Assembly (NCBI GenBank): GCA_016125185.1
Contig: WGMG01000006.1
Coordinates: 372,001 to 436,000 of the forward strand
DNA length: 64,000 nucleotides
Source of the DNA: Armatimonadota bacterium
Lineage (GTDB): Bacteria; Armatimonadota; Fimbriimonadia; Fimbriimonadales; Fimbriimonadaceae
Direction of reading: 5' to 3'
Part shown: piece after piece, positions 1 through 64,000 of the stretch
Layout: each line of letters starts with the position of its first letter
Position numbering within the stretch: position 1 is the stretch's first letter
Translations under genes and position numbers: made by a program
The notes under the pieces: generated by a model
Database searches by the model: none
Told to the model about the DNA's origin: nothing
Seen by the model: only the letters and a program-made list of their open reading frames with translations

Positions 1-509
1 CGACCATCGTTGAAGAGCGACATCGAGCCGTACTCCTCAATCGCCTTTGGATTGATGCCGTGGAGGTTGAGATCGGTCAACTGCTTCCAATGGCTCGCCA
101 GGAATTCATCGAAACCGTACGCCTCGAGCGGCTTTTCCGGTCGATCCGTCATGACCGGGATGACGCGATGATCGGAAGGGTCGGTGGATACGAGTCCGTT
201 TCGCTTGTGGTCGAAGAACCAGGCGTGGCCGCCGCTGGTGTTCGGATTATTGACAAAATGGGTTGTGCGCTCGAAGTCGGCATCGAACTGAGCATTTAGC
301 TGAGCTTCGGCGAGACGAAGATTGAGATGAATCTCTTTTCGAGTCTCGTCGCGAAGAAAAAGGACGTTGCCGATGGCCCAGCTAATAACAATAGCCGTAA
401 AAAATGCTCCTATGCCGAGCGGCAATAGGAATACCGTCATATTCGAGCGCAGGAATCGTGCCCAAATCCTTCTGCCAAACGCTCGAAAGTCCTTCGTCCT
501 TGAAACCAT
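1..509 (-). CDS. N-terminal part of a membrane-anchored protein of unknown function (runs off the window)
   Basis: An uninterrupted minus-strand frame runs from an ATG at 509 to the window edge, giving about 169 residues with the C-terminus missing. Residues about 24-45 form one hydrophobic segment (MTVFLLPLGIGAFFTAIVIS region) after a basic, arginine-rich start, so the protein probably sits in the inner membrane with the following domain outside. That domain begins with a predicted helix (LRDETRKEIHLNLRLAEAQL) and continues into a soluble segment I do not recognise. A shorter start at 440 is possible. It follows the start side of the thiolase gene on the same strand with an 87-base gap. A sensor-type membrane protein is conceivable, but no kinase or receptor motif is visible in this fragment. 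Confidence 0.6.
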   Translation of the reverse strand, partial: MVSRTKDFRAFGRRIWARFLRSNMTVFLLPLGIGAFFTAIVISWAIGNVLFLRDETRKEIHLNLRLAEAQLNAQFDADFERTTHFVNNPNTSGGHAWFFDHKRNGLVSTDPSDHRVIPVMTDRPEKPLEAYGFDEFLASHWKQLTDLNLHGINPKAIEEYGSMSLFNDG

Positions 510-596
510 TTCGCGCCCCAATAAGGGAGTCCAAGTACTTTATCGGAATCCCAATAGGGCGTCATCACGTTTTATCGAAATTTTGAGGGGAATCTC

Positions 597-1781
597 TTAC
601 GGGATTGCTTCAATGAGAACGGCGGTTGCTTCGCCGCCCCCGATACAGGGGGTCGCGATTGCATACTTGCCGCCTCGGCGACGCAGTTCAAACATGGCCG
701 TCATCACAAGGCGTGCCCCGGTCATTCCAATGGGGTGGCCGAGAGCCACGGCACCGCCGTTGACATTCAGTTTTTCATGGGGAATTCCAAGCTTATCGCC
801 ACATCCAAGGGCGACCACCGCGAACGCCTCGTTGATCTCGAAAAGGTCGATGTCGCCTACGGTTAATCCGGCTTTGTCGAGCACCTTTTGGATCGCCACC
901 GCTGGGGCCGTAGTGAACTTCACCGGCTCTTGGGCGTGGGTGGCGTAACCCCTTACTTTTGCCAGCGGTTTGATGCCTCGCTTGGTCGCCTCTTCGGACG
1001 ACATGAGTACGAGTGCGCCGCCGCCGTCGTTAATCGAACTGGCGTTACCGGCGGTTGTCGGTCCCTCCTTGCTGAAGGCTGGGCGTAGGGAAGCGAGTTT
1101 GGCGAGGTCGCCGCCGCGCGACGGTTGTTCGTCCTGGGAGAACACGATGGGATCCCCCTTTCGCTGAGGGATTTCAACCGAAACAAGCTCGTCGTTGAAC
1201 CTTCCCTCGGCTTGCGCAGCCTTGGCGCGAGCAAAGGATTCTGCTGAGAAAGCGTCGAGCTGTTCTCGAGAGTATCCGAGTTCGTTGGCGGTCGAATCTC
1301 CGCAGGTGCCCATGTGGCAGTTATTGTAGGGGTCCCAAAGGCCATCATGGATCATCGAATCGATGATGGTGCCGTTGCCCATTCGATATCCGGCGCGGGC
1401 TTTGTCCAGCACGTACGGCGCATTGGTCATCGACTCCATTCCGCCCGCCACCACCACGTTCGAGTCGCCAAGCGCGATGGATTGGGAGGCTAACATGACG
1501 GCCTTCATGCCCGATCCGCAGACCTTGTTGATAGTCAGGCACGGGACATGGGTAGGCAATCCAGCGTAGATTGACGCTTGGCGGGCCGGAGCTTGACCCA
1601 TTCCACCGGTTAAGACACAACCCATGATGACTTCGTCCACGTCGTCTGGAGCGATTCCGGCTCTCTCGAGAGCGGCCTTGATGGCGAGAGCGCCGAGGCG
1701 CGGAGCAGGGAAGTCGGCGAGAGAACCCTGAAAGCTCGCGATCGGAGTTCGGGCGGCGGAAACAATCACTACGTCGTGCAT
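597..1781 (-). CDS. Thiolase (acetyl-CoA C-acetyltransferase)
   Basis: Condenses two acetyl-CoA to acetoacetyl-CoA, or cleaves 3-ketoacyl-CoA in the reverse direction. The 394-residue length is typical. The acylated cysteine is Cys88 in NKVCGSGMKAV. The C-terminal motifs NGGAVALGHPIGMTGAR (active-site His) and the CIGGGEATAVLIE segment (second Cys) are intact. A Shine-Dalgarno-like AGGAG lies 11 bases before the ATG at 1781, so this gene is not of the leaderless type seen elsewhere in the window. It could serve fatty acid oxidation together with the acyl-CoA dehydrogenase at 32.6 kb, or polyester/acetoacetate metabolism; the sequence alone does not separate acetyl-CoA from longer substrates. 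Confidence 0.95.
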   Translation of the reverse strand: MHDVVIVSAARTPIASFQGSLADFPAPRLGALAIKAALERAGIAPDDVDEVIMGCVLTGGMGQAPARQASIYAGLPTHVPCLTINKVCGSGMKAVMLASQSIALGDSNVVVAGGMESMTNAPYVLDKARAGYRMGNGTIIDSMIHDGLWDPYNNCHMGTCGDSTANELGYSREQLDAFSAESFARAKAAQAEGRFNDELVSVEIPQRKGDPIVFSQDEQPSRGGDLAKLASLRPAFSKEGPTTAGNASSINDGGGALVLMSSEEATKRGIKPLAKVRGYATHAQEPVKFTTAPAVAIQKVLDKAGLTVGDIDLFEINEAFAVVALGCGDKLGIPHEKLNVNGGAVALGHPIGMTGARLVMTAMFELRRRGGKYAIATPCIGGGEATAVLIEAIP

Positions 1782-1836
1782 GTCGATTTCTACTCCTAAG
1801 GGTACCCTTCAAGCTCAAAATTGAAACAGAAGGACC

Positions 1837-1866
1837 TTGTTTTCCGTAGTGCAAATTTGGTATTAT
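1837..1866 (+). promoter_or_regulatory. Promoter of the rpoZ-dnaJ-prmA-rsmE operon
   Basis: TTGTTT at 1837-1842 and TATTAT at 1861-1866, spaced 18 bp, would start transcription about 15 bases before the ATG at 1889. No clear Shine-Dalgarno sequence is present in the short leader. Confidence 0.5.
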
Positions 1867-1888
1867 TCAAATTCGCGCCTCTTGTCCT

Positions 1889-2407
1889 ATGCTTCCCAAT
1901 CCTGACATCCTAAACGACTATTCCCTCGGAAAGTTTGTGCTCTCCAATCTGGCCGCCAAGAGAGCCAAGCAACTTCGAGAGGGTGCGTTGCCGTTAGTTC
2001 AAATCGAGTCTCGACATCCGCTGACGATCGCTTTGGCCGAGATCGCGGCCGGCAAGATTGAGCCGCGCATGTTCGCGACTGGCGCCGACCTGATTGGGGA
2101 TACCCTTGACGTTTCTAGCCTTGGCGACGACATTCTGGGCGGCGAGTTCGGAATGCTTCTTCCGGCCCTTGACGAAAACGAGTCGGTGCTCATCGATACC
2201 GAAGGCGTCGACGACCACGAGGCGGAGACAGAATCTGACACCGAAAGTTCGGACGACGACGGCGAACTGAGCCTTTCCGACCTTGCCGAGGGCGAGGACG
2301 AAGAAGAGACCACGCCCGTCGACAGCGACGAGGACACTTTGTCCTTGAGCGACATTGCCGAAGAAGAAGAAGCGCTGAGCGACGACACGGTTTCTGACGA
2401 GGAGTAA
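1889..2407 (+). CDS. rpoZ: RNA polymerase omega subunit with long acidic C-terminal tail
   Basis: The first 55 or so residues match the omega fold: a helix beginning [18 protein letters not shown], then PLV and the conserved [17 protein letters not shown] segment. Omega helps assemble RNA polymerase by binding the beta-prime subunit. Normal omega is 70-110 residues; this one is 172. The extra C-terminal half is very acidic and low in complexity, and contains two near-copies of the unit [14 protein letters not shown] / [14 protein letters not shown]. The gene opens an operon with dnaJ (8-base gap), prmA and rsmE. The omega assignment rests on the N-terminal pattern; the tail has no recognised homologue and is probably disordered. 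Confidence 0.8.
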
Positions 2408-2415
2408 CTTCCCAG

Positions 2416-3534
2416 ATGGCTCAGCGTGACCCTTACGAGGTTTTGGGGGTTAGCCGCAATGCGAGCGCCGACGAGATCAAGTCGGCCTATCGCCGTTTGG
2501 CGCGGCGATACCATCCCGACGTCAATCCCGACGATCCGTCGGCGGAAGAGAAGTTCAAGGAAGCATCGAACGCTTACGAAATTCTGTCCGATTCGGAGAA
2601 GAAGGCGCGCTACGACCAGTTCGGGACTACCGACGGCATTCCCCAAGATCCATTCTTCGGCGGCGGTAACGTTGGCGGGTTTGGCGATCTCTTTGAGATG
2701 TTCTTTGGCGCCGCCGGCCAAGGCGGCGGACGTCGCCGCACCTCGGCCGTAGACGGCGATGACCTGCGGGCAGACGTTCCGATCACGCTGAAAGAGGTCC
2801 TCACGGGAGTTGCAAAAGAAGTCGAAGTTCATCGTAACTCGCAGTGCGACTCGTGCTCTGGAAGCGGCGTGGAAGGCGGCGGTCAGCCCCCGACGTGTAC
2901 AAGCTGTCAGGGAACCGGCGTCGTAACCGCAGTCAAGAACACGTTCCTCGGCCAGGTTCGAACTCAGACGATGTGCCCAACCTGTTCGGGAACTGGTTTT
3001 ATGATCACCAACCCGTGCAAGAAGTGCCACGGAAAGGGTGTGCGCCTGACCAAGGAGACGGTCAACATCAATATTCCGGCGGGCGTCGAAACCGGTTCAA
3101 CCATCCATATGCCCGGTCACGGGAGCGATGGCATCCGGGGCGGACGTCCTGGAGACCTGTACGTCGTGATCCACGTTGCGGAAGACGGTCCGTTTGTTCG
3201 GCGGGGGCAGCACCTGCTGACCGGCTACGATATTTCAATCGCTCAGGCGGTTCTTGGCGACGAGGTTTCGATCGATGGCGTCGAAGGCGAACTTGAACTG
3301 GAGATTCCGGCCGGTTCGCAACCGGGCCAGCAAGTGGTACTCAAAGGTCAGGGCCTTCCGCCCATCCACGGCGGTAAGCGAGGCGACCTCGTGGTCGAGC
3401 TTTCCGTCCAAATTCCGACCAAGATTTCTGAAGCCGAAGCGAAGCTGATTCGCGAGTTTGCCGAGGTCCGCGGCGAGCGCGTCCCTAAGGAAAAGGGCGG
3501 CTTCCTCGACGGGATTTTCGGGAAGAAGAAATGA
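2416..3534 (+). CDS. dnaJ: Chaperone DnaJ
   Basis: Hsp40 co-chaperone that stimulates DnaK ATPase and binds unfolded proteins. The J domain occupies residues 4-70 with the HPD tripeptide at 33-35. It is followed by a Gly/Phe-rich linker ([20 protein letters not shown]) and a cysteine-rich zinc domain with four CxxCxGxG repeats ([32 protein letters not shown]), then the two beta-sandwich substrate domains. The 372-residue length is standard for type I DnaJ. dnaK and grpE are not in the window. The stop overlaps the prmA start as ATGA, implying translational coupling. Confidence 0.97.
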
Positions 3535-4364
3535 GCTGGGTCCTTGTCAAAGCCATCAAGCACGAGGCACCCGACGACTGGTCGCCAATCATCGACGTTT
3601 TCCGCGAGTATGGCATTGAAAATACGCTTGAAGAGAAGACGGCGCTAACCGGTTGCTATGCTGATGTGGACGGCGTGCAGGAGCGAATCGACGGCCTCCG
3701 CGAAGCCCTCTCCCCATTTGAAATCGACGAAATCATTACCGAGCCACTGGTCGAGATCGACTGGGAGAACGAGTGGCGAAAGCACTTCAAGCCCCGCCGC
3801 ATCGGGGAACACTTCGTCGTCAAACCGACTTGGGAAGACTTTGAAAGCCTGCCGGGCGATCACATCATCGTCCTTGATCCGGGGCAGGCATTTGGCACCG
3901 GCGATCATCCGACGACCCGCATGTGTCTGACATTCCTCGAAGAACTGGTCGGCCCGAACCACTCGGTCCTCGACCTGGGGTGCGGGAGCGGCATCCTGTC
4001 GATTGGCGCGAAGTTCATCGGTGCGGCGAAGGTACTCGCTATCGACATCGAGCCGCTAGCGGTAGAAGTTGCGCGCGAGAATTTCACACTGAATGGTGTT
4101 GAAGCAGAGGCAGCCGTTGGGGACGTGACCGAACTGGAGCTTGAATCCGGCTGGGACATCGTCGTCTCGAACATCATCAGCGCGACTTTGATCAATCTGG
4201 CCCCCGACGCACACTATGCTTTGAAGCCGGGTGGCAAGTGGATCGTGAGCGGCATCATCGACCAGAATTGGGCCGATGTGCAGAAAGCCGCCAAGACCTG
4301 TGGCTTTACGCTTGAGACTTTCCACCAAGAAGACGGCTGGACGGCTGGCGTCTTTAGCAAATGA
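3531..4364 (+). CDS. prmA: Ribosomal protein L11 methyltransferase
   Basis: S-adenosylmethionine-dependent enzyme that trimethylates ribosomal protein L11. After an N-terminal substrate-recognition domain come the family motif [13 protein letters not shown] and the SAM-binding loop [15 protein letters not shown], followed by the VSNIIS segment that corresponds to the catalytic (N/D)PP(Y/F)-like loop region. It is 277 residues; family members are about 290. It overlaps dnaJ and rsmE by 4 bases each (ATGA), so the three are read as one operon; dnaJ-prmA-rsmE order is common in bacteria. Confidence 0.95.
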
Positions 4365-5053
4365 AGTCGATCCGAGCTCTTCCGAGACTCTTCATTCCCG
4401 GAATGGAGATGGGTTCGCCCTTCGAGATTCCTCGACCAGAATTTGAGAAGCTCCACAACGTCCTACGCTTACGGAGCGGCGCGGAGATCGGCGTCATGCC
4501 GAACGACGGGTCGTTCTGGTTGTGCAAGCTCGACGGCCGCACGGCGGTTCCCATCGAAAAGCACGAGCCTCCAACCGAACCGGAACTGAGAATCACGATT
4601 CTTCAAGGATTGCCCAAAGGCGACAAGGTCGACGATATTATTCGCTCCTGCACGGAGATCGGCATAGCCGCCTTCGTGCTCTTTCCAGCCGATCGATCGG
4701 TGGTTCGCTGGGAAGCCAAGAAACTCGACGACAAAATGCGGCGAGTTCAGGCGGTGGCGCGCGAAGCGGCGGAAACGTCGTTTCGGATGCGAATCCCGAC
4801 CGTCGAATACGTTCAGAACCTCGATGAGGCGTTGGCGAAGCGAACCGACATCGTGGCGTTGAGTGAACTGGAGAGCGTCTCGACGCCCCTTCTGGCGGCC
4901 GGATCGACGATTTCGTTGGTGGTTGGGCCCGAAGGTGGATGGGCCCCGCGTGAGGTCGAGAAGCTATCGCCCTACGCCTGTACGTTGGGACCAAGAGTGC
5001 TCCGCACCGAACACGCTGGCTTCGCCGCTGCCTCTCGGCTGTTGATCAGCTAA
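4361..5053 (+). CDS. rsmE: 16S rRNA m3U1498 methyltransferase
   Basis: SPOUT-class methyltransferase that methylates N3 of U1498 in 16S rRNA. An N-terminal PUA-like domain (RLFIPGMEM... HNVLRLRSG) precedes the knotted catalytic domain, with the diagnostic LVVGPEGGWAPREVEK and LGPRVLRTEHAGFAAASRLL motifs. The 230-residue length is normal. It is the last gene of the rpoZ operon. Its TAA stop overlaps the TAG stop of the facing nuclease gene in the tetranucleotide CTAA at 5050-5053. Confidence 0.95.
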   Translation: MKSIRALPRLFIPGMEMGSPFEIPRPEFEKLHNVLRLRSGAEIGVMPNDGSFWLCKLDGRTAVPIEKHEPPTEPELRITILQGLPKGDKVDDIIRSCTEIGIAAFVLFPADRSVVRWEAKKLDDKMRRVQAVAREAAETSFRMRIPTVEYVQNLDEALAKRTDIVALSELESVSTPLLAAGSTISLVVGPEGGWAPREVEKLSPYACTLGPRVLRTEHAGFAAASRLLIS

Positions 5054-5808
5054 GCTTTCGGTGCGCCGAAGACCGCGGCCTTCATTCGGTCGTAGGCGAT
5101 TTGCGAAAGTGTTTCCAGATTGACGACATCCTCGCGGTTGTAGGCGATGAGGGTCTTCAGAGCGCCTTCGTCGCCTCCTCGCTCGTATCGCCGCCACAGT
5201 GTGATCGCATCCCGCCCATTGAGGCCGTCGGTGTCGTCACCACGGGCGATTCCCAGTTCCTTTTCGATCTTCTTGAGTCCGCCCCGGAAGCCAATCTCGC
5301 GTAGAGTGGGGCAGAGATCGAGGTGAATTTGATCTAGAGGTATGCGGGGATACCGCTTCAAGATCATCGGCACGTCGAAGCCAGCGCCGAAGAACGTCAC
5401 CATCATTCCGAAATCCGAAATCCGGTCACGGAAGCTTTCGAGGTCGTGTCCCTTCACGTAGCATTCAAACTGAACCCCATCATAGATGCCGATGGTTGTG
5501 ATGGCATCGCCCGATCGTCCGCCGTCGGTTTCAATGTCGAGGTACACGCAAGTATCGCGAAAGTCGGGCCAGGCCCGCCAAGCTTGACTCAGGCCGAGGC
5601 CCTTAGCAAAGAATTGATGTTCGCGGTTCTCGAGCGCCTCGAACGATTTATTGAGGACCATGCGCACGATATCGCGCGAGGCTGCGCCAAACGGAAGGTC
5701 GTTGAGGCCATTAAGGGCATCGGTCCACGTCAGGCATCCACGATCCCATAGGGCGCGCTCCATCTGCGCGCCTATCCCAGGGACATGAATGAACGTGTTT
5801 TGAAGCAA
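5050..5808 (-). CDS. YprB-type ribonuclease H-like 3'-5' exonuclease domain protein
   Basis: The sequence has the DEDD exonuclease pattern: YLDIETDGG (first Asp-x-Glu), then FFGAGFDVPMI, HLDLCPTL and the C-terminal YNREDVVNLETL motif with the last acidic residue. This matches the RNase H-like domain found in YprB proteins. An N-terminal helical part (HVPGIGAQMERALWDRG) resembles the short helix-hairpin segment that precedes that domain. The open frame extends up to 6021, but the extra residues overlap the next gene antiparallel in phase and look non-coding. I therefore place the start at a TTG at 5808, just behind the upstream stop; an ATG 30 or so bases further in is possible. Substrate unknown. 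Confidence 0.8.
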   Translation of the reverse strand: MLQNTFIHVPGIGAQMERALWDRGCLTWTDALNGLNDLPFGAASRDIVRMVLNKSFEALENREHQFFAKGLGLSQAWRAWPDFRDTCVYLDIETDGGRSGDAITTIGIYDGVQFECYVKGHDLESFRDRISDFGMMVTFFGAGFDVPMILKRYPRIPLDQIHLDLCPTLREIGFRGGLKKIEKELGIARGDDTDGLNGRDAITLWRRYERGGDEGALKTLIAYNREDVVNLETLSQIAYDRMKAAVFGAPKA

Positions 5809-5813
5809 CGGAA

Positions 5814-6344
5814 CTAGCCGCCGCCGTTGATGTGGACCTTCGGCGGGACGAAATTGTCGTTTCGGGCTGGGATCGAGAACTGCATTCCGCCCGTGCCCCA
5901 GTACATCTGCTGCTTGCCTTTGATCGTAAAGGTGCCAGTGTTCTGGTTCTTGTCGAACTCGCCGTAGAGTCGGCAGATGCCGCGGCCGACCCAATTCATC
6001 TTGAGGTCCTGGCCGAACCATTGAATCGCGCGGAACTTACCGTCCAGTGTCACCGTGCCCTGGCCGTGGAACACTACGCGGTCGCGCTTCTTATTGTCAT
6101 ATTCGACGCGAAGGCCGGTAGAAGCGGCGACGGGCGCAGCGCCCTCGTAGCCGACAACCAAGCAGGAGCCCTTAAAAGTCATCTTGATCTTGCCAGACGA
6201 CTTGTCGTCGCCGGCACTCGTAATCTTAAAGGCACCGATGTTGGTCTGCATATCGACCTCACCGGTTTCCTGCGGAGCTTGCGCAAGGCTTGGGACAACG
6301 CTGACCAGCGCTAGACAGCAAAAGCTTAGGACCTTCGAATTCAT
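5814..6344 (-). CDS. Secreted protein of unknown function
   Basis: A 176-residue product with a clear signal peptide (MNSKVLSFCCLALVSVVPSLAQA). The mature part is a predicted all-beta domain with alternating polar and hydrophobic residues (TNIGAFKITSAGDD, GQGTVTLDGKFRAIQWFG) and ends in a glycine run. The sequence reads as a single small secreted beta-rich domain. The start at 6344 is chosen over an ATG 159 bases upstream because it begins the signal peptide and has a purine-rich GAGAACAGAAA leader. It lies 5 bases upstream of the nuclease gene, so they may be co-transcribed. Confidence 0.75.
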   Translation of the reverse strand: MNSKVLSFCCLALVSVVPSLAQAPQETGEVDMQTNIGAFKITSAGDDKSSGKIKMTFKGSCLVVGYEGAAPVAASTGLRVEYDNKKRDRVVFHGQGTVTLDGKFRAIQWFGQDLKMNWVGRGICRLYGEFDKNQNTGTFTIKGKQQMYWGTGGMQFSIPARNDNFVPPKVHINGGG

Positions 6345-6450
6345 TTTCTGTTCTCTAGTATGGCGAATTTCGTGCCGTACGGGAAACTTAGCATAGCGAA
6401 AACCGTATAAACAATTGGCGCTCGGCGTTTCGGGTACCTTAAATCCAACG

Positions 6451-6819
6451 ATGAAAGCCTCCGCTGTCGTTCCCATAGTTGTGTCGTTTTTAGCGATCGG
6501 CATGGCGATGGCGTTCTTCCAAAAGAATGCGACGCCTTATATCACGGTGGCTGAAGCCCGCAAATTGAGCGGCGACCGCTTGAACCTCGGCGTCGAAATC
6601 GATAAGTCGACCATCCAACGGGATTTTAAGGACCATACGATGGAGTTCGATGGCCACGATCGCAACGGCGAGAAGATTCATATCAAGCACGTGGGCGACT
6701 TCGTGGACCTTTCGAAAGCTACCCGCGTGACCTGCATCGGCAAGTTGGAAGGGAACGAGTTCATCTCCCAGCAAATGCTCGTGAAGTGTCCGAGCAAATA
6801 CGAAGAAGAAAAGAAATAA
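6451..6819 (+). CDS. ccmE: Cytochrome c maturation protein CcmE, cysteine (CX3Y) variant
   Basis: Periplasmic heme chaperone that receives heme and passes it to the CcmF lyase. Residues 1-20 form a membrane anchor (MKASAVVPIVVSFLAIGMAM); the rest is the OB-fold domain with a VTCIGKLEGNEFISQQMLV core. The heme-binding site, usually HxxxY, reads C-P-S-K-Y near the end, so this is the CX3Y variant described from organisms such as Desulfovibrio. The product is 122 residues. The start at 6451 is favoured over an in-frame ATG 36 bases upstream because it begins the anchor. ccmF follows with its ATG directly abutting the TAA. Confidence 0.85.
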   Translation: MKASAVVPIVVSFLAIGMAMAFFQKNATPYITVAEARKLSGDRLNLGVEIDKSTIQRDFKDHTMEFDGHDRNGEKIHIKHVGDFVDLSKATRVTCIGKLEGNEFISQQMLVKCPSKYEEEKK

Positions 6820-9249
6820 ATGGATTCGCACCCTGCGCTTAACCTGCCGGATGCCCCGCAGTGGGCGATGTTTCTCGGACAATTCGGCAAGATCAGCGTG
6901 TACATGGTTCTCATCGCCTGTACCTTGGCGCTGGTCCTGTCGCTCTTGGATAATCCAAAGACGGCTCAGCTCCGACGCAACGCCTTTTACCTGGCCTGCA
7001 TCGGCTTCTTCGCGGTTTTCATTTCCCTAGCGACCCTCTTCGTCAAAGACCAATTTCAGTTCCAATACGTCTTCAATCACTCCTCGAAGGACAATCCGAT
7101 TTCCTATAAGATCGCGAGCGTGTGGACGGCCCAGCAGGGCTCGTTCCTGCTTTGGGCAGTGTACGGGAGTCTTTTCGGACTGTTGACGGTTGCGAAAACC
7201 AAGTCCTACGAGCGTTGGTACACCGTCGCTTACATGGTGTTTCTGGGTTCGCTGGCCGGAATTCTGGCCTACGACAGCCCCTTCAACATCTTTCCCGACC
7301 TCATCGCGAATGGCAAAACGATGATCCCGCCGGAAGGCTCGGGCATGGTTCCTGGACTCCAGAACTACTGGGTCGTCATCCACCCGCCGATCATCTTCCT
7401 CGGCTTCGGAAGCCTGACGGTGCCGTTCGCTTACGGTGTCGCCGCGATGCTGTCGGGCAACGCAACCGACTGGATCAAGCAATGCCGCGCACCAGTGCTC
7501 TTTGGTCTGAGCGTGCTCGGTTTGGGCATCTCGCTCGGTGGATTGTGGGCGTATGAAACCCAGGGTTGGGGCGGCTTCTGGGCGTGGGACCCGGTCGAGA
7601 ACGTCTCGCTCGTGCCGTGGCTGTTCATGGTTGCTTTGTCGCACGGCATCATTGTGCAAAGCGCGAAGGGAATTTGGAAGTCGGCCAACCTCTTCCTTTC
7701 CGGCCTTCCGTTCGTGAGCTTTGTTTACGGAACGTTTTTGACGCGAAGCGGCCTGCTCGACAAGGTTTCGGTCCACTCTTTCGCCTCGATGGACGGAACC
7801 GCTCGCTCCATCCTGAAATACTTCCTTTGGGGTCTGGTCATCGCCTTCGCGGTTCTATTTGCGATGAAAGGCACGAAGATCGGCAAGTCGGATGAAGCCA
7901 AGCCGGCGGCAGACACGCCGGGCTACAACCGTGCCAGCTTCTACCAACTCGGAACCCTCAGCCTCTGCCTGATGGCGTTTGTCATCTCCATCGGCATGTC
8001 GTGGCCGGTCATCACTGCTCTTCGGGGCGGACAAGGTGCCGCGGTCGAAGCCGGTGTCTATCACAAGTCGGTCTTTTGGTTCTTCGGCGCGGTGATGCTA
8101 GCGATGGCCATCGCCCCGTTCGTGTCCTGGAAGAAGGAACAACTGAAGTCGATCCTGGGTCGGTTTTGGACATTGGGTAGCATTTCGCTCGGCCTAGTTG
8201 GCGTGTTCCTACTCCTGCCCAAGCTTTCACCTGACTGGGGAATCCGCATCGAGCCAGGTGCGACCGCCGATGGATTCTGGAAGGGAAGCACGATTCCACT
8301 TCAGTTCACTATCGCCGTTCTGCTCTTCTTCTGCACCTTCGTGGCGATCACCAACATGTGGCGCGCCGTCGAGCTAGCCCGAAAATCCAAGCTCGGCATT
8401 GGACCATTTATCGCCCACTTCGGTATTGCCGTCATGCTCAGCGGGCTGATTATTTCCAAGGGGCTGGAGCGCACCGACAAGACCGTGGTTCGCGAGGGCG
8501 AACCGTCGACGGCGTTGGGCTACAAGATCGCCTTTAAGGACTACAACCCAGACAAGTATTACGACCGATCCAACGTGGTGAAGTTCGACGTGATCGACCC
8601 AGAAGGGAAGCAACACGAGATCGACCCGAACCTGTATTACTATCAATCGGGCGACCAGGACGAAGCCCAAACGTGGCCGTACATCGAGCGAAGTTGGAGC
8701 CACGACATGTACTTCTTCATGCAGAAGCCGGAGGTCGAATTCTTCGATACGCCCATCACGCTCAAGCCGGGCGAAAAGAAGGTGGTCGGCAAGGACATGA
8801 CGATTGAGTACACCAACCTGACGCACAAGGGGCAGTTGGGAGCGATGGGGGTTCAGTTCCTTGCCAACGTCAAGGTGTCTTACGCGGCCAACTCGCACTC
8901 GGCGATTCGCACCTATGAAGCTAGCCCGTCCCTCAAAATGACGGAGAACGGTCTTCAGCCGGACTTGCCTGTCCTCAGCCCCGACTTTCGCATCGCGATG
9001 ACGGCGATGAACGCCAACGACAAGTCGGTCAATATCCAGCTTTTCTGGGCTCCGCCGCTCTATCCCATCCAGATTTTCTACAAGCCGCTCACATGCCTGG
9101 TTTGGATCGGAACGGGCATCTTCACCATTGGCGGCTTGCTTTCGGCGTTCTATCGAAGAATGGTCGTAAAGGCTCCTGAGGGTGAATTTGTGGAAGAAAC
9201 TGCCAAAATGACTGGTAAGGACGGAAATGCGCCTCTCGCAACTGCTTAA
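6820..9249 (+). CDS. ccmF: Cytochrome c heme lyase subunit CcmF
   Basis: Large polytopic inner-membrane protein (809 residues, about 14-15 hydrophobic segments) that attaches heme to apocytochrome c in the Ccm system. The tryptophan-rich heme-handling WWD-type motif is present as WGGFWAWDPVENVSL, followed by VPWLFMVALSHG; the conserved YFGTFLTRSGLL-like region appears as VYGTFLTRSGLLDKVSVHSF. A long soluble loop lies between residues about 560 and 760, before the last membrane helix. It directly follows ccmE. No ccmA, ccmB, ccmC, ccmG or ccmH is in the window. Confidence 0.95.
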   Translation: MDSHPALNLPDAPQWAMFLGQFGKISVYMVLIACTLALVLSLLDNPKTAQLRRNAFYLACIGFFAVFISLATLFVKDQFQFQYVFNHSSKDNPISYKIASVWTAQQGSFLLWAVYGSLFGLLTVAKTKSYERWYTVAYMVFLGSLAGILAYDSPFNIFPDLIANGKTMIPPEGSGMVPGLQNYWVVIHPPIIFLGFGSLTVPFAYGVAAMLSGNATDWIKQCRAPVLFGLSVLGLGISLGGLWAYETQGWGGFWAWDPVENVSLVPWLFMVALSHGIIVQSAKGIWKSANLFLSGLPFVSFVYGTFLTRSGLLDKVSVHSFASMDGTARSILKYFLWGLVIAFAVLFAMKGTKIGKSDEAKPAADTPGYNRASFYQLGTLSLCLMAFVISIGMSWPVITALRGGQGAAVEAGVYHKSVFWFFGAVMLAMAIAPFVSWKKEQLKSILGRFWTLGSISLGLVGVFLLLPKLSPDWGIRIEPGATADGFWKGSTIPLQFTIAVLLFFCTFVAITNMWRAVELARKSKLGIGPFIAHFGIAVMLSGLIISKGLERTDKTVVREGEPSTALGYKIAFKDYNPDKYYDRSNVVKFDVIDPEGKQHEIDPNLYYYQSGDQDEAQTWPYIERSWSHDMYFFMQKPEVEFFDTPITLKPGEKKVVGKDMTIEYTNLTHKGQLGAMGVQFLANVKVSYAANSHSAIRTYEASPSLKMTENGLQPDLPVLSPDFRIAMTAMNANDKSVNIQLFWAPPLYPIQIFYKPLTCLVWIGTGIFTIGGLLSAFYRRMVVKAPEGEFVEETAKMTGKDGNAPLATA

Positions 9250-9589
9250 GGCAAAACTTCATCACGCTCGGATTACCTACTGTAACCCGGACTACGTCGG
9301 CTCGATCGAAATCGGGCGCGATCTCATGGAAGCGGTTGGGCTTCAGGACGGCGAATTGGTTCACATTTGGGAAGTGGACGGCACTTCTCGAATCCAGACT
9401 TACGCCTTTGCCGGTCCGCGCGGGACCATCGGCATCAACGGCGGCGCAGCGCACTTTTTTACGACTGGCGAGCGAGTGATCATCGCGGCTTTTGATTTGA
9501 CCGACGAACCGATCGTCCCAAAGATCGTGTTGCTGGGTGAGAACAACGAGATCGTGCGCGACATGACGCCGTTCAGCGTTTTGGGTTAG
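9227..9589 (+). CDS. panD: Aspartate 1-decarboxylase
   Basis: Makes beta-alanine from L-aspartate for pantothenate and coenzyme A synthesis. The proenzyme self-cleaves at Gly25-Ser26 (YVGSIEIG), giving the pyruvoyl cofactor. Other conserved segments are KAKLHHARITY at the N-terminus and NGGAAHF near residue 72. It is 120 residues, the family norm. The start codon lies inside the end of ccmF (23-base overlap), so it is probably translated from the ccmEF message although the functions are unrelated. Confidence 0.96.
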   Translation: MRLSQLLKAKLHHARITYCNPDYVGSIEIGRDLMEAVGLQDGELVHIWEVDGTSRIQTYAFAGPRGTIGINGGAAHFFTTGERVIIAAFDLTDEPIVPKIVLLGENNEIVRDMTPFSVLG

Positions 9590-9617
9590 GGCCATCAACT
9601 CGCCCAAATATTCTGGG

Positions 9618-9623
9618 TATACT
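9618..9623 (+). promoter_or_regulatory. -10 box of the rplJ-rplL promoter
   Basis: TATACT stands just in front of the L10 leader RNA. No good -35 hexamer is visible at 16-18 bp, so the call is tentative. Confidence 0.4.
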
Positions 9624-9631
9624 TTGCGAGT

Positions 9632-9740
9632 TCTCTGAAGACAGCAGGTGGAAACTTAAAGTTCCGGCAAGCCGGAACGCCAGCCGAGGGGTGAAATGAC
9701 GGTTCTTCGAACCCGATTCGATGGCACTCGCCATCCTCTT
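9632..9740 (+). ncRNA. Ribosomal protein L10 leader RNA
   Basis: The segment carries the conserved L10-binding sequences: TGAAGACAGCAGGTG near 9637-9651 and CCAGCCGAGGGGTGA near 9680-9694, separated by a perfect stem GTTCCGGC/GCCGGAAC (9662-9678). These correspond to the kink-turn-bearing leader that L10(L12) complexes bind to repress their own operon. It sits between panD and rplJ, exactly where the element is expected. Ends are approximate; a downstream attenuator-like segment continues towards 9770. Confidence 0.8.
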
Positions 9741-9784
9741 CTGCACGTTTCCCTTCCGTCCTCGTGAGATCAAGTGCAGATATT

Positions 9785-10312
9785 ATGCCCACAGCAGAAA
9801 AGGCACAAGTGATCGAGCAGGCGAAGGAGTGGTACTCCAAGTCGGCAGGCATTATCTTTGCAGACTACCGCGGTCTATCCGTGAAAGAGATGCAGGGACT
9901 TCGCAGCAACCTCCGCAAGACGGGTGGCGAAATCCATGTCATCAAAAACACGCTGTTTAGAATCGCGGCAGGCGAAGATGTCAATGCTTTCCCGGATGAG
10001 TTCCACAACGGCACAACCGCATACGCGTACGTTTTTGAAGACGAAGCGGGTTGCGCCAAGACACTGCTTGATTTTGCTAAGTCCAGTAAGAAGCTCGTCG
10101 TAAAAGGCGGCTACTTTGGCGGCAAAACAATGACGGCAAACCAGGTCGAGGCGCTTTCTAAGCTGCCCCCGCGAGATGTTCTTATCGCGCAGGTCATCGG
10201 CACTATTGCTGCTCCGCTCAGTCAACTCGCATCGACAGTCGAAGCGATCTATGCGCAACCAATTCGCACGATCTACGCTGTCGCCGACAAGGCCAATGGA
10301 GAAGCCGCTTAA
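9785..10312 (+). CDS. rplJ: 50S ribosomal protein L10
   Basis: Anchors L7/L12 dimers to the large subunit. The N-terminal domain has the family pattern AKEWYSKSAGIIFADYRGLSV followed by LRSNLRKTGGEIHVIKNTL; the C-terminal helix that binds L12 is near LASTVEAIYAQPIRTIYAV. It is 175 residues. ATG 9785 is preferred over the ATG at 9764 because PTAEKAQVIEQ is the usual beginning. rplL follows by 59 bases. Expression is expected to be autoregulated through the leader at 9632-9740. The neighbouring rplK-rplA genes often found upstream are absent, with panD in their place. Confidence 0.96.
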   Translation: MPTAEKAQVIEQAKEWYSKSAGIIFADYRGLSVKEMQGLRSNLRKTGGEIHVIKNTLFRIAAGEDVNAFPDEFHNGTTAYAYVFEDEAGCAKTLLDFAKSSKKLVVKGGYFGGKTMTANQVEALSKLPPRDVLIAQVIGTIAAPLSQLASTVEAIYAQPIRTIYAVADKANGEAA

Positions 10313-10371
10313 GCAGTCAACCGAATCTCGTAAGGATTCCCCGACAATTTTAAGAAACAAAAGAAAGAGAA

Positions 10372-10755
<384 letters not shown>

Positions 10756-10791
10756 CGGAGATCGGGGCTCAGAATTCAGAGCTCAGCGAAG

Positions 10792-10820
10792 AAGCCTCTC
10801 GGAATTTCCGAGGGGCTTTT
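10792..10820 (+). terminator. Rho-independent terminator of rplJ-rplL
   Basis: An 11-bp stem, AAGCCTCTCGG paired with CCGAGGGGCTT (one G-T pair), around a 5-base loop, followed by TTTTGCTTTT. Confidence 0.8.
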
Positions 10821-11001
10821 GCTTTTGGCTAAGGGGCATGACTACTTATTTGCCGGAACCCAATCCCCGGTTCGCGATCAATGCTTGAACCTGTTGAAAG
10901 CCGTCGCTCACCGGCCCCTTCGCCATTCGAAATAGATCGAAGAGGCAAGCGGTCTGGTCGAAGCCAAGCGGTCGACTCAGGCTATATGGCCAAAAAACAA
11001 G

Positions 11002-12348
11002 TTAGAGGCGCTTCAGCTCTACGATCTTTGTTTGACCGTGATGGTCAAGATTGAAGAAGAGATCTCCGGCCTCGTCCAATGCAATGAAAGGTAATGATCG
11101 CTCCTCAGAATAGTAAGATACCTCTCGGACACCTAAGCTCTTGAACGTACTTTCGAGATCATAGGCTTTACCTTGGGAAATCAAGACCAAAGAATACTTA
11201 TACGGATATCTCTGACCTACCTTAGTTGCATCGTTCCGGCCCACCGAAAGAATGATTTCTCCACGAGAATTAGCCGAAACAACATTGAAGGTCACGATAT
11301 TCTCCGGAATAGGCAATTCGGTAAATTGACCGTCGGCATATTGCCACAATTTCGACTTCCAATCGTTGGCGTCACGAAAGACGATACGGGACTTTGACAC
11401 CGCCAGTTCTGGCGCCAAAATATCTCTCGGTAGGTCCGTGGTTCGAACCTGACCATCCTTGATCAGGCAAATTCGAGCGCAAGGATTGACCATCGAGAAA
11501 TCTTTTTGGACGACGACCGTGCCTAGACCGGTGGATTGTTGAAGAGAAGAATATGTGTTGCGAATCGAGCTGATTTCGGTCAGCGATTGGCCTTTATAGC
11601 TAAATGCCTCGGTCTTGTCGCTGACCCAAAAAAATCCGTCATCGGTTACAAAGCCAGTAGGTTGTTCCCCAATACGCCAAGCCTTGAGAGATTCAGACTG
11701 CACAGAAGAGGATTTTGAGTCATAGATGCTTCTACCATCAGATTCCACTGAATAGGCTTCCTTGGCGCCAGTTATGCGTACAACCTTGCCGGAGGCGGTT
11801 AAATGAATATCCAAGGCCGGAAGACAGGCGTCAGTCTTTCCATTTTGGTGATAGACCTTGTCGGTTCGGCCAACAGGGTTGCTCGTGACCGAGTACCTTC
11901 CGTTGTCGAGTTCCTTCACTATCTTGGCTGGCACGGAACCGTAGCTTGCCATGAGCATGTCACCGTCTTCTGACACGTCGCGAATCCAGCCATTGCCGAA
12001 ATCAATTCGCCGAAACTTAAGTTCGGAAGGATCGCCGGTTTGAAGGTAAGGACCCGGAAGGACACCTAGTGTCCCATGCACGTAATCCTCATAGCCGTTC
12101 GCCAACTGTGAATTGAGCCGATGATTTCGATAAGCCGCGTATCCAAAATAAGCCGCGATCGCGACAATTGCCGCTGAGATAACTTGTAGCGCTCTGGATA
12201 TCAGTGGATGCACGGCTGGCTTATTATACGCGCGACTTATTACCAGATCTTCGTAGCCGTTGGCCTCCAAGGTAGATTTCCAATAGCTTGAAGTTTGTGA
12301 CAAAGAGGGTTTATAGGGCAGTGTCGATAGGGCCTTGGAATCGGGCAT
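11002..12348 (-). CDS. Single-pass membrane protein of unknown function
   Basis: A 448-residue product with a cytoplasmic stretch of about 55 residues, one membrane helix (RALQVISAAIVAIAAYFGYAAY, positions about 52-72) and a large exported part. That part shows repeated short beta-type segments such as GNGWIRDVSEDGDMLMASYG, VTDDGFFWVSDKTEAFSY and LDEAGDLFFNLDHHG, which suggest a beta-propeller, but no named repeat is clear. It is transcribed towards rplL with 180 bases of non-coding sequence between. A divergent gene starts 93 bases from its start. Function cannot be assigned. Confidence 0.65.
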   Translation of the reverse strand: MPDSKALSTLPYKPSLSQTSSYWKSTLEANGYEDLVISRAYNKPAVHPLISRALQVISAAIVAIAAYFGYAAYRNHRLNSQLANGYEDYVHGTLGVLPGPYLQTGDPSELKFRRIDFGNGWIRDVSEDGDMLMASYGSVPAKIVKELDNGRYSVTSNPVGRTDKVYHQNGKTDACLPALDIHLTASGKVVRITGAKEAYSVESDGRSIYDSKSSSVQSESLKAWRIGEQPTGFVTDDGFFWVSDKTEAFSYKGQSLTEISSIRNTYSSLQQSTGLGTVVVQKDFSMVNPCARICLIKDGQVRTTDLPRDILAPELAVSKSRIVFRDANDWKSKLWQYADGQFTELPIPENIVTFNVVSANSRGEIILSVGRNDATKVGQRYPYKYSLVLISQGKAYDLESTFKSLGVREVSYYSEERSLPFIALDEAGDLFFNLDHHGQTKIVELKRL

Positions 12349-12440
12349 TTCAGGCTTACGCCGATCACTTGACGCGACTCAAGGGTATCTTGCCTGACCA
12401 CGTGATTTAGCTTGCCGACCCCGCTCTCCTAGACGACGGA

Positions 12441-13376
12441 TTGTTACTCTTCGTCGACCATGATCGTAAGGCCAAGACATTAAAACTCACCATGCGATGC
12501 GGGAATTTCCAGGTCGGATATTACAATGTGGAAGTCACGTATGAAGGAGCGCGTCTAACCTCCAGAAGCAACTTGGTTCTTAACCAGATCGCCCAGACAA
12601 CACGCGGTGAGCATGATTTTATGCACGACATACACTTTCACGAAGTGGCCGCTTTGAAGGGTGGGCGAATATGCCACCGCTACCTCTTCAATCCTGGGAT
12701 CCAATTTGCGATCATGTGTAGGTCGTTGACATGGATAAGAGACCCGCGAGATGACCGACAGTTTAAGAGCCGTGCCAAATCGATACCCAAACGGACCGAC
12801 GGCGAGCATAAGCCCTTAGCGGTAGACATGGGCAACTGGGATTTGTCGGCCCGAAGTATTTATCATGTACACTTCCGCGTTGGCATCATGAGCGAGCGAG
12901 AAATTGTCGAAAACGTCCTCAAAGCGTTGACCCACCACCACGGCTTGGAGGGAAGACTCGTAGATCAGTTCGTTGGGTTTGTCATCGGGGCTCATTCAAA
13001 TCCTGAGTGGCTAGAGGATCATGAGATATGGTCGTTCGACCTAAGAGAAAGTGGCCAGAATGTGTTCCAAAGGTTTGGGGATCAAGGTCGGATCTCTCAA
13101 GTCGTGAAGTATCGCCTCAAAGATAATGAGAGCGCTTTGACTGAGGCGTCCGACTTCCTCGAATTCCTCCATTTTTGCGCTCGGGTCAGACTGTCTTGCC
13201 CTAAAGAGCTTGGAACGTCCATTGCCCTGGCGACAAGATATGTCGTCAAAAGTGAACTAAGCACTTTGGCCGATGGAATGAGCATCGCCGAGTTTAAGGA
13301 ACATCAATTGCTGTTGCTGACTTCTCTGGGGCCGATCCTAACGGCTTACGATGCAATGCTGATAGATTGGGCTTGA
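12441..13376 (+). CDS. Hypothetical protein, possibly lacking its original N-terminus
   Basis: A 311-residue product I do not recognise. Only a TTG at 12441 is available as start. The frame continues upstream in protein-like sequence (LADPALLDDGLLLFVDHDRK) to a TAG at 12408-12410 without any start codon, so a few N-terminal residues may have been lost or a non-standard start is used. Residues 1-110 form a beta-rich part with several His and Cys (HDFMHDIHFHEV, CHRYLF); residues about 150-311 look mostly helical. It lies 2 bases ahead of the next small gene, so the two are probably co-expressed. Neither partner suggests a role. Confidence 0.6.
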   Translation: MLLFVDHDRKAKTLKLTMRCGNFQVGYYNVEVTYEGARLTSRSNLVLNQIAQTTRGEHDFMHDIHFHEVAALKGGRICHRYLFNPGIQFAIMCRSLTWIRDPRDDRQFKSRAKSIPKRTDGEHKPLAVDMGNWDLSARSIYHVHFRVGIMSEREIVENVLKALTHHHGLEGRLVDQFVGFVIGAHSNPEWLEDHEIWSFDLRESGQNVFQRFGDQGRISQVVKYRLKDNESALTEASDFLEFLHFCARVRLSCPKELGTSIALATRYVVKSELSTLADGMSIAEFKEHQLLLLTSLGPILTAYDAMLIDWA

Positions 13377-13378
13377 TA

Positions 13379-13765
13379 ATGACGTACAACATCCTCCTGC
13401 TAAAGGACATTTTGATTGTCACCGACCACTTGGACATGCGATTCGCGGGACAATCCGAAGCACCCGGTCAGTACGAATATTCTTTGAATTACATCGGTAA
13501 GGTCGCGAGCCGTTCGGCTGTCGGTTTCGCCAGAGTATTTGGAAGCTTTGCCGTAGCTGTTTCGGCCGGTTTGGTCCATACGGAAACCGGTTTGACGGCG
13601 AGAAAGCTTATTGCGGATCGGGTTGAATGCTCTGACGAAATGAAAGTGGACCTATTGAGAACGATGGGCATTTACATTACTGCTTTGCGAACGCTCAGCG
13701 AGTTTTCGCCAAACGGTTCGTCCGACTTGATCACAGATAGCGAGGGGAAAGCCAACGATCGATAG
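13379..13765 (+). CDS. Small hypothetical protein
   Basis: A 128-residue product starting at ATG 13379, two bases after the stop of the preceding gene. The beginning (MTYNILLLKDILIVTDHLDMRF) and the central YIGKVASRSAVGFARVFGSFAVAVSAG stretch are moderately hydrophobic but too short and polar for a confident membrane call. The C-terminal third is charged. No family is recognised. The tight spacing argues that it acts with the 12441 product. It converges on metY with a 19-base gap and no visible terminator. Confidence 0.6.
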   Translation: MTYNILLLKDILIVTDHLDMRFAGQSEAPGQYEYSLNYIGKVASRSAVGFARVFGSFAVAVSAGLVHTETGLTARKLIADRVECSDEMKVDLLRTMGIYITALRTLSEFSPNGSSDLITDSEGKANDR

Positions 13766-13784
13766 TTGGCATTCCCCTAAGTCG

Positions 13785-15095
13785 CTACGAAGCCGTTAAT
13801 GCTCGATCCAGATCGGCGATGAGGTCGTCAATATTCTCCAGACCTACACTCAACCGAATGAAGTCGGGCGTGACGCCGGTCGCGAGTTGCTCGTCTGGGT
13901 TCAACTGCTGGTGCGTTGTCGAGGCGGGATGGATCACCAGCGATTTCGCATCGCCGATATTCGCCAACAGAGAAAACACCGAAAGCTGATCGATGAACTT
14001 CAGCGCGGCGTCGTAGCCGCCCTTGATGCCGAATCCGACCAGCGCGCCGTATAGGCCGCGGTAGTGGTACTTCTTCGCCGTCTCGTGGTCTTTGTGCGTG
14101 GTCAGGCCAGGGTAGGTGACCCAGGTCACGTTTGGATGCTTGCTCAGGAACTCGGCGACTTTCGCCGCGTTGCTCGAATGCCGCTCCATCCGCAACGGAA
14201 GCGTTTCCACTCCTTGCAGGATCGCCCATGCGTTGAAAGGCGAGAGCGCCGCACCGGTATCGCGCAAGCCCTGAACCCGGGCCTTAATGCCGAACGCCAC
14301 GTTGCCAAGACCGGGGAAGTTACCGAAGACCTCCCAGAACTTGAGGCCGTGGTAGGAAGGATCGGGTTCAGTGAAGTTGGCGAACCGACCGTTGCCCCAG
14401 TCGAAGTTGCCACCATCGACGATTACGCCGCCAATCGAAGTACCATGCCCACCGAGGAACTTGGTGGCCGAGTGAATGACGATGTTCGCTCCGAGCTTCA
14501 GCGGCTGAATGAGGAATGGCGTAGGCGTGGTGTTATCGACCACGACAGGAATGCCGTGCTTCTTGGCAATCTCCGAAACGGTCTCGAACGGGAAAGTGTC
14601 CAGCTTGGGGTTGCCGACGGTCTCGCCGTAGATGGCCTTCGTCTTGTCCGTAATGGCGGCTTCCAGCGCCGCTGCGTCCGTCAGGTCGACGAACTTTACC
14701 GTGATGCCCCACTTGGGGAAGGTGTAGTGAAAAAGGTTGTAGGTCCCGCCGTATAGCGAGTTCGACGAAATGATCTCGTCACCCTGCTCGGCGATGGTGG
14801 TCAGAGCGAGAGTGATCGCCGCTTGGCCCGAAGCCGTCGCGAGCCCAGCCGTGCCGCCTTCGAGGGCCGCCACCCGCTGCTCCAACACGTCGGTGGTTGG
14901 ATTCATGATTCGCGTATAGACGTTGCCGAACTCTTGGAGGGCAAAGAGTCGCGCGGCGTGTGAGGTGTCGTCGAAGACGTAGCTAGTGGTCTGATAGATC
15001 GGCACCGCCCGCGATTTTGTGGTCGGGTCGACATTTTGACCGGCGTGAAGCGCGAGGGTTTCGAAAGATGGTGTGGTGTTCGTAGTCGTACTCAT
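13785..15095 (-). CDS. metY: O-acetylhomoserine aminocarboxypropyltransferase (sulfhydrylase)
   Basis: PLP enzyme of the Cys/Met metabolism family that makes homocysteine from O-acetylhomoserine and sulfide. The PLP lysine lies in [11 protein letters not shown]; other family marks are the N-terminal [49 protein letters not shown] and the C-terminal [10 protein letters not shown] plus [14 protein letters not shown]. The 436-residue length fits MetY rather than shorter cystathionine synthases. The start at 15095 is chosen over an ATG 60 bases upstream because [18 protein letters not shown] is the natural beginning. The 190-base gap to pgk shows no recognisable SAM riboswitch. Confidence 0.93.
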
Positions 15096-15248
15096 GCATG
15101 TATTCTGTGCTTGAGGTGGAGCGAAAGTCTGCCTGGAATTACAACTTCTATTCATTCATTAGGAGGAAAGCTCCGACGGCCTTTCGATAGTCAAGGCAAG
15201 AGGCGATTCTTTCTCGCAACCCCAATCAAAACGGATAAGCCGAATCGA

Positions 15249-15279
15249 CGGCAAACTGCCGACCGCTGACTGTAAACTA
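15249..15279. repeat. Heptamer-type dispersed repeat (family B), copy 1
   Basis: The segment is built of CAAACTG / CCGACCG / CTGACTG-like units directly in front of pgk. Its last bases, TAAACT, form the pgk -10 box. Other copies: 16477-16509, 18031-18072, 18973-19013, 20863-20891, 26078-26121. Confidence 0.6.
15273..15278 (+). promoter_or_regulatory. Leaderless -10 box of pgk
   Basis: TAAACT followed by 6 bases and the ATG at 15285; transcription would start at or next to the start codon. The box is part of repeat B copy 1. Confidence 0.6.
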
Positions 15280-15284
15280 GCAAA

Positions 15285-16463
15285 ATGACTGCCCCCAGCA
15301 TCCGGGATTTTGACTTTGCCGGAAAAAAGGTCCTCGTTCGTTGCGACTTCAATGTCCCCCTCGAAAACGGGCAGATCACCGATGACCGCCGCATCAGCGA
15401 GGCGATGCCGACCATCCAATACCTGCTGGAAAAAGGAGCCGCCGTCATCCTGTGCAGTCACCTTGGGCGGCCCAAGGGCGGACCAGCGCCCGAGTTCTCG
15501 CTGAAGCCGGTGGCCAACCGCCTGTCCGCCTTTCTCTATAAGGAAGTTCGGCTCCTTCCCGATTGCGTCGGGCCGGAAGTCGAAGCCGCTTGCCAGGCGC
15601 TCAAGCCCGGCGACGTCGTTCTGCTGGAGAACGTCCGCTTCCACGCCGAGGAAGAGAAGAACGATCCTGCCTTTGCCAAACAGCTCGCCTCGCTCGCCGA
15701 TTTCTACGTCAACGACGCCTTTGGCACTGCCCACCGGGCTCATGCTTCGACCGCCGGAGTCGCCGACTATCTGCCGAGCGCGGCTGGATTCTTGATCGAC
15801 AAGGAGATCGAGTACCTCGGCAAAGCCGTTAATGAACCGAAGCGCCCGCTCGTCGCCGTCATGGGCGGCAGTAAGGTCCACGACAAGATCGCCCTCATCG
15901 ACAACATGCTCCCGAAGGTGGATCGCCTTCTGATCGGCGGTGGCATGGTGTTCACCTTCCTGAAGGCGCAGGGCAAAGAGATCGGCAAGTCCCTTCTGGA
16001 TGCGGAAAGCGTCGACTACGCTGCGGGTTTGCTGAAAAACAACCCCGACAAGATTCTCCTGCCAACCGACGTTGTGGTGGCCCCCGAGTTCAAGGCGGAC
16101 TCGCCCGCCACCATCGTGTCTGTCGATGCGATCCCCAGTGATCAGCTTGGACTCGACATTGGCCCGACTTCCTCGGCGGCGTTTGCCGAGGTGATCCACT
16201 CGGCGGGAACCGTCATTTGGAATGGACCGATGGGCGTTTTCGAGATGGACGCCTTTGCCAACGGCACCAAGGCGGTGGCCCAAGCGATGGCCGAGTCGAG
16301 CGCGTTGACGATCGTCGGGGGCGGCGACAGCGCGGCTGCGGTCGAGAAATTTGGTTTTGCCGATAAGATGAGCCACGTCTCCACCGGTGGTGGGGCGTCG
16401 CTTGAGTTCTTAGAAGGAAAACAGCTTCCCGGCATCGCGGCTCTTGGAAAGATGAACGGCTAA
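15285..16463 (+). CDS. pgk: Phosphoglycerate kinase
   Basis: Glycolytic enzyme transferring phosphate from 1,3-bisphosphoglycerate to ADP. It has the PGK signature [16 protein letters not shown], the substrate-binding HLGRPKG loop, GGSKVHDKI, and the C-terminal nucleotide loop [13 protein letters not shown] with [14 protein letters not shown]. The 392 residues are typical. No gap is found next to it; the companion phosphoglycerate mutase is 37 kb away. It has no Shine-Dalgarno sequence but a -10 box 6 bases before its ATG. Confidence 0.97.
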
Positions 16464-16476
16464 GGGTCCAAAAGTC

Positions 16477-16509
16477 ACGGCAAACTGCCGACAGCTGACT
16501 GTAAACTGA
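16477..16509. repeat. Heptamer-type dispersed repeat (family B), copy 2
   Basis: Differs from copy 1 by only one base over the CGGCAAACTGCCGAC and GCTGACTGTAAACT parts and again ends in the -10 box of the next gene. Confidence 0.6.
16502..16507 (+). promoter_or_regulatory. Leaderless -10 box of the first dienelactone hydrolase
   Basis: TAAACT, 6 bases, then ATG 16514. The box lies within repeat B copy 2. Confidence 0.6.
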
Positions 16510-16513
16510 CGGC

Positions 16514-17242
16514 ATGATCACCGCCCTTGCCGCTTTCGTTCTCGGCGACGTCCTCGGCCACAAGCTCGAATACAAAGTCGGCAACGACTCCTTCGTCGGG
16601 TACGTTGCCAAAGCCGCGCACTTCAACTCGTCCAAGCCCGTTATCTACGTCGTCCAAGATTGGAACGGTGTCGATGCCCACGAGGAAGAGGTGGTGGAAA
16701 AGCTCGCTCACCAGGGCTACACTGCCTTCGCCATCGACATCTACGGCAAAGGCGTCCGACCGCATTCGGTCGAAACCTGCTCTGCCGAGTCGGGCAAGTA
16801 TTACGAGGACTCGGCCCTCTTCATGAAGCGCATTCAGGATGGCATCAAGGCGTTTCCGACCAAGGGCAAGAAGTTCCTCGTTGGCTACTGCTTCGGCGGT
16901 AGCGGAGTGCTTGAGTTTGCTCGTCGCAATCTGGGCGCTTACGGAGTCGTGTCGTTCCACGGTGGACTCGCCAGTCTCAGCCCAAAGCCGGCCAAGAAGA
17001 TCAACGCCCGTGTGCTCGTGCTCCACGGGGCGGACGATCCCTTCAATGATCCGAAGGATGTCGAGGCTTGCAAGAAGGAGTTCAAGGTCGCCAAATCGTT
17101 CAAGTTCGTGTCGTATCCCGGCGTCGTCCACGCCTTCACGGTGAAGGATATGGGCTTCCAAGTCGAAGGTGCGAAGTATGACAAGAACGCCGACGAGAAG
17201 AGCTGGATTGAGTTGCTGAAGTTCTTGATGGCGAACGCTTAA
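16514..17242 (+). CDS. Dienelactone hydrolase family protein (tandem copy 1)
   Basis: Alpha/beta hydrolase of 242 residues. The nucleophile elbow is GYCFGGSG with a cysteine nucleophile, as in dienelactone hydrolases; the acid is Asp in LHGADDPF and the base is His in GVVHAFTV. The N-terminus (MITALAAFVLGDVLGHKLEY) is not a clean signal peptide but mildly hydrophobic, then IYVVQDWNGVDAHEEEVVEKLA leads into the fold. The next gene is a paralogue of the same arrangement. Natural substrate unknown; the family hydrolyses small esters and lactones. Confidence 0.88.
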   Translation: MITALAAFVLGDVLGHKLEYKVGNDSFVGYVAKAAHFNSSKPVIYVVQDWNGVDAHEEEVVEKLAHQGYTAFAIDIYGKGVRPHSVETCSAESGKYYEDSALFMKRIQDGIKAFPTKGKKFLVGYCFGGSGVLEFARRNLGAYGVVSFHGGLASLSPKPAKKINARVLVLHGADDPFNDPKDVEACKKEFKVAKSFKFVSYPGVVHAFTVKDMGFQVEGAKYDKNADEKSWIELLKFLMANA

Positions 17243-17253
17243 CACAGGGCAGA

Positions 17254-17294
17254 GGGCTCGCTTCGCTAGGGCACAGGGCAAGCGAAGCGAGCCC
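17254..17294. repeat. Perfect 14-bp inverted repeat between the tandem hydrolase genes
   Basis: GGGCTCGCTTCGCT at 17254-17267 pairs perfectly with AGCGAAGCGAGCCC at 17281-17294 around a 13-base loop. No T-run follows, so it is not a canonical terminator, but could end or insulate transcription from the first hydrolase gene. Confidence 0.7.
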
Positions 17295-17310
17295 CCGCCC
17301 TGGTTCGGTG

Positions 17311-17316
17311 TATAGT
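17311..17316 (+). promoter_or_regulatory. Leaderless -10 box of the second dienelactone hydrolase
   Basis: TATAGT, 6 bases, then ATG 17323. The box decides the start over the ATG at 17308, which lies upstream of the box. Confidence 0.65.
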
Positions 17317-17322
17317 GAAACC

Positions 17323-18030
17323 ATGATCGTTTCACTCGCATTTGTGCTGGGTCAGCAACTCGGCAAAGCCATCGAATACAAGATCGGCGACGAGCCGTTC
17401 GAGGGCTACGGAGCCCACGTTCGGGACTCGAAAGCGACCATCTACGTCATCCAGGATTGGGACGGCGTCAATGAGCACGAAATCAACGTTGTGGAGAAGC
17501 TGGCGGCAGCAGGTTACTCGGCCTTTGCCATCGACATTTATGGCAAGGACCACCGGCCGACCAGCGCCCAAGCCAACGGCGCGGAAGCCCGCAAATATTA
17601 TTCCGATCCAAAGCTTTACATGGACCGAATCCTAGAAGGCGAAAAGGTCTTCAAGCCGGAAGGGAAGAAATTCTTCATCGGGTACTGCTTTGGCGGCAGC
17701 GGTGTGCTTGAGTTTGCCCGGCGAAACCTCGGTGCCGATGGCATCGTTGCCTTCCATGGCGGCCTGAAGCCGCTCGACCCGAGCGAGAAGGAAACGAAGA
17801 TCGACTCCGATGTCCTGGTTCTCAACGGTGCGGACGACCCAGGCTCTCCTCCCGCCGTTCGCGATGCGCTGGCCGAGGAGTTCAAGGTCGCCAAGTCATT
17901 CCAGCAAATCAACTATGAGGGCGCGGTTCACGCATTCACGGTCAAAGCCGCCGGTCCGCGCTACAACGAGAAAGCCGACAAGGCCAGTTGGGGCGAGTTG
18001 ATGGGCTTCCTTAAGAAGTATGTGAAGTAG
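17323..18030 (+). CDS. Dienelactone hydrolase family protein (tandem copy 2)
   Basis: A 235-residue paralogue of the preceding gene, sharing the N-terminal EYKIGDEPFEGYGAHV pattern, IYVIQDWDGVNEHE, GYCFGGSGVLEFARRNLGA (Cys nucleophile), LNGADDPG (Asp) and AVHAFTV (His). The copies differ throughout, so the duplication is not recent. Both genes have their own leaderless-type promoter rather than one operon promoter, and a strong hairpin between them, so they can be expressed independently. Confidence 0.88.
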   Translation: MIVSLAFVLGQQLGKAIEYKIGDEPFEGYGAHVRDSKATIYVIQDWDGVNEHEINVVEKLAAAGYSAFAIDIYGKDHRPTSAQANGAEARKYYSDPKLYMDRILEGEKVFKPEGKKFFIGYCFGGSGVLEFARRNLGADGIVAFHGGLKPLDPSEKETKIDSDVLVLNGADDPGSPPAVRDALAEEFKVAKSFQQINYEGAVHAFTVKAAGPRYNEKADKASWGELMGFLKKYVK

Positions 18031-18072
18031 TCGGCAGTCGACAGAAGGTTCTGCCGACTGCTAACTGGAAGC
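18029..18072. repeat. Inverted repeat within family B repeat, copy 3
   Basis: AGTCGGCAG (18029-18037) pairs with CTGCCGACT (18051-18059) in the gap between two converging genes, immediately at the stop of the second hydrolase. It could act as a bidirectional hairpin, but has no T-run. Confidence 0.55.
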
Positions 18073-18085
18073 TGTGGACTCGCCG

Positions 18086-18574
18086 TTAGCTCATCCAGTG
18101 GACTTCGTGGTCGCCGTTCAGAATCTGAACCAGGTTCACTTGGCCGTCGTGGTAGCTCATGTGCAGAGCCGACCAGCTACAAAGGTGAGCCTTCGTGACT
18201 TCCATGCCCCATGGAGCCGTGATCTTGGTCATCCAGTCGTCCGTCGAAACGCCTTCGATGGCCGAGCAGACGTCAGCGACGCTGGCGTCCAGCTTAGCTT
18301 TGGCGATGTCCTTCGAGCTGATCGACGCGGCGAACGCATCTCGCTCTTCCGGCGTAGGGAAGCCTTTCGATTCGCCGCGCAGAAGCGAAGCGACGAGGTG
18401 GTTGAAGCCGATGACCTCTGCGGTCATGGCCAGGACCGATCGCGACTTTCCTTCCTGCGTACAGGTGCAGATGTCGTCGGTGCTGGCTTCGATGTCGCGC
18501 CCGTAAAGGTAGCCGCACTCCTGGACGATGCCAGTCAAAACGGAGGCAACAGCGTTGTTGGTAGTAGTTTCCAT
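18086..18574 (-). CDS. DinB family protein
   Basis: A 162-residue four-helix bundle protein of the DinB/YfiT type, which are putative metal-dependent enzymes, often thiol transferases. A His near residue 46 (GFNHLVASLL) and the C-terminal SYHDGQVNLVQILNG segment are at the usual metal-ligand positions, with WSALHMSYHDGQ giving two more His. The start at 18574 is fixed by a good GGAGA Shine-Dalgarno site 8 bases upstream, unlike most genes here. There are two further DinB proteins in the window (40.3 and 54.2 kb), all mutually diverged. Confidence 0.8.
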   Translation of the reverse strand: METTTNNAVASVLTGIVQECGYLYGRDIEASTDDICTCTQEGKSRSVLAMTAEVIGFNHLVASLLRGESKGFPTPEERDAFAASISSKDIAKAKLDASVADVCSAIEGVSTDDWMTKITAPWGMEVTKAHLCSWSALHMSYHDGQVNLVQILNGDHEVHWMS

Positions 18575-18695
18575 AGTTTTTTCTCCAAGACGCACCCAAT
18601 GCAAACAGTGCGTAATGCCGGAAAGTTCACCAGGGTAGGGCACCTCAAGTCAAGGGGCGCGCATTAAGGATCAGACCAAAGTTCCGAAACCGGCG

Positions 18696-20714
18696 CTACA
18701 TCCGCTCGGGCGCGCTCACGCCCAATAGCTGGAGCGTGGTTTGCAACGCCTTTCGCGTGGCTCGGCAGAGGTCCAGTCGCGCATTGGTAAGGTCTGGTTG
18801 ATCCTCCTGAATCACCCGGCAACCATCGTAGAAATGGTGGAACGAGCGCGCCAGTTCGATCGCATAAGTCGCCAAGCGGTGGACTCCGTAGTCTTCGCTG
18901 GCGCGTCTGACCTCGTCCGGCAGATCGACAATCTTTTTGATCAACGCCTTCTCACGATCGTGGGTCAAGAGTCCGCTGTTAGACTGCTGACCGCCAACTG
19001 CCGTTTGCTGACTCTTGGCGAGAATCGAACAGATTCGCGCGTGGGCGTACTGTACGTAGAACACCGGGTTCTCGTCGCTCTGTTTTTCGGCGAGGTCGAG
19101 GTCGAAGTCGAAGGTCGTATCGTGGCTTCGCATCAGGTAGAAGAATCGTGCCACGTCTTTGCCCGCCGATAGTTGGTCGGACTCTGAGCCCTCTGGCTTC
19201 AGCTTGACGCCAATCTCGCGCATCAGGTCGATGAGTGCGTAGATATTTCCGTCGCGTTTGCGCATTGGCGCCGGCTTGCCATCCTTCAAGAATCGAACGA
19301 GTTGGTAGATTTGAATCTCAAGCTTTGCCCTCGCTTGGGCAAGTGCCTTTTCGCAGGCCTCTTTTTCGCTGGAGTCGCGATAGAGTTTGGCTTGAACCGG
19401 GTCTTCTAGCGGTTCACCAACGATCGGCTTTTCCATCATCATGGCCGCCACGACGGCGGTGAGTCGCCCGATGTAGCCGTGGTGGTCGGGGCCAAGGATG
19501 GTGATGAGCTTGTCGGCACCGGCTGGGCGATTGAACTTGTCCTTGTGGTACGCAACGTCGCTTGCGATGTAAGTAAGGCGGCCGTCGCGACGGCGCACGA
19601 CGCGGTCCATGTCATCGCCGAGCTTGGTCGAGCGGAGCCAGAGGGTCTCCCCACTGTTCCCCTCCTCACCCGGAGAGGCATCTGGGTTGGGTGCCTCTAA
19701 TGGGTCAGGGTCGGCAATCGAGCCCTCCATCGACGGCGCGGCAAGCGGCATGATGGTCGGTACCAGGTCGTCGAGGTTGGGTTCTTCGCCGTGCTCGTCT
19801 TCGTTCTCCATCGCGGCGGTTTGCGACTCGAACAAGACGTCTTCGATCTTGAATCCCTTCGCCAGCTTCAATTTGGCTCGGGTCGGCAAGTAGTCAGCAA
19901 TGCCTTTCTCGATCATGCCCGCGATTTCGGTCTCGACGTGGCCGTTATCGTGAAGCGATTGCTCCGAATACCAGGTGTCGTACTCTACGCCAAAGGCCGA
20001 CAAAGCCTCTCGCTGGGCATCGAGCATCAGGTCTTGCGTCTGCTGTTGGTACCAGGTGATCTCGCGGCCCTTCTCAGAGACCTTCGCAGCCACGTCGTAA
20101 ACGTAGTCGCCTTTGTAGCCGTTGTCGGGTACGGGGCGACCTTCGACAATAGCCTTCACCGACTCGGCAAATAGCGCCATTTGCGTGCTGCTCACGCCGT
20201 CGTTGATGTAGTACTCGCGGTGGATGGTGTGCCCCACCGCCTCCAAAACGTTGCACAGTGTAGAACCGTAAGCGGCACCTCGTCCCGAGCCGATGGTGAT
20301 CGGCCCGTTCGGGTTGACCGAAACGAATTCGACGTTGATCTTGAGCGGGTTGGGCGTCCGCGAAGCTGATTCAAGCTTGAAACCATCCTGCAAGACCGTC
20401 GGTACGTAGCCAGCCACAAAGGAAGGCTCCAAACGTAGGTTAATGAACCCCGGACCGGCGACATCGACGGCGGTCAGGACAGAACCGTACCTTTCCAACA
20501 GCTTGGCCGCCAGCATCTCGCCGATCGCGCGGGGGTTCTGGCCCGCCGCTTTCGACGCGACCAGCGCGAAATTGCATGCAAAGTCGCCGTGGTCGGCATT
20601 CTTCGGGTCGGCGATTTCGACGGGGATGCTGAGAACTTCGGCAGGAAGCCGCCCCTCCCCGATGAGCTCGGAGATGACGACGACGAAAAGTTCGGAAAGC
20701 TTCGTTCTTAGCAA
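18696..20714 (-). CDS. argS: Arginyl-tRNA synthetase with altered HIGH motif and repeat-derived insertions
   Basis: Class I synthetase that charges tRNA-Arg. The N-terminal Add1 domain (SIPVEIADPKNADHGDFACNFA) is followed by the catalytic core, FVSVNPNGPITIGSGRGAAYGSTL. In the usual GPLHVGHGRGAA motif, both HIGH histidines are here Thr and Ser (TIGS). The KMSK region reads APMRKRDGN; the anticodon-binding domain closes with RLATYAIELARSFHHFYDGC. Two regions look inserted: an acidic/Pro-rich stretch before TLWLRSTKLGDD, and SQQTAVGGQQSNSGLL, encoded by a family B repeat at 18973-19013. Start TTG 20714 (MLRTKLSELF) is chosen because a TAAACT box lies 7 bases upstream; a GTG at 20765 would lengthen it by 17 residues. 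Confidence 0.92.
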   Translation of the reverse strand: MLRTKLSELFVVVISELIGEGRLPAEVLSIPVEIADPKNADHGDFACNFALVASKAAGQNPRAIGEMLAAKLLERYGSVLTAVDVAGPGFINLRLEPSFVAGYVPTVLQDGFKLESASRTPNPLKINVEFVSVNPNGPITIGSGRGAAYGSTLCNVLEAVGHTIHREYYINDGVSSTQMALFAESVKAIVEGRPVPDNGYKGDYVYDVAAKVSEKGREITWYQQQTQDLMLDAQREALSAFGVEYDTWYSEQSLHDNGHVETEIAGMIEKGIADYLPTRAKLKLAKGFKIEDVLFESQTAAMENEDEHGEEPNLDDLVPTIMPLAAPSMEGSIADPDPLEAPNPDASPGEEGNSGETLWLRSTKLGDDMDRVVRRRDGRLTYIASDVAYHKDKFNRPAGADKLITILGPDHHGYIGRLTAVVAAMMMEKPIVGEPLEDPVQAKLYRDSSEKEACEKALAQARAKLEIQIYQLVRFLKDGKPAPMRKRDGNIYALIDLMREIGVKLKPEGSESDQLSAGKDVARFFYLMRSHDTTFDFDLDLAEKQSDENPVFYVQYAHARICSILAKSQQTAVGGQQSNSGLLTHDREKALIKKIVDLPDEVRRASEDYGVHRLATYAIELARSFHHFYDGCRVIQEDQPDLTNARLDLCRATRKALQTTLQLLGVSAPERM
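18973..19013. repeat. Heptamer-type dispersed repeat (family B), copy 4, inside argS
   Basis: The plus strand reads CTGTTAGACTGCTGACCGCC followed by AACTGCCGTTTGCTGACT, the same units as the intergenic copies. It is translated in frame as about 14 Gln/Ser/Gly-rich residues of ArgS. Confidence 0.6.
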
Positions 20715-20721
20715 GCCACCT

Positions 20722-20727
20722 AGTTTA
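20722..20727 (-). promoter_or_regulatory. Leaderless -10 box of argS
   Basis: On the minus strand TAAACT is followed by 7 bases and the TTG at 20714. Confidence 0.5.
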
Positions 20728-20777
20728 CTAGAGTGCGGTATCTTGTAGGTTGTCTCGACCACCACGGGAGTACATGT

Positions 20778-20853
20778 GGGCCTGTAGCTCAGTGGTCAGA
20801 GCGGACGGCTCATAACCGTTTGGTCGGGGGTTCAAACCCCCCCGGGCCCACCA
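20778..20853 (+). tRNA. tRNA with CAU anticodon (tRNA-Ile2 or elongator tRNA-Met)
   Basis: A complete 76-base cloverleaf. The acceptor stem pairs GGGCCTG with CGGGCCC (one G-T pair), discriminator A, encoded CCA at 20851-20853. The D arm is GCTCAGTGGTCAGAGC; the anticodon arm is ACGG-CTCATAA-CCGT; the T arm has GGTTCAAA flanked by GGGG/CCCC. CAU may read AUG, or AUA after lysidine modification. The TTTGGTCG variable/T-arm part and the ACGGCTCATAACCGT arm resemble tRNA-Ile2 more than elongator Met, and the strong G1-C72 pair excludes initiator tRNA. I favour Ile2 without being sure. Confidence 0.95.
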
Positions 20854-20862
20854 TTTCTACCT

Positions 20863-20891
20863 CTCAGTTGGCAGTTGTTAGCCGACAGAAT
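20863..20891. repeat. Heptamer-type dispersed repeat (family B), copy 5
   Basis: CAGTTGGCAGTTGTTAGCCG followed by ACAG, between the tRNA and the next gene; it is the reverse-complement orientation of the other copies. Confidence 0.5.
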
Positions 20892-20914
20892 GTTCCCAAA
20901 AAGTCAAACGGGCA

Positions 20915-20920
20915 TATAAT
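20915..20920 (+). promoter_or_regulatory. Leaderless -10 box of the 20927 membrane protein
   Basis: A perfect TATAAT, 6 bases, then ATG 20927. Confidence 0.7.
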
Positions 20921-20926
20921 GGCCTT

Positions 20927-21394
20927 ATGTGGCCCTTGGGCACCGGAGGAGGCTTCAAGTTTGTCCGGGAGGGAAACGGCAAGGCAGAATTTGCCATCTT
21001 GGCTTTTGCTGGCCTGGTCTTTGTTGGCCTCCAAGGCTACGTCATCGGAGTGGCTTTCATCTTGGCCGCTATTTTTTGGTATTGGGTTCGAAATTACGGT
21101 CAGACCAAGGAAGTCCCCAACTCTTACCAGTCCGACGAATTCAAGCCCTTCTTTGTCGGCAAGATGAATCAGAACGTTGAGTCCGAAAGGCGTGAGCCCA
21201 ATTGGTTAACGAAAAGCATGACGATTGGCGAAGCTCGGTCTACCTTCGCCGCGTTAATTATCTTTGACTTACTACTGTTCAGATTGGGGATCGTCGAAGC
21301 GGTTGTCGATCATAGCTACAAGCTGATCATCGTCTGCATTCTGATTCTGGTTGGGGCGATGCGGTTCCTTTCCGAGTTCACGAGTACGATTTAG
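20927..21394 (+). CDS. Small integral membrane protein of unknown function
   Basis: A 155-residue product with two adjacent hydrophobic segments (ILAFAGLVFVGLQGYVIGVA and the following ILAAIFWYWV), a polar middle of about 45 residues, and two more segments near the C-terminus (STFAALIIFDLLLFRLGIV and YKLIIVCILILVGAMRFL). The layout 2+2 helices with a central charged loop is all that can be said. It is the only gene between the tRNA and the convergent peptidase. The perfect -10 box next to the ATG supports both the start and expression. Confidence 0.7.
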   Translation: MWPLGTGGGFKFVREGNGKAEFAILAFAGLVFVGLQGYVIGVAFILAAIFWYWVRNYGQTKEVPNSYQSDEFKPFFVGKMNQNVESERREPNWLTKSMTIGEARSTFAALIIFDLLLFRLGIVEAVVDHSYKLIIVCILILVGAMRFLSEFTSTI

Positions 21395-21444
21395 TCGCTA
21401 TTTTTCAGGAGGGTCGGTCACTCTTCCTCGAGCAACATGGCTGA

Positions 21445-22941
21445 CTAGTAGCCAGCCTCTGCCTTTGCCCAGAGGGCTTCCTGGTGAAGCAGATTTTCTC
21501 GAATCGCTTTGGGCTCGCCGGAAGCGTTTTCGTCGGCTTTGACCGTCCATCGCTTGCCGTCCATAGAGAGCTTCAGACCGGCCAACTTCAGGACTTCTTC
21601 GGCGGGTAGCTCGCCCGGCTTCATGACCCATTGGTCGTAGAGTGCACCGAGATCCTTGCCTCCAAACTTGACTAGTTGGCGGCGAATTTCGCCGTTGGGA
21701 AACGCCTTCCCGCCTCTGCAGATGGACCAGAGACCCTTTTCCACGTCATCCAAGGAGCGACGCCCCTTGCTCTTTGTGCGAATCTCGATATCAAAGAGAA
21801 GGCCCAGGGTCCATCCGGTTGGATAGTAGTTGACCTTGTAGCCACTACTCATCGAGTTGACGGCGTCGGGGGTACGGTAGCCGGAATCCCAAGGGCTGAC
21901 GTTGAATCGTTCTGCATTCGAGCGAACCGCCGAGATTTCGCCTCCGATCTCATTCAGAAGGTCTTGGGACGATCCGTATCCGGCACGGTAGGGAAGCATA
22001 AACGCATAGTAGTCAGTGACGCCCTCTAGCCACCATAGGTCGCCTGCAGCCGGGAGCCGGGTGTAATCGAACGGACCAAGAACCTGGGATCGGATTCGTT
22101 TAACGTTCCACAAGTGGAAGAACTCGTGAGCCATGCCCCCCATCGCCCCTGGGCCAAGGCCGGTGCTCAAGAATATCTGGGTGGAAGAGGCGTGTTCGAC
22201 GCCACCGCCACCATCTTTCATCATCGACGTCGCACTGATATGCCAAACGTAGCGTTCGAAGGGAGCTCCGCCAAAGAATCGAGTTTCGATTTCGCTAATA
22301 AACTTGGCCATGGCGACGGTCTTTTTCCGGTCGATCTGATCCCGGGCGGGCCCGCGGAACGCCATCGTGTACTTCTTGTTTCCAACGGTGTAGGTCTCTT
22401 CGACGAATTTCCCCAAGGTCACTGGGCAGTCGGCCAATTCGTCGTAGTTAGCGGCTGAGAATCCTTGCTTCTGCTCATGAAGGCTCGTCGCGATCTGCCA
22501 TCCGCTTGGCATATCGAATCGCACGTTACAAGGAGCCTCTTTGCGATCGGCCATGTAGAGATACATCGTCGGCCCGCTGTAGTGAATGCAGTCGGCATCG
22601 CCGCTGAACATGCCGAGGCGTTGCGAAGATTGATCGGTTGGGCGGTCGTAGGAGACGATGATCTGCTTGGCATGACCAGAATCGATGGTCCATGTGTCGC
22701 GATCATGTTCGACCGATAGCGACTCTCCTGACTCACTCTTCGCCGAAACTGTGTCTAGCGTCTTCCAATAATTTTCGAGAACATAGAGTCCCGGCGACCA
22801 ACTCGGGAGCTGGAGGCGAACTTTCGATTGTCCCGGTATCGCGTCGAATCGCATCTCGATGTGCACGTTCTCAAGGTTTGGAGAAGGGGTGACGACGTAG
22901 TCGATAGGATGCGATACGACTAACGCTAGACAATTTAACAT
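21445..22941 (-). CDS. M61 family (glycyl aminopeptidase-like) metalloprotease
   Basis: A 498-residue secreted or envelope protease. The zinc site HEFFHLWNVKRIR carries the HExxH motif, and WWLEGVTDYY provides the downstream Glu of the third ligand, as in M61. The N-terminal part (VHIEMRFDAIPGQSKVRLQLPSWSPG) is the usual beta-sandwich domain. The C-terminal PDZ domain common in the family is not evident; the tail is instead LAGLKLSMDGKRWTVK, a possible remnant. The start at ATG 22941 begins a short hydrophobic leader (LNCLALVVSHP) and has a TACAAT box 7 bases upstream with TTGCCT 18 bp further, so the extra 16 codons up to 22989 are unlikely. Confidence 0.85.
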   Translation of the reverse strand: MLNCLALVVSHPIDYVVTPSPNLENVHIEMRFDAIPGQSKVRLQLPSWSPGLYVLENYWKTLDTVSAKSESGESLSVEHDRDTWTIDSGHAKQIIVSYDRPTDQSSQRLGMFSGDADCIHYSGPTMYLYMADRKEAPCNVRFDMPSGWQIATSLHEQKQGFSAANYDELADCPVTLGKFVEETYTVGNKKYTMAFRGPARDQIDRKKTVAMAKFISEIETRFFGGAPFERYVWHISATSMMKDGGGGVEHASSTQIFLSTGLGPGAMGGMAHEFFHLWNVKRIRSQVLGPFDYTRLPAAGDLWWLEGVTDYYAFMLPYRAGYGSSQDLLNEIGGEISAVRSNAERFNVSPWDSGYRTPDAVNSMSSGYKVNYYPTGWTLGLLFDIEIRTKSKGRRSLDDVEKGLWSICRGGKAFPNGEIRRQLVKFGGKDLGALYDQWVMKPGELPAEEVLKLAGLKLSMDGKRWTVKADENASGEPKAIRENLLHQEALWAKAEAGY

Positions 22942-22948
22942 TAAATGA

Positions 22949-22978
22949 ATTGTAAGCGGTTGAAGCGCTAAGAGGCAA
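22949..22978 (-). promoter_or_regulatory. Promoter of the M61 peptidase (leaderless)
   Basis: On the minus strand TTGCCT, 18 bp, TACAAT (22949-22954), 7 bases, ATG 22941. Confidence 0.6.
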
Positions 22979-22994
22979 GTACTGGGCAAGAAGG

Positions 22995-23948
22995 TTACTT
23001 CTTAAGGAAGTCGGCCATTTCGGCACCCGGAGCGGGCTTTTCGCCGTTGTCCACATAACCGATCTTGCCGATGCGAGAGAAGGGAAGCCAGATGAATTCG
23101 GCGCGGCCGACGATCGAGGATCGCGGCACCAAGCCCCAGCCTCGGCTATCGAACGATCCGTTTCGGTTGTCGCCCATGAAGAAGTAATAGCCTTCGGGAA
23201 TTCGCTCGGCGGGGAGGGCGCGAACCTTCGGCCACTCGGTCTCATCGTTGATCTGGTACTTCGCGGCGACGCTGTACGTGCGGCCCACCGCGTTTGCATC
23301 GAACTCGCTGTAGTTCAGCGGAATGATCTCGCCTTTGTACTTCACCAACTTCCAGTTCGACTTCGGCGCCTGGTCGCGCTCGGCTCCCTGTAGAATTCGA
23401 AATAGCGTGTTGTCGGGATTTGTCGCCTGGGTGTACTGCTTGTAAGGCTCCCACAGCGGCTTGTCGTTGATATAGACCTGACCTTGGCGAATCTCGACCT
23501 TGTCACCGGGTAAACCGATCAGGCGCTTGACGAAGTCGACATTGACGGTGCCATCGGCATCCAACTGGTCGGGGTAACACGCCTGGACCGGTGGTCGGAA
23601 AACGACGATGTCGCCGCGCTTCGGCTCGGTGTAGCGGTAAATCAGCTTGTTCAGACCGATGAAGTCGCCGACCAAATTAGTGGGGACCATCGAACCGCTG
23701 GGGATCTGAAAGGTCTGAAAGAAGTATGGTCGGATGACCATGAAAATGAAAATCGCGGCGTAGATGAGGGCGTCGAAAAGTTCGCCCACACCGCCAAGGA
23801 ACCTCCACACGAAGGCGCGAGCCTCGCGTGGAGTGTCCTTGATGAATTTGTAGGATGCCAATCGATAGACCGTCAGAATCAGCGCGAAAATGAGGATTTC
23901 ACTCAGCGGTGTTCGCGCGATGTGGTCGATCAGTTTTTGGCTATCCAT
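22995..23948 (-). CDS. lepB: Signal peptidase I, copy 1
   Basis: Membrane serine protease that cleaves signal peptides. It has an N-terminal hydrophobic segment (LSEILIFALILTVYRLASY), a second one near residue 65-85 (ALIYAAIFIFMVIRPYFF), the catalytic Ser in QIPSGSMVPT, the catalytic Lys in DFVKRLIGLPGDKVEIRQG, and box E as FFMGDNRNGSFDSRGWGLV. It is 317 residues, larger than Gram-positive SipS because of a loop around residues 160-230. It lies 10 bases behind rplS; an almost identical copy is found on the other side of rplS. Confidence 0.95.
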   Translation of the reverse strand: MDSQKLIDHIARTPLSEILIFALILTVYRLASYKFIKDTPREARAFVWRFLGGVGELFDALIYAAIFIFMVIRPYFFQTFQIPSGSMVPTNLVGDFIGLNKLIYRYTEPKRGDIVVFRPPVQACYPDQLDADGTVNVDFVKRLIGLPGDKVEIRQGQVYINDKPLWEPYKQYTQATNPDNTLFRILQGAERDQAPKSNWKLVKYKGEIIPLNYSEFDANAVGRTYSVAAKYQINDETEWPKVRALPAERIPEGYYFFMGDNRNGSFDSRGWGLVPRSSIVGRAEFIWLPFSRIGKIGYVDNGEKPAPGAEMADFLKK

Positions 23949-23958
23949 TCGTTGCTAG

Positions 23959-24312
23959 TTACTTGCGTCGCTCTTTAATTCGGGCGTCCTTACCAACCTT
24001 GTCTCGCAGGTAGTACAGCTTTGCGCGTCGGACCTTACCGCGTCGAGTGACTTCGAACTTTGCAACGTTGGGCGAGTGGACTGGGAACGTTCGTTCCACA
24101 CCAACGCCGCTCGTAACTTTGCGAAGAGTGATCGTTTTGGCAATGCCACCGTGCTTGACGGCGATGCAGGTGCCTTCGAAGAGCTGAATTCGGGACTTGT
24201 CTCCCTCACGGACTCGGACGTGAACCTTTACGGTATCACCCGGCCAAATGGTTGGCGCGTCTGGGTTGATATTCCCCTCGGCGACGCTGGCCAAGATAGC
24301 TTGTTTCGACAT
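23959..24312 (-). CDS. rplS: 50S ribosomal protein L19
   Basis: Large-subunit protein at the 30S-50S interface. It shows the family pattern: [61 protein letters not shown] and the C-terminal [19 protein letters not shown]. The product is 117 residues from ATG 24312, which has a GGAAG Shine-Dalgarno-like site; the frame extends 26 codons further without homology. Its place between two signal peptidase genes is the common trmD-rplS-lepB order, here with lepB duplicated on both flanks. Confidence 0.96.
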
Positions 24313-24442
24313 AGTTTTTGTTACTTCCGTATCCGTATTGCCTGCATTCTCCAGAACGCAAAATCGTAAACCCGTAGGTTTTGCATCCAACCCAGAGGCG
24401 CAACGGAAGTTCTGCGCTTAGGCCGAACTTCCATTCTGGCAT

Positions 24443-24459
24443 ATTTTCGACTCGAAAAT
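24443..24459. repeat. 17-bp perfect palindrome upstream of rplS
   Basis: ATTTTCGACTCGAAAAT, followed on the rplS side by a second inverted repeat, GGAAGTTC (24405-24412) with GAACTTCC (24425-24432). Both lie in the 162-base gap between lepB2 and rplS and may be a terminator or operator. Confidence 0.5.
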
Positions 24460-24474
24460 CCTTGTTGTCAGCGG

Positions 24475-25428
24475 TTACCGCAAGAACTCGGGGACCTCGT
24501 CGCCGTCCTGCTTCGGAATATGGTTGTCCACGTAGCCAACCTTGCCGATTCGGGTCAGGGGGAGCCAGATGAATTCGGCGCGTCCAACGATGGCAGATCG
24601 AGGCACGAGACCCCATCCTCGGCTGTCAAACGACCCGTTGCGGTTGTCGCCCATGAAGAAGAAGAATCCGGGCGGAATCTTCTCGGCCGGAAGGTCGCGA
24701 ACCTTCGGCCATTCGGCGGGGTCCTCAATTCGATACTTGGCGGCGACGTCGTACGGTCCGCCGAGATGGTTCGCGTCGTATTCCGTGTAGTTCAGCGGGA
24801 TCAGCTCACCCTTGTACTTCACGAGCTTCCAATTTGCCTTGGGATAGGCGTCGACCTCGGAACCTTCCAGGAGTCGGAACTGGGAGTTCTGAGGCGGGTT
24901 CATGCTTTGGGTGTAGTGCTTGTAGGGCTCCCAAAGGTGCTTGCCATTGACGTAGACCTCGCCCTTTCGAATTTCGATGAGGTCGCCGGGTTCGCCGATG
25001 AGGCGCTTCACAAAGTCGGTGTTGACCGTTCCGTCGGGGTCGATTTGGTCGGGCGTACAGGCCTCGGCTGGCGGTCGAAAGACGACGATGTCGCCCCGCT
25101 TCGGCTCGGTATAGCGGTAGATCAGCTTGTTCAGGCCGATGAAGTCGCCCACCATACAGGTCGGGACGAGCGAGCCGGTTGGGATTTGGAACGTCTGGAA
25201 GAAGAATGGCCGGATGACCATGAAAATGAAGATGGCAGCGTAGATGATCGAATCGCAGAATTCGCTGACGCCATTCAGGGCCTTCCAAGTGGTATCGCGT
25301 CGGTGGATGGGCGCATTCTTAATGAATTTGTAGGTTGCAACCCGGTATGCCGACAACACGAGCGCCAAGATGAGAATTTGGCTGAGAGGCGTCCTTGCCA
25401 AATGGTCGACGAGTTTTTGGATGTCCAT
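24475..25428 (-). CDS. lepB: Signal peptidase I, copy 2
   Basis: A paralogue of the 22995 gene with the same length (317 residues) and the same order of features: N-terminal hydrophobic segment, YAAIFIFMVIRPFFFQTFQI, catalytic Ser in QIPTGSLVPT (Leu replaces the usual Met after Ser), catalytic Lys in DFVKRLIGEPGDLIEIRKG, box E FFMGDNRNGSFDSRGWGLV. Both copies keep all catalytic residues, so both are probably active, perhaps with different substrate preference. It lies upstream of rplS; the 162-base gap holds two palindromes. Confidence 0.94.
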   Translation of the reverse strand: MDIQKLVDHLARTPLSQILILALVLSAYRVATYKFIKNAPIHRRDTTWKALNGVSEFCDSIIYAAIFIFMVIRPFFFQTFQIPTGSLVPTCMVGDFIGLNKLIYRYTEPKRGDIVVFRPPAEACTPDQIDPDGTVNTDFVKRLIGEPGDLIEIRKGEVYVNGKHLWEPYKHYTQSMNPPQNSQFRLLEGSEVDAYPKANWKLVKYKGELIPLNYTEYDANHLGGPYDVAAKYRIEDPAEWPKVRDLPAEKIPPGFFFFMGDNRNGSFDSRGWGLVPRSAIVGRAEFIWLPLTRIGKVGYVDNHIPKQDGDEVPEFLR

Positions 25429-25510
25429 ATTTCTTGAGCGGGTCCTGCCAACGTCTATTCTACAGACTTAAATACTACTAAGGCCACGGTTGGATTGAAA
25501 GTTCCGACTG

Positions 25511-26347
25511 TTAACCTTCGAGCAAGTCGGGTCTGCGGGTCCTGGTTCGCTCTTCGGCCTGCTGTTGACGCCACTTGTCGATCGCGCCGTGATTGCCGCT
25601 CTTGAGGACGTCGGGAATGGGGATGCCGCGCCAGACTTCAGGGCGCGTGTAGTTCGGTGCGCCGAGGAGATTGTTTTGGAAGGATTCTTCGTCGAGCGAG
25701 TTCTCGTTGCCGAGCACGCCGGGGATTAGGCGAACCACGGCGTCCGCCATCACGAGAGCGGGCATTTCGCCATTGGTGAGCACATAGTCGCCGATCGAAA
25801 ATACGTGGGTCGCGAAGGTTTCCTCGATTCGATGGTCGATGCCTTCGTAGTGGCCACAGACGAAGATGATTTGGTCGAATTCTGCGAGTTCTTCGGCGTG
25901 TTTTTGGGTGAAGGGGATGCCGGATGGTTCGGTGATGACGATGGCGGTTGAGTTTGGAGTTTGGAATTTGGAATTTGGAAGGTGTTCATTCCCGTTTTGC
26001 ACGATCGACTCACCCGGTTCGTTCGTGCCTCTCTCACCGACCTCTCTCTCAAGAGAGGTATCTGGCTCGTCTGTTTTCGGCAGACCGTTCTGCAAACTGC
26101 CGACTGTCAACTGCCAACTGGAAAGGCTCTCAATCGCCAACGCCACTGGCTCGGCCTTGATGAGCATGCCCGGGTGGCCGCCGTAGGGGACATCGTCGAC
26201 TTTCTTGTGCGGGTCGTAGCAAAAATTTCGCGGATTGACGACAGAAAACTCGACCAAATCCGACGCCTCGGCCCGCGCGAGGATCGAGTGGTCGAGGGAC
26301 GACCGAATCCAGTCGGGAAAGAGCGTGACGAAGGCGATTTTTTTCAT
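25511..26347 (-). CDS. trmD: tRNA (guanine-N1)-methyltransferase with a repeat-derived insertion
   Basis: SPOUT methyltransferase that makes m1G37 in tRNAs and prevents frameshifting. Motifs present: FVTLFPDWIRSSLDHSI, VDDVPYGGHPGMLIKAEP, FVCGHYEGIDHRIEE and SIGDYVLTNGEMPALVMADAV with RLIPGVLGNENSLDEESF. At 278 residues it is longer than usual. Residues about 76-133 form an unrelated insert encoded by 25949-26122, which consists of three repeat elements in a row. The insert lies between the N-terminal motif and the knot, so folding may be tolerated. ATG 26347 begins the conserved MKKIAFVTLFP; the frame further upstream is not conserved. Confidence 0.93.
   Translation of the reverse strand: MKKIAFVTLFPDWIRSSLDHSILARAEASDLVEFSVVNPRNFCYDPHKKVDDVPYGGHPGMLIKAEPVALAIESLSSWQLTVGSLQNGLPKTDEPDTSLEREVGERGTNEPGESIVQNGNEHLPNSKFQTPNSTAIVITEPSGIPFTQKHAEELAEFDQIIFVCGHYEGIDHRIEETFATHVFSIGDYVLTNGEMPALVMADAVVRLIPGVLGNENSLDEESFQNNLLGAPNYTRPEVWRGIPIPDVLKSGNHGAIDKWRQQQAEERTRTRRPDLLEG
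25950..25977. repeat. Tandem heptamer repeat inside trmD
   Basis: Four units of 7 bases: GAGTTTG, GAGTTTG, GAATTTG, GAATTTG. Translated on the minus strand as part of the TrmD insert (FQTPNS-like residues). Confidence 0.75.
26005..26063. repeat. Palindromic dispersed repeat (family A), copy 1, inside trmD
   Basis: Begins GACTCACCCGGTTC and ends with the hairpin CCTCTCT-CTCA-AGAGAGG (26041-26058) plus GTATCT. Copies 2-4 lie in intergenic regions at 29636, 29817 and 39928. Confidence 0.7.
26078..26121. repeat. Heptamer-type dispersed repeat (family B), copy 6, inside trmD
   Basis: Contains CTGCAAACTGCCGACTGTCA followed by ACTGCCAACTGG, i.e. the CAACTG-type heptamers of family B. Confidence 0.6.
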
Positions 26348-26393
26348 CGGAAATGGGGACGGGCAACCCTTATTTTGACCGAACCCGAAACGG

Positions 26394-26399
26394 TATCCT
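26394..26399 (+). promoter_or_regulatory. Leaderless -10 box of the gcv operon
   Basis: TATCCT, 7 bases, then ATG 26407. With transcription starting at the ATG there is no room for a glycine riboswitch. Confidence 0.5.
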
Positions 26400-26406
26400 A
26401 TTACCC

Positions 26407-26784
26407 ATGTCGAATATCCCAAGCGACCTCAAGTACACCAAGTCGCATGAGTGGGTCCGGGTCGAAGGCGGCGTCGCGACCATTGGCATCTCTGACTTTG
26501 CTCAATCAGAACTCGGAGACGTGGTTTACGTCGATCTTCCCAGCGTTGGAAAGGTGCTCGCGGTTGGCGACATCTTTGGTAGCGTCGAAAGCGTCAAGAC
26601 GGTTTCAGACCTTTACGCTCCGGTTCCTGGCGAGGTCGTCGAGGTCAACGGTGCGCTTGCCAACGAGAGTCAATTGGTCAACGACGATCCGTACGGAGAC
26701 GGTTGGATGATCAAAATTCGGGTCACGGCCGAAATTCCGGGCGACCTTTTAACCCCTGAGGCATACGGAGCAGTCGCTCAGTAA
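26407..26784 (+). CDS. gcvH: Glycine cleavage system H protein
   Basis: Lipoyl carrier of the glycine cleavage complex. The lipoylated lysine is Lys64 in FGSVESVKTVSDLYAP; the N-terminal YTKSHEWVRVEGGVATIGI and the C-terminal GDGWMIKIRV are standard. It is 125 residues. ATG 26407 is favoured over the frame's earlier start at 26353 by homology and by the -10 box. It heads gcvH-gcvPA-gcvPB; gcvT is not in the window. The lipoate ligase-like gene at 31.3 kb may modify it. Confidence 0.96.
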   Translation: MSNIPSDLKYTKSHEWVRVEGGVATIGISDFAQSELGDVVYVDLPSVGKVLAVGDIFGSVESVKTVSDLYAPVPGEVVEVNGALANESQLVNDDPYGDGWMIKIRVTAEIPGDLLTPEAYGAVAQ

Positions 26785-26786
26785 CG

Positions 26787-28118
26787 ATGCCCTACGTACC
26801 ACACACCGAAACCGACACCCAAGATATGCTTGCGGTGATCGGTTCTCATTCTATTGACGACTTGTTTCGCGAGATTCCCGCGAACCTGAAGGTCGCTCCG
26901 GGCTCGCTGAACCTGCCGCCGGCACTCGACGAGCATCGTCTGATGGCGCACTTGACCGAGATTGCGAGCAAGAACCTCGACTGCACCAAACTTGTCAGCT
27001 TCCTCGGCGCAGGCATCTACGACCGCTACATTCCCGCCACCGTAGGGGCCGTCATTTCGCGAGGCGAATTCCTCACCGCCTACACTCCTTATCAGCCGGA
27101 GGCATCGCAGGGCTACCTCCAAACCATCTACGAATTCCAGACGATGGTCGCCGAGCTGTACGGAATGGACCTCGCTAACGCCTCGATGTACGACGGCGCA
27201 ACTTCGATGGCGGAAGCCGCCATCATGGCGACCGGCATCAAGGGTCGCGAGAAGGTCGTGGTGAGCGAAGCCGTCCATCCGCACTACAGGCAGGTACTGG
27301 CCACCTACTGCTGGTCGATTGGAATCGACGTCGTGACGGTGCCGGCTAAGGACGGTGTGACCACGGAGTGGAATGCCGCCGATTCGGCTTGCATCATCGT
27401 TCAATATCCCAACTTCTTTGGTTGCATCGAAGACCTCGCTGCCGCTCGTAAGGCCGCCGACGAGGCGGGGGCGCTGTTGATTGTGGTCGCTGACCCGATC
27501 GCCTGCGCATTGCTACGATCTCCGGGTTCCTATGGGGCCGATGTGGTGGTTGGCGAGGGTCAGCCGATGGGCATCGCGATGGGCCTTGGCGGTCCAGTCG
27601 TCGGCTTGTTTGCCTGTAAGAAAGAGTACGTTCGACACATTCCGGGGCGAATCGTGGGCAAGACGAAGGAGCTTCACGGCGACAAGATCGGCTATGTGAT
27701 GACGCTTCGCACCCGCGAGCAGGACATTCGGCGCGAGAAGGCGACTTCGAATATCTGTACGAACGAGGCGCTGATGGCTCTGGCGGCGACGGTTTACATG
27801 ATCGCGCTGGGCAAGAACGGCATGACTCAGGTCGCGACGAGTTCGGTGCGGAACACACAGTACGCCATTTCGGCCCTGAAGGGGATTGGCGTCAAGGTCA
27901 AATTCGGCGGGAAGGTCTTCGGCGAATTCGTCGTCAGTCTTCCGAAGAACGCGACCCAAGTTCGGGATGCGATGATCGAAAAGGGATTCCTGGCCGGGCT
28001 ACCTCTGGGAACCTACTACGATGGAATGGACAACGATCTGCTAATTGCGGTGACTGAGATTCGCTCGAAGGAGCAGATCGACGCATTTGTTTCGGCGCTC
28101 CAGGAGGTGCTCGCGTGA
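26787..28118 (+). CDS. gcvPA: Glycine dehydrogenase (decarboxylating) subunit 1
   Basis: N-terminal half of the split P protein. Together with GcvPB it decarboxylates glycine and passes the aminomethyl group to lipoyl-GcvH. It has the family start YVPHTETDTQDMLAVIG, then SFLGAGIYDRYIPATV, YTPYQPEASQGYLQTIYEFQ, and the fold-type I core without the PLP lysine. The 443-residue length is typical. It starts 2 bases after gcvH and overlaps gcvPB as GTGA. Confidence 0.96.
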   Translation: MPYVPHTETDTQDMLAVIGSHSIDDLFREIPANLKVAPGSLNLPPALDEHRLMAHLTEIASKNLDCTKLVSFLGAGIYDRYIPATVGAVISRGEFLTAYTPYQPEASQGYLQTIYEFQTMVAELYGMDLANASMYDGATSMAEAAIMATGIKGREKVVVSEAVHPHYRQVLATYCWSIGIDVVTVPAKDGVTTEWNAADSACIIVQYPNFFGCIEDLAAARKAADEAGALLIVVADPIACALLRSPGSYGADVVVGEGQPMGIAMGLGGPVVGLFACKKEYVRHIPGRIVGKTKELHGDKIGYVMTLRTREQDIRREKATSNICTNEALMALAATVYMIALGKNGMTQVATSSVRNTQYAISALKGIGVKVKFGGKVFGEFVVSLPKNATQVRDAMIEKGFLAGLPLGTYYDGMDNDLLIAVTEIRSKEQIDAFVSALQEVLA

Positions 28119-29590
28119 GCCGAACCCAAAAGATGCTCGAAACTCCGCTGATTTTCGACCAGTCCCGACCGGGACGAATCGGATGCAACGTGCCGCGATG
28201 CGACACGCCAGAAGTCGATTTGAGTTCGGTGGTGGGTGAGACCCGGGACGACCTGCATCTGCCGGAAGTCTCTGAGCTTGAGCTCCTTCGCCACTTTACG
28301 AATCTGAGCCACATCAACTACGGGATCGAGACGGGCTTCTATCCGCTTGGCTCGTGCACGATGAAGTACAACCCGAAGATCAACGAGCAGACGGCTCGCT
28401 TGGCTGGTTTTGCGAATCTACACCCGATGCAACCGGTTGCGACCATCCCCGGAGCAATGGAGATTCTGTACGGAGTTCAGTCGATGCTGATGGAGATCAC
28501 CGGCTTCTCGACCATCACGCTTCAACCGGTGGCAGGAGCGCACGGCGAGATGACGTGCTTGATGCTGATCAAGGCGTACCATGAGTCGCGCGGGGAAGCA
28601 AACCGGACGATCGTGCTGGTGCCGGACTCGGCGCACGGCACGAACCCGGCTTCGGCGGCGCGGTGCGGGTACTCGGTGAAGTCGATTCCGACCGATGCGG
28701 CGGGCAATACGGATCTGGCTGCGTTGGAGGCTGAATTGGCGCTCGACGGTCCGAATGTGGCGGCGTTGATGCTGACGAATCCCTCGACGCTTGGTTTGTT
28801 TGAACCAAATATCGAGAAAATCTGCAAGATGCTTCACGAGGTTGGCGGGCAGGTGTTCTGCGACGGCGCGAACATGAACGCGATGGTCGGCACGACGCGA
28901 CCGGGCGACCACGGCTTCGATTGCATGCACTTGAACCTGCATAAGACGTTTAGCACGCCGCATGGCGGCGGCGGTCCAGGTTGCGGCGCGATTGGTCTGC
29001 AGAGCCACCTTGAGCCGTTCTTGCCCAAGCCGGTGATTCGGCTTTCGGAAGGGAAGATCATTGCCGATGAGGAACGTCCACAGTCGATTGGGCGAGTGGC
29101 CGGGTTCTACGGTCAATTCCTGATGGAAGTTCGGGCGTACACGTACCTTCGAGCCTTTGGCAAAGAGCACATGGCGGACATTTCTCGTTATTCGGTTTTG
29201 AATGCGAACTACGTTCGCGAGCGATTGAAGGACGTTCTTCCTCCGGCGCATGACCGCCCTTGCATGCACGAGTGCATTTTGACGGCGGAGAAGTACAAGA
29301 AGGAGCACGGGGTTCGGGCGTTGGACATCAGCAAGCGATTGATCGACTATGGCTTCCACCCGCCTACCAACTACTTCCCGCTCATCGTTCCCGAGTGTTT
29401 GATGATCGAGCCTACGGAGACGGAGACCAAGGAAACGCTGGACGAGTTTTGCGACGCGATGATCGCGATTTGCAAGGAAGCGGTCGAAGACCCAGACCTT
29501 CTGCACGACGCGCCTTCGACGAAGGTGGTTGGTCGTTTGGATGAGACCCTGGCGGTGAAGTCGCTGGACGTCCGCTGGTGGCCCGCTTAG
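28115..29590 (+). CDS. gcvPB: Glycine dehydrogenase (decarboxylating) subunit 2
   Basis: Catalytic half of the split P protein with the PLP-binding lysine in HLNLHKTFSTPHGGGGPG. Other marks: GFYPLGSCTMKYNPKINE near residue 70, LQPVAGAHGEMTCLML and the C-terminal PTETETKETLDEF segment. It is 491 residues, normal for the family. It begins with GTG overlapping the gcvPA stop. The operon ends here; a repeat-rich non-coding region follows. Confidence 0.96.
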   Translation: MSRTQKMLETPLIFDQSRPGRIGCNVPRCDTPEVDLSSVVGETRDDLHLPEVSELELLRHFTNLSHINYGIETGFYPLGSCTMKYNPKINEQTARLAGFANLHPMQPVATIPGAMEILYGVQSMLMEITGFSTITLQPVAGAHGEMTCLMLIKAYHESRGEANRTIVLVPDSAHGTNPASAARCGYSVKSIPTDAAGNTDLAALEAELALDGPNVAALMLTNPSTLGLFEPNIEKICKMLHEVGGQVFCDGANMNAMVGTTRPGDHGFDCMHLNLHKTFSTPHGGGGPGCGAIGLQSHLEPFLPKPVIRLSEGKIIADEERPQSIGRVAGFYGQFLMEVRAYTYLRAFGKEHMADISRYSVLNANYVRERLKDVLPPAHDRPCMHECILTAEKYKKEHGVRALDISKRLIDYGFHPPTNYFPLIVPECLMIEPTETETKETLDEFCDAMIAICKEAVEDPDLLHDAPSTKVVGRLDETLAVKSLDVRWWPA

Positions 29591-29635
29591 AAGGTAGGGT
29601 CGATTAATTTCGAATCGGATGAGCCATCGATAGGT

Positions 29636-29697
29636 TCGACTCATCCGGTTCACACAGCTTTGCGTGTTCACCGGCTTCTCTATCCAGAGAAGCATCT
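29636..29697. repeat. Palindromic dispersed repeat (family A), copy 2
   Basis: GACTCATCCGGTTCACACAG ... TCACCGGCTTCTCTATCCAG; hairpin GCTTCTCT-ATCC-AGAGAAGC at 29674-29693. Confidence 0.75.
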
Positions 29698-29816
29698 TGT
29701 CTTGTCGACGAAACGAGATGCTCCTCGGATTTCTTGCTAACCGGTGGTTTAACCCAGCCATTCAGGCAGGGCTACGATGAAACGGGGCAAGTTAGATTTC
29801 GCTGGCTTCCATTGGT

Positions 29817-29880
29817 TCGACTCATCCGGTTCACACAGGTTCGCGTGTCCTCCGGCTTCTCTATCTAGAGAAGCACTTGT
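29817..29880. repeat. Palindromic dispersed repeat (family A), copy 3
   Basis: Nearly identical to copy 2; hairpin GCTTCTCT-ATCT-AGAGAAGC at 29855-29874. The loop has changed and the arms are kept. Confidence 0.75.
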
Positions 29881-30030
29881 CTCGTGTGGCGCCGACGAGA
29901 CGTGTCGTTTTGGCACAAAATGGCACGAGTGAGCTTGGGAATGTGTACCCTATACCGGTATATCTTGCACTCAAGCGTTTAACTAATGGGATAGTGGAAA
30001 AGTTATAGTTTAGAAGTAACGTCTTAGTAT

Positions 30031-30059
30031 TTGCTGTTTTGGGCTGTTCGTCCTATACT
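30031..30059 (+). promoter_or_regulatory. Promoter of the 30066 gene (leaderless)
   Basis: TTGCTG (30031-30036), 17 bp, TATACT (30054-30059), 6 bases, ATG 30066. Confidence 0.7.
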
Positions 30060-30065
30060 GGCGGC

Positions 30066-30440
30066 ATGTCGATCCAACAAATGCAGGTTCACAGTCGATT
30101 CCGCTTCTTTGAGGCCTCGACCATATCCGAACTCGGAATGAAAATCCGAATGTTCACCGCCGGTGGCGCGATTGCCGCCAAGAGTCTGAGCATTACGCAC
30201 GTCGCGTCGCGCAATGTTTATGTGCTCGTTCTCGGTTTTGCCGAGCTTCAAGCTGGCTACCCGGTCAAGCTCACCGAAGTCGAAATCGGCCCGATGCCCA
30301 CCGATGGAGAGATGGATGCGATCTCGCAGGCGATGGACGCCAAAGCGCATGAATTGGGAGAGGTGATCAGTCAATCGACGACGATTGGGCCTGATGGCAT
30401 CATTCGAACGGTTTTCATGCAAGTCGTCTATATTGGATAA
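30066..30440 (+). CDS. Hypothetical protein of 124 residues
   Basis: A small soluble protein with no signal peptide. The sequence alternates strands and helices: QMQVHSRFRFFEAST, SLSITHVASRNVYVLVLGFAEL, then an acidic helix DAISQAMDAKAHELGEVI and a final strand RTVFMQVVYIG. No family is recognised. It has a well-formed leaderless promoter, which decides the ATG at 30066 against 30039. The next gene also has its own promoter 27 bases downstream, so the two are not necessarily linked. Confidence 0.65.
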   Translation: MSIQQMQVHSRFRFFEASTISELGMKIRMFTAGGAIAAKSLSITHVASRNVYVLVLGFAELQAGYPVKLTEVEIGPMPTDGEMDAISQAMDAKAHELGEVISQSTTIGPDGIIRTVFMQVVYIG

Positions 30441-30461
30441 GGGCCCTTTTCCGGTTACAAT
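30432..30461 (+). promoter_or_regulatory. Promoter of the 30468 gene (leaderless)
   Basis: TTGGAT (30432-30437), 18 bp, TACAAT (30456-30461), 6 bases, GTG 30468. The -35 box overlaps the end of the preceding gene. Confidence 0.7.
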
Positions 30462-30467
30462 GGAAGG

Positions 30468-31319
30468 GTGGTAGCGCGAGAGCGGCTGGAAGCCGAGAGC
30501 AAGCTTTTTGTGGGTCTTTTTGGGGGATTCGGCGTGCTGATGTGTCTTTCCGTTTCTTCCTTTTTGCCGATCTACCACGCCGAGTGGTACCGCTATTTCG
30601 CGGCCATTGTCCTAACCTTGGTCAACAGCTGGTCGGCATGGGCGGCCTGGCGCACAGGGTATGGCGCAAATTTGCTTCGTTTCCCGGCCGCGGTTTGGGT
30701 GATGAGCCTCTTGGCGGTTGCGGCGGTGAGAAAGTTCGAAGTCTCCGACCTGCCGGTGGTCTTGCTCTTCTTGGCTCCGTTTTTGACGATTGCCCTATAT
30801 TCGGCCATTCAATACCGGAAGCCGGATGGCGGAAAACAGTTGGGAGTTCCGGTTGGGATGGTCCACAACTACAAACGGCTCGGCTGGAAGTGGATGACCC
30901 GGCCTCAGTTAGATTTTTGGTTGGTGTGGGTTGGCATTTTGACCTCGCCTACGCTTGGAATCTACTGCTTTGCCAGGCTTTGGGACCGTACATTAGGGAA
31001 CGCGTGGGCCTACCTTCTGGCTTTCTTCGGGGTGGTCTATTTAGCGATTTTCGCCTACCAGTGGTTCAAGGCTTTGGGTAGTCGAGGCAACTACAAGAAT
31101 GTCGTCGTCTCGGCTGGACTGGTCCGTGGGACGGGGTTGCTGTACGCTTATTGTTTTCGGCCCGATATGGAACCGTGGACGGCACGATTGAGTGGTTTCT
31201 TAGTGGTCTTCGGGATTACATCTTTGATTGAGAATGCCTACGGTCGGTGTTGCGAGCGCCAGACTCAAGAGGGAATTCTCGAATATGAGTCTCTCGAAGG
31301 ACCGTCCGTCGGCCTGTGA
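30468..31319 (+). CDS. Polytopic membrane protein of unknown function
   Basis: A 283-residue protein with about seven hydrophobic segments, among them LFVGLFGGFGVLMCLSVSSF, WYRYFAAIVLTLVNSWSAWA, LPVVLLFLAPFLTIALYSA, FWLVWVGILTSPTLGIYCFA and WAYLLAFFGVVYLAIFAYQW. Loops are short and partly basic. No transporter or enzyme motif is evident. The gene starts with GTG directly behind a promoter and overlaps the lipoate ligase-like gene as GTGA, so both are probably made together; whether it helps import a fatty acid or lipoate is pure speculation. Confidence 0.75.
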   Translation: MVARERLEAESKLFVGLFGGFGVLMCLSVSSFLPIYHAEWYRYFAAIVLTLVNSWSAWAAWRTGYGANLLRFPAAVWVMSLLAVAAVRKFEVSDLPVVLLFLAPFLTIALYSAIQYRKPDGGKQLGVPVGMVHNYKRLGWKWMTRPQLDFWLVWVGILTSPTLGIYCFARLWDRTLGNAWAYLLAFFGVVYLAIFAYQWFKALGSRGNYKNVVVSAGLVRGTGLLYAYCFRPDMEPWTARLSGFLVVFGITSLIENAYGRCCERQTQEGILEYESLEGPSVGL

Positions 31320-31948
31320 CCTCATTAGTGGTCGAGGGTAGGAATGACGGCGTCACGAATATGGCGCGAGACGTTGACTTGCTTAAGCGGGCCGAATCCG
31401 GTGTAGGTGGGGCTCGAATCTATTTTTGGGAGTCGGTTTGGGTGACGCTCGGCAACAGCCAGGTGGCCTCGGATGTGTTGTTGGATTTGTCGGTGCCGCA
31501 CGTGGTTCGTCCGACCGGCGGGGCGGCGGTGCTACATGGGCATGACCTGACGATTGGGATTGCCATGCCTTTGACGGCCCTTGGGTGCGAGGGAAGGGAA
31601 GTGAAGAAGGCTTTTCTCGGGTTGACGAGACCGATTCTTACCGCTTTGAATGCGGTTGGGATTCCGGCGGTTCTTGGGCGTGATTTGGCGGGGCGTGGAG
31701 TGGTGGATTCGCCCTATTGCTTTGGGATGAAGTCGGACTACGACGTGTTGCGCGGAGACACGGGCGAGAAGATCTGTGGGTGCGCGATGAAGGTGTCTCG
31801 TCATGCGGCGTTGGTTCAGGCGAGTATTCCGATTGGCGAGCCGCTGGTCGAGCCGTCGCGGGTGGTTCGGGATTATGTGGAGACGTCGGCGAGTGTGTTT
31901 GACCTTGATGGTTTTGTGGCGGCTTTTCGGGATGAGATTGGTGTTTGA
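31316..31948 (+). CDS. Lipoate/octanoate transferase-like protein (BPL/LplA/LipB fold)
   Basis: A 210-residue protein with the ligase core pattern: NMARDVDLLKRAESG near the N-terminus, FWESVWVTLGNSQ, and VVRPTGGAAVLHGHDLTIGI, which matches the RRxTGGGAVxH lipoyl-binding loop. The catalytic lysine is probably in KICGCAMKVSRHAALVQASI (ALKV-like position). Such proteins attach or transfer octanoyl or lipoyl groups to carriers such as GcvH, which is encoded 5 kb upstream. It lacks the C-terminal accessory domain of full LplA. GTG start overlaps the preceding stop. Confidence 0.8.
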   Translation: MTSLVVEGRNDGVTNMARDVDLLKRAESGVGGARIYFWESVWVTLGNSQVASDVLLDLSVPHVVRPTGGAAVLHGHDLTIGIAMPLTALGCEGREVKKAFLGLTRPILTALNAVGIPAVLGRDLAGRGVVDSPYCFGMKSDYDVLRGDTGEKICGCAMKVSRHAALVQASIPIGEPLVEPSRVVRDYVETSASVFDLDGFVAAFRDEIGV

Positions 31949-32084
31949 CTAGCGCTGCCGGTAGAGCCGCTTCTCGACCCTGGCTAGGTTAGTTCGCCAC
32001 TTTGTGGCTTGGTGGTCGCAAGATTGTTTCGGTGAAGGCTTGGCTCATATTTTCGAGATGGCAGCTATGGTCTCTTGAGATGGC

Positions 32085-32187
32085 TGTTATCATCCACCCC
32101 ATCGCTTCGCGCCACCCCTCCGATCTTCGGAGGGGAGATGGTCGGTCGGCATTTAGTGGCTTGGGCGGGGCAAATCCCAGCTTTGCA
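32085..32187. repeat. Dispersed repeat family C, copy 1
   Basis: Starts GTTATCATCCACCCC, contains the perfect hairpin CCCCTCCGA-TCT-TCGGAGGGG (32115-32135), and continues through GTCGGTCGGCATTTAGTGGC and CAAATCCCAGCTTTG. Confidence 0.8.
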
Positions 32188-32361
32188 GATGTCTCTGCCA
32201 TTGCCAAGAACTTGGATCAATCCAAAGAAAGTGGATTTTCCCCTCTCGTCGTTCCGCCTGTGGCTCTGCGGAACGACACTCTTCCATGCCGAATCAGCCT
32301 TTTTGGCAGTTTCGGCATGGACCCTCCAAATCTCCTTCGGACAATTTGGAGAAAGGTTCTG

Positions 32362-32447
32362 CGTCGCTTCGCGCCACCCCTCCGATCTTCGGAGGGGAGA
32401 TGGTTGGTCGGCATTTAGTGGCTCGGGCGGGGTAAATCCCAGCTTTG
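32362..32447. repeat. Dispersed repeat family C, copy 2
   Basis: About 95 percent identical to copy 1 from the CGCTTCGCGCC part to AAATCCCAGCTTTG, in the same orientation, including the CCCCTCCGA hairpin. Confidence 0.8.
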
Positions 32448-32610
32448 TTTGCAGGTGTCCTTACCGTTGCTACCATTATTTCTAAGTGCGAGTGCAGAGA
32501 GATGGGTGGGTCGGAGGCGGGTGAACGAAGAGAAATAGATTTTCTCAGTGCGAAGCGCAAAGGAAAATGCGGACGTGCCAGAAGAATTCATAATATGCTT
32601 TGGTACAACG

Positions 32611-34182
32611 ATGTCCGATAACCTGATTCCTGGCGCAAGTTTTCTGTCCGGCGAGGTCGCCCGAGTCTTCACCCCTGAGGATTTTGGGAGCGATGAGAAG
32701 CTGATGATCGATACGGCGGAGCAGTTCTGCCGGAGCGAGGTCATGCCTCACCTCGAAGCGATCGACGCACAGGAAGAGGGGTTGATGCCGAAGCTGATTC
32801 AGAAGGCGGGCGAGCTTGGGCTCTGCGGCATCGACAGTCCCGACCAGTACGGCGGTTTGGGTTTGGGCAAGAACCTGGCGGCGCGAATCCTCGAATTTAT
32901 GAGCTTGAACGGCTCGATGAGTGTGACGTACGGCATCACGAGCGGGATCAGTCAGGTTGGGTTGAGCCTATTTGGAAACGAAGATCAGAAGGCGAAGTAT
33001 CTGCCACCGTTGACGAGCGGCGAATGGATCGGCGCTTATGCCCTCAGCGAGCCGAATTCGGGTTCCGATGCGTTGTCGGCGACGACCAGCGCGGTGCAGA
33101 AGGGCGACAAGTGGGTGCTGAACGGCACGAAAATGTGGATCAGCAATGCCAAATGGGCGAACCTCTTCCTCGTGATGGCGAAGATCGATGGGGAGCAGTT
33201 TTCGGCGTTTTTGGTCGAGCGCGACACGCCAGGTCTGACCATTGCTCGCGAAGAATACAAGATGGGCCTGAAGGGGTCGTCGACGGCGCGTATCGTGCTG
33301 GAGGATGCCGAGATTCCGCTCGAGAACCTCCTTTATGAACCGGGGAAAGGGCACCATGTCGCCTTTAATGCGCTGAATATCGGCCGGTTCAAGCTTTCGT
33401 CGATGTCGATCGGTCCGGCGCGAAACGCAATCGAGCTGGCAGTGACGTATGCGCACGACCGGAAGCAGTTTGGGCAGAGTTTGTCGTCTTTCGGCCTGAT
33501 TCAGAAGAAGCTGGCGCAAATGGCGGGGTGGTTTTTTGTGGCCGAGTCGGCGATTTATCGAACCGGCGCGATGATCGACGAGGCGTTTGACGCCTTGGGC
33601 GGGACTATCGAAGGGAACCGAAAGGCGGCGGAGGAATATGCGATTGAGTGCTCGGCGTGTAAGGTTTTCAGCACCGAGGTGGAGTCGTACATCATCGACG
33701 ATGCGCTTCAGATTTTTGGCGGCTACGGGTTTACGGAAGAGTTTCCGATTGCGCGGCACTACCGCGACGCACGGGTCAGCAAGATTTACGAGGGAACCAA
33801 CGAGATCAATCGAATCTTCTTGGCCGACCGGTTCCAGCGGAAGCTGAAGGCGGGGCAAGTTTCGGTTGGGGAAGGTCGGTCTTTTATTGAGGATCTGGCG
33901 ATCAAGGCGATTCAGCGAGATTTGGCCGGGCAAATTGAGATTGGGGCGGCGTCGGATTTGCTTCTGCTCTCGTACGCTGAGCAGTCGGCGAAGGCTCGGG
34001 CGGAACGGCTCGGGGCTCAGGCTTTGCTGGGCACGGTTCAGGGGGCGATGAACGCAAAGGCGGCGGAGGCGTGGCAGACTCTTACGGGCGAGTCGGTTTC
34101 GTTGCCGCCGGTTGGGAAGGCGGATTTTGCGGCGGTGGCGGAGATGGTTCGGCACCATAACGGGGCGGTTCGGTTTAACTAG
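32611..34182 (+). CDS. Acyl-CoA dehydrogenase
   Basis: FAD enzyme that introduces the first double bond in fatty acyl-CoA oxidation. Recognisable parts: GLCGIDSPDQYGGLGLGKN, the FAD-binding YALSEPNSGSDALSATTSA, WVLNGTKMWISNAKWANLFLV, and the catalytic/FAD region QIFGGYGFTEEFPIARHYRDARVSKIYEGTNEI, plus a C-terminal extension of about 130 residues as in very-long-chain enzymes. It is 523 residues from ATG 32611 (the frame opens 63 bases earlier at a GTG). The electron acceptor ETF is not encoded nearby. Together with the thiolase it suggests a beta-oxidation capacity. Confidence 0.93.
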   Translation: MSDNLIPGASFLSGEVARVFTPEDFGSDEKLMIDTAEQFCRSEVMPHLEAIDAQEEGLMPKLIQKAGELGLCGIDSPDQYGGLGLGKNLAARILEFMSLNGSMSVTYGITSGISQVGLSLFGNEDQKAKYLPPLTSGEWIGAYALSEPNSGSDALSATTSAVQKGDKWVLNGTKMWISNAKWANLFLVMAKIDGEQFSAFLVERDTPGLTIAREEYKMGLKGSSTARIVLEDAEIPLENLLYEPGKGHHVAFNALNIGRFKLSSMSIGPARNAIELAVTYAHDRKQFGQSLSSFGLIQKKLAQMAGWFFVAESAIYRTGAMIDEAFDALGGTIEGNRKAAEEYAIECSACKVFSTEVESYIIDDALQIFGGYGFTEEFPIARHYRDARVSKIYEGTNEINRIFLADRFQRKLKAGQVSVGEGRSFIEDLAIKAIQRDLAGQIEIGAASDLLLLSYAEQSAKARAERLGAQALLGTVQGAMNAKAAEAWQTLTGESVSLPPVGKADFAAVAEMVRHHNGAVRFN

Positions 34183-34596
34183 GGTTTTGTTTGTTGAGTG
34201 TTATCATCCACCCCGTCGCTTCGCGCCACCCCGTCGATCTTCGGAGGGGTGGCGCGACCTAGTGTTTGCTGGACTAATTTGCGTCCAACAGGTCCCCCTC
34301 TGGACGACTAGGAGCCATGCGGTCACAGAACTGGTGGAGAAGTCTCATATTTATGCTGGGTCGGCTATCTGATCGCCATACGCATTTGAGCAGATTGAGT
34401 TTCTTTTGTAGCATCGTTTAACCTAGAAAATGCGAGTGCTCTCCACCTTAGGATTGGTGCAAGCGCTTGGCTGAGAGATTGAAGCGGTCTTATCTCAGAG
34501 CCTTATGGTGCTTCATGCATTGTCGTTGCGGTTTCAAAAGTCAATCCACATTGCAATAATCTTTCGTGGTTAGGCGCGGACTAGCACGACTCAGAC
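34183..34596. other. Non-coding gap with one repeat copy
   Basis: About 410 bases between the acyl-CoA dehydrogenase and a convergent gene. It holds a partial copy of repeat family C (34198-34264), then about 300 bases in which I see no gene, RNA or clear hairpin. AT content rises from about 34360 onwards. Confidence 0.55.
34198..34264. repeat. Dispersed repeat family C, copy 3 (partial)
   Basis: Shares GTTATCATCCACCCC and TCGCTTCGCGCCACCCC with copy 1, then ends with GATCTTCGGAGGGGTGGCGC, so that the outer arms GCGCCACCCC/GGGGTGGCGC form a longer hairpin than in copies 1 and 2. Confidence 0.65.
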
Positions 34597-35262
34597 TCAG
34601 CTAGACTTATCGAAAGTCAGACCAATGACGTTGTCGTCGTCTTTCGTATCCCATTCCTGGAATATTTCGATGGATGGATGAACGTCAGAAAGCCACTCAG
34701 CTAGACGCAATGAGCTCCATCTCCTCAAGGAAAGTTTGCCTTCTTGGCCAAAAATGGTGAACGCACTCTCCACCTTATGACCTGCTGACAGAACGACGTA
34801 GTCGCTCGCATATATAACATCGACGTAACCCAGGCGATAGGACCACGAAGAAAACAATTGTTGGACTGTGAGATTTGCTGGAGAGCTCCTGGCAACAATG
34901 AAATCTAGTTCAATGTGCTTGGGCATCGTCTCCATCGAATAAATATATTCGAGAAATGCCTCCGCTCGACTGGGCACATAGCAAAGCAAATGTGTTGAGC
35001 TCCTTAGGCTCTGTGAGAACTCGTTAACGCCGACCTTGGCAGTCAGCAAGTTCAAAATGGCTGTGCTCGGACCTTGCGGGAGACCACCTAAATCATCGCG
35101 ATGCAGGTAAAGGGCGTTCCGGATGTTTCCCTTTTCAGAGTTCGTTATGATCTCGAGATCTGCAAGCGCAGACACAAGGGCATTAGCCGACCTGAAGCCG
35201 GTTGCTTCCTGCAACTCTCTTAGGGTCTTGCCCTTCAAATGGCTCTCGCTGGAGGTTCCCAT
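34597..35262 (-). CDS. Putative regulator with N-terminal helix-turn-helix-like segment
   Basis: A 221-residue protein, not assignable to a family by eye. Residues about 10-55 (KTLRELQEATGFRSANALVSALADLEIITNSEKG) have the spacing of a winged helix with a beta hairpin after it. The rest (about 70-215) contains alternating strands and helices, HIELDFIVARSSPANLTVQQLF and YVDVIYASDYVVLSAGHKVE, possibly a ligand-binding or sensor domain. The region is AT-richer than its surroundings, which suggests later acquisition. Its promoter (TAATAT at 35290-35295) and that of the divergent gene both carry TACAYA-type repeats, so it may regulate itself and its neighbour. DNA binding is inference. Confidence 0.55.
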   Translation of the reverse strand: MGTSSESHLKGKTLRELQEATGFRSANALVSALADLEIITNSEKGNIRNALYLHRDDLGGLPQGPSTAILNLLTAKVGVNEFSQSLRSSTHLLCYVPSRAEAFLEYIYSMETMPKHIELDFIVARSSPANLTVQQLFSSWSYRLGYVDVIYASDYVVLSAGHKVESAFTIFGQEGKLSLRRWSSLRLAEWLSDVHPSIEIFQEWDTKDDDNVIGLTFDKSS

Positions 35263-35556
35263 GAGCTCGGAATCCTGACTAAGATACCAATATTATCAGA
35301 TTCTTACATGAATTTCTACACAAATTTTTCATAGCCAGTGAATATAGATTCTATTGTGGCAAAAAAGATGATTCCATTTTGTCTCAAAAATCTTTGAATA
35401 TAAGTGAATATTTGGAGTTAAATGGCCTCGCGTGTCTCGTGGAACGTGATGTCTTCTAGGATTGATATGTAACATTTTACATATTTTTACACATTTCTAC
35501 ATAATCTCGTCCTTGTTGGTGTATATTGGCATTAATGGATTGGCTATCGAGGCACG
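35263..35556. promoter_or_regulatory. Divergent AT-rich regulatory region with operator-like repeat array
   Basis: The gap between two divergent genes. Three units, TTTTACAT, TTTTACAC and TTCTACAT, at 35475-35503 lie exactly 10 bp apart, on one face of the helix, next to the -10 box TATATT (35522-35527) of the plus-strand gene. Two related units, TTACATGAA and CTACACAAA, at 35304-35323 and 12 bp apart, cover the -35 position of the minus-strand promoter, whose -10 is TAATAT (35290-35295). Three TGAATAT words lie between. The array looks like operator sites for a single regulator at both promoters. Confidence 0.55.
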
Positions 35557-35964
35557 ATGCCTCAAATTCAAATGCGTGCAATTATGGAAGGTTCTTCTTT
35601 TTCCGAAATAATGACTGCGGCAGTGCTTGCTGGAGCCGGAGCAGTCCTAGTCAAAGTGGCTGAAGAGGCTTTTCACCGCTTCACTACCGATAAGTGTTCT
35701 ATCCGGATTGAGTTAGAGGGTGAGCCAGTAGCCCACGCCCGACTCGTCGTTCTTGGATGGAGGTCATTTTTGGCTAACGAATCAGGTTGGGTGGAATTTC
35801 GAATTCGAAAGGGAACCGAGTTGGAACTTGCTGTCTTCGACGACGAATTCCCCTTTCTGATTCTAAACAGCTTGAAGAAGCAATATTGCTTTGTTAAGCG
35901 CGTAGCATCGCAGGCTGACCCGCTTGTGCTGAAAGTTAGGAAGGCAAATATACGTCGTGGATGA
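35557..35964 (+). CDS. Small protein with hydrophobic N-terminal helix and beta-sandwich-like domain
   Basis: A 135-residue product. Residues about 17-40 (FSEIMTAAVLAGAGAVLVKVAEEAFHRF) may be a membrane anchor or a packed helix. The rest has a beta-sandwich pattern: CSIRIELEGEPVAHARLVVL, then ESGWVEFRIRKGTELELAVF, which resembles carboxypeptidase-regulatory-like or Ig-like domains. It ends with a basic tail. The start at 35557 has GAGG in front; the ATG at 35584 is possible. It is divergent from the putative regulator at 34597 and shares its operator-like repeats. No function can be given. Confidence 0.5.
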   Translation: MPQIQMRAIMEGSSFSEIMTAAVLAGAGAVLVKVAEEAFHRFTTDKCSIRIELEGEPVAHARLVVLGWRSFLANESGWVEFRIRKGTELELAVFDDEFPFLILNSLKKQYCFVKRVASQADPLVLKVRKANIRRG

Positions 35965-35984
35965 CATTGGGCAGTAATCTCGGT

Positions 35985-36905
35985 TTAATCCCATTTCCGG
36001 TTTTTGGCTTGTTCCAGCGTGGGGCAGTGCATGGCTTTGCGCTCGGCGTCGCCGATGCCGGTGGTGTCGAATGCGTCGAGTTTGAAGGGGCCGCCGCCGT
36101 CGCTGGAGTACTGGGTTCCGTACCGTTGGCGGTATCCGGCGGAGAGGGACATACGGTCGTAGGTGGCGGCGCAGAGCCAAGCGGCTTCTTGGCGGCCGAG
36201 GAGGAGCGAGCAGATGGAGAGTTCGTGGGCGAGGGCGTAATCCTCCCAGCTTGAGCCGTGCTGGAGGACGAGCGAGGCGTGGTCGAAGTCTTCGGCGGTG
36301 ACGACGCGGCCCTTCTTGAGCAGGTCGATGATGCGGGTCTTGCGCTTTTTGTCGCCGTCCATGATCTCCTTCATTTCCTTCGAACTGAGCTTTGACCAGT
36401 CCTTGGAGCGGACGGCTTGGTCGTCGGCGCAAATCTTGGTGACTTCCTCGTCGCTCTTCATCTTGGAACTGCGTTCGACGGCTTTGTCGGGAGCGAGGAA
36501 AACGTCGCGGATCGACTTGGGGGCGGGATCGACCTTGAATCGGTCGTCTAGGTACTTGATGGTCCCGATGGGCTGGCGGCGACCGGTCGCCAGTACATAA
36601 CCGTCCCATGTCTTCTTCACTTCCTCGCGGGCTTTGGGGTTGCCGTTGGCGAGGGCGGCGAGGCATAGCTCGTGCTTGACTCGACTGATTTCGAAGCGAA
36701 AACGGACATCGGTGACGATGGACGAGGCGCGGACGAACTCATCGGGGGACTTCAGGTCGTCGGCTTCGGCGAGGGAGAAGACCCCTTGGTTGACGGTCAG
36801 GAGTTTCAGGATGTCGAAGTGCGGCGCTTGGTTCGCCTTGTAGGTCTCTTCGAGGTCGGTGAGGGAGGTCAGTTGAGTTACGGCGAAGGCGAGCACTGGG
36901 ACCAT
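35985..36905 (-). CDS. Exported protein of unknown function
   Basis: A 306-residue protein beginning MVPVLAFAVTQLTSLTDLEE, a weak signal-like start. The middle is rich in charged helices (DKAVERSSKMKSDEEVTKIC). The C-terminal third, SLLLGRQEAAWLCAATYDRMSLSAGY followed by RQRYGTQYSSDGGG, is like a conserved segment I recall from uncharacterised bacterial proteins with an AAxxDRxLxxxGxxQxYGTQ motif. The start at 36905 is chosen from three ATG/TTG options because a TACAAT box lies 7 bases upstream; the others at 36914 and 36923 would overlap that box. Confidence 0.65.
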   Translation of the reverse strand: MVPVLAFAVTQLTSLTDLEETYKANQAPHFDILKLLTVNQGVFSLAEADDLKSPDEFVRASSIVTDVRFRFEISRVKHELCLAALANGNPKAREEVKKTWDGYVLATGRRQPIGTIKYLDDRFKVDPAPKSIRDVFLAPDKAVERSSKMKSDEEVTKICADDQAVRSKDWSKLSSKEMKEIMDGDKKRKTRIIDLLKKGRVVTAEDFDHASLVLQHGSSWEDYALAHELSICSLLLGRQEAAWLCAATYDRMSLSAGYRQRYGTQYSSDGGGPFKLDAFDTTGIGDAERKAMHCPTLEQAKNRKWD

Positions 36906-36912
36906 TCCTTTC

Positions 36913-36918
36913 ATTGTA
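36913..36918 (-). promoter_or_regulatory. Leaderless -10 box of the 36905 gene
   Basis: Minus-strand TACAAT, 7 bases, ATG 36905. Confidence 0.55.
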
Positions 36919-36949
36919 GACAAGAAATCTGTCCCAGTACCAGATTTAT

Positions 36950-37309
36950 TTACGAATCTTGACTTGCGAACTGGACCAGTCCAACACTATTGCCGTCGGG
37001 ATCGTGGACGGTAGCGGACCAGCCGACGCCGGGAACGGGCTGTTTGGGGTCTTGGGCGGAGCCGCCCAGGGATGCGGCCTTGGCAATGGTGGCGTCGATG
37101 TCTTCGACTTGGAACCAAACGCTTGGCGAGTTGCCGACGACGATGTTGTCCGACTTCATGAGTCCGCCGATATGCTGGTCGCCGATGCCGAAGACGACCA
37201 TGCCCTCGATGAAGCTTCGGAATTCCCAGTTGGGGAAGAGGCCGTGGAAGAACGCCTGTGACCGAGCGAGGTCGGAAACATTGAATTCAATGTGACAGAT
37301 TGTGTGCAT
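36950..37309 (-). CDS. VOC family (glyoxalase-like) protein
   Basis: A 119-residue single-module vicinal oxygen chelate protein: MHTICHIEFNVSDLARSQAFF gives the first beta-alpha unit with its His, and GVGWSATVHDPDGNSVGLVQF the C-terminal strand pair with the typical DPDGN turn. Members bind a metal and act as lyases, dioxygenases or resistance proteins, usually as dimers. It lies just downstream of the AraC-type gene on the same strand (37-base gap), so that regulator may be co-transcribed. Confidence 0.85.
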   Translation of the reverse strand: MHTICHIEFNVSDLARSQAFFHGLFPNWEFRSFIEGMVVFGIGDQHIGGLMKSDNIVVGNSPSVWFQVEDIDATIAKAASLGGSAQDPKQPVPGVGWSATVHDPDGNSVGLVQFASQDS

Positions 37310-37346
37310 GACGGGACCATGTTACAGGCTTTAGCGTGGTCCTCAG

Positions 37347-37739
37347 TTATCCAAAATTGCGCTTCTTGTATTCGGTTGGCGTGACTCCGAACGCGGCTTT
37401 GAAACGGCGGCAGAAGGTGGGGACGCTTTCGTAGCCGACGGCGAGGACCACGGCGGCGATCTCCATACCCGAATCGAGCAAGCTTTTCGACCATTCGAGG
37501 CGGCGACTGGCGAGCATCTTGATGGGCGATATTCCGTAGGTATCGCGAAATAGGCGGATGAAATGGCTTTCGGAAATGCCGGCGACGCGCGAGAGTCCGG
37601 CGACGGTCAGGTCCTGGCCAGGGGCGTCGAGGATCAGCTTGCGGGTGAGCTCGACCCGCTCCAGCAGTTCGGCCCTGGTGGCCCACTTTTGGCGCGGAAC
37701 TCGGCTCATCGCCAGTGCATAGGGGCAGGGGCCAGGCAT
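37347..37739 (-). CDS. AraC family transcriptional regulator, DNA-binding domain only
   Basis: A 130-residue protein that consists almost entirely of the two AraC helix-turn-helix units: LILDAPGQDLTVAGLSRVAG, then SESHFIRLFRDTYGISPIKM and AAVVLAVGYESVPTFCRRFKAAFGVTPTEYKKR. No ligand-binding domain is present, so activity may depend on expression or on a partner. It is divergent from the beta-helix gene; the two -10 boxes (TATAAT at 37746-37751 on minus, TAGTCT at 37760-37765 on plus) lie 8 bases apart, so their transcription must compete. Confidence 0.9.
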   Translation of the reverse strand: MPGPCPYALAMSRVPRQKWATRAELLERVELTRKLILDAPGQDLTVAGLSRVAGISESHFIRLFRDTYGISPIKMLASRRLEWSKSLLDSGMEIAAVVLAVGYESVPTFCRRFKAAFGVTPTEYKKRNFG

Positions 37740-37745
37740 ACCGAG

Positions 37746-37765
37746 ATTATAACGCCGGGTAGTCT
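37746..37765. promoter_or_regulatory. Back-to-back leaderless -10 boxes
   Basis: Minus strand: TATAAT (37746-37751), 6 bases, ATG 37739 of the AraC gene. Plus strand: TAGTCT (37760-37765), 6 bases, ATG 37772. The two start codons are only 32 bases apart. Confidence 0.65.
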
Positions 37766-37771
37766 CGCGGC

Positions 37772-39712
37772 ATGATCGCCGCTCTTTGTTTGGTCGCCGT
37801 TGTCCAGGCCGATGTGTACGTCGGGGTTCGCGGGCTGGACTCGAACCCGGGAACCGACAGCCGTCCGATGCGGACGATCATGTCGGCGGTACGGCGAGCG
37901 CGGGAGTTGAAGGCGCATCGGGTTGTAGTTGGTGCAGGCGAGTACCGATTGTTGGATTCGATCGAGTTGGGGGCGGAAGACTCGGGGTTGGTGATCGAGG
38001 CGGGGAAGAACGCTCGGCCGATGATTACGGGTTGCGTCGACGTGGCTAAAGAGTCGTGGAAGAAGTGTCGCGATCGGGCGGTTTTGGATCGGATCATCGA
38101 TGCGGAAGCCTGGGGCAAGGTTTGGGAGATCGACTTGGGGGCATTGATTGGTAAGCCCTTGCCTGCAGCGGCACCGTACGGATTTACGACGCCGGTTTCG
38201 GTGGCGGGCAACGAGCTTTTCGCCGACGACAAGCCGATGACGGTGGCACGATGGCCGAACGAAGGCTTTGCCAAGGTGGCCGAGGTGGTTGAACCGGGAA
38301 ACGGCGAAGAGGACCAGAACAAGCCGCCCAGGAAACCGGTTTTCTTGGCCAATTCGGATCGCCCGAAGCTGTGGGCGAAGGCGTCGGACGTGTGGCTTTA
38401 TGGCTATTGGAAGTTCGATTGGGCGGACGAAAGCATTCTGGCCGACTCGATCGATGGCGCAACCGGGCGAATTACGCTTTCGAAGCCGCACAGCTACGGG
38501 GTGACGAAGGGGGCGGACTTTTTTGCGGAGAATCTGCTGGAGGAACTGGACCGGCCAGGCGAATATTTTGTGGATCGGGTCGGGGGGATGGTGTATTTCA
38601 TTCCTCCGGATGGTGCGCAGACGATTCGCATTTCGGCACTGGATAAGCCGTTGATTCGGGCTACGAAGGCCTCGAAAGTTGTTTTGCGCGACATTGATTT
38701 GGCCTACTCGCGGGGCGACGGGATTCGATGTGAGGACTGCGTCGATCTGAGGATCGAGGGGTGCCAGATGTACAACCTGGGCGAGCGAGGGGCGGTGGTG
38801 AATGGTGGCCGGAATTCGGGCCTGTACGGGTGTAACGTTTGGAATACGGGCGAGGGCGGGGTGACGCTTTCGGGCGGAGATCGGAAGACGTTGACACCCG
38901 CCGGGCTGTATGTTGAGAACTGCAATATTCACGATTTTCAGCGCCGGACGCAGACGTATCGACCAGCGGTTAGCGTTAATGGGGTCGGCAACATTGTCCG
39001 TCATTGCGCTCTGCACGACGCGCCACATTCGGCGATTATTTATGGCGGCAATGACCACCTTTTTGAGCTCAACCGGTTCTATCGGACTTTGAAACGGACG
39101 GGGGACGGCGGGGTGGTTTACACCGGGCGGGACTGGACGGCGAGAGGGACGATCATCCGCAACAACTACTTCTTCGACAATGTCGGCATGAGCAAATGGG
39201 AGCCCGCGATTTACTTCGACGACCTGGCTTCGGGGTTGACGGCGACAGGGAACGTGATCGAGCGGTGCCATTGGGGCTTTTTGATCGGTGGCGGTCGCGA
39301 CAATGTGATCACCGACAACGTCATCGTTGACTGCAAGCTCGGGTTTGACTGTGATGCGCGGGGTCTCGGTTGGGCGGCGAAGAGCGAGCCGACGATGATG
39401 GAGCGGCTGAAGGCGGTGCCCTATGAGAGCGAGCCTTGGAAGTCTCGGTATCCGCAGTTATTGACATTGTTGGCGAACCAGCCGATGGCGCCGATGGGGA
39501 ACGTTTTGAAAGGGAATCTGTTGGTGCGGTCGGGGATGGTTTTGGACCGGACCGAGGCGCCGTTCCAGAAGACAGCTTTGTACGAGGGGAATATCGAGTC
39601 GTCGGCGTCGGGGGATTGGGAGAAGATTCCGGGTGCGCCGAAGGTTCCGATTGGAAAGATGGGTCTTGTGGAGGACAAGGTTCGGCGTCGGTTGCCGGGA
39701 AAATGGGATTGA
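37772..39712 (+). CDS. Secreted right-handed parallel beta-helix protein
   Basis: A 646-residue protein with a short signal peptide (MIAALCLVAVVQADVY). The start of the mature part, VGVRGLDSNPGTDSRPMRTI, resembles the entry into pectate lyase-like beta-helices. From residue about 290 to 530 regular coil-like repeats occur (VDLRIEGCQMYNLGERGAVV, NSGLYGCNVWNTGEGGVTLS, ATGNVIERCHWGFLIGGGRD, NVITDNVIVDCKLGFDCDA). Such proteins are often polysaccharide lyases or epimerases; the catalytic residues cannot be assigned here. It is divergent from the AraC gene. Likely role: extracellular carbohydrate processing, by inference. Confidence 0.85.
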   Translation: MIAALCLVAVVQADVYVGVRGLDSNPGTDSRPMRTIMSAVRRARELKAHRVVVGAGEYRLLDSIELGAEDSGLVIEAGKNARPMITGCVDVAKESWKKCRDRAVLDRIIDAEAWGKVWEIDLGALIGKPLPAAAPYGFTTPVSVAGNELFADDKPMTVARWPNEGFAKVAEVVEPGNGEEDQNKPPRKPVFLANSDRPKLWAKASDVWLYGYWKFDWADESILADSIDGATGRITLSKPHSYGVTKGADFFAENLLEELDRPGEYFVDRVGGMVYFIPPDGAQTIRISALDKPLIRATKASKVVLRDIDLAYSRGDGIRCEDCVDLRIEGCQMYNLGERGAVVNGGRNSGLYGCNVWNTGEGGVTLSGGDRKTLTPAGLYVENCNIHDFQRRTQTYRPAVSVNGVGNIVRHCALHDAPHSAIIYGGNDHLFELNRFYRTLKRTGDGGVVYTGRDWTARGTIIRNNYFFDNVGMSKWEPAIYFDDLASGLTATGNVIERCHWGFLIGGGRDNVITDNVIVDCKLGFDCDARGLGWAAKSEPTMMERLKAVPYESEPWKSRYPQLLTLLANQPMAPMGNVLKGNLLVRSGMVLDRTEAPFQKTALYEGNIESSASGDWEKIPGAPKVPIGKMGLVEDKVRRRLPGKWD

Positions 39713-39927
39713 GTTGGGATTTTTGCGGTGGTAAGGGCGTTGCCTTCACTGTGGGGAATAGCGTAAACAAATTGCCTTTTGTTCGGTCCGCTATCCCCCG
39801 GTTCCTTCGTCACCGACCCCTTCGCCAAGAGGTAACTGGGTTTGGGATAGTAGGGATTTTGGCGGTTGTAATGGCGTTGCTTTCGGCTGGGCTTCATCCG
39901 GGTCGCGTCGATTACGCTTCGCCCTAA

Positions 39928-39985
39928 CGACTCACTCGGTTCACTCGCAACTCGTTCACCGGCCTCTCTAGCCAGAGAGGCATCT
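39928..39985. repeat. Palindromic dispersed repeat (family A), copy 4
   Basis: CGACTCACTCGGTTCACTCG ... TCACCGGCCTCTCTAGCCAG; hairpin GCCTCTCT-AGCC-AGAGAGGC (39962-39981). Compared with copies 2 and 3 both arms changed (TTCTCT to CCTCTCT) with pairing kept. Confidence 0.75.
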
Positions 39986-40037
39986 CGGCTCTGACCCTTC
40001 AAGGTTTGGATTGGAAATGTTTGGGAACTAGTTGATT

Positions 40038-40113
40038 GGCCCTCACCCGTCTCCTGACACAGGTCAGGAGCCACCCTCTCCCATTTTCACTTCGTGAGAA
40101 ATAGGTGAGGGAC
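40038..40113. repeat. Nested palindromic repeat (family E), copy 1
   Basis: Outer arms CCCTCACC (40040-40047) and GGTGAGGG (40104-40111); inner hairpin CTCCTGAC-ACAG-GTCAGGAG (40051-40070). A whole 72-base nested stem structure. Confidence 0.75.
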
Positions 40114-40211
40114 GTTTGCTGGACTCAGGATTCAGCGATTGGAACACGCCGTCACATTTCTTGTGAGCGAGACGCTCACAACTCCCAGGGGTTGTTCACC
40201 TTGGCGAATGT

Positions 40212-40262
40212 GCCCTCACCCGTCTCCTGCTGTAGTTCAGGTGACAACCATCCCCGTTGAAA
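40212..40262. repeat. Family E repeat, copy 2 (degenerate)
   Basis: Repeats CCCTCACCCGTCTCCTG of copy 1 and a degenerate inner arm (TTCAGGTGACAACCATCCCC). Confidence 0.55.
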
Positions 40263-40337
40263 CTGCCTATGTGGCAGTTACAACTACGGACCCTCAATTC
40301 AATAATTAGGAGAGGGAAGTCTTTCCGTGGACCGACT

Positions 40338-40814
40338 CTAGTCTTCCCAGTGCATGGCCATGTCGCCTTTAAGTTCCTGGAGGTAGTTCAGTTGGGCGTC
40401 GTGGTAGCCGTTGTGCCAACAGCACGAGAAGGCGAGATCGAGGGGGCTGGTGTCGCCAGTTGGGAGGGGGATGACGCGGGCCATTTCCTCGGCGGGGGTT
40501 GCTTCCCAGGCTGCGATGAGGGCGTTGGTGCCCTCGCGGACGCCGTCGATGGCGGCTTGCTTGGTGCGGAAGCTTTCGGGAGCGAGCATCCAGCCACCTT
40601 CGGGCCACGGGTCGGGGGTTCCGCCCTGGATTCGGGTTGCAAAGCGGCGGTTGACAAAGGCGACTTCGTAGCTGAAGTCGATCGGCTTGCGTTCGGACCC
40701 GCCCATGCCGTTGAGGAGGTCCGATTCGGACATGGATTCGAGGTCTTGGAGGTAGCTGTCGCGGGCGAATCCGAGCTGTTTGGTGATGAAGGCTTTGACG
40801 GTATCGAGGCTCAT
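40338..40814 (-). CDS. DinB family protein
   Basis: A 158-residue four-helix bundle protein (MSLDTVKAFITKQLGFARDS, FVNRRFATRIQGG, LAFSCCWHNGYHDAQLNYLQ). The HxxYHDxQLNYLQ part provides the C-terminal metal ligands of DinB/YfiT proteins. Different from the copy at 18.1 kb. The start is at ATG 40814 because a TATGAT box lies 6 bases before it; the frame is open for another 60 codons upstream, proline-rich and not homologous. Confidence 0.8.
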   Translation of the reverse strand: MSLDTVKAFITKQLGFARDSYLQDLESMSESDLLNGMGGSERKPIDFSYEVAFVNRRFATRIQGGTPDPWPEGGWMLAPESFRTKQAAIDGVREGTNALIAAWEATPAEEMARVIPLPTGDTSPLDLAFSCCWHNGYHDAQLNYLQELKGDMAMHWED

Positions 40815-40820
40815 AGGGCA

Positions 40821-40826
40821 ATCATA
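40821..40826 (-). promoter_or_regulatory. Leaderless -10 box of the 40814 DinB gene
   Basis: Minus-strand TATGAT, 6 bases, ATG 40814. Confidence 0.6.
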
Positions 40827-40884
40827 GCCGGAATGGAGGGGCGATGGAACTACTGGGACGGCCCCGGCGGTAACGAGTTTGGAA

Positions 40885-40890
40885 TATGAT
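40885..40890 (+). promoter_or_regulatory. Leaderless -10 box of the PDZ-hydrolase gene
   Basis: TATGAT, 7 bases, ATG 40898. It excludes the ATG at 40886, which lies inside the box. Confidence 0.6.
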
Positions 40891-40897
40891 GGTGGGA

Positions 40898-42250
40898 ATG
40901 AAGGTTCGCGGGTTTGGGATTTTGGCGGCGGTGGCGCTGACTTGCTGGGCGTCGGCTCAGGTTGAGCGGGGCGCGCCATTGCCTCGGAAGGCATCGCTAG
41001 GTGCGCAATTGGGAGTGGTGAGCCCCGAGCAGGCGAAGCAATTTAATGCGCCTGTGGGCTCGGTGGACATCGTGCGAGTGATTCCGGGTACGACGGCGGA
41101 AGCGCTTGGGCTTGAGGTCAACGACGTGTTGTTGAGTCTGAACGGAGCGAAGACGCCGACGGTGGCGGCCGCGTTGAGTCAACTGCGAAAGGTTAACGGC
41201 GGCGATACGCTAAAGGTGAAGATCCTTCGGGGTGGGGCGACGATCGAGCGAAGTGGGAAGGCAGTCGAGCGTCCACGACAGAAGGGCGACGGCATCGTGG
41301 TTGCTTACGACCAAGTCGTGAGTTTGGGCAAGCGGATTCGGGTAATCGAGACGCATCCCGAGGGCGCAGGACCGTTTCCAACGATCTTTTGGATCGGGGG
41401 AATCGGGGCGTATTCGCTGGACGGCGAGTATCCAGGGATCGCCTATGGCAACATCATGGGTCCGCTCTCCAAAGAGTATGCGATAGTGCGCATCGACAAG
41501 CCGGGGCAGGGCGATAGCGAGGGGCCGGAGTACACCGACCTGGGCTTTGATACGGAACTTGATGCCTACCTACAGGCGTTGCGGCTGACTAAGACCTTGG
41601 GCTTTGTGGACTCGAAGCGGATTGCGATTGTGGGTCACAGCATGGGCGGCGTGTTCGCGCCGCTGGTCGCCTCGCAAGAGCCGGTCGCGGCGATTGCGGC
41701 ATGCGCGACGATCTCGAAAACTTGGAACGAGTACATGCTGGAGAACACCCGACGTCAGTCGCTGCTGGGTGGGGCGTCGCCGGATGCGGTCGATCAAGAA
41801 TTGGTGGAGATGAGCGCGATCTGCGACCATTTGTTTAACGAGCAGATGAAGCCAGCGGATATTGCCAAGAAGTATCCGGCGCTGAAGAACCGGCTGAACG
41901 GGATCATCCCGGACGGGAAGACCTATTCGGGGGTTGGGATTCGGTTTTTCCAGCAGTTGGCGAAGCGGAATCTGCCGGCGGCCTGGCTGAAGGTTGACGC
42001 CAAGGTGGCGGCAATCTGGGGCGAAAACGACTTCATTTCGACGCGCTACGACCATGAATTCATTGCCGACATGATGAACAAGAAGCATCCGGGTTCGGCG
42101 GAGTTCATTTTGGTGCCGCATAGCGATCACGGCTTCTTCAATACGGATTCGTTTGCCGATAGCCTGCAGAAGTGGGGAAGGGGCGGCAAGTTCAACCCCA
42201 ATATTATTCAGATTTTGGGCGATTGGCTGAAGAAGTCGATCGGACCCTAA
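40898..42250 (+). CDS. Secreted PDZ domain plus alpha/beta hydrolase fusion
   Basis: A 450-residue protein. Signal peptide at residues 1-21 (MKVRGFGILAAVALTCWASA). Residues about 25-115 form a PDZ domain (LGAQLGVVSPEQAKQF... GSVDIVRVIPGTTAEALGLEVNDVLLSLNG). From about 120 on comes an alpha/beta hydrolase: GIGAYSLDGEYPGIAYGN, nucleophile elbow IVGHSMGGVFAPL (Ser), acid in AIWGENDFIS and base in VPHSDHGFF (His). The combination suggests a peptidase or esterase in the envelope, directed by its PDZ part. The stop shares CTAA with the facing gene. Confidence 0.85.
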   Translation: MKVRGFGILAAVALTCWASAQVERGAPLPRKASLGAQLGVVSPEQAKQFNAPVGSVDIVRVIPGTTAEALGLEVNDVLLSLNGAKTPTVAAALSQLRKVNGGDTLKVKILRGGATIERSGKAVERPRQKGDGIVVAYDQVVSLGKRIRVIETHPEGAGPFPTIFWIGGIGAYSLDGEYPGIAYGNIMGPLSKEYAIVRIDKPGQGDSEGPEYTDLGFDTELDAYLQALRLTKTLGFVDSKRIAIVGHSMGGVFAPLVASQEPVAAIAACATISKTWNEYMLENTRRQSLLGGASPDAVDQELVEMSAICDHLFNEQMKPADIAKKYPALKNRLNGIIPDGKTYSGVGIRFFQQLAKRNLPAAWLKVDAKVAAIWGENDFISTRYDHEFIADMMNKKHPGSAEFILVPHSDHGFFNTDSFADSLQKWGRGGKFNPNIIQILGDWLKKSIGP

Positions 42251-42726
42251 TTGAGGTCTTTGGAGCGCTCGTCGTAGGTCGCGCGGACTTGCTGGGCGAG
42301 CTGTTCCATTCGGCTAGGATTGGACTCGACGTTCTTTTCTGCTTTAGGAGCGGCTTGGTCGTCGCGGCGAGCGGTGGCGGATAGGATTTCGTGCTCGGTG
42401 ACGTCGCTGGCTGCGTTGGTTTCGGCCCGGATGGCGGCGACAAAGGGGAGGAGTTCGACGGCCTTTTGCTTGATGATGCGCTCGCGGTAGGCGGCTTCGG
42501 AGTCGAAGCGGACGTTGCGGTCGCGGATCATCTGTTCTTTGTTGCGTTCGATGACTTCGAGGAACTCGGGACGCATGTGGGCCATTTGGGCTTTGGCTTG
42601 CGCCCACCACTCATCGTCGGTGACGGCCTCCTGCTCCTCGCGGACCTTTTGACGATTGGGATGGGCGGCCTCGTCCTGCAGTCGAAAGTAGGTTTCGATC
42701 TGCCGCAGGAGTTCGCTTTGCGTCAT
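42247..42726 (-). CDS. Hypothetical helical protein, paralogue of the next gene
   Basis: A 159-residue, highly charged, helical protein. The N-terminus (SELLRQIETYFRLQDEA, then VTDDEWWAQAKAQMAHMRPEF) matches the product of 42777 (DLLRQLEDHFRQKYL, LTDDEWWEKIQAQKQELPPSL), also in ERIIKQKAVELLPFVAAIRAE versus ASHEAEELLPHILEYRREN. Both lack signal peptides and membrane segments. The LLRQLE-FR-TDDEWW motif defines a family I do not recognise. It lies 51 bases upstream in position of, but is transcribed after, the larger copy. Confidence 0.65.
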   Translation of the reverse strand: MTQSELLRQIETYFRLQDEAAHPNRQKVREEQEAVTDDEWWAQAKAQMAHMRPEFLEVIERNKEQMIRDRNVRFDSEAAYRERIIKQKAVELLPFVAAIRAETNAASDVTEHEILSATARRDDQAAPKAEKNVESNPSRMEQLAQQVRATYDERSKDLN

Positions 42727-42776
42727 CGTTGGTTTACTTTACGCCAAATGATGGCGATTAGGAGGCAAAAAGGGGT

Positions 42777-43385
42777 TTAGTGTCGGTCTCTGATCTCTTG
42801 GAGTTTCTGGCCTAATTGTTCCATGCGTTTGTGTAGGCGTTTCGAGTGGGCCTCCCATTTTTCTTCGGTGAGGTTGGCTGGGTCTTCGAATTGCGCCATC
42901 TCGGCCCGATGAGTTTTGCCGTCTTCGATGAGGAGCGCGAGAAGGTCCCGCTTCTTCGGGTTTTCCATTTGGCCAAGACGATCTTCGAATTGGTTCAATG
43001 CCGATTCAGTGAATGCGCGATGTTTGCGCATGGTGACGATTTGGATTTCGTCTTCGGTGATTTGGCCGTCGATGTTGTTTTCCCGTCGATACTCCAGGAT
43101 ATGCGGGAGGAGTTCTTCGGCTTCGTGGGAAGCCATTTGCTCCACGTCCATGCGGTCCAATGTGGTTTCTTGATGTCGCGACTGAATGACTTCTTCTTTG
43201 GTGCGGCGATCGAAGTTGCGGAGGCTGGGGGGAAGTTCTTGTTTCTGGGCTTGGATTTTTTCCCACCACTCGTCATCGGTCAGTTTGTCCGATTCAGCCT
43301 TTTGCTGGTCGTGGTGACTTTTGATGTTCAAGTACTTCTGACGAAAGTGATCCTCTAGTTGGCGGAGGAGGTCATTCGAATCCAC
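42777..43385 (-). CDS. Hypothetical helical protein with DDEWW motif
   Basis: A 202-residue charged helical protein with the same DDEWW family pattern as the preceding entry and an additional C-terminal helix pair (KWEAHSKRLHKRMEQLGQKL) predicted to form a coiled coil. Translation begins at GTG 43385 with a leaderless TACAAT box 6 bases upstream. The two genes are tandem duplicates of a lineage-specific family; the shared N-terminal part may be the functional core. The role is unknown. Confidence 0.65.
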   Translation of the reverse strand: MDSNDLLRQLEDHFRQKYLNIKSHHDQQKAESDKLTDDEWWEKIQAQKQELPPSLRNFDRRTKEEVIQSRHQETTLDRMDVEQMASHEAEELLPHILEYRRENNIDGQITEDEIQIVTMRKHRAFTESALNQFEDRLGQMENPKKRDLLALLIEDGKTHRAEMAQFEDPANLTEEKWEAHSKRLHKRMEQLGQKLQEIRDRH

Positions 43386-43391
43386 GAATGT

Positions 43392-43397
43392 ATTGTA
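43392..43397 (-). promoter_or_regulatory. Leaderless -10 box of the 43385 gene
   Basis: Minus-strand TACAAT, 6 bases, GTG 43385. Confidence 0.6.
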
Positions 43398-43412
43398 ATG
43401 TAGGAATGTGAG

Positions 43413-43640
43413 ATGAAGGTCAAGCGATTATTGGTCGGTGCCTTTGGGGTTCTCGTCGCTTTGATGGGGGTTGGGATTTTGGCTGATGCATTGACGGTCC
43501 AGATGCGGCCATTTTCGTGGGATTCGTATTTCGGTCAATGTTGGAAGGATCTTGTTTCGGGGGTGGGCCTGTTGGTCCTGGGATTGACGATCTTTTTCTT
43601 GCGGGAGTCGAGGTCCGTAGTTCGAATTTGGCGTCGTTGA
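43413..43640 (+). CDS. Small two-helix membrane protein
   Basis: A 75-residue protein with two hydrophobic segments (LLVGAFGVLVALMGVGILAD and LVSGVGLLVLGLTIFFLR), a short loop with Trp and Tyr, and basic ends (MKVKR, RIWRR), which put both termini in the cytoplasm. It has an AGGA in front of the ATG. It is divergent from the 42777 gene with only 27 bases between the two start codons. Function unknown. Confidence 0.6.
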   Translation: MKVKRLLVGAFGVLVALMGVGILADALTVQMRPFSWDSYFGQCWKDLVSGVGLLVLGLTIFFLRESRSVVRIWRR

Positions 43641-43690
43641 ACGTTGTTTGGGGTCTAAGGCGGTGATAATCGCTTTGCCTCTTTTGAGCC

Positions 43691-43835
43691 TTCGGCTGGG
43701 CTTCGCCCGGGTCGTCCCGAGGATCGGGACTCCTCGGACTCTTGCCGGTACGGGTTGGCACCCAGCCCTACGAGCCGATTCTCGGCTCTTCGGACTGGGC
43801 TAAATTAGGACGGGCCTTCAGCCCTGCGTTGGTCA
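43691..43835. repeat. Dispersed repeat family D, copy 1
   Basis: GGCTGGGCTTCGCCCGGGTC, then hairpin GTCCCGA-GGA-TCGGGAC (43714-43730), ACTCCTCGGACTCTTG, and further on CTAAATTAGGACGGGCCTTC and AGCCCTGCGTTGGT. Confidence 0.7.
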
Positions 43836-43990
43836 GGGGTTGTTGGTTGATTGGCAGGGCCGAAAGCAGTTTTGTTTCTGGTGACTCTTAGTTCGCTGAT
43901 GAGCCTCAACTTGCCACACTAGAAGTTCTTGAATTCCGCCACCGTTTGCAATAGTTATGTCGATGATCCCTTGTCGCATGCGAAGTCAAG

Positions 43991-44086
43991 ACGGGCTTCG
44001 CCGGGGTCGTCCCGGTCGGGACTCCTCGGACTCTTGCTGGTTCGGGCTGGTCTAAGCTAAATCGGGCTTTTAGCCCTGCGTTGGTT
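43991..44086. repeat. Dispersed repeat family D, copy 2
   Basis: ACGGGCTTCGCCGGGGTCGT, CCCGGTCGGGACTCCTCGGA, CTAAATCGGGCTTTTAGCCC and TGCGTTGGTTACC: same order as copy 1, shortened by about 45 bases in the middle. Confidence 0.7.
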
Positions 44087-44492
44087 ACCGTCTGAAGGTT
44101 GGCTGGCTGGACCAGAAGCCGTTTGATAGGAGGATCTCACATTTGAGCTTGGCCTGAATCTTCATGAAGGTCAGTGGATGATGGCTGTATTGATGCACCG
44201 AATTGGCCTTGGTTCCATTGATCTTTCCTTGAATTAGCCAGCCTTGAGATGCTCAGTACTTCGGTAAACATGTAGACGTGTTTACCAGTGCCACGACTTA
44301 GCCTTGATGGGCAATCCCGATTCGCTTCGCTCATTTCCCTACGGCGGGAACTTCGTGATGCCCACCTTCCCAGTGGCTCGTCGGCTACGAGGATAGGTGT
44401 CGGTTCTTGCTCTTGGTTTGAGGGGATTGGTCTTATTTGGGTTGAGATGAAGCAAGTGATGCCGTCGTGATTCATGTCAAACTATTGGGAGC

Positions 44493-45440
44493 ATGACGTT
44501 CCAAGAGTTGATCCGCCGCCTCGATGAGTATTGGGCAGCCCAGGGCTGTGCGATTCTTCAGCCGTACGACGTGGAAGTCGGCGCGGGGACGATGCATCCG
44601 GCAACAACTCTGCGGGTGCTTGGACCGGAGAGTTGGAACGTGGCCTACATTCAGCCATCGCGACGTCCGGCGGATGGTCGATACACGCTCAACCCCCAGC
44701 GGAGCCAACGGTATTACCAGTACCAGGTCATCATGAAGCCGTCGCCGGACAACATCGTGGACCTTTATCTCGGTTCGCTGGACGCGATCGGCATCGACAC
44801 GACGAAAAATGATATTCGGTTTGTGGAGGACGACTGGGAGAGCCAGGCGGCGGGTGCGAGCGGCGTGGGTTGGGAGGTTTGGATCAACGGCGCCGAGATT
44901 ACGCAGTTCACGTTTTTCCAGCAGATGGGCGGAATCGAGTGCAATCCGGTGTGCGCTGAGATCACTTACGGCCCTGAGCGGCTGTGCTTGATGCTGAACA
45001 ACCAGCAATCATTTTGGAAGGATCTGGAGTGGAGCGACGACCTCAAGTACTTCGATGTGGACTACCAATTGGAGTTGCAGGATAACGTCTACAACTTTGA
45101 GGTCGCCTCGACGGAGATGCTGTTTAAGATGTTCGACATGTATGAGGAGGAGTCGAAGCGCGTGATTGAGACCGAGGTCTTTTGGGACGCGAAGCAGGGA
45201 ATCCTGACGGCGGCCGATCCGGGAGGAGAGAAGGTTTTGCCTCCGAAGGGCGCGGGGCCGGCCGCGCTGGTGTACCCGGCGTTGGATTTGGCGCTGAAGT
45301 GTTCGCACATTTTTAACTTGCTGGATGCTCGGGGAGCAGTTGGCGTCACGGAGCGGGCGAAGTATATCAATCGGATTCGCGGTCGCGTGCGCGCGTGCTG
45401 TTTGAAGCATGTGGAGCAGTTTAGAGTGGCAGTTAGTTAG
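44493..45440 (+). CDS. glyQ: Glycyl-tRNA synthetase alpha subunit
   Basis: Class II synthetase subunit that, with GlyS (beta), charges tRNA-Gly. The sequence has the alpha-subunit marks [72 protein letters not shown] and [15 protein letters not shown]. It is 315 residues. In most alpha/beta bacteria glyS follows at once; here the next gene is unrelated and on the other strand, so glyS must lie elsewhere. The GlyQS type is one more feature shared with many non-Firmicute and non-actinobacterial phyla. Confidence 0.96.
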
Positions 45441-45585
45441 GGGTTCGCCGTCAATCCCCCGGTTCGCTCGTTTCTCGCTTACCCTCCACGGAAAGCGCAT
45501 CTTTTTGATGCCCTTTCCGCGGACCCTCCTTCACCAAGGGGCATCTTAGGGAGCCGCGAGCGGCTAGCCGCAAGCAAGTATTAAG
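45441..45585. repeat. Inverted repeat region between glyQ and the next gene
   Basis: GGAAAGCGCATC and GATGCCCTTTCC around TTTTT (about 45491-45519) form a 12-base arm hairpin with one mismatch. It is preceded by CCCCCGGTTCGCTCG, similar to the start of other repeats in the window. Confidence 0.5.
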
Positions 45586-46563
45586 CTATCGCCAGTCAAA
45601 CCAGACGCCCATCGTCTCGGCGCGACGTTCGGTATTTAGTTTGTAGGCTTCGACGGCGTCGGTGGGAAGGAAGCGGTGGGTGTTGAGGCCTTGCACCGAA
45701 AAGCGGCCGGCTTGGACTAGATCGTAAAACTTGGGAATGATCCTGGTCTCGTGCCAATCGGCGGTTTCATGACTGATGTGGCAACCGTGGACTCGAACTC
45801 CGCGAGTCAGGACGTCGGGGGTTAAATGCTGTCCGGCGGGGGTGCCGGTGTCGCCGAGCAAGATGACCGTGCCGAAGTTGCGCGGAATAGCGAGCGCCTT
45901 CTCCATGACGGATGCGAAGCCCGTGCAATCCACAACAACCCGAGGCTTTGCCCCGAAAACCTGTTCGACGTGCGGACCAAACTCTTCGACGGTGCCGAGC
46001 ATGGGGTTAGTGACGCCGGCTAGTTCGGCCATGCCGAGGCGCATGGCGACCGTGTCGCAGATCGTGACTTTGCATCCAGCGGCGAGGAGCCAGCGACACG
46101 CCATCTGTCCGACCGGGCCAGCGCCGACGACGGCGACGTCATCTTGGAGGCGGATATCGCCCGCATCGAGGATCATGGAGCCGATCATGGCGAGGGCCGA
46201 CCATTGGGCTTCCTCGTCGGAGATTGCGTCTGGAATCTTGACGACGCGTGTGGTATCGACGATGTGTTCCGATGCGTGGGTAACGCGCGTAAAGACGCGA
46301 TCTCCAACCTTAAAATCGGTGACGTCGGGTCCGACGGCGACGACATCAGCGACGACACAATAGCCGGTTCGGAAGGGGTATTTCACCCATCGATCGAAAT
46401 GGGTTCCGGGGTCGAAAAGGCGATTGAGGCAGATGCCCTCGGTACCGGTGCTGATGAGCGACGTGCGCGTTTGGAGGTGAATTTGGTTCGCGCCGAGGTC
46501 GCCAAGTTTGAACTCTTGAAGCTCGACAAGACCTTTGCCCTGGAAGACGATCCCAAATGCCAT
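45586..46563 (-). CDS. Alcohol dehydrogenase-like (MDR superfamily) oxidoreductase
   Basis: A 325-residue medium-chain dehydrogenase/reductase. The N-terminal GroES-like domain (AFGIVFQGKGLVELQEFKLG, VVAVGPDVTDFKVGDRVFTR) precedes the Rossmann domain with VAVVGAGPVGQMACRWLLAAG as NAD(P)-binding loop. The Cys/His/Asp zinc ligands of classical alcohol dehydrogenases are not clearly conserved. Substrate unknown. A TAGACT box stands 6 bases before the ATG at 46563. Confidence 0.85.
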   Translation of the reverse strand: MAFGIVFQGKGLVELQEFKLGDLGANQIHLQTRTSLISTGTEGICLNRLFDPGTHFDRWVKYPFRTGYCVVADVVAVGPDVTDFKVGDRVFTRVTHASEHIVDTTRVVKIPDAISDEEAQWSALAMIGSMILDAGDIRLQDDVAVVGAGPVGQMACRWLLAAGCKVTICDTVAMRLGMAELAGVTNPMLGTVEEFGPHVEQVFGAKPRVVVDCTGFASVMEKALAIPRNFGTVILLGDTGTPAGQHLTPDVLTRGVRVHGCHISHETADWHETRIIPKFYDLVQAGRFSVQGLNTHRFLPTDAVEAYKLNTERRAETMGVWFDWR

Positions 46564-46569
46564 TTTTCC

Positions 46570-46575
46570 AGTCTA
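46570..46575 (-). promoter_or_regulatory. Leaderless -10 box of the 46563 gene
   Basis: Minus-strand TAGACT, 6 bases, ATG 46563. Confidence 0.6.
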
Positions 46576-46600
46576 TCCAAATGTGGTTTTCTCTCCGAAC

Positions 46601-46606
46601 TATAAT
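46601..46606 (+). promoter_or_regulatory. -10 box of the cyclic-nucleotide-binding protein gene
   Basis: A perfect TATAAT, 9 bases before ATG 46616; the transcript would have a leader of only 2-3 bases. Confidence 0.6.
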
Positions 46607-46615
46607 GAGGTGCTT

Positions 46616-47071
46616 ATGGACGTAAAACGTATCATCGCCGAGAGCTATTTGGCAGCTGGATTCACTGATGAGTTCATGGATCGGGTAGCCGCGATCTCCG
46701 AGATTCGGCAGTTTGGCGATGGTGACTCCATCGTTCATGAAGATGACGAGACGGCCGATTTGATGATCTTGGCGGAAGGGAAGGCCGAGATTGTTCGCAT
46801 CACGGGCGACACGATTGCGTATATCAAACCGAATATGCCGTTTGGCGAGGTGGCTTTTCTCGATCATAAGCGACGTTCATCGTCCGTTATTGCAAAGGGC
46901 GACTGCAAAGTGGTTGTCATCCCCGAGGAGCCTTTGCGGGAAATGCTTCGCGCCGAACCGGAGATGGCCGTTCGTGCCCTGATCAACCTTAGCTCGCTGC
47001 TGTGCGAACGACTTAGGAAGGCGAACCAGCAGATCGCTGCCCTCAACGCGATCGAAGAGTTTCAGCGTTAG
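46616..47071 (+). CDS. Cyclic nucleotide-binding domain protein
   Basis: A 151-residue single-domain protein. The CAP-type beta-roll begins IRQFGDGDSIVHEDDETADL, with the phosphate-binding cassette region MPFGEVAFLDHKRRSSSVIA (GE at the usual positions and RRSSS for the Arg-Ser pair), and ends with a helix (MAVRALINLSSLLCERLRKANQ). No DNA-binding domain follows, so it is a stand-alone sensor, perhaps acting through protein contacts. Its stop overlaps the facing GGDEF gene; together they hint at a nucleotide-signalling pair. Confidence 0.88.
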   Translation: MDVKRIIAESYLAAGFTDEFMDRVAAISEIRQFGDGDSIVHEDDETADLMILAEGKAEIVRITGDTIAYIKPNMPFGEVAFLDHKRRSSSVIAKGDCKVVVIPEEPLREMLRAEPEMAVRALINLSSLLCERLRKANQQIAALNAIEEFQR

Positions 47072-48087
47072 GCCGCTCGGCGCTTGGCGACGTACATCAC
47101 CTGATCGGCTTCGGCGACGGCCACATCCGGCGTGTGTTCGGGGGTGAGTTCGATCGCACCATAGCTAATGTGTAGCGGAATGCTCGCGCCCACGTAGACT
47201 AGCGGATTTTTGGCGAGGATGGTGTTGACGCGCTCAAGTTTGGCTTCCAGTTGGACGAGCGAACCCCGATAGAGAACCGCGAACTCATCGCCTCCATAGC
47301 GGACCACCGAGGTGCCAGGAAGAGAAAAGGTCTCGGTTAGCCGATTAGCTATGGCGACCAGCGCGGCATCGCCACATAGATGGCCACGGCTGTCGTTGAT
47401 GTGCTTGAACTTGTCCACGTCCATGATCGCGAGGCAGTATTTTTCGCCATGAGCGATCTTGGCGATACCGACGGTGAGGAGAAAATCGAACGCACTGCGG
47501 TTTCCGAGTTTGGTTAGGTGGTCGGTTCGGACGGCCTTCTCGGCATGCTTGAGCTTGGTGCGAAGGACTTCGACATGTTGAGAAGCGACCTTTCGGACGA
47601 GCTTTGCGTCTTCGCGGTGCTTTTCGACGGCGGAGTTCAACGTGGCGATTTCCTTCTTGATTCCACCAATGACTTCTTCGTAGCTCTTGGCGCTTTGGAG
47701 GCTGAGCAGGCGGGTGGACGCGGACTGGGTGGCGTCTTCGAGCGTGTGCCCGGTGGCAATGGCGCCTTCGAGTGACTTGAGGACGTCGCGGAGGCCATCG
47801 TAGACCTCGGAAATGCTATCTTCGATGGCCGAGCGTTGTCGGCGTGAGAACTTGGTGATGATGGACTCAAGTTCATCGACGATCTCGCCGAACTGAGCTT
47901 GGCTGATTTCGGGCACGCAAGCCTCGTTGGCAAGGGTATCGACATCCTTGATGAACTGCTGCGAAACCGGGTCGTTGGGAACGATGACCAATTTCTCAAA
48001 ACCCTTCGACGCAGCGACCCCGAAGCGAATCGCCGACGGACTACTTGGGGCTAATTTTGCCCACTCCGACCCCTTCTTCCAAAACAT
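47068..48087 (-). CDS. Diguanylate cyclase (GGDEF domain protein)
   Basis: A 339-residue cytoplasmic protein. Residues about 1-160 are helical and coiled-coil (KFSRRQRSAIEDSISEVYDG, IKKEIATLNSAVEKHREDAK), a likely dimerisation and signal-input part. The C-terminal GGDEF domain has DHLTKLGNRSAFDFL, MDVDKFKHINDSRGHLCGDA and the intact active site RYGGDEFAVLYRG (around residue 265). It makes cyclic di-GMP. No membrane segment. It ends head-to-head with the cNMP-binding protein gene, sharing TTAG. Confidence 0.92.
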   Translation of the reverse strand: MFWKKGSEWAKLAPSSPSAIRFGVAASKGFEKLVIVPNDPVSQQFIKDVDTLANEACVPEISQAQFGEIVDELESIITKFSRRQRSAIEDSISEVYDGLRDVLKSLEGAIATGHTLEDATQSASTRLLSLQSAKSYEEVIGGIKKEIATLNSAVEKHREDAKLVRKVASQHVEVLRTKLKHAEKAVRTDHLTKLGNRSAFDFLLTVGIAKIAHGEKYCLAIMDVDKFKHINDSRGHLCGDAALVAIANRLTETFSLPGTSVVRYGGDEFAVLYRGSLVQLEAKLERVNTILAKNPLVYVGASIPLHISYGAIELTPEHTPDVAVAEADQVMYVAKRRAA

Positions 48088-48304
48088 CCCAAAGTAGGAA
48101 TGCCATATGATTTACGACGTGGCCCAAGAAAAAATGCTAGGCGGGAAACAATTCTTTTCGATAGATCGTCCAGATTTCGCAAGAGGACTAGCTTAATCGT
48201 TCGTTCTGCAATATAATGGCAAAGCTGGTGCAAATGCGAGTGCCGTCTTGGCGTCGCTGTGCATCGGGATTTGGATGCATATTAGAGGTGTCTTGTTAGT
48301 GTCT

Positions 48305-51300
48305 ATGACTAAAACAATCTGCAATCGAGTTTGGCTCGGTGCCTTGACCCTTGGAATTGCTTCGCTGGTTGGTGCGCAAACGGCGGACCTCTCCAGTGGC
48401 GGTCAATCCATGTTAAAGGCCCGTCCATCCACGTTTACGAAAAACATTGGACAGTGGGACTCGAAGGCTCTATTCGGCGGGCATGCCGCAGGAATGGACT
48501 TCTGGGTTTCTAAGGAAGGATTTGTATTCCAGTATCAGCGAACAGCGAACGATACAGGAAACAAACAGTACGCCGGCCAAGCGGTTGGAATGCTCTTCGA
48601 CGGAGCCAAGCCGTTCGTGGCGACTGGTTCTACGGAGTCTGGCGCACAGGAGTTCATCGGAAGCAAGGCGAAGGGGGTCGCAACCAAGTATCAGCGGGTC
48701 AACCTAACTGGCGTTTACGACAACGTGGACGCGGTGGCCTACTTTGACGGTAAGACTCCTCGCTACGACTTCATCCTGCATCCAGGCTCGAAGGCAAGCG
48801 ATCTTCGATTCAATTTCAAGGGCGCGGCAGTTAAGGTCGTTTCCGACCAGAAAGTCAAGATCAACACTATTCTTGGTGATCGATTCCAAGAAGGCCTGTT
48901 TGCCTACCAGATGGTTAATGGCAAGAAGGTTTCGGTCCCGGTCAGCTTCCGGCAGATCGATGGCACCCACATCGGTTTTAATGTCGGGTCCTACGACAAA
49001 TCGAAAGACCTAATCATCGACCCGCTCGTGTATGGCACCTACTACGGCGGCGATCAGGGATTTGACGAAGTGCGTGGCGTCTGCGCGGACGCCAGCGGCA
49101 ATGTCTATTTGACAGGCTACACTCGCTCTGCAATCTATCCGGTTCTTTACGGTCCGTTTGGCTATAACGGTCTGGGCGGCAAAGAAGCGTTCGTTTCCCG
49201 ACTTCAGGGTGACGTTTACGTTCATGACTATTCGGCTCTCTTAACGGGCACCGGAGACGACCAAGGCAACTTTATTAAGCTAGACGCTTATGGAAATGTC
49301 TGGGTTCTCGGTTCGACGACGTCCAACACGTTCTGCGGCAACACGAAGGCCGGCAACATGTGGCTCGTTCGATTTACGTCGTCGCCCACGACGGTTCTGA
49401 CGCCATTCAAAGCAGACGGAGTCACTCCGGTTCTGTTCCGGTTTGGCGGTACGACCTCGAACCCCGACGTTACCGCGATCCGATCATTCAGCATTCGACC
49501 CGACGCCACTCCGGCGCCGGTACAGATGTTGATCACGGGCGCTTGTAAGTCGGTTGGTCCTACCGGTTTGTTCACGGGTAATTCGCACGGCGGATTCTAC
49601 TGCTCGCTTTCTTACACCGAGGCCACAGGCTTTAGCTTGGTCTCGGGCGCATCTGGTTTGCCAATCACCTCGAGCGCAGGTTCGTTGACGGTTACGGGTG
49701 GAGCCTATGATAGCGATGGTAACTTCTTCCTGTCGGGAACTCTGATCGCGTCCGGTAACTCGGATACGGCTCAGCCCGGCATGGTATTCGGTACGACGGC
49801 TGGAATTTTCCAGAATGGTCGACTGCAACGCCAAAAAGACATTTGGGTCCGCAAGATGGCGGCCGACGGAACGCTGGTTTGGTCCGGTCTCGTTGGTGGC
49901 GCTTCGGACGACGTGACGGAAGGTTTCTTCCGAACCCACAGCGCCAATACGACCGACGTCGGTGGTACAACGGTCGCTACCGACCCGGCTGGCAACGTTT
50001 ACGTTCTCGGTCGATCTTCGTCTTATGACTTCCCGCGAACCTCTGGAGTCCTCGGTGAAATCTACGTTAGCGGTCAGAACTACATTACGGTTACCAAGAT
50101 CAAGGCCGATGGCTCTCAGATCCTGTACTCGACCAACATTCGAAACCGAGGTCGCATCAACGCTTCGGGCATTGGCGTCGACGCTCGCGGCAACGCCTAT
50201 ATTACGGGTGTCGTCAGCACTGAAGCCGACCTCGTTCCGACGTTCCCAGACCCGATCGAACCAAACCTTCAGCGCCCTGATACTGACGGTTCGATTCCCC
50301 TTGTAAATCCGATCCGATCGGCTTACACCTACCCAACCATTCCTGAGACTTCGTCGAACGACGCTTGGCTCATGATCATCAACGATACGGCGACGGATAT
50401 CATCCGCTCGACGTACATTGGCGGAATTCTCGACGACGCAGCGTTCGCTCCGTTCGTCGATCCGAACGGTGACGTCTGGGTCTTCGGTTGGACCGATACT
50501 TGGCGCGACTATTTTGTCATCAACAGCACTCAGACGACGATCACTGAGCGACCGACGGGTGGACGAAGCGGCGGTCTGGATACGGCCTTCATCACCAATC
50601 TGGCATTTAAGCAGTTCCCTGAACCGCCGAGCAGCCAGGGTGTGATTACTGATCCTACAGGCTACTTCCTGACGAACAACGGTACTGACTTCAACTTCGG
50701 TGCCATTTATCCTCCGGCGAACTTCCCTGGCTTCGGCATCTCTTATGCCCGAGACGGATACGTTCTGCGATTCCGAGAATCTCTGCCGCTCATTTCGACG
50801 ATGACCCTTGCTCCGTCCCCGATTCCGGGTGGCGATCCGCAAGGTCTTGCTAATCCTCCGTCCTCGACGGGAACGATCACTCTCTCCGCTGCGGCTCCGT
50901 CCGGCGGTGCGACGATCAACCTGACGCTCAACAACTCGACGGTAGCGTCCTTCTCGCCAACAACGAACACCGCCTCGCAGACGATCATCATCCCTGCCGG
51001 CGCAACTTCCGCTACTTATAGCGTATACAGCCGAACGGTGACTGCTCCGGTCAACGTCCAGGTTCAGGCCAACTACTCAGGCAACCTCAAAGTTGCCTCG
51101 CTTCAGATCATCCCGTGGCTGAGTTCGCTCACCATTAATGGTTCAAGCATCGTTGGTGGTAATACCACGACGGCGACGATCAAGCTCGCATCGACGGCTC
51201 CGTCCGGCGGTGTGACGGTTGACCTCGCAACGGATCAGCCGAGCGTGGTGACCTTCCCCTCGGGCAGCACGGTTACGGTGCCTGGCGGTCTGGACAACGT

Positions 51301-52633
51301 CACCTTCACGATCAACACCAATGGTGTCGATGCGTCGGTGAACGCAACGATCAACGCGACGCTCCTTGGAGTGACGCGATCGGGAAGCCTCGGCGTGAGC
51401 CCGGCCAAACTGACGACCCTCGTCCTGACGCCGAACCCGGTTGCGGCCGGTGGTACGGTGACGGGCGTGGTCAACCTCGACGGCAAGACCGGTTCTGCCG
51501 GAACACTGAACATCACGATTCAGGGTTCGCCGGCAGGGTACGTGGTCAACCCGACGACGGTTACGATCCCGGCTAACTCGAACGTCTCGAATCCGTTCAC
51601 CATCACGGTGCCGTTTGAAGCGGCCGACGTGTCGCGAGTGGTTCAGGCGGTCCGTGTCAATGGCAGCAACACCATTATCGATGGTCCGGTTACTTCGACG
51701 CTGAACGTTGAGGCTCTTGCAGTCTCCTCGATAACGGTCGACCCCGATACGATCGACAGCGGTGGCTCTGCGGTAGCGACGGTCAACCTGACTGGAGCGG
51801 CACCGGTTGGTGGAGCACGAGTCTTCGTCTCCTCTGACAAGCCTGGCATCGCCGTCCCGGTTGACTCCAATGGAGTGCCGATCACGGAAGTGACAGTCCC
51901 AGCTGGCACGACGAGTGTCGACTTCGACGTGAAGGGTCTCTTTGCCCTGAACGGTGACGAGTTGGTGACGCTGAGCGCCTATCGAGGCCCGACGCCGCAG
52001 ATCAATAGCCTGGTGAAGACGACGACCCTCACGGTCCTTGCCCTTACCTACACGATGGACATCACTCCTTCGTCGGTCTTCGGTGGCCAGAGTGCAACCG
52101 GTACGATCACGTTGAGTGCTCCGGCTATCCCCGGCTTCTCGATGCCGGTGACCTGCGACGACAATACCGTGACGTTCACCCAGCCGGTGTTCACCACGGG
52201 TAGCACAACGGCTACGTTCTCGATTACGACTCCGATCGTGACCGATACGAAGACGGTGACGTTCTCGACGCATGCAGGCACTCTGCCGGATGTGTTCGCG
52301 ACGCTTGAGATCAAGGCGACGGAAGTTGTGTCGGTAGCGATCCTGCCAAGCAACTCGGTACGCCAAGGCGCCACGATCCAGATCCAGGTGACGGTGAATC
52401 GAAATGTTCCGACGGCGACGACAGGAACGATCACCTTCGACAACCCGAGCTTGGTCATCCTGCCTAACGGTCAGAACTACGTGAACTTCACGGTACAGCC
52501 TGGTTCGAACAAGGCAACGGTGACTCTGATCACCCGACGCGTTCCGAGAAATCTCTCGACTCTGGTTACCGCAACCACGAGCGTGTCTGGTCTAGGGGCA
52601 GTCGCATCCACCACTCTCTACGTCAAGATCTAA
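48305..52633 (+). CDS. Giant secreted SBBP-repeat / Ig-like domain protein
   Basis: A 1442-residue exported protein. Signal peptide: residues 1-26 (VWLGALTLGIASLVGAQT). Residues about 40-240 are the N-terminal domain of many SBBP proteins (FTKNIGQWDSKALFGGHAAG, YNVDAVAYFDGKTPRYDFIL-type segments). Residues about 245-600 hold beta-propeller repeats (GVCADASGNVYLTGYTRS, VATDPAGNVYVLGRSSSYDF, GIGVDARGNAYITGVVS). From about 830 to the end come Ig-like repeats of about 90 residues with recurring GGxxxxGTITLSxxAPxGG starts. There is no C-terminal anchor or sorting signal visible. A role in surface structure or adhesion is inferred. ATG 48305 is chosen for the signal peptide; 48275 is possible. Confidence 0.88.
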   Translation: MTKTICNRVWLGALTLGIASLVGAQTADLSSGGQSMLKARPSTFTKNIGQWDSKALFGGHAAGMDFWVSKEGFVFQYQRTANDTGNKQYAGQAVGMLFDGAKPFVATGSTESGAQEFIGSKAKGVATKYQRVNLTGVYDNVDAVAYFDGKTPRYDFILHPGSKASDLRFNFKGAAVKVVSDQKVKINTILGDRFQEGLFAYQMVNGKKVSVPVSFRQIDGTHIGFNVGSYDKSKDLIIDPLVYGTYYGGDQGFDEVRGVCADASGNVYLTGYTRSAIYPVLYGPFGYNGLGGKEAFVSRLQGDVYVHDYSALLTGTGDDQGNFIKLDAYGNVWVLGSTTSNTFCGNTKAGNMWLVRFTSSPTTVLTPFKADGVTPVLFRFGGTTSNPDVTAIRSFSIRPDATPAPVQMLITGACKSVGPTGLFTGNSHGGFYCSLSYTEATGFSLVSGASGLPITSSAGSLTVTGGAYDSDGNFFLSGTLIASGNSDTAQPGMVFGTTAGIFQNGRLQRQKDIWVRKMAADGTLVWSGLVGGASDDVTEGFFRTHSANTTDVGGTTVATDPAGNVYVLGRSSSYDFPRTSGVLGEIYVSGQNYITVTKIKADGSQILYSTNIRNRGRINASGIGVDARGNAYITGVVSTEADLVPTFPDPIEPNLQRPDTDGSIPLVNPIRSAYTYPTIPETSSNDAWLMIINDTATDIIRSTYIGGILDDAAFAPFVDPNGDVWVFGWTDTWRDYFVINSTQTTITERPTGGRSGGLDTAFITNLAFKQFPEPPSSQGVITDPTGYFLTNNGTDFNFGAIYPPANFPGFGISYARDGYVLRFRESLPLISTMTLAPSPIPGGDPQGLANPPSSTGTITLSAAAPSGGATINLTLNNSTVASFSPTTNTASQTIIIPAGATSATYSVYSRTVTAPVNVQVQANYSGNLKVASLQIIPWLSSLTINGSSIVGGNTTTATIKLASTAPSGGVTVDLATDQPSVVTFPSGSTVTVPGGLDNVTFTINTNGVDASVNATINATLLGVTRSGSLGVSPAKLTTLVLTPNPVAAGGTVTGVVNLDGKTGSAGTLNITIQGSPAGYVVNPTTVTIPANSNVSNPFTITVPFEAADVSRVVQAVRVNGSNTIIDGPVTSTLNVEALAVSSITVDPDTIDSGGSAVATVNLTGAAPVGGARVFVSSDKPGIAVPVDSNGVPITEVTVPAGTTSVDFDVKGLFALNGDELVTLSAYRGPTPQINSLVKTTTLTVLALTYTMDITPSSVFGGQSATGTITLSAPAIPGFSMPVTCDDNTVTFTQPVFTTGSTTATFSITTPIVTDTKTVTFSTHAGTLPDVFATLEIKATEVVSVAILPSNSVRQGATIQIQVTVNRNVPTATTGTITFDNPSLVILPNGQNYVNFTVQPGSNKATVTLITRRVPRNLSTLVTATTSVSGLGAVASTTLYVKI

Positions 52634-52650
52634 CGGCGTAGGGTTACACA

Positions 52651-52684
52651 AAAAGGGCTCCAGCAACGGCTGGAGCCCTTTTTT
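52651..52684 (+). terminator. Rho-independent terminator of the giant SBBP gene
   Basis: A perfect 14-bp stem AAAAGGGCTCCAGC / GCTGGAGCCCTTTT with the 4-base loop AACG, followed by more T. Works in both directions. Confidence 0.9.
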
Positions 52685-52703
52685 CGTATTTGGGGGTAGA
52701 GTT

Positions 52704-52880
52704 ATGAAAATGAGAAAGACCTTCGCCCTGCTTATGGGAATTGGCGTGGGCGTTGGAGTTCTGGCTTGGATGATTCGGCAGAAGGAAGAGGAAGAGTCCT
52801 CAGAGAACCTTCTGAACCAGATGAACGAGAAGATCGAACATCTGGAAGCCAGAACAAAAGAACTACAGCAGAACGCTTAG
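52704..52880 (+). CDS. Small membrane-anchored coiled-coil protein (58 residues)
   Basis: A short gene: ATG AAA ATG AGA AAG start, a hydrophobic segment (FALLMGIGVGVGVLAW, residues 7-22), then an acidic helix (QKEEEESSENLLNQMNEKIE) that continues as a predicted coiled coil to the C-terminus (LEARTKELQQNA). GGGGG lies 10 bases before the ATG. The TAG stop is shared with the facing gpmA gene in TTAG (52877-52880). The layout is like YtxH-type small proteins. Codon use and the exact stop overlap support it as real; function unknown. Confidence 0.7.
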   Translation: MKMRKTFALLMGIGVGVGVLAWMIRQKEEEESSENLLNQMNEKIEHLEARTKELQQNA

Positions 52881-53482
52881 TCTAGGATCGTTTTTCCGAG
52901 TACGGTTCCCGCTTCGTCCAAATCATAGATCAGCGGGACGGCGGTTCCCAAATTGAGCTCAAGAACCTCGGCGGTCGAGAGCTTGTCGAGTTGCATCACG
53001 ATCGATCGGTTCGAGTTGCCATGGGCGACGACCAACACGTTTTTGCCCTGGGCGATGTCACCGAGGATGCATCGCTCGAAGAAGGGAAGCGTTCTTGCGG
53101 CGGTGTCTTTGAGGGACTCGCCGTTGGGTGGCGGAACGTCGAAGCTGCGTCGCCAAATCTTGACTTGTTCGGCTCCGAACTTCTCGGCAGTGCGGGCCTT
53201 GTTGAGACCCTGGAGGTCTCCGTAGTGCCGTTCGTTTAGGGCCTCGTCGCGGATGGTCGGAAGGGTCGTCCCCATGCTTTCGAGAATGAGCTTGAGCGTG
53301 TTCTGAGCTCGTTGCAGACTGCTTGTGTAGGCAACATCAATGGAGATACCTTTGAGCTTGGTGCCTGCGTTGCGTGCTTCCTGTTCGCCTTGAGGGGTCA
53401 GGGGTACATCGACCCAACCCGTAAATCGGTCTTCGAGATTCCAAAGGGATTGGCCGTGGCGAACGAGAATCAGTTTCGGCAT
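52877..53482 (-). CDS. gpmA: 2,3-bisphosphoglycerate-dependent phosphoglycerate mutase
   Basis: Interconverts 3- and 2-phosphoglycerate in glycolysis. The phosphohistidine is in LILVRHGQSLWNLEDRFTGW; EALNERHYGDLQGLNK carries the proton donor Glu, and VVAHGNSNRSIVMQLDKLS the second His. At 201 residues it is shorter than E. coli GpmA (about 250) because the insertion loop after the GLNK region is reduced, as in some compact homologues. Motif spacing supports GpmA rather than a general phosphatase. Confidence 0.9.
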   Translation of the reverse strand: MPKLILVRHGQSLWNLEDRFTGWVDVPLTPQGEQEARNAGTKLKGISIDVAYTSSLQRAQNTLKLILESMGTTLPTIRDEALNERHYGDLQGLNKARTAEKFGAEQVKIWRRSFDVPPPNGESLKDTAARTLPFFERCILGDIAQGKNVLVVAHGNSNRSIVMQLDKLSTAEVLELNLGTAVPLIYDLDEAGTVLGKTILD

Positions 53483-53509
53483 ACCGTTGAATGATACCGT
53501 CTAGGACCG

Positions 53510-53842
53510 TTAGCCGCCGAGGCGGCGAAGAATCTGTTGGAAGTCCTCGTCGGTGAACTGCATTTGCCCGTCGATCCAGGTGAGCGTAGAGGCGGCTTCC
53601 TGCATGAGGTGGCGAAGTTCGGAGGCGAGGTCGTCGGATAGCTCGATAATGATTCCGTCGTGCTGGAACCGGGTCTTGTTTTCTGCTGAGAGAATGCTTT
53701 TCAACGCTTCTTGGAATTGGCTGGGCGAATCGTAGTCGAGGGTTATTTTGTTGAAATCGACGTGGGTACAGCCGACGGGGCAGATGCGTACCGTCCCGTG
53801 CGGGGACTTTGCGAGGGGGATCGATTCGTCGTGGTGATTCAC
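53510..53842 (-). CDS. Hypothetical protein of 110 residues
   Basis: A small acidic protein. The N-terminal part has His and Cys (NHHDESIPLAKSPHGTVRIC, then PVGCTHVDF) that might bind a metal. The middle (DYDSPSQFQEALKSILSAEN) and end (FTDEDFQQILRRLGG) are helical. No family is recognised. GTG start at 53842. It lies 27 bases upstream of gpmA on the same strand, so the two may share a transcript. Confidence 0.55.
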   Translation of the reverse strand: MNHHDESIPLAKSPHGTVRICPVGCTHVDFNKITLDYDSPSQFQEALKSILSAENKTRFQHDGIIIELSDDLASELRHLMQEAASTLTWIDGQMQFTDEDFQQILRRLGG

Positions 53843-54170
53843 TATCGGAAAGTCCAGCCTTGTTTAACTAGACAATAAAGTATAGATTAGTCGAATCGGG
53901 AAAGTCATGGGGCACGGTGTTTTTGGCGAAGAGATTTGGGAAGTATCCGTCGGTTTTCGGGAGAAGCGACGCTAAGCGCCTTCCTTCGAGCAAGCCTGCA
54001 GCAGGGCTTTGCCCGGGCCGTCCCGATGCTCGGGACTCCTTGGACTTTTATGGATACGGGTCTTTCCCGGGGTCTACGACCTCGGGCTAATAAGCTCTGC
54101 GACTGCTAGATTGGCTGGTGCCCAATCGCTCTAGACCCATGTTCTGAACCAGGAAGAGGTGTTGGGTCGC
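53843..54170. other. Non-coding gap with one repeat of family D
   Basis: About 330 bases. Copy 3 of repeat family D covers 54001-54105. The 150 bases next to the 53842 gene are AT-richer and contain TATACT on the minus strand (about 53880), a possible -10 box. No RNA gene recognised. Confidence 0.5.
54001..54105. repeat. Dispersed repeat family D, copy 3
   Basis: GCAGGGCTTTGCCCGGGCCG, hairpin GTCCCGA-TGC-TCGGGAC (54020-54036), TCCTTGGACTTTTATGG, CTCGGGCTAATAAGCTCTGC. Both hairpin arms are as in copy 1. Confidence 0.65.
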
Positions 54171-54632
54171 TCAATCTTTGATTTGCCAGCCGGTGAATTC
54201 GTCCCAGTCGGTGTCGGGCCAATCGTCGAGTCCGGCGGCTTCGGCGAGAGCGCGGATGTGCCCGCGGTGGTAGGAGCCGTGGGTTAAAGTGTGGTGGATG
54301 ACATCGACGGTCTTCCAGGCCCAGGTGCCCCAGTCCGGGTGCGAGCGTTGGCGGGTTTGGTCCAGATCGCATGTTTCGATGAACTTGGCCATCCGTTCGT
54401 ATTGATACTTGAGATCTTGGGGCAGGTCGCCGGTTGGGCTTGTTTCGGTGTCGGTCATCCAGTCGTACCAAGATTGATAGCAACCGCAGATGTGGCCGAG
54501 CCACCTTTCGGCGGCGACCCGAAACTGGGCACCTCCTGGCTTTTCCGACACGCAGTCGAGGTACTTTAGCCAGAGGCCATTGGCGTGCTCCTCGTAAGCC
54601 ACCATCTGAATATATCGATCACGTAGGTTCAT
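54171..54632 (-). CDS. DinB family protein
   Basis: A 153-residue four-helix bundle (MNLRDRYIQMVAYEEHANGL, ERWLGHICGCYQSWYDWM, IHHTLTHGSYHRGHIRALAE). Three His at the standard DinB metal positions: EEHAN, IHHT and SYHRGH. ATG 54632 follows the dihydroorotase stop by one base, so it is co-transcribed with it. Third DinB protein in the window and the one with the best-conserved metal site. Confidence 0.85.
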   Translation of the reverse strand: MNLRDRYIQMVAYEEHANGLWLKYLDCVSEKPGGAQFRVAAERWLGHICGCYQSWYDWMTDTETSPTGDLPQDLKYQYERMAKFIETCDLDQTRQRSHPDWGTWAWKTVDVIHHTLTHGSYHRGHIRALAEAAGLDDWPDTDWDEFTGWQIKD

Positions 54633-54633
54633 A

Positions 54634-55965
54634 TTAATGGTCTCCAAATTGCAGGCATCGGCCCATCGGACTGCCGACCGGTTCTTGCTCGAATGCAGCA
54701 AGGCTACCCGCCAGGTAGACGGCCTGCACCTGGCCAATTAGTTCTTCGCCATCGTAGGGACTCCATCCGCACTTGGAATGGAGAAGGGATTCATCCACCG
54801 TCCAGCGGCGATGGGGATCGACGAGCACGAAGTCGGCGTCATAACCGATCTCGATTCTCCCTTTGCCTTCGATCTGGTAGAGGGCGGCGGGAGTCTCGCA
54901 AAACATGCGAACTAAGGTTTCGTAGGAGATACGGCCTTGAGCGGCGTAGGTTAGCAAGACGGGAAGAATGGTTTCGACGCCAGGCATGCCGCTGGGGGAG
55001 GATGGATAGGGCTTGGCTTTCTCCTCGGCGGTGTGCGGGGCGTGGTCCGAGCCGAAGACGTCGAAGAGACCGTCATCGAGCGCGCGCCAAAGAGCGGCAC
55101 GATGCCCCTCGGAGCGGACGGGAGGGTTCATCTGCGCCTTGCTGCCGAGGCGATCGTAACATTCGGGAGCGACGAACCATAGGTGCTGGGGCGTGATCTC
55201 GCAAGTGATGGGGAGGCCCTGGCGCTTGGCTTCGGCGATGAGCGGTAATTCGTCGGCAGTCGAGATGTGAAGGATGTGGACCGGGCGATGGGTTTCCCGG
55301 CAGAGGCGAATTAGACGCTCAGTCGAAATCTTTGCGCTTTCCGCATCGCGCAGGAACGGATGCTCGCGAGGGTGCGGGTTATCACTAATGAGGGCCTTTC
55401 GCTCGCGATTTCGAGCCTCATCCTCGCTGTGGACGGCGACCCGCTTGTGCCCATTCATCAGCACACGGCGGAGGTCGTCTTCTTGGTCGACCAGGAGATC
55501 GCCCGTGGAACTACCGACGAAGATCTTGACTCCCGGTGCGCCGGGCAGGAGTTCGTATTCGGCCAGGTGTTCGGCGTTGGCGGGTGTCGCGCCGAAGAAG
55601 AAGCCGAAGTTCGACCAGCAACGTCCGCTGGCGCGCGTTACTTTGTCGGCAAGGGCTTCGGGGCTGGTGGTTTCGGGCTTGGTGTTAGGCATCTCTAGGA
55701 AGGAGGTCACACCCCCGCAGAGGGCGGCCAGCGATCCAGAGGCGAGGTCTTCTTTGTGCTCCATTCCCGGCTCGCGGAAGTGGACTTGGGTGTCGATGGC
55801 GCCAGGCAGCAGGTAGAGGCCCTTCGCATCGACGATCTCATCGGCATCAACTTGGGCGAAGTCGCCGAGCCCCTCGACCTTTCCGTTAGAAACGGCCACA
55901 TCGGCGAGGTGCATGCCGGTGGCGGTCACAACGGTTGCGCCACGAATCACGAGATCAAATGCCAT
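54634..55965 (-). CDS. pyrC: Dihydroorotase-type amidohydrolase
   Basis: Cyclic amidohydrolase of 443 residues; the family closes carbamoyl aspartate to dihydroorotate in pyrimidine synthesis. The metal site begins IDTQVHFREPGMEHKEDLAS, with Gln in place of the first His of HxH, a variant seen in part of the family. The other ligands appear in HILHISTADELP, CEITPQHLWF and FGSDHAPHTAEEKAKP (Asp and DHAPH). A PSGMPGVET loop follows. Allantoinase or hydantoinase activity cannot be excluded from sequence. The ATG at 55965 is preceded by GGAGG directly abutting. Confidence 0.87.
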   Translation of the reverse strand: MAFDLVIRGATVVTATGMHLADVAVSNGKVEGLGDFAQVDADEIVDAKGLYLLPGAIDTQVHFREPGMEHKEDLASGSLAALCGGVTSFLEMPNTKPETTSPEALADKVTRASGRCWSNFGFFFGATPANAEHLAEYELLPGAPGVKIFVGSSTGDLLVDQEDDLRRVLMNGHKRVAVHSEDEARNRERKALISDNPHPREHPFLRDAESAKISTERLIRLCRETHRPVHILHISTADELPLIAEAKRQGLPITCEITPQHLWFVAPECYDRLGSKAQMNPPVRSEGHRAALWRALDDGLFDVFGSDHAPHTAEEKAKPYPSSPSGMPGVETILPVLLTYAAQGRISYETLVRMFCETPAALYQIEGKGRIEIGYDADFVLVDPHRRWTVDESLLHSKCGWSPYDGEELIGQVQAVYLAGSLAAFEQEPVGSPMGRCLQFGDH

Positions 55966-55998
55966 CCTCCTATTTTGGAATATGAAATCCTGCCAATA

Positions 55999-56712
55999 AT
56001 GCCAGGTATGACCCTAACGTTGTGCTTTGCCGCCGCATTTTCCGGTTTTGGGACCGCGCCGATCCCCACGGAGTTTGCAGAAGGACAGAAAGTGTTCCAT
56101 CGAAAGAAGGGGATTGATCGCACGACGGGCGACGCGGGAGTAAAGATCGGCGAGTGGTTCGACGGCGACCGAAAGCAGGTTGTGGAGGAGGCGATCTTCC
56201 TGACTCCAGGTTTGCTGAGCCGATGGCTGGGCTATCAGGCCGCATCAGGCACGGCAGACGAAGAGATCCAGAATTCGTGGAAAGCCTGCACGGACCAACT
56301 GCAGGATAAGTCTCTGGCGTTCATCCGCCTTTCGCGCCTGGGGACGGTCGATCCGGTTGATGGCAACGTCGAGGATACGGCGAATATCGAAGCGCTGAAT
56401 ACGGTGCGGTTCGACATTCGGCAGGACGGCAAGTCGTGGCAGAAATTGGACTTTAAGGTGGTGCAGGACGTGCAAGACCGCTGGCCGACAGATGTGTTGA
56501 AGGATTCATGGGATCAGGTAATGGCGAAGTTGATGGCTTGGCCAAGCACGCCGACCAATAATGAATTGGTTTCTCAGATTCGGTGGGGCCGCAACCGACG
56601 CATTTCTGTGCTAGCCGAAGTTCCGGCCATTTCGGCCAACGCGAAGTGCGAACTGCGGATTACCGAGTCCGACCGGACGCGAACGATCAAATTCCGGTAT
56701 CCGAAAAGCTAA
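55999..56712 (+). CDS. Exported protein of unknown function
   Basis: A 237-residue product. The start (MPGMTLTLCFAAAFSGFGTA) looks like a signal peptide; translation from ATG 56008 is equally possible. The open frame further upstream to 55756 is antisense to the dihydroorotase and unlikely. The body has acidic helices and a strand-rich end (AKCELRITESDRTRTIKFRY). Trp occurs often (EWFDGD, SWKACT, WGRNRR). Not recognised. It precedes exonuclease III by 9 bases but that gene has its own -10 box. Confidence 0.6.
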   Translation: MPGMTLTLCFAAAFSGFGTAPIPTEFAEGQKVFHRKKGIDRTTGDAGVKIGEWFDGDRKQVVEEAIFLTPGLLSRWLGYQAASGTADEEIQNSWKACTDQLQDKSLAFIRLSRLGTVDPVDGNVEDTANIEALNTVRFDIRQDGKSWQKLDFKVVQDVQDRWPTDVLKDSWDQVMAKLMAWPSTPTNNELVSQIRWGRNRRISVLAEVPAISANAKCELRITESDRTRTIKFRYPKS

Positions 56713-56715
56713 AAT
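56710..56715 (+). promoter_or_regulatory. Leaderless -10 box of the exonuclease III gene
   Basis: TAAAAT, 6 bases, GTG 56722. It overlaps the stop codon of the preceding gene (TAA at 56710-56712). Confidence 0.6.
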
Positions 56716-56721
56716 GAACGA

Positions 56722-57492
56722 GTGCGAGTCGCCACATTTAACGCCGCTTCCGTACGAGCTCGATTGCCGCTACTGGTTCAATGGCTTGAGGAAAATCCTG
56801 TCGATGTCCTTGGCATCCAAGAGACCAAGGTCGAAGACGACAAGTTCCCGCGAGCCGAATTTGAAGCGCTCGGCTACGAACTCGCGCTAAACGGGCAGAA
56901 GTCCTGGAACGGCGTTGCGTTGCTTTCGAAGCTCCCGATGACGGACGTGGTGAAGGGCGTTGGCGATGAGGATTTGGACGTGCAGGCCCGCACGATCGCG
57001 GCGACGATCAATGGAATTCGCATCATCAACACCTATGTGCCGAACGGCAATACGGTCGGCTCGGAGAAGTGGGAGTTCAAGATGCGGTGGCTGGAGAAGT
57101 TCAAGGATATGGTCTATGCGCACGACCGAAGCCAACCGCTTTTGTGGATGGGCGACATCAACATTGCGCCTCAGCCGCACGACGTTTTCGACTCGCCGAA
57201 GCTACTTGGGGGAGTTGGGCATCACCCGGACGAGTTCAGCCGACTTTCGGCGATCGTTTCTTACGGGCTGATCGACCTGTTTCGACTATTCACCTTTGAG
57301 GGTGGGCACTACACGTTTTGGGACTTCGTGATTCCTGGCGCGCTAGACCGCGGCATGGGGTGGCGCATCGACCACATTTACACCACCGAGGAATTGGCGG
57401 AGAAGTGCACATCGTGCGTGATCGACGTCGAGGCGCGTCGGCGCGAAAAGCCGAGTGACCACACGTTTGTGATCGCCGATTTCGACGTTTAG
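56722..57492 (+). CDS. xth: Exodeoxyribonuclease III (AP endonuclease)
   Basis: Base-excision repair nuclease of 256 residues. Conserved segments of the EEP fold are present: RVATFNAASVRARLPLLVQW, DVLGIQETKVEDDKFP (metal-binding Glu), NTYVPNGNTVGSEKWEFKM, WMGDINIAPQPHDVFDS (catalytic Asp/Asn) and PSDHTFVIADFDV (catalytic His). Starts with GTG. Its stop is shared with the facing gene as TTAG (57489-57492). Confidence 0.94.
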   Translation: MRVATFNAASVRARLPLLVQWLEENPVDVLGIQETKVEDDKFPRAEFEALGYELALNGQKSWNGVALLSKLPMTDVVKGVGDEDLDVQARTIAATINGIRIINTYVPNGNTVGSEKWEFKMRWLEKFKDMVYAHDRSQPLLWMGDINIAPQPHDVFDSPKLLGGVGHHPDEFSRLSAIVSYGLIDLFRLFTFEGGHYTFWDFVIPGALDRGMGWRIDHIYTTEELAEKCTSCVIDVEARRREKPSDHTFVIADFDV

Positions 57493-58337
57493 GAGATCAT
57501 CTGTTTGCGGACGATGCGCATCTGCGTCAGCGTGGGGCTGACGCGCTTTTGGAGAAGGAAGAACTCATCGTCGTAGGCTTTGATCGGGTCGGGGAAGGTT
57601 TCGCCTCGCTCCCAACTGAGGGCGATGTATTTTTCCAAGAGCGTGCGAACTAACGACATTTGGTCGCGGGGAATCGGGTGGGTTTCGAAGTCGGGTACGC
57701 CGATTTTGATGAGCCCGAAGGAGCGGAAGGTTTGGTCTTCGGTTTCTTCTAACCTCACGTGAAACTGGAGTTTCGTGACGTCGAAGTTCTCCCCGAGGAT
57801 CTTCTCCAGCTCTTCCTTTGTGCGAAGGGAACCGGTGATCTTGTCGAAGATCCAGGTTGCGCCGGTTAGCTCGGCAGCAGCATCGGAGGCGTGGAGCAGG
57901 AATTGGAGATGACGCTTGTCCTTCAGCTTTACCGGACTGCCGTACTGAAGTCGGATGATCGAGTGGAATCGGCTGACGTCGGCAACAAACTCATGCTGGT
58001 CAGGGATGGATTCTGGGAGCTTGTTACCCTGGAACAGGTTGGGATTTTTGGACCGGAGCACGAGGGCGATTTTGAGGCGGACATCGCTAAAGAGCAGACC
58101 TTCACCGGCGCTGATTGGGTTTTGGCCCTGCTGGACGTAGGGATTCTCGCCGACCAGGCGACCCATTAGACGGTCTTGGTTAGGCATGGAATCGGCGGTG
58201 GAGTAGACCCAGTATTCAGCGTGGGCGTGAAAGCGGTTGAGGCGGGACGAGCGGAAGTAGACGCCGATGCTGATGGCGAGGGCAGCCAGGAGGATGAGGA
58301 CCGTTGCAATGATCACGGGCCGATTCCCGAGGTCCAT
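57489..58337 (-). CDS. Membrane-anchored protein of unknown function
   Basis: A 282-residue protein with one N-terminal membrane helix (VIIATVLILLAALAISIGVYF, residues about 8-28) and an exported body. The body has alternating strands and helices (HAEYWVYSTADSMPNQDRLM, SDVRLKIALVLRSKNPNLFQ, WERGETFPDPIKAYDDEFFL) and no recognised motif. It overlaps the small zinc-ribbon gene by 25 bases on the same strand, so the two are probably translated together. Function unknown. Confidence 0.7.
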   Translation of the reverse strand: MDLGNRPVIIATVLILLAALAISIGVYFRSSRLNRFHAHAEYWVYSTADSMPNQDRLMGRLVGENPYVQQGQNPISAGEGLLFSDVRLKIALVLRSKNPNLFQGNKLPESIPDQHEFVADVSRFHSIIRLQYGSPVKLKDKRHLQFLLHASDAAAELTGATWIFDKITGSLRTKEELEKILGENFDVTKLQFHVRLEETEDQTFRSFGLIKIGVPDFETHPIPRDQMSLVRTLLEKYIALSWERGETFPDPIKAYDDEFFLLQKRVSPTLTQMRIVRKQMIS

Positions 58338-58528
58338 TTGACGGCGGCCTGCAGTTCCGGGTTATCGAGCGAGGCGTAGCACCATTGGCATAACCCAGCC
58401 TCGTTGACGTTAGGGCGGCAACACAGCATGCATTGGCCGACTTTGCGGGCGTTCTCGACGATCTTTCGATTGCCGAGGGCGTAGAGAAGCTGACTTCGAG
58501 GAATGCCTTCGGAGTTCAGCCTTTCCAT
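58313..58528 (-). CDS. Small zinc-ribbon-like protein
   Basis: A 71-residue protein. Two Cys pairs, CMLC (with one more C behind) and CQWC, 15 residues apart, form a plausible zinc ribbon (GQCMLCCRPNVNEAGLCQWC). The N-terminal half is a basic helix (RSQLLYALGNRKIVENARKV). Its start is supported by a leaderless TACAAT box 7 bases before ATG 58528. It overlaps the next gene by 25 bases. It could bind nucleic acid or the neighbouring membrane protein; unknown. Confidence 0.7.
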   Translation of the reverse strand: MERLNSEGIPRSQLLYALGNRKIVENARKVGQCMLCCRPNVNEAGLCQWCYASLDNPELQAAVKWTSGIGP

Positions 58529-58535
58529 AGGTGGA

Positions 58536-58541
58536 ATTGTA
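58536..58541 (-). promoter_or_regulatory. Leaderless -10 box of the zinc-ribbon gene
   Basis: Minus-strand TACAAT, 7 bases, ATG 58528. Confidence 0.6.
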
Positions 58542-58562
58542 CCTACGGAAAGGCTGAACGGC

Positions 58563-59528
58563 TTACTTCTTGGGCAGGGTGTAGGTCAGGGTGTCGGCGG
58601 TCTCGAAAACGCCGGGTTCCTTTTCGGCTTTGAAGACCAGTTTGACCTTGGGGCCGTCGATATCGACGACGGCATAGCCGTACTTCTGCTCAATGTGGCT
58701 GACATGCTTAAGTTGCCAATCGCCGTCGGCGGGCGGAGTTTTGCCGGTGTAGAACGGGGCTCCGGCGGTGCCGATGACGAACTGATGGATGGACTGTCCG
58801 GCGGGCCAAGAGGGAAGTCGAGCCTCGACGTGGTCGTAGAGGTGATCGTGGCCGAAGAAGACGGTGCGGGCACCAGCCTTTACCAGCTTATCGATAAAGT
58901 GGTCGCGCTTGTCGGCGGCGGTCCACATGCCGTCGGTGTGGCTGCCAGAGAAGAAGGCCATCTTGTGGGAGAAGACGAAGATGTGCGGCGCGTGGTTGGC
59001 GTCGATGACCTTGTCGAACCAGTCGAGGTTACCGGTCACGCCGGATGGGCCGAACTGATCGAGGGAAATGAAGAGGCAGTTCTTGAAGGTGTAGGCGTAG
59101 GTTAGACCTTCTTCGCCGGTCGGTCCGGTGGTCGGGTTGGCGAACTTGCCGGTGAAGACCTTGTGCCACACGTCGTCGGGGTGGGGGCATCCGGCTTCGT
59201 GGTTGCCGCGTGCGGCCAGGACTTTGATTCCGGCGTTGTAGATGGGCATCATGACCTGCTTCCAGGTTTCGAACTGAGAGAGTTCGGCTTCGTCCGTTTT
59301 AGCGCCGCCGACGAGGTCGCCGTTGAAGAGGAGCACGTCGGGCTTTTCGGCCACGATGGCCTTGACGATTCGTCGCATCGCCGCGACATTGACGCCGTTT
59401 TCATCCTCACCCGGACGGGCCTTGCCGCCAGCCCACCGGTCATCGCCGGTGATGATGAACCGAACGTGGTTTTGGGCAAATGCCGAGGCTACCGAGGTCG
59501 CCATGATGAGGGAGAGAAGCCACTTCAC
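58563..59528 (-). CDS. Secreted metallophosphoesterase
   Basis: A 321-residue calcineurin-like phosphoesterase with a signal peptide (MKWLLSLIMATSVASAFA). The metal-binding motifs are ITGDDRW (GDxH position, with Arg instead of His), LLFNGDLVGG (GDxxx), LAARGNHEAG (GNHE), VFSHKMAF (His) and FFGHDHLYDH (GHxH). A C-terminal beta-rich tail follows. The substrate is unknown; secreted members act on phosphomono- or diesters, including nucleotides. GTG start at 59528. Confidence 0.88.
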   Translation of the reverse strand: MKWLLSLIMATSVASAFAQNHVRFIITGDDRWAGGKARPGEDENGVNVAAMRRIVKAIVAEKPDVLLFNGDLVGGAKTDEAELSQFETWKQVMMPIYNAGIKVLAARGNHEAGCPHPDDVWHKVFTGKFANPTTGPTGEEGLTYAYTFKNCLFISLDQFGPSGVTGNLDWFDKVIDANHAPHIFVFSHKMAFFSGSHTDGMWTAADKRDHFIDKLVKAGARTVFFGHDHLYDHVEARLPSWPAGQSIHQFVIGTAGAPFYTGKTPPADGDWQLKHVSHIEQKYGYAVVDIDGPKVKLVFKAEKEPGVFETADTLTYTLPKK

Positions 59529-59594
59529 GATGCCTGCATGTTACCTTTGTCATTGAAGAATTCGGCGTCGGTTAACCACTCGTTAATCCACTGG

Positions 59595-59600
59595 TAATCT
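59595..59600 (+). promoter_or_regulatory. Leaderless -10 box of the 59607 gene
   Basis: TAATCT, 6 bases, GTG 59607. Confidence 0.6.
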
Positions 59601-59606
59601 CTCGTC

Positions 59607-59996
59607 GTGCGCATTCTCGAATCGGTTCTCTACGCTGAGGATCTCGTCGCCGCCCGCGAGTTCTACGTCGGTCTTTTGGGCCTTGAGGAAGTCTCCTTCG
59701 ATGCCGACCGGGACCTCTTTTTGAGGGTAGGGGATGGCATGTTAATTCTGTTCAAGGCGAGCCGAACGGTGATCCATGACTCGGGCGTACCTCCGCATGG
59801 CACGACGGGGGCTGGCCATTTGGCCTTTGCGGCAACGCCGGAGGAGATTGAGATTTGGCGAGCCCGGCTGGAAGAGAATGGGGTTGAGATCATCCAATCG
59901 ATCGACTGGAAGAATGGGGCGAGGTCGATCTACTTTCGCGATCCGGCGGGGAATGTGTTGGAATTTGCCACGCCGAGCCTTTGGGGGCTGGCTTGA
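59607..59996 (+). CDS. VOC family (glyoxalase/fosfomycin-resistance-like) protein
   Basis: A 129-residue vicinal oxygen chelate protein: MRILESVLYAEDLVAAREFY (first beta-alpha unit), GAGHLAFAATPEEIEIWRAR (His ligand) and RSIYFRDPAGNVLEFATPS (DPAGN turn, final Glu ligand). The three ligand positions are partly kept, so metal binding is likely. It is related to, but not a close paralogue of, the VOC protein at 36.9 kb. It overlaps the glycosidase gene as TTGA. Confidence 0.88.
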   Translation: MRILESVLYAEDLVAAREFYVGLLGLEEVSFDADRDLFLRVGDGMLILFKASRTVIHDSGVPPHGTTGAGHLAFAATPEEIEIWRARLEENGVEIIQSIDWKNGARSIYFRDPAGNVLEFATPSLWGLA

Positions 59997-62833
59997 TCGC
60001 GGCTTTCGTTGCGCTGGCGTTTGTGAGTTCTCGAACGACATTGAATCTGGATGACGGTTGGCAGTACACAACGCTTGCGGCGCCGCCATCGATTTGGTCG
60101 GGAGCGGATGCGGTTCCAACGGCGGCCTGGAAGGTGGTTCGAGTTTCGAGTGAGGAGACTACGGCGGAGAAAGCGCCGGCTTCCCAGGCGTTCGATGGCG
60201 ACCCGAAGACGTTTTGGCATACGCGCTGGCAGGGGACTCCGGGCGGATATCCGCACGAATTGGTGCTCGACTTGGGCGGGCGGACGGAGGCGGTCGGCTT
60301 TCGTTTGTTGCCCCGGCAGACCGGGCCGAAGAATGGCCATCCCAACCATTTGCAGGTTTTCCTGTCGGATTCGCTTGATTCGTGGGGTGATCCGGTGGTT
60401 ACGGGGCAGGTTCCAGATTCTTCGGACCTCTTTCAGGTCCGCTTTACGCCCCATCGGGGGCGCTACTTGCGGTTGGTGGTGTCGGACGGCTACCAGCGTG
60501 AGCCATTTTTGGTGCTCGCCGAGATTGGGCTGATTCGTTCCTTGGACGAGAAGCAAAAGCAGGATTGGGAGAGCCAATATCACATCGCAACGGTCGAGAC
60601 CGGAGATGCCCGGTACGACCTTCGGGGGGCGGCTTTGGAAGGCGTAAAGCAGGCGGAACTGGCCAAAGTGAAGGCGGCGGATTGGAAGTCTGCGACCTTG
60701 CCGCATGCAGCCTGGATTCGTCCGATGGGAAAGCCGGAGATTTGGCAGGGAGTGGCTTACTACCGGCGATCCCTAGACGTCGATGACGGATTGCTTGCGA
60801 AACACCTTGAGCTTACGATCGACGGGGCGATGCAGGTTTCGGACCTATGGCTGAATGGCCAGCACGTGGCGACGCATCGGGGCGGGTATCTGCCGATGGT
60901 GGTTGATTTGACGGGCAAACTTGGGCGTCGTAACGACTTGCTGGTGCGCGTGGATAATCGGGATAACCCGCTGGTGCCGCCGGGCAAGCCTCAGCAGGAC
61001 CTCGATTTTATGTATGGCGCAGGTCTGACCCGGCACGCCTGGCTGACGGCGACCTCGAAACTGCGGATTACTGACGCGCTGGAGGGCGCGGCGGGGCGGT
61101 TTGGCGGAGGAGTCTACGTGACGGATCCGGTTGTGGAGGCGGACCGAGCCACAGTTCGGGTTCGGACGCACGTGGCAAACGAAACGGGTAAGACGTGTGA
61201 ATTCCAGATTCGGCAGAATCTGGGCGGGAGGATTACGACGAGTGGAAACGTCCGTTTGAAGCCGGGCGAAATGGCTTGGTATGGGCAGGACCTGAAGGCG
61301 GATGGCCTGCCTTTGTGGTCGCCCAGTTCGACGGCGACGATTACATTGCGGACGTCTCTGGTGTCTTCTGGTGAGGTTGAGGATTCGGTTGATACGTCGG
61401 TCGGCATTCGGAAGATCGAGGTGAGCCGGGAAAAGGGATTTGTGATTAACGGCAAGTCGATCGAGTTGATGGGGACGAACCGGCACCAGGACTACCCATG
61501 GGTGGGACCCGCGCTCTCGGATGCGGCAAACGTTCGCGATGTGCGACTGATCAAGCTGGCAGGGCATAACATCGTCCGGCTATCGCACTATCCGCAGTCG
61601 GAGGCGTTTCTGGACGAATGCGACCGGATGGGTCTGATGGTGATTCCGTGCATTCCGGGATGGCAGTTTTTGAACAAAGATACTCGGTTTACGGAGGCGG
61701 TTCGTCAGGACATTCGAAACCTAATTCGGCGGGATCGGAACCATCCGTCGGTGGCGTTTTGGGAGACGAGCCTGAACGAAACATATCCGCCTGCGGATGT
61801 GGCCCAGGATTGGTACGGTACAGCGAAGTCAGAATCGGTGGATGGGGCGATTTTGCTGGCGGGGGATGCGAGGAGGGGCGCGCCGTGGGACATTGCGTAC
61901 AACCAATGGAAGGACGACTTCACTCGTCCGCAGAGTGTGTTGCCTTCGCGGCCGGGCTATGTTCGCGAGTATGGCGACTACGAATTTGGAGGCGCTTATA
62001 GCACGTCTCGGGTTCGGATCGCGGATGGGATGACGAAGCTGCTACAGGAGGCGTGGAACCAATCCTGGTCGCTGAATCGGCTCCGTCCACAGCTTCCGTG
62101 GACGATGGGATTCGGCACATGGGAGATGTTTGATCACAACGTTCCTTGGGAGTTTTCGGTTTCGGCCAGCGGCTTGTGCGATATTTTTCGGATGCAAAAG
62201 CCGAGCTTTTGGTTCTTTCGGAGCCAGCACAGCCCATCTCCATTTGTTAAGGTCGTGGGAGATTGGAACCCTGGCCCTCCCAAACGAGACTTGGTCGTCT
62301 TTTCGAATTGCGAGGAAGTGGAACTCCTGGTCAACGGCAAGTCGATTGCGCGCCAGTCGCCTGTACGAGGGGGGGCAACAGACTACGCTGATGCCAAGCC
62401 ATTCGATGGATCAAACACGGGTAACCTGCGCCACCCTCCCATCGTGTTTCGGAATATCCCGTATCAGCCGGGCTTGGTCGAAATAAAGGGCTTTGTCAAC
62501 GGAAAGGTTGTAACGACCGACAGGCTCAGAACAGTTGAGCAACCCGAGCAAATTAAAGTCTTTGTGTACGAGTATGGAGTTCCGGCGACGAAGAATGACC
62601 TCGTTTTCTTTCGGGCGGCAGTCGTTGACTCGCATGGCAATGTCTGCGTCGACGATAGTCGAGAGATTCACATCACGGTAAGCGGCGCCGAACTCGTTGG
62701 GAAAGCGGAAATCGTTGCGGGAAAGGGCGCCATTGTCGGCCTTATCCGGACATCGCCAACGGCCTCTATCGTCTCGATTAGGGCAAGTGCTCCTGGCCTT
62801 TGGCCCGCCAGCAGTGTCCTCGCCACGCGGTAG
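59993..62833 (+). CDS. Exported family 2 glycoside hydrolase with F5/8-type domain
   Basis: A 946-residue protein. A short hydrophobic start (MIAAFVALAFVSS) suggests export. Residues about 40-180 are a discoidin-like carbohydrate-binding domain (ASQAFDGDPKTFWHTRWQGT, YPHELVLDLGGRTEAVGFRL). Then follow the GH2 jelly-roll (VAYYRRSLDVDDGLLAKHLE), the Ig-like domain (REKGFVINGKSIELMGTNRH) and the TIM barrel with acid/base Glu in WETSLNET and nucleophile Glu in REYGDYEFGG. C-terminal domains resemble those of bacterial beta-galactosidases (FSNCEEVELLVNGKSIARQS). The aglycone and sugar are not certain. TTG at 59993 is chosen for its 4-base overlap with the stop before it. Confidence 0.88.
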   Translation: MIAAFVALAFVSSRTTLNLDDGWQYTTLAAPPSIWSGADAVPTAAWKVVRVSSEETTAEKAPASQAFDGDPKTFWHTRWQGTPGGYPHELVLDLGGRTEAVGFRLLPRQTGPKNGHPNHLQVFLSDSLDSWGDPVVTGQVPDSSDLFQVRFTPHRGRYLRLVVSDGYQREPFLVLAEIGLIRSLDEKQKQDWESQYHIATVETGDARYDLRGAALEGVKQAELAKVKAADWKSATLPHAAWIRPMGKPEIWQGVAYYRRSLDVDDGLLAKHLELTIDGAMQVSDLWLNGQHVATHRGGYLPMVVDLTGKLGRRNDLLVRVDNRDNPLVPPGKPQQDLDFMYGAGLTRHAWLTATSKLRITDALEGAAGRFGGGVYVTDPVVEADRATVRVRTHVANETGKTCEFQIRQNLGGRITTSGNVRLKPGEMAWYGQDLKADGLPLWSPSSTATITLRTSLVSSGEVEDSVDTSVGIRKIEVSREKGFVINGKSIELMGTNRHQDYPWVGPALSDAANVRDVRLIKLAGHNIVRLSHYPQSEAFLDECDRMGLMVIPCIPGWQFLNKDTRFTEAVRQDIRNLIRRDRNHPSVAFWETSLNETYPPADVAQDWYGTAKSESVDGAILLAGDARRGAPWDIAYNQWKDDFTRPQSVLPSRPGYVREYGDYEFGGAYSTSRVRIADGMTKLLQEAWNQSWSLNRLRPQLPWTMGFGTWEMFDHNVPWEFSVSASGLCDIFRMQKPSFWFFRSQHSPSPFVKVVGDWNPGPPKRDLVVFSNCEEVELLVNGKSIARQSPVRGGATDYADAKPFDGSNTGNLRHPPIVFRNIPYQPGLVEIKGFVNGKVVTTDRLRTVEQPEQIKVFVYEYGVPATKNDLVFFRAAVVDSHGNVCVDDSREIHITVSGAELVGKAEIVAGKGAIVGLIRTSPTASIVSIRASAPGLWPASSVLATR

Positions 62834-62835
62834 GT

Positions 62836-62867
62836 CCCGGAGGCGTTTTTGCCTCCGGGAGGTTTTT
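62836..62867. terminator. Bidirectional terminator between the glycosidase and the convergent gene
   Basis: CCCGGAGGC (62836-62844) pairs with GCCTCCGGG (62851-62859) around GTTTTT, followed by AGGTTTTTCC. On the other strand the run AAAAAC gives the T-tract. Confidence 0.8.
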
Positions 62868-62869
62868 CC

Positions 62870-64000
62870 TTAATAGGTCTTGGGGTCGAGGATTTCGAGT
62901 TTGTCCTTGAACTCCTCGGTACCGATCTTCATCGTGACCTCGTACGTTCCAGCCGGGGCGAAGACGCCGCGAAGGCGTGGCACCCAGTCGAACCGGTTAA
63001 GGCCCTTGGCGAAGATGAGATCGCTGTTTTCGGCGATCGTGTCGGTGACTCCGTCTGGACCTTTGAGGGAGATGGAGACCTTCGTGTCGCTCTTCGGGAC
63101 CTCGGTCAGATAGTAGTAGAACCGCGCTTTGGGTTGGCTGTTCGGGCTCATGAAGTACGAGTTACCTTCCAGCGGGTTGCCGGAAATGTAGGGCATGCGG
63201 ATTGCGGGCGAGGTTCCGAGGAAAGCGTCCTTCTTCGGAACTCCTCCACCCATACCTTCCAGGGCGGCGACATCGATCGTCCAAATCGAGCGGCCATGGG
63301 TCGCGATGACCAGATCCTTCATCAGCGGGTGAACCTTCAGGTCGTGGACTGCGACCGTGGGGAAAGCTCCTCGCATGCGACTCCACGATTTGCCGTTATC
63401 GACGCTGAATCGAAGCGACATCTCGGAGCCGAGGAACAGGAGGTTCGGGTTGTGTTCACCTTCGCGGATAACGTACAGGCAGTCCCAATCGGCCAGGCCG
63501 TTGGAGAGCGAGCGGAACGTTTTTCCGGCGTCGTCAGACACGTACAGGTACGGCTTGAAGTCGTCGTTTCGGTGTCCATCGGCGCAGACGTAGAGCCGAT
63601 CTTTCTGCCAGTGCGACCAGGTCACGCGGCTGATCCACGTGTTGGCCGGGAGCCCGGGCAGGTTTGCGGTGACGTCGGTCCAGGTTTCCCCGCCATCATT
63701 CGTGATGTTGACCAGTCCGTCGTCGGAGCCACAAGCGATGCGTCCCTTGACCATCGGCGATTCGTCGATGGTGACGATGGTGCAGTGGTTTTCTGCGCCA
63801 GTGGCTTCGGGGTTGATGCTGACTCGCTTGGCGATTTCGATGGTGTCGATCTTCTTCGGGCTCATGGTGGTGAGGTCCGGCGAGATCGACTTCCAGGTAT
63901 CGCCGCGGTTGGTCGACATCATCAGGTGGTTCGCACCGATGTAGATGGTCTTGTTGTCGTGAGGGCTGATGTGGATTGGCGTGTTCCAGTTGTAGCGAAG
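62870..64000 (-). CDS. C-terminal part of a sortilin/BNR-repeat glycosyl hydrolase-like protein
   Basis: The frame runs through the window edge, so the N-terminus lies outside; 376 residues are seen. They contain BNR-type beta-propeller repeats (MSTNRGDTWKSISPDL, ITNDGGETWTDVTANLPG, VSDDAGKTFRSLSNGLADW, FSVDNGKSWSRMRGAFPTVA) as in VPS10/sortilin-type bacterial proteins, then a C-terminal beta-sandwich tail (FAPAGTYEVTMKIGTEEFKD). The residues before the internal ATG at 63922 (RYNWNTPIHISPHDNKTIYI) are typical for the family, which shows the gene continues. Usually these are secreted proteins of about 1000 residues and unknown enzymatic role. Confidence 0.85.
   Translation of the reverse strand, partial: LRYNWNTPIHISPHDNKTIYIGANHLMMSTNRGDTWKSISPDLTTMSPKKIDTIEIAKRVSINPEATGAENHCTIVTIDESPMVKGRIACGSDDGLVNITNDGGETWTDVTANLPGLPANTWISRVTWSHWQKDRLYVCADGHRNDDFKPYLYVSDDAGKTFRSLSNGLADWDCLYVIREGEHNPNLLFLGSEMSLRFSVDNGKSWSRMRGAFPTVAVHDLKVHPLMKDLVIATHGRSIWTIDVAALEGMGGGVPKKDAFLGTSPAIRMPYISGNPLEGNSYFMSPNSQPKARFYYYLTEVPKSDTKVSISLKGPDGVTDTIAENSDLIFAKGLNRFDWVPRLRGVFAPAGTYEVTMKIGTEEFKDKLEILDPKTY

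Follow-up and report, generated by a model that had tools for sequence, protein, structure and literature searches.

The TrmD protein and its insert

How did the gene of an essential tRNA methyltransferase come to carry 58 codons that have no counterpart in its relatives? The window, i.e., the whole stretch of 64,000 nucleotides that was analysed, belongs to an Armatimonadota genome designated G000 here; other G numbers denote other genomes of the collection. The features on which the argument turns are as follows:

25511..26347, minus strand: trmD, tRNA (guanine-37-N1)-methyltransferase, 278 aa (PF01746, NF000648, translation)
25949..26122, minus strand: 58-codon in-frame insert, residues 76-133, with no counterpart in TrmD of G005, G008, G015 and others
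26090..26120, minus strand: family B heptamer array, CTGCCAA type on the plus strand, peptide around QLTVGSLQ (TRF)
26005..26063, minus strand: family A palindromic element, peptide DTSLEREVGERGTNEPGES (hairpin ACCTCTC..GAGAGGT, then CGGTGAG)
25953..25980, minus strand: TTTGGAA/TTCCAAA heptamer array of about 4 units, peptide around NSKFQTPNS (TRF)
29666..29702, plus strand: family A copy outside a conserved gene
39954..39990, plus strand: family A copy outside a conserved gene

The gene product belongs to the TrmD family: it matches PF01746 above the cut-off and contains the conserved motifs, it scores 283.7 bits against NCBIfam NF000648 (cut-off 220), and it is the single TrmD-family match in a profile search of the genome. 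The match to PF01746 splits exactly at the insert (profile positions 2-59 and 57-195, E values 2.9e-47 and 5e-9), and in phmmer alignments with solved TrmD chains residues 2-77 and 133-277 align, with the insert skipped. The first-pass annotation of this DNA had placed a 58-residue segment without TrmD character at residues 76-133, within the loop separating the YGGHPGM motif from the knot; its coordinates match the breaks in both alignments, and the loop is that from the helix after YGGHPGML to the strand AIVITEP. Translation likewise bore out that the frame is kept, that the length is a multiple of three, and that codons 76-133 contain no stop. As in TrmD of other bacteria, the fold and the conserved residues are present, the best solved relatives being about 36% identical; unlike them, this protein is longer by 58 residues in the loop that precedes the knot. 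The loss of a catalytic residue (D to E in the EESF motif) was considered and rejected, because E is common in other TrmDs. Just downstream of trmD, an L19-type gene (23959-24390) is flanked by two paralogous signal-peptidase-like genes of 317 aa (22995-23948 and 24475-25428), which share DNA blocks that are 72-78% identical.

An AlphaFold2 model based on an alignment of 37 sequences had a confident TrmD core and a stretch (residues 79-126) in which almost all pLDDT values were below 50, located between a helix ending at residue 75 and a strand starting at residue 134; Foldseek retrieved TrmD crystal structures. The insert is thus predicted to be a disordered loop protruding from an intact TrmD fold. 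In comparison with G002, pN on the two flanks of the insert was 0.11 and 0.16 versus pS of 0.69 and 0.82, with synonymous sites saturated and dS in the flanks reflecting mostly the time before the insertion. Such values point to strong purifying selection on both flanks relative to G002 and G005, and on the N-terminal side relative to G009. The sequence supports an intact trmD copy in G000, whose protein would be made and active, and the effect of the insert on it would be near neutral.

RNA structure as the function of the insert was rejected: compared with shuffles, z was -1.4 for the whole insert and 0.1 for family A. No Rfam family matched the insert at its gathering threshold. The family A element (26026-26061, minus strand) scored 18 bits against the whalefall-1 RNA, whose gathering threshold is 37, and this match is probably due to chance.

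Repeat elements of the insert and their dispersal in the genome

Read in the coding direction, the family B heptamer array comes first in the insert, followed by the family A palindrome and then the TTCCAAA heptamer array. When the insert was used as a BLAST query against G000, 46 matches including itself were obtained; family A accounted for about 20 loci and the family B array for about a dozen, the near copies of the latter being about 90% identical over about 31 nt. The family A core (26033-26059 in the insert) matched the window 3 times, whereas 0 matches were expected in shuffled versions of it; clearly, chance does not explain these copies. A strict family A pattern occurred 10 times in G000, and its reversed control 0 times. 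The claim that all three elements recur elsewhere held for families A and B only. The exact TTCCAAA/TTTGGAA array was found nowhere else in the genome (a 21-mer with up to 3 mismatches hit the insert site only), and no second TTTGGAA-type array was found in the window. What recurs is the class: in 464 kb of stretches, which together with the searches form the basis of the G000 census, we counted 34 period-7 arrays of many related units, compared with 13, 10 and 11 arrays for periods 8, 10 and 11.

The other copies of families A and B in the window are intergenic or lie in shadow ORFs; across the genome, too, most copies of both families are outside conserved genes. Only 2 of the roughly 20 family A copies in G000 are within conserved genes, trmD and alaS, so gene invasion is rare in this genome. 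Family A copies in a 545-aa ORF (stretch L089) and in the PyrF ORF (stretch L079) were discounted, as they lie upstream of the conserved domains. We also rejected a fixed composite of heptamer array, palindrome and heptamer array, because arrays were near hairpins no more often than under random placement; TrmD of G000 shows that order, TrmD of G137 approximately so, and it occurs once in stretch L254. Palindromes of another family, C (CACCCCTCCGATCTTCGGAGGGGTGGCGCG type), occur in near-identical neighbouring blocks of the window (32065-32447 and 34179-34257), and a C-type element is also present inside alaS of G002.

The TrmD loop in related genomes

TrmD was found in 233 of the 237 genomes of the phylum, most of those compared being draft assemblies, and its loop was read in about 75. 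The span from the GG..GM motif to CGHYEG usually comprises about 60-68 residues, as against 114 in G000, 82 in G002, 119 in G137, and 90 in G059. Most relatives have no repeat in this loop. The genus is represented by 20 genomes, and 15 of the 19 other members lack the insert (among them G008, in which a contig end truncates TrmD past the loop), which excludes the presence of the same insert in all relatives. At the same site, the sister species G002 carries a different repeat, an ACTCAGG-type heptamer array with only weak copies elsewhere, so that the content of the loop differs even between these two genomes. The contig of G009 ends at the site. The inserts of G001 and G018 do not look like repeats; they are 30-45 residues long and have an HYY motif in common (stretches L033 and L045, respectively), no copy of the G018 insert was found in 100 kb of that genome, and G015, nested with these two in the tree, has no insert.

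Outside the genus, the loop of G137, from another genus of the same family, contains a palindrome and a CCGCAAT (CAATCCG) heptamer array, both of which recur in its own genome, and TrmD of its congeners G135 and G136 is of normal length. In G059, from another family, the loop contains a complete 95-bp palindrome with about 45 other copies in that genome. The presence of repeats in the loops of the G000/G002 lineage, G137 and G059 indicates that, as judged from these sequences, dispersed repeats reached the TrmD loop at least three times independently.

Repeats in alaS and other conserved genes

The second family A copy in a conserved gene of G000, at C1:333686, is in frame within alaS (L253:12748-15876), another essential gene. 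Splits in the AlaRS profile pointed to that loop in relatives as well. There, G009 has family A (GEVGERAVGEPGE), G002 a C-type palindrome (APPLEGRWREGFAATEGG), and G018 a D-type palindrome (CTCCCCCTCTCCACAAGTGGAGAGGGGG) with a 95% copy elsewhere; other relatives have little or no insert there. In the AlaRS tree, G000 groups with G009 and G002. Family A is read in an identical frame in TrmD and AlaRS of G000 and in AlaRS of G009, i.e., in three cases, two of which possibly derive from a common ancestor. Near profile position 372, AlaRS of G000 (L297 2845-3204) and G002 (L300 1174-1545) have a further insertion (about 85 residues), which is not repeat-like and is dissimilar between the two.

The phenomenon is most extensive in G059. 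In a sample of 33 copies of its palindrome of at least 70 bp, which did not include the TrmD copy, 27 were in long open frames and 26 of these in frame within recognisable proteins: GlnE, CarB (2 copies), TilS, MnmE, MnmG, RecO, IspE (2), SMC, PurK, DapF, LpxC (2), LpxK, FliH, FlgH, TamB, and others. With TrmD counted, family sequence flanks about 17 copies, in 14 genes, on both sides, and chance open frames are ruled out for these. The copies in FliH, FlgH, PAP2, DciA and some others fall beyond the matched domain, and the case for their lying within a protein is weaker. One preferred reading frame for this palindrome was dropped as an idea, since its peptides are not all in the same phase. 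In contig C26 of G059 (L236/L365), a RAYT-type transposase precedes the C-terminal half of carB in one open frame and the contig ends there, reflecting either an insertion into carB or a misassembly. Elsewhere, the class II ribonucleotide reductase (NrdJ) of G018 contains a D-type palindrome and heptamer arrays, and DXS of G137 contains heptamers between domains.

Origin of the insert

Taken together, these results make it very probable that dispersed non-coding repeats also enter genes, and that these tolerate the copies which are in frame, free of stops and located in a surface loop, such copies being translated into disordered spacers. Three such pieces are gathered in the single TrmD loop of G000, and family A is present in its alaS loop. 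The first-pass annotation had already read the insert as repeats that entered the gene and were tolerated as a flexible loop, and this reading agrees with its absence from most relatives, with the other repeats at the same site in G002, G137 and G059, and with the predicted disorder. Repeats would enter genes more or less randomly and most entry events would be lost; the survivors would be those in frame, without a stop and within a loop, and they would become disordered spacers, and a loop with one repeat could gather more. A bolder version, which we regard as tentative and somewhat doubtful, holds that several unrelated REP-like families of this Armatimonadota order are adapted to life in proteins: being largely stop-free and encoding disordered peptides that are charged or rich in Pro, Gly and Ser, most of their copies would persist in housekeeping genes, as in the G059 sample, repeatedly in the same TrmD and AlaRS loops. 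A role of RAYT/Y1 transposases in carrying family A was not supported, as no family A copy is beside their genes, and they remain a lead. Y1 transposase genes number 13 in G000, 22 in G002, 26 in G009 and 13 in G007, versus 0-7 in the rest of the genus; within 500 bases of the 13 genes of G000 there were no family A or D copies and one C-like match.

We infer that the repeats entered by insertion of existing copies, and the case is strong for the multi-copy palindromes. The heptamer arrays may about equally well have grown in place. Their origin by slippage, with nothing copied from elsewhere, is a serious contender that falls a little short of even chances: the exact TTCCAAA array occurs only once in G000, and in many bacterial genomes long simple repeats are most often built of heptanucleotide units, for which slippage has been proposed (PMC4679880), but about a dozen other loci contain close copies of family B, and slippage leaves the palindromes unexplained. 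It is improbable that the insert is instead a functional addition, such as a regulatory loop or a binding segment, maintained by selection. The frame kept in an essential gene would fit such a function, as would the single frame in which family A is read in TrmD and two AlaRS genes. However, the three one-frame cases are few and two of them may share ancestry, the G059 palindrome is not confined to a single reading phase, and the insert is predicted to be disordered, is missing in close relatives, and is replaced by quite a different sequence in the sister species.

An assembly artefact or a decaying gene copy is very improbable. Repeats do provoke misassembly, and the G009 contig stops at this very site, but the G000 contig is 2.0 Mb long in a genome of 13 contigs, the same class of event appears in several independent assemblies and many genes, and the kept frame and intact conserved residues of a single-copy trmD argue against decay as well. 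The least probable alternative is that the segment is bypassed or spliced out before the protein is complete. The insert RNA does form hairpins, though not clearly beyond those of shuffles; removal of an open, in-frame segment with a length divisible by three is unneeded, and the Rfam search gave no family at threshold. Insertion of dispersed repeats that are tolerated in a loop remains the preferred explanation.

Comparison with known systems

Protein-embedded repeats are known from Rickettsia and a few other bacteria, and a 2024 review considered their wider occurrence conceivable (PMC10969869). We found no prior report for Armatimonadota in the open-access literature. The present case indicates that such repeats are not peculiar to intracellular bacteria like Rickettsia and Wolbachia or to the few listed cases. 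In Armatimonadota, essential tRNA and biosynthesis enzymes are hit, the same loops are hit by different repeats in related species, and dozens of copies are so placed in one genome. These genes provide a natural series for gauging how far essential enzymes tolerate random sequence, and a testable route by which disordered protein segments are born from non-coding DNA. Caution is advisable in gene annotation and phylogenies of these genomes, which include repeat-derived residues.

Two other systems share some of these features. Intragenic GTAG/CGTC REPs of O. terrae, Thioalkalivibrio and R. conorii form hairpins or dimers in known proteins and contribute 20-30 residues (PMC3733652). REP-like hairpins in coding regions are found here as well; no GTAG/CGTC tag was seen at the foot of the hairpin in the family A copies of G000 that were read, and, unlike RAYT-linked REPs, families A and D do not flank the Y1 genes of this genome. 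The TAACTGA heptanucleotide arrays of Beggiatoaceae and Cyanobacteria are mostly intergenic and occasionally in reading frames (PMC4679880). As in that system, tandem 7-nt units are dispersed in the genome, period 7 being in excess here; unlike it, the units are of many different kinds and lie mid-enzyme in essential genes, not mainly at gene ends.

The Rickettsia palindromic elements (RPE-1 to RPE-10) and their Wolbachia equivalents are intergenic and also in frame in conserved proteins, where they are solvent-exposed (PMC3767692, PMC2229807); different elements occur near one site in Rickettsia orthologues (PMC3767692), and a guanylate kinase with such an element is translated and active (PMC2229807). 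The repeats described here are likewise dispersed multi-copy palindromes (about 20 loci for family A, about 45 copies of the G059 element), with in-frame copies in conserved proteins (trmD and alaS in G000, 26/33 in G059) and, for TrmD, a site that is solvent-exposed in the predicted model. They differ in length, the family A core being about 55 nt and the G059 element about 95 bp compared with about 100-150 bp, in belonging to another phylum and not being known to be related to those elements, and in that several families meet at one loop and heptamer arrays accompany the palindromes. The likeness to Rickettsia elements proposed in the first-pass annotation is apt as a way of working, not as membership, and these elements are the closest parallel to the Armatimonadota repeats, including the occurrence of different elements at one site.
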